Assembly (NCBI GenBank): GCA_011052215.1
Contig: DRJK01000120.1
Coordinates: forward strand, 1-34,136
Source of the DNA: Gammaproteobacteria bacterium
GTDB lineage: Bacteria; Pseudomonadota; Gammaproteobacteria; JAADHQ01
DNA length: 34,136 nucleotides
Reading direction: 5' to 3'
A program made the translations under genes and the position numbers. This document shows, in pieces, positions 1-34,136 of this stretch (positions within the stretch are counted from its first letter, which is position 1; every line of letters starts with the position of its first letter). A model generated the notes under the pieces. The model did no database searches. It was not told the origin of the DNA and worked only from the letters and a program-made list of their open reading frames with translations.

Positions 1-85
1 ATGGCCGGATCAAGACACGCAAAACATGCCATCCATGGCGGCTCGGCTGCCGCGTCCGTGCGGCAGACGGTCTTGATCCGGCCAT
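1..85. repeat. Structured palindromic element: 16-bp perfect inverted repeat (1-16 / 70-85) enclosing an inner hairpin (47-53 / 60-66)
   Basis: atggccggatcaagac ... gtcttgatccggccat are exact reverse complements; inner ctgccgc-gtccgt-gcggcag; also gccat-cc-atggc at 28-39. May extend beyond the window edge. Confidence 0.7.
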
Positions 86-162
86 ACCGATTCCATGTCC
101 TCACATTTATATGTGCTTCATAAAGTTAACGGGACCATTAACAGTGATATCAGCAGATTAAA

Positions 163-993
163 TTGAGGAATAATCTTATGGTTACCTTTAAGCCACTTTT
201 TTGCCGGATAAAATACCTTCGGGCAGTACTGATTACCCTGTTTATCTCCATGTTCATGGTGGGGCCGGTTCTGGCGGTTGAAATAACCAGCCAGGAACAG
301 GCTGAAAAACTGATAGGGGAAATCAGCAAAAGAATAGACGGGAACCGTGGTGATGCCGCACTCTTTGTTCAACGAGGGGCGGTCTATTTTAAATTACGTG
401 ATTTTGACAGTGCGGTTGAGGACTACACCCGTGCAATCAAGATCAATGATAAACTTGACCAGGCCTGGTTTGGTCGTGGCATGGCGCAGGCCCGACTGGG
501 TTACATCGATGAAGGCATTGCTGATCTGAGTGTGTTCATTAAAAGGAACCCGAACAGCTCCCTGGCCTATACCAAGCGTGGTGTGCGTTACCTGTGGAAG
601 GGCGACAAGGAAAGTGCACGCAAGGATCTGACCCGGGCCGTTGATCTGGATCCGAATAATGCCGAGGCCCATGACGACCTTGGTGTGGTTTTGGCACAGG
701 CGGGTAAATACAGAGAGGCCATCGCCCATTTTCGTCTCACCGTGAGACTGGACCCCACATACCAGAAGGGCCATCATAATCTGGCCATGGCCCTTTATGT
801 GGTTGAAAAAGATGAGCTGGCCCTGGCGCGGGTAAACATTGCACAAAAACTGGATCCTGATGCACGTAATACCCTGCTACTGAAAAGCGAGATACTCAAT
901 GCAATGGGGCGAGTGGCGGAGGCCGGCAAACTGAAGGACGAGGCGATGTTCCTGCAGGAAGGGAACTGGTCGGAGCGTGCACCGATAGAATAA
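163..993 (+). CDS. TPR-repeat protein with N-terminal signal/anchor
   Basis: Repeated TPR-like units (AWFGRGMAQARLGYIDEGIADLSVFIKRNPNSSLAYTKRG; AEAHDDLGVVLAQAGKYREAIAHFRLTVRLDP) after a hydrophobic N-terminus. Confidence 0.85.
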   Translation: MRNNLMVTFKPLFCRIKYLRAVLITLFISMFMVGPVLAVEITSQEQAEKLIGEISKRIDGNRGDAALFVQRGAVYFKLRDFDSAVEDYTRAIKINDKLDQAWFGRGMAQARLGYIDEGIADLSVFIKRNPNSSLAYTKRGVRYLWKGDKESARKDLTRAVDLDPNNAEAHDDLGVVLAQAGKYREAIAHFRLTVRLDPTYQKGHHNLAMALYVVEKDELALARVNIAQKLDPDARNTLLLKSEILNAMGRVAEAGKLKDEAMFLQEGNWSERAPIE

Positions 994-1093
994 CCCGTGG
1001 CGGGTTGTGTTTTATAAAGGCCTTGCGCCCTCCGCTTCTTTGCGTTGTAAAAATCGAATATCAGCTTTCCCGTATTATTCCAGAAAAAATTAT

Positions 1094-1705
1094 TCAGTGC
1101 ATGGACTCGATCAGTACGGCATTGTTATGCCGGTAGGTGTCTTCAATAGTGATAAACCGGCCCCCTGATTTTTGTGCGGTCGGTTGTATGAGGTTGGGCT
1201 GACTGACCTCGGCACTGGCGCGCCAGACAAGTTCGGTGCAATACATGACATTGCTGCTGTCCAGATCAAACCGTGTGTCAAAGGCAATGTGCTGGTGGGC
1301 ATAACGGCTTGCTGTCCGAGCCAGTTTATTCTGTTGCTGTCTGTCCAGTTTCAGGCGGTACACGGCCCAGTCACTGACATCGCCGAGGAAATCAGACAGG
1401 GGTTCCCTGACAACCCCGTTGTACCCCTTATCATCATCCTGGATAGAGTGAACGACATAGGCCTTCCGGTTTTTCATTACGGCTATTCCGACATGTGAAA
1501 AGCGTCTGTCGGATATCGAGAAACTGGCGGCGATATCCGACATCATTCCCTTGCCTCTGCGCAATATCAGGTCACCGTTCTGCACCCCCGTCAGCCGGAG
1601 TGACTGGCCGACAGCCTGCGCCTGTCCTGAAAGAGCCAGGGTAGAGGCAAGCAGCCAGGCCAGCCTGACCAGAGAATTTATTTTTTTTCCTCGTGTACCT
1701 TCCAC
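1094..1705 (-). CDS. YiiX/YebB-like permuted NlpC/P60-papain-like cysteine hydrolase
   Basis: Signal peptide then LTGVQNGDLILRRG, FSHVGIAV, YCTELVW pattern (His and Cys of permuted NlpC/P60 fold). Confidence 0.7.
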   Translation of the reverse strand: MEGTRGKKINSLVRLAWLLASTLALSGQAQAVGQSLRLTGVQNGDLILRRGKGMMSDIAASFSISDRRFSHVGIAVMKNRKAYVVHSIQDDDKGYNGVVREPLSDFLGDVSDWAVYRLKLDRQQQNKLARTASRYAHQHIAFDTRFDLDSSNVMYCTELVWRASAEVSQPNLIQPTAQKSGGRFITIEDTYRHNNAVLIESMH

Positions 1706-2052
1706 TTGCCCTTTTCCTCGATCAGGTGCATGGTCTGGACCTGACCACCCTCTTTATTACGGAATTCGACGGTGGCCTTATCACCCTCAATTTTTTCATT
1801 TAGAAGAATGAATGAATAATTTTCATTCTTTTTCATTTTTGCACCCATCGGAGCACCCATTTTCCCCATCATCTCGATCAGTTGCCCGGTCTGTTCAGAG
1901 GCATATTGTCTGGCCTCGTTAAATTCGGCCTTTGATAAGTGTGTCATAAATTTTTTGGCGACCTCACCGGGACTGGCGGGGCTACAGGCGGCAACAAGGC
2001 CGGTAAAAATAAACAAGATGAGTACGCGAATGATATGACTGGGTTGTTTCAT
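1678..2052 (-). CDS. Small lipoprotein, DUF4878-like
   Basis: Lipobox-like LVAACS, then SPGEVAKKFMTHLSKAEFNEARQYAS...GKWKVHEEKK; overlaps the start of the downstream hydrolase by 28 bp. Confidence 0.65.
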   Translation of the reverse strand: MKQPSHIIRVLILFIFTGLVAACSPASPGEVAKKFMTHLSKAEFNEARQYASEQTGQLIEMMGKMGAPMGAKMKKNENYSFILLNEKIEGDKATVEFRNKEGGQVQTMHLIEEKGKWKVHEEKK

Positions 2053-2233
2053 TATTTTTCCTTTGGCTGATAGCAGAATACAGATCCATTCTAGACCAGG
2101 AAGTGTTGGCAGGCACTAATTTGCGGGCGAATGTTAATTATGGGCTAACAAAGTTACACATAATAAATAATCTAAATTGTTTTGCAATTTGTGCCGATAA
2201 CCATTTGTGTCACTCTGCATGTGAATCAGAAAA

Positions 2234-3406
2234 ATGCTAGCGAATGAAAAACAACCAGACCTGGAGTCCAGAATCCAGTATCTGGAGGAAAAGAACAGGG
2301 GACTTGTTGAAAGGGTCAGGTTGCTTTCTGTCAATAATCGTGAGCAGTCTTCGCTGATCAATACATTGATGGAAAATGTTCCTTTTGGTGTAATGATTAT
2401 TGATGCAAATCAAAAAATCATCCAGATAAATAAATCAGCGGAAACCGTTCTGGGTATTAATCGTGTGACCGCCATTGGCCACGGTTGCGGTGAGTTTTTC
2501 GGGTGTCATGAGCAGTATGAGGCCTGCCCTGTTTTTGATCGTGGCGAGCCTGTTCTCGTTGACGAAATAACCTGTAATGATATCAAGCTGATGAGGAGTG
2601 CTGTCGTGGCATCATACAGGGATGAGAAAGTCCTGATTGTTACGTTTATTGATATCACAGAAATTGACAGGGCACGTGAGGCAATCATAGCTGCATCCCG
2701 CGCAAAGGATGATTTTCTGTCAAAAATAAGTCATGAACTGCGCACACCACTCAACGCCATTATCGGTTTCTCGGATATATTAAGGTCCGACAGGCAGCTC
2801 CTGAATAGTGATGAGATGCTCGAGATGCTCGAGATGATCAGCGATTCAGGGATGGAGCTGCTGGATATCATCAATACAGTACTGGATCTTTCGCGGATCA
2901 AGTCGCAGGCAGTTAAATTGCTGGAGGGTGAATTTGATATTAATCAACTTGTCGACAACCTGACCAGGAAGGTCCGGCCTTTGATGGAAAAAAACAGCAA
3001 CACCTTCATAACGAATTGTCCCGAGGGGTTTGGCAGCATGAACGGGGACAGCCCGCATCTTTCGCAGGTCCTGTTTAATATCCTGGGGAATGCGGCCAAG
3101 TTCACCCAGAACGGAACGGTGACCCTCGATGTGGGTTCTCAAGAGGATGGAAATCTGCGATGGATTGTTTTTTCAGTAAAGGATAGCGGTATCGGTATGG
3201 AGCCCGGAGAGGTGTCCAGGGTTTTTAATGGATTTGAGCAGGCAGATAATTCGAGTAGCCGGGGTTATGCGGGTTTGGGTGTAGGGCTGACCATCGCCTT
3301 GCAGCTTGTCGATATGATGGGTGGTGGTATTGATGTCGAGAGCAGGAAAGGTGAGGGATCCCTGTTTACCGTCAGGGTGCCGGCCAGGAGTCCGGCAGAC
3401 GCCTAG
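2234..3406 (+). CDS. PAS-domain sensor histidine kinase
   Basis: PAS (LMENVPFGVMIIDANQKIIQINKSAE), H-box SHELRTPLNAIIGFSDIL, N-box QVLFNILGNAAKFT, G boxes DSGIGM and GLGVGLTIA. No receiver domain. Confidence 0.9.
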   Translation: MLANEKQPDLESRIQYLEEKNRGLVERVRLLSVNNREQSSLINTLMENVPFGVMIIDANQKIIQINKSAETVLGINRVTAIGHGCGEFFGCHEQYEACPVFDRGEPVLVDEITCNDIKLMRSAVVASYRDEKVLIVTFIDITEIDRAREAIIAASRAKDDFLSKISHELRTPLNAIIGFSDILRSDRQLLNSDEMLEMLEMISDSGMELLDIINTVLDLSRIKSQAVKLLEGEFDINQLVDNLTRKVRPLMEKNSNTFITNCPEGFGSMNGDSPHLSQVLFNILGNAAKFTQNGTVTLDVGSQEDGNLRWIVFSVKDSGIGMEPGEVSRVFNGFEQADNSSSRGYAGLGVGLTIALQLVDMMGGGIDVESRKGEGSLFTVRVPARSPADA

Positions 3407-3738
3407 AACGTTATAACCTTGTCTGCCTCCATGGTGATGTCGTACAGGTTTTGCATTGAGCCCATTTCACAATTCAGATCTTCTCGCAGAAAGGGCATTT
3501 CATCTTCCCTGAGTTCACAACACAGATCGCAGCCGACAAGTTTGCCACCATATTCCTCGTAATAATCCAGTTGCTCTCGTATATTGTATTTAATTGAATC
3601 CAGCGACAGGCATTCCACACCTTTGCCTAACAGAAAAATGCTGACGGTTTTATCGTAGCCCAGCGCGGTATTGCCCAGCCTGAATGCGTTCCACACCACC
3701 TCGGGGTCGTTGGAATAGATAATGATAGCCAGGTTCAT
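3403..3738 (-). CDS. DsrE-family protein
   Basis: NLAIIIYSNDPEVVWNAFRLGNTAL...VSIFLLGKGVECL...GCDLCCELRE; DsrE-like size and pattern. Confidence 0.7.
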   Translation of the reverse strand: MNLAIIIYSNDPEVVWNAFRLGNTALGYDKTVSIFLLGKGVECLSLDSIKYNIREQLDYYEEYGGKLVGCDLCCELREDEMPFLREDLNCEMGSMQNLYDITMEADKVITF

Positions 3739-3847
3739 TTTTTAATAATGGAGTAAGGGCTATGTTTGTCAAGCCCTGCTTGTAATGGATGAGGTTGCAG
3801 CGGGGAAAATAACAGGCACCGGTTTTCAGGTTGCCCGTATCCGGATG

Positions 3848-5008
3848 TTATTGTTTGCGGTTGAAACTTAACCATGATAGCAGGCGTACTACTTTTGCCC
3901 AGCACCATTCCTTGAACCGGCTCACCCAGGGTCGTTTGTGCCAGTCGGCGGCCAGGATTTCCCTGCTGCTGGAGAAGTCTGTTTCAAACAGTTGTTGCAC
4001 CTGGCAGGCAAAACCGGGGTCATCGACCTCCTGGTTGGCCTCCAGATTCCACCTGAAATTCCAGCGGTCAACATTGCTTGAACCGATGCTGGTCCATTGG
4101 TCACATAACAGTATTTTAATATGTGTAAAGCGGGGTTGATATTCATATACACGCACGCCACGGCGCAGTAAGCGGGAATAGAAATGTCTGCCCATGTGCC
4201 TTACCCAGGGGTGGTCGCTGTGTGGTCCCGGCAACAGTATTCTGACATCAATGCCCGAATGTGCCTGTCTGGACAGCGCCTTCAGGAGTTTGCGCGAGGG
4301 TACAAAATAGGCGGTGGCCAGCCAGACCCGCGACTGTGCCCCCCTTATCCTGTTGACAAAAGAACGGATGATTTCGGAGTGGGTAAAAGACCTGCTTTCC
4401 ACTACCAGGCCGGGTTGTGGTGACGCCAGTTTCGGTAACGGGGCAGATTTGTATCTTTCAATCCGGCTGGTTGTGCAGCGTTTCCAGAAATCTTCAAACA
4501 GGGTTTGCCAGTCAGCGACACAGGCACCGGTAATATGGATAACGGCCTCATGCCAGTAATAGTGCGGATGGCTGGCCCGGTCAAAGTCATCCGTGATACC
4601 CATTCCTCCGGTATAGGCCGTCATACCATCGATCAGCAGTAGTTTGCGATGGTCACGAAACAGGTTGCGCCGCAGCCGGCCATATTGCAACGGGTTATAA
4701 AAATGAATGGAAATGCCGGCGTCCTGCAAGCGGACCCTGTCTGAATTCTCCAGACCCAGCGAGCCAAAGGCATCCAGGAGGACATGGATATTGACGCCCC
4801 TGTGGCTGGCCGCCATCAAAGCGTCAATAAAACGACTGGCAACCACCCCGGATTCGAACAGGTACATCTCCAGGTAAATGCAGGTTTTGGCCTGTTCAAT
4901 GGCACCCAGCATGTCGGCATAAAAAACGTCACCATCGACAAGCAGGGTGAAGTGATTATTTTCACGCCACGGAAACCGGTATTTTTTCAGTGCCCTATTT
5001 TGATTCAT
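3848..5008 (-). CDS. Phospholipase D family protein, cardiolipin synthase-like
   Basis: Two HKD-type motifs: HRKLLLIDGMTAYTGG and HIKILLCDQWTSIGSSNVD. Confidence 0.85.
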   Translation of the reverse strand: MNQNRALKKYRFPWRENNHFTLLVDGDVFYADMLGAIEQAKTCIYLEMYLFESGVVASRFIDALMAASHRGVNIHVLLDAFGSLGLENSDRVRLQDAGISIHFYNPLQYGRLRRNLFRDHRKLLLIDGMTAYTGGMGITDDFDRASHPHYYWHEAVIHITGACVADWQTLFEDFWKRCTTSRIERYKSAPLPKLASPQPGLVVESRSFTHSEIIRSFVNRIRGAQSRVWLATAYFVPSRKLLKALSRQAHSGIDVRILLPGPHSDHPWVRHMGRHFYSRLLRRGVRVYEYQPRFTHIKILLCDQWTSIGSSNVDRWNFRWNLEANQEVDDPGFACQVQQLFETDFSSSREILAADWHKRPWVSRFKEWCWAKVVRLLSWLSFNRKQ

Positions 5009-5175
5009 GCAAAGAACTTGTCCACATCAGCAATTCTCTCTTGTATTTGCTATATTTACATGATTCCAAAGCTCTTTTTTACAGCTTAGGTGATATTCAG
5101 GTGTAATAGTTGTAATTTATGACTCTTTTTCATAGTCTTTCAAGTACGGAGCCAGGAATGGTCCGCATGTTTTAT

Positions 5176-5200
5176 CAGGGTATGCTTTATGCATACCCTG
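5176..5200. other. Hairpin (10-bp perfect stem, TTTAT loop) upstream of glgP
   Basis: cagggtatgc-tttat-gcataccctg; no T tract follows. Confidence 0.55.
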
Positions 5201-5273
5201 TGTCATTACTGTTCGGGTCGATCTGCGGATGGGTGGCCTTGTTAAAAAACAATAAACAGCATGGATAATATTT

Positions 5274-7826
5274 ATGGGAATTACGCGCTACAGTCTTGAG
5301 GTACAGGCAGTTATCCCCAGGGAACTGGTCCGCCTCAGCGAATTGTCTGAGGATTTGTATTACAGCTGGGACCGCCATGTGCGCAGCCTGTTTCACAGGC
5401 TTGACCGGGATTTATGGGATTCGAGTGGCCACAACCCCAAGGTGTTCCTGCGCAGAATTTCACAATCCATACTCGATGATGCCGTACTCGATACCGTTTA
5501 CATGGATGAGTACAACCGTATCCTGGCCATGTACGATAGCTACAAAAATAAAAACACACATAAACAAATCGAAGGGCTTTTTGATAATGACGACCTGGTC
5601 GCCTACTTCAGTGCGGAATTTGGCGTTCATGAGAGCCTGCCTATTTATTCCGGTGGCCTGGGCATACTGGCCGGCGATCATTGCAAGGCCGTCAGTGATC
5701 TGGGTATTCCATTTGTTGCGGTCGGCCTGCTGTATCGGCAGGGATACTTTATGCAGACCATCGATGTGCATGGTAACCAGGTTTCACACTATCAACAGAC
5801 CGATTTTAATGACCTTGCAATAAGGCCTGCAACCAATGCCCGTGGTGAAGAGCTGCATGTGACAATTTCATTGCCTGGCAGGGAGCTGACGTTACGCGTC
5901 TGGCTGGCCCGCCTGGGGCACATCAAGCTCGTATTGCTGGACTGTGATGTGTCAGTGAATACGGACGAGGACCGTTTTATTACCCATCAGCTTTATGGTG
6001 GTGACCTGCATACCCGTATCCAGCAGGAAATGGTACTGGGCCTGGGTGGCGTCAGGGCATTGCGGGCCATGGGGCTGGCGCCCAATGTCTGGCACATCAA
6101 TGAAGGACATTCGGCCTTCCAGATCCTTGAGCGTTGTCATGAGCTTGTGCAGGCCGGGATGGACTTCAAATCAGCACTGGAACTGGTGGCCTCCGGCACG
6201 GTGTTTACAACCCACACCCCGGTTGCGGCAGGGCACGATATTTTTGACCATGACATGATGGACACTTATATGGGTGAGTACGTCAAAGGCCTGGGAATCA
6301 AGATGAAACAACTGTTGGCACTGGGCAGCTCGCCGGCTAGCCGCGGTGGCTTTAACATGACAGCCCTGGCGTTGCGTGGTTCACGTTTCCATAATGGTGT
6401 CAGTCGCATACACGGCGAGGTGGCATCGAGGAATGAGGCCTATATCTGGCCCCAGATTCCACACGAGGAAAACCCGATTTCCTATGTGACCAACGGTGTG
6501 CATGTACAGACTTTCCTGGCGCGCGAATGGACCAGCCTGTTTGATATGCGGTTCCGTGAATGGCGCAATGAATTACTGAATGAGTCTTACTGGGAATGTA
6601 TCGATGAAATACCCGACCACAGGGTATGGAGTCTGCAACAGTCGCTGAAAACCGAACTGATCAAGGATGTTCATGATCGTGTGTTATTGCAGCACAGAAG
6701 AAATGGTTGCAGTGAGGCCCTGCTCAGGCGTATATGCCAGCATATCAGTGAGCCGGAAAAAGACATGCTGGTACTGGGTTTTGCCAGGCGGTTTGCAACC
6801 TACAAACGCGCAACCCTGATTTTTTCAAACCCCGACCGCCTGAACCGGCTACTGAACGATCCGAAGCGCCCGGTTTTGCTTATTTTTGCCGGCAAGGCCC
6901 ACCCCAGTGATTTACCCGGCCAGCAGTTGATCCGCCAGATACACGAATATTCAATGATGCCGCAATACCAGGGCAAGATCATCCTGCTGGAAGGTTATGA
7001 CATGGCATTGGCCAGAAAACTGGTTACCGGTGTGGATGTCTGGCTGAACAACCCGGAATACCCGCTTGAAGCCAGTGGTACGTCGGGTGAAAAGGCGGGC
7101 ATCAACGGTGTGTTGAATCTCAGTGTGCTCGATGGCTGGTGGGGTGAAGGTTTTAACAGTGATAATGGCTGGGGTATTTCAGCACACGGGCCGGAGTTTG
7201 ATGCCGACTACCGTAACCACGAAGAGGCATCGGATTTAATGGATATCCTCGAGAAAGAGGTGATCCCGCTATACTTCAACCGCGACAGCCAGGGGTACTC
7301 CAGTGAATGGGTCAGGATGTCCAAGGCGTCAATGAAATCAATCATCCCGCAGTTTAATGCACAACGCATGGTGAGAGACTATGTCAAAAAATTCTACGTC
7401 CAGGCAAAGGAAAAATCAGCGCGAATGTTTTTTGATAACGCAGCCCCCGCACAACAACTCGCTGAATGGAAAAGCAAGATCCTGTCCTGCTGGGCCGGTG
7501 TTGTTATCAAACGGCTGGATGAGGTGAAAAAAGAGATTATCTTTGATGAGGATTTGTCGGTCAGGGTCGGCGTGTTCCTCAACGGCCTGTCGCCCGAAGA
7601 TGTAGTTGTGGAATGTCTGGTGGGTACAGAGGAAAATGGCAGTGGATTCAACATGCATGATTCCTTTCGCTTCACGGATGGAGGTGACGGGGAAAATGGC
7701 GAACGTATTTTCTCCCTTGAAATGAAGCCCAGCCTGTCCGGGTTGCAATTTTACAAGATACGGGTTTTCCCCTACCACTCATTACAGGTACATCCTTTTG
7801 AAACGGGCTGTATGATCTGGCTCTAG
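5274..7826 (+). CDS. glgP: Alpha-glucan (glycogen/starch) phosphorylase
   Basis: VAYFSAEFGVHESLPIYSGGLGILAGDH, FTTHTPVAAGHDIF, EASGTSGEKAGINGVLNLSVLDGWWGEGF. Confidence 0.92.
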   Translation: MGITRYSLEVQAVIPRELVRLSELSEDLYYSWDRHVRSLFHRLDRDLWDSSGHNPKVFLRRISQSILDDAVLDTVYMDEYNRILAMYDSYKNKNTHKQIEGLFDNDDLVAYFSAEFGVHESLPIYSGGLGILAGDHCKAVSDLGIPFVAVGLLYRQGYFMQTIDVHGNQVSHYQQTDFNDLAIRPATNARGEELHVTISLPGRELTLRVWLARLGHIKLVLLDCDVSVNTDEDRFITHQLYGGDLHTRIQQEMVLGLGGVRALRAMGLAPNVWHINEGHSAFQILERCHELVQAGMDFKSALELVASGTVFTTHTPVAAGHDIFDHDMMDTYMGEYVKGLGIKMKQLLALGSSPASRGGFNMTALALRGSRFHNGVSRIHGEVASRNEAYIWPQIPHEENPISYVTNGVHVQTFLAREWTSLFDMRFREWRNELLNESYWECIDEIPDHRVWSLQQSLKTELIKDVHDRVLLQHRRNGCSEALLRRICQHISEPEKDMLVLGFARRFATYKRATLIFSNPDRLNRLLNDPKRPVLLIFAGKAHPSDLPGQQLIRQIHEYSMMPQYQGKIILLEGYDMALARKLVTGVDVWLNNPEYPLEASGTSGEKAGINGVLNLSVLDGWWGEGFNSDNGWGISAHGPEFDADYRNHEEASDLMDILEKEVIPLYFNRDSQGYSSEWVRMSKASMKSIIPQFNAQRMVRDYVKKFYVQAKEKSARMFFDNAAPAQQLAEWKSKILSCWAGVVIKRLDEVKKEIIFDEDLSVRVGVFLNGLSPEDVVVECLVGTEENGSGFNMHDSFRFTDGGDGENGERIFSLEMKPSLSGLQFYKIRVFPYHSLQVHPFETGCMIWL

Positions 7827-7853
7827 CCCGATCATCACAAAAAGGAAATTATT

Positions 7854-8651
7854 TTGAAGTTCGATAAAGCCCTGTTTGTCTGGAATGCAGACCCGATCCT
7901 GTTTAGTGCAGGCCCGGTTACTGTTCACTGGTACGGTGTATTGTTTGCCGCTGCCTTTCTGGTTGGCCTGCAAATCATGCGTTGGATATATGACCGCGAA
8001 CAACGCAAACCGGAAGAACTGGACAGCCTGTTTATCTATATCCTGGCAGGTACCATCATCGGTGCGCGCCTGGGACATGTTTTTTTCTATGACCCCGCAT
8101 ACTATCTTGCCAATCCACTGGATATCTTCAAGATCTGGAAGGGTGGGCTGGCAAGCCATGGTGGCGCTGTGGGCATCCTCATTGCGGTTTATCTATACTC
8201 GCGTAAAAACGGCCACCCGTCATGGCTCTGGATACTGGACAGGTTTTGCATGACGGCCGCACTGGGCGGGGCCATGATCAGGATAGGTAACTTCTTTAAC
8301 TCGGAAATTATCGGTACGCCTGTTAATGGTGGCATTGTCTTTGAACGTTTCGACAGTCTCCCCAGGCATCCGGTGCAGTTGTATGAGTCATTTACCTACC
8401 TGCTTATCTTTATTGTGATGCTGGTGATTTACCAGCGTTTCTGGAAGACATTGCGTGACGGAAAGTTGTTCGGGGTGTTCCTCGTCATGTCATTTTCGGC
8501 ACGGTTTTTTCTCGAGTTTTTCAAGGTGCGTCAGGCGAGCTATGCACAGGGTATGGATCTCAGCGTGGGTCAATGGTTGAGTATCCCGTTTGTGATATTT
8601 GGTCTGATACTGATAGTGAGGGGCCATAAGGAAAAAACAGATCTTTCCTGA
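7854..8651 (+). CDS. lgt: Prolipoprotein diacylglyceryl transferase (TTG start)
   Basis: KGGLASHGGAVGILIAVYLYSRK, MIRIGNFFNSEIIGTP, HPVQLYES. Confidence 0.93.
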   Translation: MKFDKALFVWNADPILFSAGPVTVHWYGVLFAAAFLVGLQIMRWIYDREQRKPEELDSLFIYILAGTIIGARLGHVFFYDPAYYLANPLDIFKIWKGGLASHGGAVGILIAVYLYSRKNGHPSWLWILDRFCMTAALGGAMIRIGNFFNSEIIGTPVNGGIVFERFDSLPRHPVQLYESFTYLLIFIVMLVIYQRFWKTLRDGKLFGVFLVMSFSARFFLEFFKVRQASYAQGMDLSVGQWLSIPFVIFGLILIVRGHKEKTDLS

Positions 8652-8717
8652 GGGTGTTTCCGGGGCATCCGGCTGACTCGTATAACCAGGAAGATTCCAG
8701 TCAATGTATGCCGGCAT

Positions 8718-8745
8718 AAAAAACCCGACCGATAATTCGGCCGGG
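8718..8745 (-). terminator. Rho-independent terminator of the porin gene
   Basis: Minus strand cccggccga-attа-style stem pairing with tcggtcggg (one G-U), followed by tttttt; 28 bp beyond the porin stop. Confidence 0.7.
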
Positions 8746-8772
8746 TCAGAAGATCAGACATGATTGTTATAA

Positions 8773-9891
8773 TTAGAATACGTACTGAGTCTGCAGGAAT
8801 ACCTCTTTTTCATCAGCACCACTGACACCCTTGAGGTTTTTACCCACACGATAGGTGAGCTGTATCTTGATATCCTGTTTTTTAAGGAACCAGTTGGCAC
8901 CGATGGAAGTTCGGTTCCACTTGGTCGCGTAGTTGTCGGCATCCTGTGACTGGTAACCGGCAACGATTTCCAGGGTGCTGGGTACGACCATGTAGCCACC
9001 CTTGACCATGTAATTGGTGAGCTTGGTGGAGCCATTCTTGTACAGGCCGCTGGTGAGCGTAGTGTCGATCAAATCGGATGAGAAGTTGTTGTATTCTGCA
9101 TCGACCGACAGGCCAGCGTTGCGGTAGGCACCACTGATTTCAAACCCGGTCACTTTGTCAACGTCGGCGCCGCCTGGCGGTGTAATATCCTTGTCATTAT
9201 TCCAGGTGAAGGCAGCTATACCGATGGTGGCCTTTTGTTTGCGGTGGAAGTCACCCTGTGACATTTTCAGGTAACCGAAAGGGTGGAAATCGACTCGTCC
9301 ACCCACCATGATACCTTCATTATATGTGGTCTTGTTGACGACCGAGCCAAAGTCAATCTTGGACGCATCAGATTTGATGGCACCCATGGCAGCGGATGCA
9401 CGCCAGCTTATTTTCTTGTCGGCGGTCTTGCCCTTCAGGTGAACACCGGCCTGACGATCCGGTGTGCCATAGTTGTGATCACCGTTAAAGGTTCGTTCCA
9501 CAAACTGCTGGTGTTTGGATGAAGTGAGGAATTCACGTGAGAAGGGGAAGTTGTAGTTACCGACGATGATCTTCACGCCCTCAAAGCCCTTGTATTCCAT
9601 GTATGCGTCCTTGACGGAGACCTTGGCCTTGCCCATGTCCCACTGGAACTTGCCTTTCCAGTCCTTGTGAATGCTACCTTCAATGTAAGGTCGAAAGCGG
9701 CGGAAGAACAGGTTATCGGTACTGCTTCCGGTATCCGGTTTTTTCTGGTGGTATTGTAACTGGATACGGCCACCCAGTTTCAGGTATTTGTCCCCTTTCT
9801 TGTATTTGACGCCGCCGGCAGTAGCCGTTATGGCGTAGTTGCTGGCAGCCAGGGCTGTGATTATCGCAAGCGTAATGGTTTTTTTATTCAT
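8773..9891 (-). CDS. Phosphate-selective porin O/P (OprP/OprO)-type outer membrane porin
   Basis: Start moved to MNKKTITLAIITALAASNYAITATA (signal peptide) rather than ORF start 10035; KGDKYLKLGGRIQLQYH, FFRRFRPYIEGSIHKDWKGKFQWDMGKAKVSVKDAYMEYKGF, ends in VF. Confidence 0.82.
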   Translation of the reverse strand: MNKKTITLAIITALAASNYAITATAGGVKYKKGDKYLKLGGRIQLQYHQKKPDTGSSTDNLFFRRFRPYIEGSIHKDWKGKFQWDMGKAKVSVKDAYMEYKGFEGVKIIVGNYNFPFSREFLTSSKHQQFVERTFNGDHNYGTPDRQAGVHLKGKTADKKISWRASAAMGAIKSDASKIDFGSVVNKTTYNEGIMVGGRVDFHPFGYLKMSQGDFHRKQKATIGIAAFTWNNDKDITPPGGADVDKVTGFEISGAYRNAGLSVDAEYNNFSSDLIDTTLTSGLYKNGSTKLTNYMVKGGYMVVPSTLEIVAGYQSQDADNYATKWNRTSIGANWFLKKQDIKIQLTYRVGKNLKGVSGADEKEVFLQTQYVF

Positions 9892-9985
9892 GGCAGACTC
9901 TCCAGGTATGATAAATACGGAACTTTCCCGGTCATGTTGTTTTGTTCCTGCCGGGAAAACGAGGTCACGAGTATGAAGAGGGGTG

Positions 9986-10003
9986 ATGACAGAAAAGTGT
10001 AAG
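9986..10003 (-). promoter_or_regulatory. Candidate Pho box upstream of the porin
   Basis: Minus strand CTTACAC-TTTT-CTGTCAT: second half exact CTGTCAT, first half ~5/7, 11-bp repeat spacing. Confidence 0.35.
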
Positions 10004-10173
10004 AGGGATGAAGGTTTTATGACGGCGCGCATCACACGGCCACTTATGTGTCAAACCTGCCATTCGGAGTGTGCAACCGCGCCCCGGTACGGTTGCACAG
10101 ATGCAGGAGGCAGCATTGCACCGGGGACGATGGGTTACCTGGTTTTAATGATCACCTGGATAGAGTATCGGGG

Positions 10174-11643
10174 TTAACGGCCATAAAGGTGTGTCAGGTA
10201 CTTAAGCCGGCTGGCCAGGTCATCGGGTACCTGCTGCCATGTAAAGCGCCATGACCAGTTGCCCTCCTGCGTTCCGGGTACATTCATACGATGACCTTTG
10301 TCCAGTGCCAGTATATCCTGCATGGGGAACACACAAAGCCGGGCAACCGATGCCATGGCGGCACGGATGATGGGCCATGGCATGGCTTCGGAGCTATTGC
10401 CAAGGTAATCTTTTACAAGATGTTGCAGTTCCGGGGTCAGGGCGTTAAACCAGGACAGGGTGGTGTCGTTATCATGAGTGCCCGTGTAAACAACGCAGTC
10501 TTCAACATGGTTGTGGGGCAGATACGGGTTGGAGGGATTGCCTGAGAAGGCGAACTGGAGTATTTTCATTCCCGGTATATTGAAGGCGGTGCGGAGTGCA
10601 TCCACTTCGTCGGTAATCGTACCCAGGTCTTCGGCAATAATGGGTAACGGGTTAAAACTGGCATACAGTTTTTCCAGCAAGGCATAACCCGGCGTCCTGA
10701 CCCATTGTCCATGAATGGCAGTTTCAGCATCGGCCGGTATTTCCCAGCAGGCCTCAAAGCCGCGAAAATGGTCTATCCTGACAACATCAAACAGATCCAG
10801 TTGTGTTTGCATACGATTGATCCACCAACTGAACCCGTCTTGCTGCATTGTGTCCCAATGATAGAGCGGGTTACCCCATCTTTGCCCCTGTTCAGAGAAA
10901 TAATCGGGCGGGACGCCGGCTACCGTGATGGCCTGACCATGTTCATCAATGGTGAATAGTTCCCTGTGCGCCCAGACCTCTGCACTGTCATGGGCAACAA
11001 AGATAGGCATGTCGCCAAACAGGAATATGCCACGCTCATTGGCATATTGTTTGAGTTCATGCCATTGCCTGAAAAATACAAATTGCTCAAACTTGATACG
11101 CTCTATGTCTTTTTTCAGTTTTTTGCGTGCCTTGCCCAATGCATCGGGTTCACGGTCACGCAGGTCTGCCGGCCAGTCCATCCATCCGGTCTGTTTGAGG
11201 TTTGTTCTGATGGCAACAAACAGTGCATAGTCGTCCAGCCATGAGGATTGTTGCCGGGTAAAGTGCCTGTATTGTTCGTAGGAATCATCCTTAAGCTTTA
11301 AAAAACGTTTACAGGCAATGTCCAGGGAGCGGGTTCGTATTTCATCATCGACGGGATGTTTGTTCATATCCCGGGGGGTCAACCAGCCGCGGTCCTTTAA
11401 CCAGTCCATGCTGATCAACAGCGGGTCGCCTGCATGCACCGACAGACACTGGTAAGGTGACCTGTCTTCGTGGGTCGGTCCCAGTGGCAGCATTTGCCAG
11501 ACATTAATGCCCGAGGACTGCAGGAATTCAATGAAACGATATGCCTGGTGCCCGATGTCGCCGTGGTCGTGTGGACCGGGGAGTGATGTCGGATGGAGTA
11601 AAATGCCGGACCTGCGTTTGTCCAGCAAATGAAAGGCGCTCAC
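10174..11643 (-). CDS. malQ: 4-alpha-glucanotransferase (amylomaltase)
   Basis: RRSGILLHPTSLPGPHDHGDIG, VRIDHFRGFEACWEIPA, IIAEDLGTITDEV, YTGTHDNDTT. Confidence 0.93.
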   Translation of the reverse strand: MSAFHLLDKRRSGILLHPTSLPGPHDHGDIGHQAYRFIEFLQSSGINVWQMLPLGPTHEDRSPYQCLSVHAGDPLLISMDWLKDRGWLTPRDMNKHPVDDEIRTRSLDIACKRFLKLKDDSYEQYRHFTRQQSSWLDDYALFVAIRTNLKQTGWMDWPADLRDREPDALGKARKKLKKDIERIKFEQFVFFRQWHELKQYANERGIFLFGDMPIFVAHDSAEVWAHRELFTIDEHGQAITVAGVPPDYFSEQGQRWGNPLYHWDTMQQDGFSWWINRMQTQLDLFDVVRIDHFRGFEACWEIPADAETAIHGQWVRTPGYALLEKLYASFNPLPIIAEDLGTITDEVDALRTAFNIPGMKILQFAFSGNPSNPYLPHNHVEDCVVYTGTHDNDTTLSWFNALTPELQHLVKDYLGNSSEAMPWPIIRAAMASVARLCVFPMQDILALDKGHRMNVPGTQEGNWSWRFTWQQVPDDLASRLKYLTHLYGR

Positions 11644-13340
11644 GTTGTCTCCTGTCCCGGTCGCATGACGCCACCCATGGCCGGTGAACCGCTGCCATGT
11701 GTGAAGGTTTGGGACAGGTACCCGGGCGGCTCCCTTTTAATAAGGGTGTAGAGGATAGACAGATTGAGCCTGAACAGGTGTTCAAAATCGCTGACGGTAT
11801 TGGCCGGGTTGTAATCACCGAACCACCAGAACCAGTCTGACCCCTCGCAAATGGCCAGTTGGTGCTCGGCACGTTCAAGCTGTTTGCCACGGATCGTCCT
11901 GTTGCGGACTGATTTATCAAAGGCGTGTTTGGCATCACCGAGCATGTCCCATGCGCGGTTTTTGTCTGCATCACCGATCCAGGTGGAAAATGTGCCATAC
12001 ACCCAGCTGCCGGCAACCACGGTTTCAAGCTGGACATGTTCCGGATTTCCGGACAGGTATTCACTGTAGGTTGTTAATGATATGTCCGGGTGAGTACCAA
12101 GCTGGCGATAAAGTGCATCAAGAAAATAAAAGCCGTTTTCCGGGTAGTATTCCCAGGCATTTTCGCCGTCGAGGATGATGGAAACAATTGTGTCATCATG
12201 TTCATTACAGGCCTCGGCAATATTTTCAAGGTGGTGCACAAGGTTGGCAACAGCGTCATCGGCATGCCATTTCGAGTAATCAAATCCAATCAGGTCAGAC
12301 AGACCTTCATCACGAAAAAAGCAGGTAAGGGAATTACTGCCAATCCGGTAAGGTTGGTGAATGCAGTTGATATCGTCCCTGTTTGATTTGTTGATACTGT
12401 TATGTAATACCGAACCACCACTTGCAGCCCATTGGAACCCGGAGTCATTCAGCAGTGTCAATGTGTCGTTACTCAGGCTTCCCTCGGACGGCCAGCAACC
12501 GGCCGGCTTTATGCCAAAATGTTTCTGGAAACATTCAATGCCTTTCTCCAGATGCCAGCGCACGCGTTTTTTACCTTGTGGATATTTTTCCAGCAGCGGC
12601 AGGGGCGCATCCGGCATGGCCTCGGTTGTACTTTTTATGTCAAGTAACAACGGCATGATCGGATGTGCATAAGGTGACATGGCGAGCTCAACACGACCCT
12701 GGACCGCCAGATTCCTGTAGCGGGGGATAACGGAGGCAATCAGTTCGTGGATAACCACAACCAGATTACGCCGGTCATGAAGTGTATAGCCGGACTCCTT
12801 ACTGGCAAGTTGTTTGATAACCTCGTTTTCCCGGCGGACGGTTTCACCCATCCAGCCAAGGTGATGCCACACCAGCAAGTCAAATATAAACTGATCTTCC
12901 ATGTACGTTAACATGTCCTGTTTTTCGAGAATGGTCACAGCGATATCCGCCAGGCGTTTATAGGGTTTGAATCGATCGATGATTCGGGTCTGGTTGGAAC
13001 GCAGGCAATCATGAATCAGCTTGTTGCACTGCTCGGCCGAGATGGGTAATACAGGCTCTGCCAGTGCAGATAATAACGGGTCGCGTATCGGTGTCCCGTC
13101 ACTGAAAAATTCAGTAATCTGTTCCTGGTAGTCCTGTAGCTGATCGAGCAGTACCGGTGCAAAGTTGACCACGGCACGTGCATTTTCATTTTCTTCCAGG
13201 TGTGCCGCCATATCAACATAATCCTTGATGGCGTGCAGATAGGTCCAGGGTAACTGGTACTCATTGGTTCTCAGGTCGCGATACTCGGGTTGATGCATGT
13301 GCCACATCAGCACGACATCAAGTTTTGCCTTATCTGACAT
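11640..13340 (-). CDS. Glycoside hydrolase family 57 protein (alpha-amylase/glucanotransferase type)
   Basis: [61 protein letters not shown]; 4-bp overlap with malQ. Confidence 0.88.
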
Positions 13341-14598
13341 GGTGTAGTTCCTGCCCCAGCATTTCCGGTGTTACCAGGACAACACCTCCAGGGCTGACAT
13401 GGAAACGTTTGGTGTCGTCTTCAGTTTTCTTGCCGATAATCATGTTATCAGGTATCGAGCAGCCCTTATCAATAATTGCACGATAAATCTCACAATGTTT
13501 TCCAATTTTAACATTCGGCAGTACAACCGAGTCTTCCACGTGTGAGTATGAGTTGATCGTTACGTTCGAGAACAGCAGTGAATGGCGAACCATAGAGCCG
13601 GATATAATGCAGCCCCCGGATACCATCGAGTCCACGGCCATGCCACGTCTTTCATCATTATCGAATACAAACTTGGCGGGAGGAAGTTGTTCCTGATGGG
13701 TCCAGATTGGCCAGTTCTGGTCATACAGATTCAATTCAGGGGTGACCCCGATCAGCTCCAGGTTTGCTTTCCAGAATGCGTCCACGGTACCCACATCCCG
13801 CCAGTAGGCCTGTTCCCCGCTTTCCTCTTCACGAAAGGCGTAGGCATGAATATTGTATTGATCGATAATGGAAGGAATGATGTCTGTACCAAAATCATGA
13901 CTCGAATTGTTATTGTCCGCGTCCTTGATCAATTGTTCGAACAGGAAATCACGGTTAAAAACGTAGATTCCCATCGACACCCGGGCGGTATTCTTTCTCC
14001 CTGGAGCCGGTTCAGGGTTGTCCGGTTTTTCTATAAAGCTGCGTACCCGGTTATCCTTGTCTATGCCGAGAACCCCGAATGATCTGGCCAGTTCCATTGG
14101 CACCTCGATACTGCCGATGGTCATATCGGCCTGGCTGTCTTCATGTGCCGCCAGCATGGGGCCGTAATCCATTTTATAGATATGGTCGCCGGCCAGTAGC
14201 AGGACATAGGAGGGGTCATGGTTGCGGATAATGTCCAGGTTCTGGTAAACCGCGTCGGCTGTGCCCTTGTACCAGGATGTTTCGATGCGTTGCTGGGCAG
14301 GTAATAGCTCGATAAACTCACCGAACTGCCCACGCAGGTGCCCCCAACCCTGCTGGATATGCAAAATCAGTGAATGGGCCTTGTATTGGGTGATGACCCC
14401 GATGCGCCGGATACCCGAATTGACGCAATTAGACAGCGGGAAATCGATAATGCGGAATTTACCGCCAAAGGGCACGGCGGGCTTGGCTCGCCAGTATGTC
14501 AGGCGCCTCAACCTGGAGCCCCGGCCTCCCGCCAGAATCAGTGCCAATGTGTCCCGTGTCAGAAGACTGATGAAACGGGGCTGTGTTTTCATAATCAT
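13330..14598 (-). CDS. glgC: Glucose-1-phosphate adenylyltransferase
   Basis: [65 protein letters not shown]. Confidence 0.95.
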
Positions 14599-14829
14599 TA
14601 CCGGGATATCTCCATATAAATCATTTTTGTTACACCAGAGTTGCTATTATGTCTGAGTTATTTAAATAGTCCATAGACATTAAATTTATATAACATAGTT
14701 CATTGGCATGTATCAGTGGTGCTATAGTTGGACTCTATTCAATATTACATGTACTTTGATATTGCGCAAATGACCCCACACTCCCGGGTGAAAAAGGGAA
14801 GATGGATAAGGATGTCCGGATAGTATGAA

Positions 14830-17013
14830 ATGAATATGAAAAAAGCCAAAATTATGCTCGACGATGGTCTGCTGAGAATCATAGAGGCACGCCAGCACGA
14901 TCCTTTTTCTGTATTGGGCAGGTTTGATGCAGGCCAGCAGGACAGGGTACGTGTGTATATCCCCGGGGCTGCGAGTGTTCAGATGGGTGAAAATAACCTG
15001 CCAACCGGCAGGATAGAGGGCACAGACTTTTTCGAGTGGCTGGGTGACGGAAAGCAGTTGCAGGGTCATTACCAGGTCAATTGGCGGGATAGTAATGATA
15101 CCCGGCATACCTACATTGACCCTTATACCTTTTCCCCGCAATTATCGGATTTTGATCTGCATTTGTTTGGCGAAGGAAAACACTGGTGCATCTATAAACA
15201 TCTGGGCTCGCATGTTCGTGAAGTAGACGGGCATACAGGCGTGCTGTTTGCCACCTGGGCACCGAATGCAGAAAGGGTCAGCCTGGTTGGCGACTTTAAT
15301 CAATGGGATGGCAGGGTGCTACCCATGCGTTCGCGGGGTACCAGCGGGGTATGGGAGCTCTTTGTCCCGGGAATCAAGCCAGGTTGTGTTTACAAATACG
15401 AGATACGCAACAGGGAAAATGAAAGCATCCAGTTAAAAGCCGATCCTTATGCGCAACAGTTTGAAATACGGCCCAGGACGGCCTCACGCGTTATCCGGTG
15501 CAATGAATACATCTGGCAGGATCAGCCCTGGATGCAGCAACGAAGTGAAGTGGACTGGCTGCACTCACCCATGTCTGTTTTTGAAGTCCATCTGGGCTCC
15601 TGGCAACGTGAATCAGAATATGATTTTCTGAACTACCGTGTTTTGGCACACCGGCTGGTGGACTATCTGAAGCCGCTGGGTTTCACCCATATTGAATTAA
15701 TGCCGATCACGGAACACCCGCTGGATGATTCATGGGGTTATCAAACAACCGGTTACTATGCACCAACCAGCCGGTTTGGTGAACCCGATGACTTCCGTTA
15801 TTTTATAGATTACTGTCATCAACATGGTTTTGGCATTATCCTCGACTGGGTGCCGGCACACTTTCCCAAGGACGGTCATGGGCTGGCAAGGTTTGACGGC
15901 AGTGCCCTGTATGAGCATGAAGACCCCCGCCGTGGAGAACATCGCGACTGGGGGACGCTGATTTATAACTACGGTAGAAACGAAGTCAGGAATCTGTTGC
16001 TGGGCAGTGCCAATTTCTGGCTGGAAGAGTTTCATATCGACGGCCTGCGGGTCGATGCCGTGGCATCCATGTTGTACCTGGACTATTCACGCGAGGAAAA
16101 TGACTGGGTGCCCAATATATATGGTGGTAATGAAAATCTGGAGGCGATTGATTTTCTGAGGGAACTCAACATTGTTACCCATACCGAGCACCCGGGGACC
16201 ATGGTCATAGCGGAAGAATCCACATCGTGGCCGCAGGTGACCCGGCCAACCTGGGTCGGTGGGCTCGGGTTCTCAATGAAATGGAACATGGGCTGGATGC
16301 ATGACACCTTGCAGTACATGAGCAAGGACCCGATCTACAGGCAATATCAGCACGACCAACTGACCTTCGGTCTGTTATATGCATTTACTGAAAATTTTTT
16401 ACTGCCTTTTTCCCATGATGAGGTTGTTCATGGCAAGGGCTCCATGCTGAATAAAATGCCGGGTGATGAATGGCAACGTTTTTCCAACCTGCGCCTGCTG
16501 TACAGCTATATGTTTACCTATCCCGGTAAAAAACTCCTGTTCATGGGCACCGAGTTCGGTCAGGGCAGTGAGTGGAATCACAATCGTGGCCTCGACTGGT
16601 ACGTTCTGGACTATGCCCTGCATCAGGGGGTGCAACACCTGGTGGCTGACCTGAATAAACTCTATACCGGAATCCCTGCCCTGCATAAGTTTGATTTTGA
16701 TGCCGCAGGCTTTGAATGGATCGATTGCCATGATTCTGCGCAGTCTGTATTGAGCTATATCCGGCGGGCAGAAGACGAGTATGTTATTGTCATTCTGAAT
16801 TTTACGCCGACACCCAGGAAGCATTACAGGATCGGCGTACCTGAGCTGGCATATTATCAGGAGATATTCAATTCAGACTCTGATTACTATGGTGGTAGTA
16901 ATATGGGTAATGCAGGCGGCCTGCAAAGCGAGGCCAAACCCTGGATGGACCGTAAATATTCCGTCAATATCACCCTGCCACCCCTGTCGGCAGTGGTGCT
17001 GAAGAAGGCCTGA
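14830..17013 (+). CDS. glgB: 1,4-alpha-glucan branching enzyme (GH13)
   Basis: [60 protein letters not shown]. Confidence 0.96.
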
Positions 17014-18464
17014 TGTTGCAAAAAGTTTTGTTCGCCAGCAGCGAGGTTTACCCTTTGATCAAAACCGGCGGTCTGGCTGATGTTGCCGGCAGCCTGCCGG
17101 CGGCATTGTGTTCTTCAGAATATGATGTGCGACTTGTTTTGCCTGCCTATCAGTCCGTGATGGACGAAATCAGTAAAATGCGCTGCATGGCCAGGCTGAG
17201 CATGCCGCAGGGTGAGGTCAGGATCATGCTTGCTGATCTGCCAGGTAGTTCGGTAAAGATATGGCTGGTTAACTACCCGCCTTTTTTTGACCGTCCCGGC
17301 AACCCTTATCTCGGTCCGGATAGTCTGCCCTGGCACGATAATGCAGATCGCTTTGCCCTGTTTTGCAAGGTCATTGTTGAAATTGCAATGAAGCGTACAC
17401 GCCTGAAATGGAAGCCTGACATCATTCACTGCAATGACTGGCAAACCGGGCTGGTTCCGGCCCTGCTATCGCTGGAGGAAGGTGCGCCACCCTCGATTTT
17501 CACGGTACATAATATGGCCTATCAGGGCCAGTTTCCTTATTCAACATTTGTTGCCCTGGGCCTGCCAGAGTTGTTCTGGTCCTATAATGCACTGGAATTT
17601 CATGAACAACTGTCTTTTATAAAGGGTGGTCTGGTGTACGCGGATAAAATAACAACCGTCAGTCCCGGTTATGCAAGGGAAATCCAGACAGAAGAATTTG
17701 GCGGTGGCCTGGAAGGATTATTGCAACATCGTTCCGGCGATGTCCATGGCATCCTGAATGGAATCAATATTGATGAATGGAACCCCGAGACCGACCGGTA
17801 TATCAAACAGAATTACAGTATCCGCACGATTGAAAAAAAGAAAATAAACAAAAAGGCACTGCAAAAAATTGTCGGGCTTCCACAGAAACCCGCCATCCCG
17901 CTGATCGGATTTATCGGACGTCTCGTTGAGCAAAAGGGCATTGATATCATCTTGCAGGCCATGCATGAAATCATGAAGGAATCGGTGCAAATGGTTTTTC
18001 TGGGCACAGGTGACCCTGAATTTCAGCAGGCCCTGAAAAAATTTGTAACCCAGTATCCCGACAGTATTGCCGCCAATATTGGTTATGATGAACAACTGGC
18101 ACACCAGATAGAGGCCGGTGTTGATCTGTTTCTGATGCCATCACGATTCGAACCCTGTGGTTTGAACCAGCTATACAGCTTTCGTTATGGCACACTCCCG
18201 CTTGTCAGGAAGGTTGGAGGATTGGCCGATACAGTTATCAATGCCGGTTCGGCAAATATCCTGACCGGCAAGGCGAACGGTTTTGTTTTTGACGGTGACG
18301 AGGACTGGGACTTGCTGCAGGCATTGAAGCGCGCCATCAATATGTATCAAGATAAGCTAACATGGAAGAAGTTGCAATTAACAGGGATGTGGCGTGACTC
18401 ATCCTGGGACAGCAGCGCACTGGAGTACCAGGCACTTTATCAGCAGGTTCTGGCTGATTCCTGA
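17013..18464 (+). CDS. glgA: Glycogen synthase (ADP-glucose, GT5)
   Basis: FASSEVYPLIKTGGLADVAGSLPAAL, MPSRFEPCGLNQLYSFRYGTLPLVRKVGGLADTV; TGATG junction with glgB. Confidence 0.95.
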   Translation: MLQKVLFASSEVYPLIKTGGLADVAGSLPAALCSSEYDVRLVLPAYQSVMDEISKMRCMARLSMPQGEVRIMLADLPGSSVKIWLVNYPPFFDRPGNPYLGPDSLPWHDNADRFALFCKVIVEIAMKRTRLKWKPDIIHCNDWQTGLVPALLSLEEGAPPSIFTVHNMAYQGQFPYSTFVALGLPELFWSYNALEFHEQLSFIKGGLVYADKITTVSPGYAREIQTEEFGGGLEGLLQHRSGDVHGILNGINIDEWNPETDRYIKQNYSIRTIEKKKINKKALQKIVGLPQKPAIPLIGFIGRLVEQKGIDIILQAMHEIMKESVQMVFLGTGDPEFQQALKKFVTQYPDSIAANIGYDEQLAHQIEAGVDLFLMPSRFEPCGLNQLYSFRYGTLPLVRKVGGLADTVINAGSANILTGKANGFVFDGDEDWDLLQALKRAINMYQDKLTWKKLQLTGMWRDSSWDSSALEYQALYQQVLADS

Positions 18465-18479
18465 AAACGCGGTTCTTCC

Positions 18480-18683
18480 TTATGATGCCTTTTTCTGTGT
18501 CGAATCCAGGCAATCCTCTTTCCACAGGCAGATCTTCTGGTCACAAAAGTGATCAGCCGGTGTAGCAAAGCAGTCAAAATTGCCTTCCTTTCGCTGTATG
18601 GCACGAATAATATCTATTTTGCTGGCGCGGCTTGTTTTCAGACCGTACTCACGGGCGATGGTTCGAATTTCCTGAATGTGCAT
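18480..18683 (-). CDS. Small SAP/Rho-N-like conserved protein
   Basis: MHIQEIRTIAREYGLKTSRASKIDIIRAIQRKEGNFDCFATPADHFCDQKICLWKEDC; start chosen at the internal Met of ORF 18480..18716. Confidence 0.65.
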   Translation of the reverse strand: MHIQEIRTIAREYGLKTSRASKIDIIRAIQRKEGNFDCFATPADHFCDQKICLWKEDCLDSTQKKAS

Positions 18684-18932
18684 CTGGGCCTCCATGCTGA
18701 AGTTGTAAAACTGCATCCTTAAAGTATTTCTATGTTATAGCCGAATAATAGAGATATTCCAGATTAGAGACAATTGATTGTTTGCTGCGGTCGGTATTGT
18801 TATTTAATACTAAGCAAACAAGGTTCTATTTTCTGTATCGGGCTTTATGTTCAAAATGATTGAACTACAGTTAACAATAAGGGTTGTTTTATCGGCCTTG
18901 TTATTCTTACACAACGCGACAGGAAGTGACTT

Positions 18933-19841
18933 ATGCGACTGGCTTTGATCGGTTTAGGAAAAATGGGCGCCAACATGGCGCGACGCCTGCTGCAGGCAAA
19001 GATAGAGGTGGTGGGTTTTAATCGCTCACCGGGGATTGTCAAGGAATTGTCTGGTGAAGGATTGATATCTGCCGACACAATCCTGCATGCGGTGCAGCAG
19101 TTGCAATCACCACGCATTATCTGGCTGATGATTCCAAGTGGCAGTCCGACAGACAATACCATCCAGGACCTGATCCCGATGCTGGAAGGGGGAGACATTA
19201 TCATTGATGGTGGTAATTCCAATTACCATGACAGTCAGCGGCATGGCGCCTTGCTGGCCAAGCATGGCATCGGCTTTGTTGATGCAGGCACCTCGGGCGG
19301 GATCTGGGGGCTGAAGAACGGTTATTGCCTGATGGTGGGTGGCGAAAAGCAGGTAGTTGCACAGATTGAACCCGTATTGAAGGCGCTGGCACCTGCCCAG
19401 GACAGGGGGTGGGCGCATGTTGGTCCGATTGGTGCCGGTCATTTTACCAAGATGATTCACAACGGCATTGAATATGGAATGATGCAGGCCTTTTCCGAGG
19501 GTTTTTCACTGATGAAAGGCAAGGAAGAGTTCAATCTGGATATGGCGCAAATCTCCGAGCTATGGCGGCACAGCTCCGTGGTTCGAAGCTGGTTGCTGGA
19601 CCTGATGGCTGATTTTCTCGTGCAGGATCAGGATTTGAAAGAGGTTGAACCGTTCGTCGCCGACTCCGGCGAGGGGCGCTGGACAGTCGTCGAATCCGTG
19701 GATCAGGGTATAGCTGCCCCCGTACTGTCCCTGGCATTGCAAATGCGGTTTAGTAGTCAGGACACGGAAGGATATGGCAACCGCCTGTTGTCGATGATGC
19801 GTAATGCCTTTGGTGGTCATTTTGTACAGGGCAAGGAGTAA
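18933..19841 (+). CDS. gnd: 6-phosphogluconate dehydrogenase, short (GndA/YqeC-like) form
   Basis: LIGLGKMGANMARRL, DGGNSNYHDSQR, FVDAGTSGGIWGLKNGYCLMVGG; ~302 aa. Confidence 0.92.
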   Translation: MRLALIGLGKMGANMARRLLQAKIEVVGFNRSPGIVKELSGEGLISADTILHAVQQLQSPRIIWLMIPSGSPTDNTIQDLIPMLEGGDIIIDGGNSNYHDSQRHGALLAKHGIGFVDAGTSGGIWGLKNGYCLMVGGEKQVVAQIEPVLKALAPAQDRGWAHVGPIGAGHFTKMIHNGIEYGMMQAFSEGFSLMKGKEEFNLDMAQISELWRHSSVVRSWLLDLMADFLVQDQDLKEVEPFVADSGEGRWTVVESVDQGIAAPVLSLALQMRFSSQDTEGYGNRLLSMMRNAFGGHFVQGKE

Positions 19842-19847
19842 GCGGGA

Positions 19848-21335
19848 ATGATTGAGCCTTGTACATTTATTATCTTTGGCGCTACGGGTAACCTCGCACG
19901 TAATAAATTACTTCCCGCCCTGTATCACCTCGAAGAGGCAGAAAAACTTGGTGAGGGCATGACCATTGTCGGCATGGGGAGGAAGGAATATACGCGTGAA
20001 AGCTGGCAGCAGCATGTAAGGGATCTACTGGAGTCGCGTGTACGTGGAAAACTGGACGAGGAGGTGTTCGGTAGGCTGTGTGGCCGTTTGTATTACGAGA
20101 GCGGCAACCTACATGAAAAAAGCACCTATGAAAAAATAAACACATTGCTGATGGACAAGGACAAGTTCAGCCCGAATGTGATCTTCTATCTTTCTATTCC
20201 ACCATCAGAATATGCGCAAACAGGCCGGCTGTTGGCGGAAGAGGGGCTGAATAATGAAGATCGGGGGTGGCGTCGTTTAATAATCGAAAAACCCTTTGGC
20301 TATGATGGCGAGAGTGCAAAAATTCTTGATAAAGGCCTGCATCGTGATTTTCAGGAAAGTCAAATATTCAGGATCGATCATTATCTTGGTAAAAGCATGG
20401 TGCAGAACGTGCTGGTATTCCGGTTTGCCAACCTGATGCTGGAACCACTATGGAATCGTAACTACATTGATCATATCCAGATCACGCACTCGGAATGTCA
20501 GGGTATCGCAGGTCGTGCAGGTTATTATGATTCTTCAGGCGCACTGCGCGACATGCTGCAAAGTCATTTATTGCAGATGTTAACCCTGGTGGCCATGGAG
20601 CCGCCGCCGGCACTTGACTCCGAATCCCTGCGTGATGAAAAGGTGAAGGTGTTGAAATCCATCAGACCCATCCCGAAAAATGCGGTGCATGCCCATGCCT
20701 TTCGCGCACAATATGCATCGGGCAACATTGATGGAGAGGCGGTCAACGGGTATCTGGATGAAGAGGGTATTCGGCCCCAGAGTACCACCGAGACATTTGC
20801 ATCCATGAAACTTTATATCGATAACTGGCGCTGGCGTAACGTACCATTTTATTTGCGGACCGGGAAGCGGCTGAAAAAAAACAGTTCACTCATCAGTATT
20901 CGTTTCAAACATCCGCCACAGCAACTGTTTCGTCAATCACAGATTGAACAGTTAAAACCAAACTGGATTGTGTTGGGTATTCAGCCGAATGAATGTCTGC
21001 GCATCGAGATGCAGACCAAACAAACCGGGCTTGAAATGCGTACACAGACGACACAACTGGATGCCGGTTACTGCACGGTATCGGATATGCAGATTGATGC
21101 ATACGAGGGTTTGTTACTGGACGTAATGGAACATGACCATTCCCTGTTTCTTCGTTATGATGAAATAAAGTGGGCCTGGAAAGTAGTGGACCCTATCCTG
21201 AAGGTATGGTCGACGGAGCGTGAATATATTCATACCTACCCTGCCGGTACCTGGGGGCCGTGGGAGGCAAACAGGATATTTGACCGGGAAGACCAGTTCT
21301 GGCGGAACTCACTGGCCGAGGATGATACGCATTAA
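19848..21335 (+). CDS. zwf: Glucose-6-phosphate 1-dehydrogenase
   Basis: [48 protein letters not shown]. Confidence 0.95.
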
Positions 21336-21348
21336 TTGTGACGGGTTT

Positions 21349-21759
21349 ATGAGTAAAGATGTGAAGTTTGCACGCCTGGTCGGAGTCAGACGTGAGCAAG
21401 GCGGCGAATTAATGGAGCTGCCATTCAGTGATAACATCCAGAATCATATCGGCAACATGCATGCCAGCGCCCAGTTTGCATTGGCAGAAATCAGTAGTGG
21501 CGATTTTATGCGCAGAAGGTTTTCAGGGCTTGAAGGAAAGGTATTGGCGGTTGTCAGGAATGCCGAGATAAAATACAGTAAGCCTGTTAGAGGTGCATTG
21601 AAGGCCCATGCTGAAATTGACGATGAAGATGAAAGTCGTTTTTTACAACAACTGGAAGCAAGCGGCAGAGCGAAATTGGCAGTACAGGTCAGACTGGTAT
21701 CAGAAAACGGTGAAGCTGCAACGACTGCGGTTTATCACTGGTTTGTCACAAAACTGTAA
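21349..21759 (+). CDS. Hotdog-fold/DUF4442-like thioesterase-domain protein
   Basis: Start placed at MSKDVKFARLVGVRREQG; FSDNIQNHIGNMHASAQFALAEISSGDF resembles hotdog acyl-CoA thioesterase signature (HxGxxHAxA). Confidence 0.6.
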   Translation: MSKDVKFARLVGVRREQGGELMELPFSDNIQNHIGNMHASAQFALAEISSGDFMRRRFSGLEGKVLAVVRNAEIKYSKPVRGALKAHAEIDDEDESRFLQQLEASGRAKLAVQVRLVSENGEAATTAVYHWFVTKL

Positions 21760-21797
21760 TATTAAATACAGTATATTGTAACACTGGTTATTATGGT

Positions 21798-23930
21798 GTG
21801 ACTCACATGGCAGAAAAACAAAATTATAAAATGGCAGATAATATTGCAGAATTAAAACCGGCCCAGACCGTGCGTGATCTTAAATCACATGAATTATTTA
21901 TTAATCGTGATTTAAGCCTGCTTGAATTTAACCGTCGCGTCCTTGAACAGGCACTGGACGAGTCCAGTCCGCTTCTGGAAAGGTTGCGTTTTCTGTGCAT
22001 TTCCAGCACCAATCTGGATGAGTTTTTCGAGATACGGGTATCTGGCCTGAAACACAAGGCAGAAATCGGGCTCGGCGGCGTAGGTTCCGGTGGGCTTACC
22101 CCGCAGGAGGCACTCAATGAAATACGGGCCAAATGCCTTGATCTTGTTGCCGAACAATACCGTGTCCTGAATGAAGTATTGCTCCCCCGGCTCGAAGAAA
22201 ATGGTATTCGTTTTATTCGCCGAAGTGACTGGAATCAGGAACAGGATGAATGGTTGCACCAGTTTTTTCAGGAATCACTGGTACCGGTATTGACCCCGAT
22301 GGGGCTGGATCCCGCACACCCTTTCCCCCGCATCCTGAACAAGAGTCTTTCCTTTATTATATCACTGGAAGGTAAGGATGCCTTTGGGCGCAATTGCAAT
22401 ATGGCAGTAGTCCAGGCGCCACGTTCCCTGCCCAGGCTGATTCAGATACCCGGTCATATAAAAGGCACAGGCGTACAGGATTTTGTCTTTTTATCCTCAA
22501 TAATCCATGCCTACGATGATGAATTATTTCATGGTATGAAAGTCAAGGGTTCATTCCAGTTTCGAGTGACCCGTAACAGTGATCTGTTTGTCGATACGGA
22601 GGAAGTGGATAACCTGCTGCGCGCGATGGAAGGGGAACTGCTATCGCGAAGGTATGGACAGATGGTCAGGCTGGAGATTGACAGCGAATGCTCTGATGAT
22701 GTCATTGCCTTTCTGCTCAAGAGCTTCAAATTGCAGGAAACCGATGTGTATCGGGTTAACGGGCCGGTCAATCTGAGTCGCATGTTGCAGGTCTGTGATC
22801 TTGAGAATCGGAGCGATCTGCGTTTTTCACCTTATGGCCCAAGAAAATCGCTGCAGCTTGGCAAGGGCAAGGATATTTTTTCAGTTCTCAAACGTCAGGA
22901 TGTATTGCTGTATCACCCCTTTGAATCCTTTTTACCGGTCATTGAGTTTCTGGCGCAATCAGCCAGGGACGACGGCGTGCTGGCCATCAAACAAACCCTG
23001 TACCGTACCGGCCCCAAGTCTGCTGTAGTCGATGCCCTGGTGGATGCCGCCCGTGCCGGGAAGGAAGTGACCGTCGTAATCGAGTTGCGCGCACGGTTTG
23101 ATGAAGCAGATAATATTACCCTGGCCAACCGGTTGCAGGAGGCGGGGGCACATGTTGTATATGGCGTAGTGGGTTACAAGACCCATGCAAAAATGGTGCT
23201 GGTGGTCAGACGTGAAGGTAAAAAACTGAGAAAATATGTACACATGGGTACCGGAAATTATCACCCGCGTACCGCAATGATCTATACTGACTACGGCCTG
23301 TTTACCAGTGATGTGCAGATAGGTGATGATGTCAGCAATGTATTTATGCAGCTAACCAGTCTCGGCAAGGTGGCGAAACTACATAAACTCCTGCAGGCAC
23401 CGTTTACCCTGCATGTTGCTATCCTGAAAAAAATTGATCGGGAAAGGAATAATGCCAGACAGGGTCTGCCTGCCCGCATCATTGCCAAAATGAATTCGCT
23501 GACTGAAACACGGATTATCGAGGCGTTGTACAAGGCATCAATGGCAGGCGTGGAGATAGACCTGATTATTCGAGGGATCTGCTGCTTACGTCCTGGCATG
23601 GAAGGTGTTTCTGAAAATATCAGGGTTCGATCGATAGTTGGCCGTTTTCTGGAGCATACACGTGTTTTCTATTTCCAGAATAATGGTGAATCCGAGGTCT
23701 ACTGCTCCAGTGCCGACTGGATGGATCGCAACATGTTCCACCGGGTCGAAATCAGTTTTCCAATCCAGACAAAGCGCATTAGCAAGGAAATCTTCAAACA
23801 CCTGGAATATTATTTAAAAGATAATACCCAGAGCTGGGTATTGCTGCCAGATGGAACCTATCAACGTGCCTTCAATGATGAGCCTGCATTCTGCGCCCAA
23901 CTCCAGCTTATGGATGATATGACAAGGTAA
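21798..23930 (+). CDS. ppk1: Polyphosphate kinase 1
   Basis: NRDLSLLEFNRRVLEQA, IELRARFDEADNI, KTHAKMVLVVRREG, YVHMGTGNYHPRTA, SSADWMDRNMFHRVE. GTG start or ATG at 21807. Confidence 0.96.
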   Translation: MTHMAEKQNYKMADNIAELKPAQTVRDLKSHELFINRDLSLLEFNRRVLEQALDESSPLLERLRFLCISSTNLDEFFEIRVSGLKHKAEIGLGGVGSGGLTPQEALNEIRAKCLDLVAEQYRVLNEVLLPRLEENGIRFIRRSDWNQEQDEWLHQFFQESLVPVLTPMGLDPAHPFPRILNKSLSFIISLEGKDAFGRNCNMAVVQAPRSLPRLIQIPGHIKGTGVQDFVFLSSIIHAYDDELFHGMKVKGSFQFRVTRNSDLFVDTEEVDNLLRAMEGELLSRRYGQMVRLEIDSECSDDVIAFLLKSFKLQETDVYRVNGPVNLSRMLQVCDLENRSDLRFSPYGPRKSLQLGKGKDIFSVLKRQDVLLYHPFESFLPVIEFLAQSARDDGVLAIKQTLYRTGPKSAVVDALVDAARAGKEVTVVIELRARFDEADNITLANRLQEAGAHVVYGVVGYKTHAKMVLVVRREGKKLRKYVHMGTGNYHPRTAMIYTDYGLFTSDVQIGDDVSNVFMQLTSLGKVAKLHKLLQAPFTLHVAILKKIDRERNNARQGLPARIIAKMNSLTETRIIEALYKASMAGVEIDLIIRGICCLRPGMEGVSENIRVRSIVGRFLEHTRVFYFQNNGESEVYCSSADWMDRNMFHRVEISFPIQTKRISKEIFKHLEYYLKDNTQSWVLLPDGTYQRAFNDEPAFCAQLQLMDDMTR

Positions 23931-23938
23931 AGAAAATA

Positions 23939-24029
23939 GAGAAAATATAAGAAAATAGGGTCAGACTCGATATAATTCATTTATTTTCTTCTAATTATAT
24001 CGAGTCTGACCCTATTTTCTTATTTTCTC
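23939..24029. repeat. Large imperfect inverted repeat (23939-23977 / 23993-24029) between convergent ppk1 and ppx
   Basis: gagaaaatataagaaaatagggtcagactcgatataatt versus reverse complement of aattatatcgagtctgaccctattttcttattttctc; only difference is a 2-nt indel. Confidence 0.92.
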
Positions 24030-25514
24030 TCATGTGAACAGGAATCTATAGCCCGCCTTGTCGAGATATCCGACTTCGGCCTCAAGGTCACTCTTTGTCA
24101 GGGGATGTGCCGATAACCAGTCCTGATCAAATGACAGGTTGATCTGTTTATTGTTAACTGTTATTGCCGGTATGTTCGATTCCTCTTCAATGCGGCTCCG
24201 GTTTAACAGGATCGCGAGTCGTAACAGTATGGTAAGCCGTTCACCGACCTGATTATTATCCGATTCAAATTCATTAAACAGTTCCATGTTTAATGAGCGC
24301 CTTTGCTGCTGAATTATTAAAGACAATAGCTGCTGGCCCTGGCGTGAAAAGCCAAGCAGGTCGGCATGCCCTGTCAGATAGGCGCCGTGTTTGTGAAAAT
24401 GGTTATGTGCAATGGAGAGACCGGCTTCATGCAGTATCGCGGCCCATTGTAATGTTTTTTTTGCATCCCCCCGGTTTTTAAACCAGGATTTTTTCACTTG
24501 CCCGAATAAATGCTGTGCCGTTTTTTCTACCCGATTGGCATGTGCGCGGTCTATGACAAAACGTTTGGCAAATTTTTCCACAGTTTCACTGCGGGTGTTT
24601 TTCTTTTTATCGCGCCCTATCAGGTCATAAAGAATTCCTTCACGCAGTGCTCCGTTTGATACGACCATATTTTCGATATCAAATGCATCAAATATTGCGT
24701 TCAGCACTATAGTGCCACCTGTGATAACAGGCAGTCGTTCTGCCTTGATACCTTTGAGCGAAACTTTATCGATATGGCCGGCATCGAGCAGGTGGTCAAG
24801 TATCTTGTCCAGAGCGTCTCGCGTAATTCCGTGGCTGGACCATCCTTGTTCGATTGCTATTTTTTCTATTGCCCTGACTGTACCCGATGAGCCGATTGCA
24901 TCCTGCCAACCAAGATTTTTATAGGTATATATGGATGGTTCCAGTTCTCTCATAGCATGCATATGCGCCTTCAGGATTTTCTTCCGGGTGATTTCCCCGC
25001 TGCTGAAAAAATATTTGGTCATGCTGACACAGCCCATATAGAGGCTTTCCATACGGATGGGTTTGTAGCGTTCTCCGATAATAATTTCCGTGCTTCCACC
25101 GCCGATATCGACAACCAGTCGCTGACCATTATCAGAAGCCACATTATGTGCAACCCCGGAATAAATCAGGCGAGCCTCCTCAATACCGGAAATAATCTCG
25201 ATAGGGTGGCCGAGAATTTTCTCACCCCTGGACATAAACCTGTTGGAGTTATGGGCCTTTCTCAGGGTATTGGTGCCGACTATGCGTACGACATCGGCAT
25301 CCAGATGCCGTATTCTCTCTCCAAAACGGGCAAGGCAATCGAATGCCTTGTTCATGAACTCAGGGGAGATATTATTTTTTTCATCCAGACCTGAGGCGAG
25401 TCGGATCATTTCACGAATCCTGTCCAGCACAATAATCTGGCCGGATTCATTTTTGCCGACGATCATGTGAAAACTGTTAGAACCCAAGTCGATTGCTGCC
25501 AGAATATGTTGCAT
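24030..25514 (-). CDS. ppx: Exopolyphosphatase (Ppx/GppA)
   Basis: LAAIDLGSNSFHMIVG, VVDIGGGSTEIIIG, AIGSSGTVRAI. Confidence 0.94.
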   Translation of the reverse strand: MQHILAAIDLGSNSFHMIVGKNESGQIIVLDRIREMIRLASGLDEKNNISPEFMNKAFDCLARFGERIRHLDADVVRIVGTNTLRKAHNSNRFMSRGEKILGHPIEIISGIEEARLIYSGVAHNVASDNGQRLVVDIGGGSTEIIIGERYKPIRMESLYMGCVSMTKYFFSSGEITRKKILKAHMHAMRELEPSIYTYKNLGWQDAIGSSGTVRAIEKIAIEQGWSSHGITRDALDKILDHLLDAGHIDKVSLKGIKAERLPVITGGTIVLNAIFDAFDIENMVVSNGALREGILYDLIGRDKKKNTRSETVEKFAKRFVIDRAHANRVEKTAQHLFGQVKKSWFKNRGDAKKTLQWAAILHEAGLSIAHNHFHKHGAYLTGHADLLGFSRQGQQLLSLIIQQQRRSLNMELFNEFESDNNQVGERLTILLRLAILLNRSRIEEESNIPAITVNNKQINLSFDQDWLSAHPLTKSDLEAEVGYLDKAGYRFLFT

Positions 25515-25654
25515 GGTTTATTTATCTGTATTACTCAATTTAACTCAAAACCTGCCTGCCGCTTACATATCAACTACATTCTTTACAGATTAACGAGGCA
25601 GCAATGATCTTTGTTGGTTATTAAATCCTAGCAGATTTTCTGAAGCCTGTTTAT

Positions 25655-26386
25655 TTATCCAGCGTATGCGTCTTTATCAACAAACCAGGATAATTGCCCC
25701 AGCGGCCTTATTCCCTGAATCGGGAAGGAGACATCAGGATTGTCAGTATTCAGAACCTGATGAACAATCTCTGATTTATCGCTTCCCGAAATCAGGACAA
25801 TGGCCTGTTTCGCCCGATTAATCAGGGGATAGGTCATGCTGATCCGCCAACTCCGGAATTTTTCCACATAGACAGCACTGACGGGCCGGGTATCTTCGTG
25901 AAGAATGTCTGTACCCGGGAAAAGTGAAGCCGTATGCCCATCCTGCCCTATCCCAAGCAGCACAAGATCAAGGCCGGGCAGATTGCCGATTTCCTGCGCA
26001 TAACGATTGGCGCATTCCTGTGCGGTATCACAATCGGTTGGAATCGGGTGAATATTACCGGCAGGTATGGGTGCGCGTTCAAAAAGTGATTTATGTGCCA
26101 TGGCATAATTACTATCATCATGATCATGTGGAACCATTCGCTCATCACCGAAGTAAAAGTGGCAGGATGCCCAGGGTATCTGTTCGATCAGAGGGCTGCT
26201 GGTCAGTTGCTGATATAGTCGTTTCGGGGTTCCCCCCCCTGCCAGGGAAAAACTAAAAACCCCTTTTGCCTGTACACATTCATTGGCATATTGAGCGATA
26301 CAGGCCGCAGCCTCTTTGAAAAGCTCATCAGCACTGTTTGAAATGATCAGTTTATCCGGGGAATACCCCATGTTGTGTATGTACAC
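25655..26386 (-). CDS. pgl: 6-phosphogluconolactonase
   Basis: FSLAGGGTPKRLYQQL, FYFGDERMVPHDHDDSNY, LLGIGQDGHTASLFPG. Start may be the internal MGYSPDKL. Confidence 0.93.
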   Translation of the reverse strand: MYIHNMGYSPDKLIISNSADELFKEAAACIAQYANECVQAKGVFSFSLAGGGTPKRLYQQLTSSPLIEQIPWASCHFYFGDERMVPHDHDDSNYAMAHKSLFERAPIPAGNIHPIPTDCDTAQECANRYAQEIGNLPGLDLVLLGIGQDGHTASLFPGTDILHEDTRPVSAVYVEKFRSWRISMTYPLINRAKQAIVLISGSDKSEIVHQVLNTDNPDVSFPIQGIRPLGQLSWFVDKDAYAG

Positions 26387-26510
26387 CTGTTGGCAGTTAT
26401 ACTTTTAATAACATAGACAAGCCACGGCTCAGGGTCAAGCAGTAACCTGTTTCAGTATCAACCGCAACTGTGTTGTAATAACAGTTTACGGATTTTACGG
26501 CAGGGTCTGG

Positions 26511-27878
26511 ATGCATATTCATATACTGGGAATTTGTGGTACCTTCATGGGTGGGATCGCCTTGCTGGCAAGGCAGGCGGGACATGAGGTCAGTGGTTCA
26601 GACCAGAATGTTTATCCCCCCATGAGCACACAGCTTGAGGAGCAGGGTATTAGTTTGATGGAAGGCTATGACCCTGCCCATCTCGATAATCGCCCCGATA
26701 TGGTCGTGATTGGTAATGTTATGAGCCGGGGCAACCCGGTAATTGAGTTAATTCTTAATCGGGGCATACCCTGTACATCGGGGCCACAGTGGTTATATGA
26801 GTATGTGTTGAAGGATCGTTGGGTGCTGGCAGTGGCTGGCACACACGGCAAGACGACAACCAGCAGCATGCTGGCGTGGATACTGGAATATGCAGGAATG
26901 AACCCCGGCTACCTGATAGGCGGGGTGCCAGATAATTTCGGGATATCGGCCCGTTTTGGTGACGAGCCTTTCTTTGTTATTGAGGCCGACGAATATGACA
27001 CAGCATTTTTTGACAAGCGTTCAAAGTTTATCCATTATCACCCGCGCACACTGGTTGCAAATAACCTGGAGTTTGACCACGCGGATATTTTTACTGACCT
27101 GGCAGATATCCAGCGGCAGTTTCATTATCTTGTCAGAACGATCCCGGGTGAGGGCCTGATAATCTGTAATAGGGATTCACCTGCATTGGATACAGTTCTG
27201 GAGCAAGGTTGCTGGACACCGGTCGAAAAATTTTCCTGTGCGGCCGATTCTGCTGAAGGCTGGAATGCACGTAACATGCGTGCCGATGGCAGCAGTTTTG
27301 ATTTGTATCTTGATAACTACCAGCAGGGCAGGCTGGAGTGGGCGCAATTGGGGCAGCATAATATCAGTAACGCGATGGCAGCTATTGCCGCGGCACGGCA
27401 TGCCGGTGTCCCAACCAGGGTTTCACTGGAGGCCCTGTCAGGGTTCAAGGGTGTAAAACGCCGCCTTGAACTACGCGCAGATATAAAGGGGATTCGATTG
27501 TATGATGATTTTGCCCATCACCCGACCGCCATTGAAACCACATTGGCAGGGCTGCGTGGACACGTCGGGGATAAACGGATTTGTGTATTACTGGAGCCCC
27601 GTTCAAATACCATGCGCATGGGTATCCATGAAAACACGTTGGCAAATTCATTGAGAGAGGCAGACACCGTTTCCCTCTATCAGCCCGGGGAAATGGCCTG
27701 GAACCTGAGCAGCGTTACAAATGAACTGGGGGACAAGGCGAAACTCTTTGCCAGTGTGGACGACATGGTTGATGATCTGAAAAAACAGACCAGGCAAGGT
27801 GACAGTATTGTAGTGATGAGCAATGGTGGTTTTGGCGGTATACACGGCAAGCTTGAAAAAATGTTACAACTGCTATAA
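26511..27878 (+). CDS. mpl: UDP-N-acetylmuramate:L-alanyl-gamma-D-glutamyl-meso-diaminopimelate ligase
   Basis: MHIHILGICGTFMGGIALLARQAGHEVSGSDQNVYPPMS, AGTHGKTTTSSMLAWILEYAG, YDDFAHHPTAI. Confidence 0.95.
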   Translation: MHIHILGICGTFMGGIALLARQAGHEVSGSDQNVYPPMSTQLEEQGISLMEGYDPAHLDNRPDMVVIGNVMSRGNPVIELILNRGIPCTSGPQWLYEYVLKDRWVLAVAGTHGKTTTSSMLAWILEYAGMNPGYLIGGVPDNFGISARFGDEPFFVIEADEYDTAFFDKRSKFIHYHPRTLVANNLEFDHADIFTDLADIQRQFHYLVRTIPGEGLIICNRDSPALDTVLEQGCWTPVEKFSCAADSAEGWNARNMRADGSSFDLYLDNYQQGRLEWAQLGQHNISNAMAAIAAARHAGVPTRVSLEALSGFKGVKRRLELRADIKGIRLYDDFAHHPTAIETTLAGLRGHVGDKRICVLLEPRSNTMRMGIHENTLANSLREADTVSLYQPGEMAWNLSSVTNELGDKAKLFASVDDMVDDLKKQTRQGDSIVVMSNGGFGGIHGKLEKMLQLL

Positions 27879-27906
27879 TTATTCCTGTAACAGGAATTGA
27901 CCTATT

Positions 27907-28527
27907 ATGATGAAATATAAACCAGCCAGTATTTGTATTGCCATAACCGGTGCTTCCGGAGCGCAATATGCGTTGAGATTATTACAATGCCTGGTTGATG
28001 CGGGTGAGTCAGTATATTTACTGATCTCACAACCTGCACAAATTGTTATCGATATGGAAACGGACCTTGAACTACCAGCCAGACCGGGTGATATGCAGGT
28101 ATTCCTGACAGATTATTTTAATGCCGACCCGGATCAGATACAGGTTTTTGGCAAGGAGCAGTGGACTGCACCCGTGGCCAGCGGTAGTGGTGTCCCACGG
28201 GCCATGGTAGTTTGCCCGTGCACAACAGGGACATTATCATCAATAGCCTGCGGTAGTAGCAGGAATCTGATCGAACGTGCAGCCGATGTCGTTCTCAAGG
28301 AAAGAAAGACATTGATACTGGTGCCGCGCGAGTCTCCCTTTTCGGAAATTCATCTTGAAAACATGCTTAAACTTGCCAGGATGGGTGTCACTATCCTGCC
28401 GCCCAACCCCGGGTTTTATTATCAACCGGAAAGTGTGCAGGATGTGATTGATTTTGTGGTTGCACGGATTCTGGATCATCTTGATATCCAGCATACACTT
28501 CTGCCACGTTGGGGCACGGACGAGTAG
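27907..28527 (+). CDS. ubiX: Flavin prenyltransferase
   Basis: ICIAITGASGAQYALRLLQCL, APVASGSGVPRAMVVCPCTTGTLSSIACG, LVPRESPFSEIHLENMLKLARMG. Confidence 0.93.
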   Translation: MMKYKPASICIAITGASGAQYALRLLQCLVDAGESVYLLISQPAQIVIDMETDLELPARPGDMQVFLTDYFNADPDQIQVFGKEQWTAPVASGSGVPRAMVVCPCTTGTLSSIACGSSRNLIERAADVVLKERKTLILVPRESPFSEIHLENMLKLARMGVTILPPNPGFYYQPESVQDVIDFVVARILDHLDIQHTLLPRWGTDE

Positions 28528-28550
28528 ACTCACCGGGGAATGGTCCTCAC

Positions 28551-29135
28551 ATGAAGACAGTTCAATTACCATTATTTCCATTGCATACCGTGCTGTATCC
28601 AGGCTGCCCCCTGCCGTTAAGAATTTTTGAAACCCGGTACCTTGACATGGTGAGCCAATGTCTGAAAACAGAGTCCGGATTTGGTGTCTGTCTGATTGAT
28701 CAGGGGGAGGAGGCCGGTATTGTAAACAGTACAGTCAGTACGGGCGTAACTGCAAAAATAATCGACTGGGATAAACGTACCGACGGGTTGCTCGGCATAA
28801 CCGTTTTGGGGGAAGAGCGCTTCCGGATAGCATCCGTCAGGATAGAAAAGAGCGGACTGGCTGTCGCCAAGGTGGAATTATTGCCTGATGAGCAGTTAAT
28901 TCTGCCAGAAAAATATCAGTCACTGGCGAGTATAGTTGAGCGACTGCTTGCCAATGCAGGACAGCAATATTCCAGCCTTGAGGCTCATTTCACCGATGCA
29001 AGCTGGGTCTCATGGAGGCTCGCTGAATTGTTGCCAATGGATTTGTCAGACAAACAGACATTGCTTGAGATGGGGGATCCCCTCGACAGACTGGAGCATT
29101 TGCATATCATGCTGGAAGGTATGGAGGTTGTGTGA
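28551..29135 (+). CDS. LON peptidase substrate-binding (LAN) domain protein
   Basis: MKTVQLPLFPLHTVLYPGCPLPLRIFETRYLDMV, GFGVCLI; start placed at internal Met. Confidence 0.87.
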   Translation: MKTVQLPLFPLHTVLYPGCPLPLRIFETRYLDMVSQCLKTESGFGVCLIDQGEEAGIVNSTVSTGVTAKIIDWDKRTDGLLGITVLGEERFRIASVRIEKSGLAVAKVELLPDEQLILPEKYQSLASIVERLLANAGQQYSSLEAHFTDASWVSWRLAELLPMDLSDKQTLLEMGDPLDRLEHLHIMLEGMEVV

Positions 29136-29187
29136 TTCCCGGTCAGCATCGGGTATTCAAAATTATAATTGAAAGCCCGCTAACATA

Positions 29188-29208
29188 GGCAGAAAATTAT
29201 TTTCTGCC
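29188..29208. terminator. Possible terminator hairpin between the LON-domain gene and the convergent regulator
   Basis: ggcagaaaa-tta-ttttctgcc 9-bp perfect stem; no good T tract. Confidence 0.35.
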
Positions 29209-29287
29209 GTCGATTGTCCCGCATGGTTATGTCATGCAGATAAGCTGGAGCCACTTCACATACCATCCGGCCATTGCCCTTTATGCA

Positions 29288-30082
29288 TCATGCTTGCCTG
29301 ATTTTTTCCGTGGCGTCACCTTCAAGGTATTGTTGTAGTCGAGTTCGGTTCAGGATGCGTATTTCACCACGCGGGGCATCAATGATTTTACTTCGTTTTA
29401 ATTCTGCTGTAATCCTGCTCACGGTCTCTTCGGCCAGACCGAGCATCTCGGAGAGTTCCAGTCGTGACAGGATCAACGAGCGCTCTTCATTTGAACTGTC
29501 CTGCTCAGGTGAAAGGGAAAGAATGAGTGACGCCACTTTTTCGGACGCCATTTTGTGCCCAATGGCACGGATCAGCGCATGAGATTGTTCAAGCTCATCA
29601 TTTAACGCATTTATAATGCGTATGGATATGGACGGGTGATCCTGCAGGAGTTTGAGTATAGACTTGTGTCGTACCTTGCACACCTGGGATGCGGTCATTG
29701 CGGTTGTATCATAAGGGTGTACGCGGTCATCAAGCTTATGGAAACCGATTAGATGCCCGGGTTTGGCCAGGCCCAGAATTTGTTCACGGCCGCCAGCGAT
29801 AATGTTGGAGAGTTTTACGTGACCCTCCCTGAGAATGTATAAATAGGTGCTGGGCTCACCTGCACGGAACAATATTTCACCTGCCTTGTATTGCTGCATG
29901 GTGATCATGCTCCGAACCCCGCATTCGGCCTCCGCAGGAAGTCCCTCGTATAACTCCCTGTCACACAATACACATGAGCCGATCTGGCACTGGCAGCCAA
30001 TCAATTTAATTTTCCCCTTATAAAAATGTGTTTTACAGATAAAGGGTAACTGATTGGCGAGGCAAATAATATACCGTGTCAT
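29288..30082 (-). CDS. Crp/FNR-family transcriptional regulator, FNR-like
   Basis: N-terminal Cys cluster GCQCQIGSCVLC, central Cys in ASQVCKVRHKSIL, cNMP fold EILFRAGEPSTYLYILREGHVKLS, HTH LSRLELSEMLGLAEETVSRITAELKR. True start may be downstream. Confidence 0.87.
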   Translation of the reverse strand: MTRYIICLANQLPFICKTHFYKGKIKLIGCQCQIGSCVLCDRELYEGLPAEAECGVRSMITMQQYKAGEILFRAGEPSTYLYILREGHVKLSNIIAGGREQILGLAKPGHLIGFHKLDDRVHPYDTTAMTASQVCKVRHKSILKLLQDHPSISIRIINALNDELEQSHALIRAIGHKMASEKVASLILSLSPEQDSSNEERSLILSRLELSEMLGLAEETVSRITAELKRSKIIDAPRGEIRILNRTRLQQYLEGDATEKIRQA

Positions 30083-30106
30083 TATTCATGTAAGCACATG
30101 AATAAT
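30081..30106. promoter_or_regulatory. 11-bp perfect palindrome overlapping the annotated start codon of the FNR-like gene
   Basis: attattcatgt-aagc-acatgaataat. Confidence 0.5.
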
Positions 30107-30213
30107 AATATTATTTTATAATATAACAAGTCAGTCAGCAGACATATATTTCCATGTCAGAGGTACGATGTAGCAAAGTCTGATGCCAATATATATTTAA
30201 ATAAATAACGTAA

Positions 30214-30227
30214 TTGATAGTAGTCAA
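30214..30227. promoter_or_regulatory. FNR-type box
   Basis: TTGATAGTAGTCAA versus TTGATNNNNATCAA: 9/10 conserved positions, in the intergenic region between the FNR-like gene and the cytochrome-porin gene. Confidence 0.65.
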
Positions 30228-30250
30228 TGTAATGACAAGCAGTTGCACGG

Positions 30251-30256
30251 TATAAA
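30251..30256 (+). promoter_or_regulatory. Candidate -10 element of the cytochrome-porin promoter
   Basis: TATAAA; places the FNR box centre near -42. Confidence 0.4.
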
Positions 30257-30389
30257 TTTAAAAACAGTTCATTTTTTTATTCGGATTAAGGTGTCGGGTT
30301 GGTGCAATGGATCATCGTGTCCAATGCCTGAATCCAACAGGCCCCTGGAAACAGATAACTTTTTCTAAACGTTCAAGGACATTATTGAT

Positions 30390-31598
30390 ATGAAAAAATC
30401 ATATACTACATTGTTCGCTGCATTATCCCTGTTACCATTCATGCTGGGTTCTTTCAGTGCCCAGGCAGTTCCCAGTTTTGCCCGGCAAACGGGCATGGCC
30501 TGTTCATCCTGCCATACCACATATCCGGAACTAACGGCATTTGGCCGCAGGTTCAAGTTACTGGGGTACACCATGACAAACAAAAAACTGGGAGCAAAGG
30601 GCCTGAGTATTGGGCAGCTTCCGCCTATCTCGGTCATGCTGCAAGCAAACGCAACAAATACCAAGGCAAATAACCCCAAATCCAATTCCGAGTTGCCCAG
30701 CGAACTCAGTCTATTTCTGGCAGGACGTATCTCACCCGACATGGGCTCCTTCATACAGGTAACAATGGAGCAGGATACCGGCTTTGCCATTGACAACACC
30801 GATATTCGTTATGCCAGGCAATCAGGTGATAACATTTATGGCATTACACTGAATAACAGCCCCACAACGCAAGATGTCTGGAATTCAACACCTAACTGGG
30901 GATATCCATGGACCGGGGGAGCCAGTGTCAACGCACCCATCATTGCCAGTCTCGGGCAGAGTGTCGCTGGCCTGGGGGCCTATACCCAGATGGGCAACGG
31001 ATTATATGCGGAACTCAGCTTTTATCGTGAAACCGGCGGTTTTGATGCACCGGCAGGAGGGGTAACCGGAACGGCCCGCATAAAAGGCCTTGCTCCATAC
31101 TGGCGCTTCGCCTGGGAGAAGAACCTGTCAAACGGTGATAACCTGATGGTGGGTACTTATGGCATGCAGGTTAAATTGTATGATAATGCCAGCACTCCAG
31201 TGGCAGGCCAGGACAAATACAGAGATATTGCTATTGATACGCAATACGAACATTTTGTCGCGGATAGTGACGACTTGATCAGCGTACATGCCACTTACAC
31301 ACATGAAAAACAAACCCTGGGTATGAGCGCGCCAGGCACATCACCAAAACTGAAGAGTTTGCGTCTTGATGGTACCTATCATTGGGGGCATCGAGTAGCC
31401 GCAACACTGGGTTATAACCAAAATTCCGGCAATAGTGGCGCATATGATGATAATGCCTGGACAGGGCAGATCAGCTACCTGCCCTGGTTGAACACCAAGT
31501 TCACTATCCAGTACACCGCCTATACCAAGTTGGCGGGAGTAACAAGTACGGCCTCAGACAACAATACCTTGCTCTTGCAAGCATGGCTCATGTGGTAA
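30390..31598 (+). CDS. Secreted protein with one N-terminal c-type heme motif and predicted outer-membrane beta-barrel (fused cytochrome-porin, Cyc2-like candidate)
   Basis: Signal peptide ending SAQA, then VPSFARQTGMACSSCHTTYPELTAFGRRFKLLGYTM (CxxCH at 30501-30515), then ~330 aa with alternating amphipathic segments and a terminal aromatic (LLLQAWLMW). Confidence 0.65.
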   Translation: MKKSYTTLFAALSLLPFMLGSFSAQAVPSFARQTGMACSSCHTTYPELTAFGRRFKLLGYTMTNKKLGAKGLSIGQLPPISVMLQANATNTKANNPKSNSELPSELSLFLAGRISPDMGSFIQVTMEQDTGFAIDNTDIRYARQSGDNIYGITLNNSPTTQDVWNSTPNWGYPWTGGASVNAPIIASLGQSVAGLGAYTQMGNGLYAELSFYRETGGFDAPAGGVTGTARIKGLAPYWRFAWEKNLSNGDNLMVGTYGMQVKLYDNASTPVAGQDKYRDIAIDTQYEHFVADSDDLISVHATYTHEKQTLGMSAPGTSPKLKSLRLDGTYHWGHRVAATLGYNQNSGNSGAYDDNAWTGQISYLPWLNTKFTIQYTAYTKLAGVTSTASDNNTLLLQAWLMW

Positions 31599-31618
31599 AA
31601 ATACACACAACATTAATA

Positions 31619-31643
31619 CCTGAGTATGGTTTTCATACTCAGG
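31619..31643 (+). terminator. Terminator-like hairpin after the cytochrome-porin gene
   Basis: cctgagtatg-gtttt-catactcagg 10-bp perfect stem, followed by cattcttt. Confidence 0.55.
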
Positions 31644-31797
31644 CATTCTTTAAATCTTCCCGGTGGATCAGCTTGAAGTATTCGTTAGGCTGTATTTTGG
31701 TGGAAGAAGCTACAAGATATTTCATTTGACTTCTGCCTTGCATTCACTCAGTAGTTTTTCTTAACCACTTCACTAGCTCATTATCATATTTTTCTTG

Positions 31798-32094
31798 TTA
31801 TGTATATGTGTTTTTCGCATTGAACCTTAGCTCTGCATCTTTATATGTCATTTCCATTAAACTTGGTGGCCCGCCTCCATGCATTTCACCTTGCGGGTAA
31901 TATAATAACCAGAATCGCTGATCTTTTGGATCTTGATATAGTTTTTCCCATCCGGATACATCAACTCTAATCAATTTAAAAATGTCTGTAATTAACCATT
32001 CAATTCTTTTGCATGCTTCATTGGACGAAATCTGATCGTCAGTAACTACCCACATACCTTCAATCAATGTTTCATTTTCAGATATTACTTTCAT
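31798..32094 (-). CDS. Imm27-like immunity protein
   Basis: LIEGMWVV, ACKRIEWLITDIF, DVSGWEKLYQDPKDQRFWLLYYPQGEMHGGGPPSL fits the Imm27 family pattern. Confidence 0.7.
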   Translation of the reverse strand: MKVISENETLIEGMWVVTDDQISSNEACKRIEWLITDIFKLIRVDVSGWEKLYQDPKDQRFWLLYYPQGEMHGGGPPSLMEMTYKDAELRFNAKNTYT

Positions 32095-32126
32095 TAATTT
32101 TTATTTTCATTTTCGTTCTGTATACC

Positions 32127-32603
32127 CTACACTTTCTCGTAAGAATGCCTGGCATCCAACTCAAGCAGGTAAGGAGCTGCAAAACCTTCATACTCTTTCT
32201 TCTTTTCGTCTGGTAAATTTTCCCATCCTGTAATCCTGCCTCGACATCTCTTAGATCCACACATGCACTTCTTCGGAAAGTAGTCGATAATATAGTTTCT
32301 CATAGCATAATCGAATGTTATTTCTTCATTAACACCAATTTCATTTATTGCAATATAATCATGTGCGCCAGTTTCGTTTACTCTAATACCACAATTGGGA
32401 TCACAGGAATGATTAACCTTGGTTATTAATCCAGCATGAAGCACATACTCATTTTCGCCTACCTGCGAAGCATGAGAGTGATTCCCATTCAGCGCTTCTT
32501 TAATAACGCCAACCATTACTATGTCACTAACCTTAAATGATTTTTTAGCGAAAATACCTTCTCCCTTTCCAGAAGACCTCCTTAACTCAAACCCATCTTT
32601 CAT
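32127..32603 (-). CDS. SET-domain protein (candidate lysine methyltransferase) with post-SET cysteines
   Basis: GKGEGIFAKKSFKVSD, KVNHSCDPNCGI, GVNEEITFDYAM, CMCGSKRCRGRI. Confidence 0.85.
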   Translation of the reverse strand: MKDGFELRRSSGKGEGIFAKKSFKVSDIVMVGVIKEALNGNHSHASQVGENEYVLHAGLITKVNHSCDPNCGIRVNETGAHDYIAINEIGVNEEITFDYAMRNYIIDYFPKKCMCGSKRCRGRITGWENLPDEKKKEYEGFAAPYLLELDARHSYEKV

Positions 32604-32621
32604 AATGTAGCCTCATTAAAA

Positions 32622-32738
32622 ACCCAACGTAGAGTTCAGCTGCATTTTACTTGCTGCGTTTTTTGCGTGAAAATAAGAGCGTAGTGATCACGCAAAAAAC
32701 GCAGCAGGTAAAATGTCAGATGCAACGACTTGTTATGT
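32622..32738 (-). repeat. attC-like integron recombination site
   Basis: Minus strand ACATAACAAGTCGTTGCA ... GCTGAACTCTACGTTGGGT: RYYYAAC-like R'' (one mismatch) and exact GTTRRRY R' box, with a long internal stem (attttacctgctgcgttttttgcgtga / its complement with one mismatch). Confidence 0.75.
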
Positions 32739-32791
32739 TGCGAACCTGCAATATATTATATTCAACTATACAATTAAACAAAAAAACGGCT

Positions 32792-33411
32792 TCACGATGA
32801 CTTACTGGTTGTGACCCAAAGAAATGTTTCATTTGCAATGCAATGATAGCCTTTTGACTCAACACTAAAACCCACATCTCCTAATAGCTTAAACAGTATA
32901 TCAGGTGTTTCATGGCTATAGAATAGTTGTTGGCCTAAGAACTCTTTATATCCGTCAAACTCTTCGCTTCCTGTATATCTTTTGCAGCATAGGTAAAGAG
33001 GATTTTTCCATTTGGAGTGAGCCATCGATATAGCTTGTCAAAAAGCGCACCATGTTGATTCTTTGGGATATGAAACATACTATATATCAATGTAATCGCG
33101 TTAAACTCTCCGTCATCGAACACAGCGGTACATATATCTGAGCATATCGTTTTCATTGCTGGAATATGCTTATTTGCTAACGATAACATTTTTGGAGAAA
33201 AGTCTACTCTGGTAACTGACCAACCTCTGTCAACAAACAACCGAGCGACAGGCACTCCAGCACCGCAACCCGGATCGAGTAAACTGCCCTTGTCAGTTTT
33301 CAGGCTACCCTGATAATTTAGAATTATTTCATCAATATCAAAAAGATCACGACTGTTATCGTAAGATTCTGCAAATTTATCATAAATATTCGACAGTTTT
33401 TCCATTTCCAT
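32792..33411 (-). pseudogene. Class I SAM-dependent methyltransferase disrupted by a frameshift
   Basis: ORF 32935..33411 (LLDPGCGAGVPVARLFVDRGWSVTRVDFSPKML ... LTPNGKILFTYAAK) continues in another frame in ORF 32792..33025 (RYTGSEEFDGYKEFLGQQLFYSHETPDILFKLLGDVGF). One extra A in the AAAA run at ~32980-32983 would restore a single frame. Confidence 0.75.
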
Positions 33412-33471
33412 AAAACAACCTCCTTGTCATTTTTGAATATTGGAAATTCTTATCAAAGCCCCACTTTAGCA

Positions 33472-33478
33472 ACATAAC
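33472..33478 (-). other. Putative cassette boundary (attC R' core) upstream of the methyltransferase
   Basis: Minus strand GTTATGT, complementary to the R'' box ACATAAC of the attC at 32622-32738, as expected for the two ends of one excisable cassette. Confidence 0.5.
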
Positions 33479-33693
33479 GTCGCATTTCACCAGTGGCGCG
33501 TCTTTTTTGCGCCATCCGGACCCAAGGGGGTCGGACCCACGTAACTGGTTAAAATTAACAATATTCTACATCAAAACAGATCGTTTGTTCCCCTTAAACA
33601 ACTCATTTTGACCATAAAACTGGCTATTTTAGTACTTTTTTGTTTTTAGACCAGATGATTGTGTCGGTTCGACCCTGGCTTGCACAACTTACA

Positions 33694-34136
33694 TCATAAT
33701 TCCATTATTCCTGACACATTAGGGTTCCTATCAACACGATAGCCTGACTCAACCACGAACTGTGTCCCAAACATCTTTAAGTTTTCAACTAAATTTTTGC
33801 AATATTGAAACCCCGTCTGAGCATCCATTCTTTCCTGGTGTAGTCTTTTTTGCAGCTCGGTTTCAGATAAATTATCTGCCAGACAGGTCACACTCGTCGG
33901 TCTTTTGTTATAAACGCGCGTGTTTAGATTGTTCTCGGCTCGATGCCCCTGAGCATAATAATCTACAACCATCTGTATGGCTAAAAACTGGACTTGCGGT
34001 TTTTCGCTACCCAGCATCAAGAGATCAAAAAATATTTTTGTTAAGTTGAGATCACCCTGACCCATTTGAACTCCCAGCTGTGCCCAATTTTTGTCGTTCC
34101 TGGCTATGAGGACATCCTTGCAATGCGCACCGCGAA
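33694..34136 (-). CDS. Hypothetical protein, 5' end cut by the window edge
   Basis: Frame of ORF 33694..34065 stays open to the edge (RGAHCKDVLIARNDKNWAQLGVQMGQGDLN...). No family recognised. Confidence 0.5.
   Translation of the reverse strand, partial: RGAHCKDVLIARNDKNWAQLGVQMGQGDLNLTKIFFDLLMLGSEKPQVQFLAIQMVVDYYAQGHRAENNLNTRVYNKRPTSVTCLADNLSETELQKRLHQERMDAQTGFQYCKNLVENLKMFGTQFVVESGYRVDRNPNVSGIMEL

Follow-up and report, generated by a model that had tools for sequence, protein, structure and literature searches.

The chief marker of neutrophilic Fe(II) oxidation is Cyc2, a family whose Cluster 2 is large and mostly uncharacterised experimentally. Keffer et al. (2021, PMC8406198) set out the features of the family as a signal peptide, a single CXXCH, the motif AXPXFAR[Q/K][T/Y], a PXL, a length of at least 365 aa and a 16-strand porin, with OprO and OprP as published structural templates. 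The motif AXPXFAR[Q/K][T/Y] upstream of CXXCH is said there to be unique to Cyc2, and Clusters 2 and 3 are described as largely distant from any tested protein, so that further functions are possible. Cluster 1 comprises proteins of Mariprofundus, Gallionellaceae and Chlorobium, Cluster 2 those of Acidithiobacillus ferrooxidans and of the rus operons of Acidihalobacter and Acidiferrobacter, and Cluster 3 the Cyt572 type. Other outer-membrane electron conduits, such as MtrAB, MtoAB and PioAB, pair a multihaem cytochrome, as a protein of its own, with a larger barrel of 26 strands (PMC10654088).

Here we describe a protein for which we propose the conduit function of the latter systems, and which shares with Cyt572 a single haem site fused to a barrel. 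It is encoded in a window of 34,136 nucleotides, the whole of contig C120 (DRJK01000120.1) from a Gammaproteobacteria bacterium assembly (GCA_011052215.1; 2.61 Mb, 183 contigs), and its gene is single-copy in that genome. The main features of the protein, in positions of the window, are the following.

30390..31598, + strand: cytochrome-porin gene of the Cyc2 family, Cluster 2-like, 402 aa (sequence, conservation, AlphaFold2, tree, profile)
30390..30467, + strand: predicted signal peptide, residues 1-26, ending in AQA before VPS (sequence by eye; helix 5-19 in the model)
30465..30491, + strand: Cyc2 consensus motif AVPSFARQT, A26-T34 (sequence; definition in PMC8406198)
30501..30515, + strand: single haem c site CSSCH, C38-H42 (sequence; Cys and His invariant in 91 homologues)
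30627..31592, + strand: predicted 16-strand beta-barrel, residues 80-401 (AlphaFold2; Foldseek to porins including OprP and OprO)

Family membership and predicted fold

The protein is a Cyc2-family fused cytochrome-porin, in which all the sequence and structure features tested were found. The open reading frame starts with ATG and has a hydrophobic leader ending in SFSAQA before VPS, where an AQA-V site was judged by eye and the AlphaFold2 model places a helix at residues 5-19. It contains FARQTGMACSSCHTTYPELTAFGRRFKLLGY, a single CXXCH (CSSCH), AVPSFARQT at residues 26-34 and, as the PXL, PEL at residues 46-48, while its 402 aa exceed the published minimum. The C-terminus reads LLLQAWLMW, the last residue being tryptophan. 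The AlphaFold2 model, calculated with 91 homologues (mean pLDDT 87.3, pTM 0.86), shows an N-terminal helical haem segment followed by exactly 16 strands. Its nearest solved folds in Foldseek are 16-strand porins, with OprP (2o4v) at rank 7 and OprO (4rjw) at rank 16. An earlier note on this DNA had proposed, from the letters alone, a signal peptide, a single CxxCH and a barrel-like remainder ending in an aromatic residue, in the manner of Cyc2, and our results bear out both the layout and the family.

Searches of Pfam and NCBIfam returned no informative match for the 402-aa protein, nor did a sequence search of the PDB, and a profile search of the PDB gave only a weak N-terminal match. The reading frame is nevertheless not a chance one, because homologues are widespread and share invariant residues: P28, R32, Q33, C38, C41, H42, L48, G52, F55 and K56 are identical in all 91 sequences. 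Of 369 gammaproteobacterial-class genomes, 47 have a homologue (E<=1e-10), as do 19 of 399 phylum genomes (E<=1e-20). GTDB contigs contain homologues at no fewer than 586 places, among them contigs of Acidobacteria, Bacteroidota and Myxococcales.

For the position of the protein within the family, the cluster references were stand-ins recognised by motif, tree or rus operon rather than named published sequences. We take proteins with the spacing CHFQ-FPxL to be Cluster 1-type, and FARKY-type sequences, which include no named Leptospirillum reference, to be Cluster 3-like. Keffer et al. ask for a BLASTP match of E<=1e-5 to a reference from one of the three clusters. In single pairwise BLASTP comparisons with such stand-ins, the window protein aligned end to end with a rus-operon protein from the cyc2 slot, at 36% identity (E 1e-80), whereas its match to a Cluster 1-type protein covered the N-terminal part only (E 6e-21). 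A quick tree of 72 sequences gave three clades: one of CHFQ sequences, one of FARKY sequences and a third with 49 rows (SH-aLRT 100). The last includes the window protein and the rus-operon protein L126, together with plasmid-borne homologues from Caballeronia, Paraburkholderia, Methylocystis, Ideonella and At. ferrooxidans. Because this clade with the cyc2-slot protein is fully supported, we call the window protein Cluster 2-like, a label that holds for a quick tree with stand-in references. The phylogeny against Cyc2 clusters foreseen in the earlier note gave this Cluster 2-like placement, and its alternative of a related but separate cytochrome-porin family lost ground, as the protein falls with rus-operon Cyc2 and not with Cluster 1 of the neutrophilic iron oxidisers.

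Comparison with the Cluster 1-type proteins shows a common architecture (signal peptide, CxxCH, AXPXFARQT and 16-strand porin) and profile homology over the full length (374 columns, 99.9%, E 6e-34). The Cluster 1-type proteins differ in forming a separate clade and in a CHFQ-FPxL spacing that is one residue longer than that leading to PEL in the window protein. The FARKY-type stand-ins likewise form another clade. With Cluster 2 the likeness extends to full-length homology with the rus-operon protein, the motif and the 16 strands, which are also predicted for the rus-operon cyc2-slot protein. The operon of this relative runs cyc2-cup-coxB-A-C-D-ctaA-ctaB-rus, with coxB, coxA, ctaA and the cupredoxin backed by Pfam, an order similar to that of Acidihalobacter (PMC10654088) but without cyc1. 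A further rus gene set, in genome G208, starts at a contig edge and is without cyc2.

The locus and its host

Unlike the rus-operon cyc2 genes of Cluster 2, the window gene does not lie in a rus operon but adjoins a gene for an FNR-like regulator; the rus order cyc2-cyc1-cup-cox-rus is absent from the window, where the gene stands alone with a terminator. The surrounding features are as follows.

29288..30082, - strand: divergent FNR-like regulator of the Crp/Fnr family, with a Cys-rich N-terminus CQCQIGSCVLC and the recognition helix EETVSR (Pfam/NCBIfam, sequence)
30214..30227, no strand assigned: FNR-type box TTGATAGTAGTCAA, matching 9 of 10 positions and lying 176 nt upstream of the ATG (box scan; weak alone)
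31615..31647, no strand assigned: bidirectional intrinsic-terminator-like hairpin with a 14-bp stem, 3' of the cytochrome-porin (sequence)

The cytochrome-porin is probably transcribed alone, because the terminator-like hairpin directly follows it. Two genomes of the same genus retain ppk-ppx-pgl-mpl-ubiX-lon at the corresponding site. Next to these genes they have, by reading, a DedA-like gene and hemL in place of the window's regulator and cytochrome-porin. Both genomes lacked the cytochrome-porin when searched, and the regulator had no close match in them, the best being about 30% identical and elsewhere in the genome. Since the site is empty of the pair in these two relatives, regulator and cytochrome-porin form an accessory module, and the absence of the gene from same-genus genomes argues that it is not part of core metabolism. 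A foreign origin is unsupported by composition, as the cytochrome-porin (GC 0.50, GC3 0.53) matches the host housekeeping genes. Adjoining it at 31798-33411 are genes for an Imm27 immunity-like protein, a SET-domain protein and a methyltransferase with a GC of 0.35-0.39, which suggest a variable region.

Host metabolism was sampled through targeted searches and a few sequence stretches. The genome encodes one RuBisCO (form II by sequence reading), three COX1-type haem-copper oxidases and about 15 c-type cytochromes, as well as SoxY (Pfam) and, by eye, SoxZ, ATP sulphurylase and NarGH. No MtrB or PioB was found in it, and no match to rusticyanin. The host thus looks like a sulphur-oxidising, RuBisCO-bearing autotroph, a further difference from the Cluster 2 organisms named above. 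What the present copy adds to an otherwise ordinary Cyc2 member is its Cluster 2-like placement, its setting, in such a bacterium, beside an FNR-like regulator with which it makes up a small accessory module, and the low-oxygen operator signal across the family that is presented below.

FNR-type boxes upstream of the clade

The recognition helix ETISR of FNR reads TTGAT, and the EETVSR of the window regulator resembles it. Moreover, the relative at locus L049 is adjoined by a regulator 41% identical to that of the window. The gap between regulator and cytochrome-porin spans 307 bp and holds the box TTGATAGTAGTCAA, which has one mismatch and lies further upstream than in the relatives. Taken alone this box proves little, because about 5% of shuffles reach it (p about 0.05).

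Across the clade the signal is not marginal. Counting boxes with at most one mismatch within 300 bp upstream of a gene, we found them before 19 of 83 clade genes, where shuffled sequences would yield 1.2. Among the other genes at the same loci 12 of 667 had a box, which corresponds to an odds ratio of 16; as the related sequences are not independent, the P value serves as a guide only. Two further gene sets carried boxes in 10 of 30 and 4 of 11 cases, three of them perfect in each set, with permuted palindromes averaging less than one gene per set. Clear boxes are found among the nearest relatives as well, namely TTGATTCAGATCAA in L036, TTGACATAGATCAA in L077 and TTGATATATATCAA in G251. In contrast, none of the 14 Cluster 1-like genes, recognised by motif and tree, has one upstream. 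The boxes upstream of this Cluster 2-like clade are new here: within a partial coverage of the literature we found no earlier report of FNR-type control of the Cyc2 family, nor any FNR operator of cyc2 described in the papers that treat cyc2 together with FNR.

Acidobacterial and Bacteroidota members have CRP-type boxes in place of the FNR-type ones, many of them perfect. A perfect TGTGAN6TCACA stands upstream of the cytochrome-porin at L053, L055, L057, L060, L062, L067 and L068, and likewise at L071, L079, L094, L098, L099, L111 and L114. In three FARKY-type (Cluster 3-like) loci, L133, L155 and L156, an FNR box with a single mismatch lies at about -122. A histidine kinase open reading frame of the window contains two perfect palindromes of the FNR type (2400-2413 and 2934-2947), probably by chance.

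The earlier note had allowed for activity under low oxygen. This part of its reading gains support from the FNR-type operators of the clade and from the FNR-like neighbour, the window's own box being weak. The shared operator, seen in three gene sets and missing in Cluster 1-like genes, is a testable clue that the clade works under oxygen limitation, and cautions against reading each Cyc2 match as aerobic iron oxidation. Tentatively, and with somewhat more doubt than conviction, we suggest that Cluster 2-like conduits may be a widespread class under Crp/Fnr-superfamily control, with FNR-type sites in Proteobacteria and CRP-type sites in Acidobacteriota and Bacteroidota, that would be induced at low oxygen for anaerobic or microoxic electron exchange with iron in many bacteria that are not regarded as iron oxidisers.

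Proposed role and competing readings

We consider it reasonably probable that the window protein is a low-oxygen-induced outer-membrane electron conduit of the Cyc2 Cluster 2-like type, its most likely task being the uptake of electrons from Fe(II). The protein would be exported by Sec and then receive haem c at C38-H42, its 16-strand barrel residing in the outer membrane and plugged at the periplasmic mouth by the short haem domain. Electrons could then move between dissolved external iron and periplasmic carriers, with an oxidase or the quinone pool as the next station. The haem-copper oxidases and a c4 cytochrome that the host encodes elsewhere, 35% identical to the c4 adjoining relatives, are the likely partners. 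As an accessory single-gene transcript next to a divergent FNR-like regulator, the conduit would probably be switched on at low oxygen. Against this explanation count the missing carrier gene next to the window copy, the marginal window box and the absence of the gene from the same-genus genomes.

Fe(II) oxidation is favoured as the net direction because oxidation of Fe(II) has been shown for tested Cyc2 proteins of every cluster (PMC8406198). Sequence by itself does not decide between this and Fe(III) reduction, and the same conduit could possibly run in reverse as an anoxic terminal Fe(III) reductase, passing electrons from sulphur oxidation through the bc1 complex and c4 to extracellular Fe(III). 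Such a role has been proposed for At. ferrooxidans Cyc2, whose protein level rises in anaerobic growth on H2 and Fe(III) (PMC7735108; review PMC8790237). The anaerobic FNR-type boxes of the clade, the sulphur-oxidation genes of the host and the Rieske/cytochrome b partners found beside the gene in Acidobacteria would all suit it. The published role was, however, deduced from omics, whereas the biochemistry of Cyc2 from all three clusters is that of Fe(II) oxidation, and the +208 mV of PV-1 Cyc2 suits, at neutral pH, the acceptance of electrons from Fe(II) (PMC8406198). On balance we hold the reversed direction to be unlikely, if worth keeping in view.

The breadth of the clade, which spans Proteobacteria, Acidobacteriota, Bacteroidota, Myxococcota and bacteria of peat or soil, the last not known to us as iron oxidisers, raises the question whether the protein might use a donor that is not free Fe(II). 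The same fold could take up electrons from a solid sulphide or iron mineral, a cathode or a partner cell, or have another redox role, and additional Cyc2 functions are allowed for by Keffer et al. (PMC8406198). Yet a narrow barrel plugged by a single haem is predicted to favour dissolved Fe2+ over solids (PMC8406198), and one clade member lies in a rus operon, which leaves such donors improbable in our estimation.

The genes around the relatives bear on the respiratory role itself. An electron-carrier gene (Pfam) lies close by in 45 of 83 relatives, be it a dihaem c4-type cytochrome, Rieske with cytochrome b/c, or HiPIP; no such gene adjoins the window copy or the relatives closest to it, L036 and L077. 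On an annotated Caballeronia plasmid, HiPIP, cytochrome-porin and a c-type cytochrome stand in a row, and c-type cytochromes adjoin the cytochrome-porin on annotated plasmids of Ideonella and Methylocystis. The barrel resembles those of general and phosphate porins and the window copy lies outside any electron-transport operon, as would befit an ordinary solute porin that takes no part in respiration and whose plug is decorated with haem. This is hard to reconcile with the frequent carrier neighbours and with a CxxCH and surrounding motif that are invariant in 91 sequences, and we regard it as very improbable. At 13 of 80 loci (e.g. L045:4231-4929 and L091:9899-10477), the cytochrome-porin is followed on its 3' side by a gene for a coiled-coil, BamE-like protein of about 200 aa with a signal peptide.
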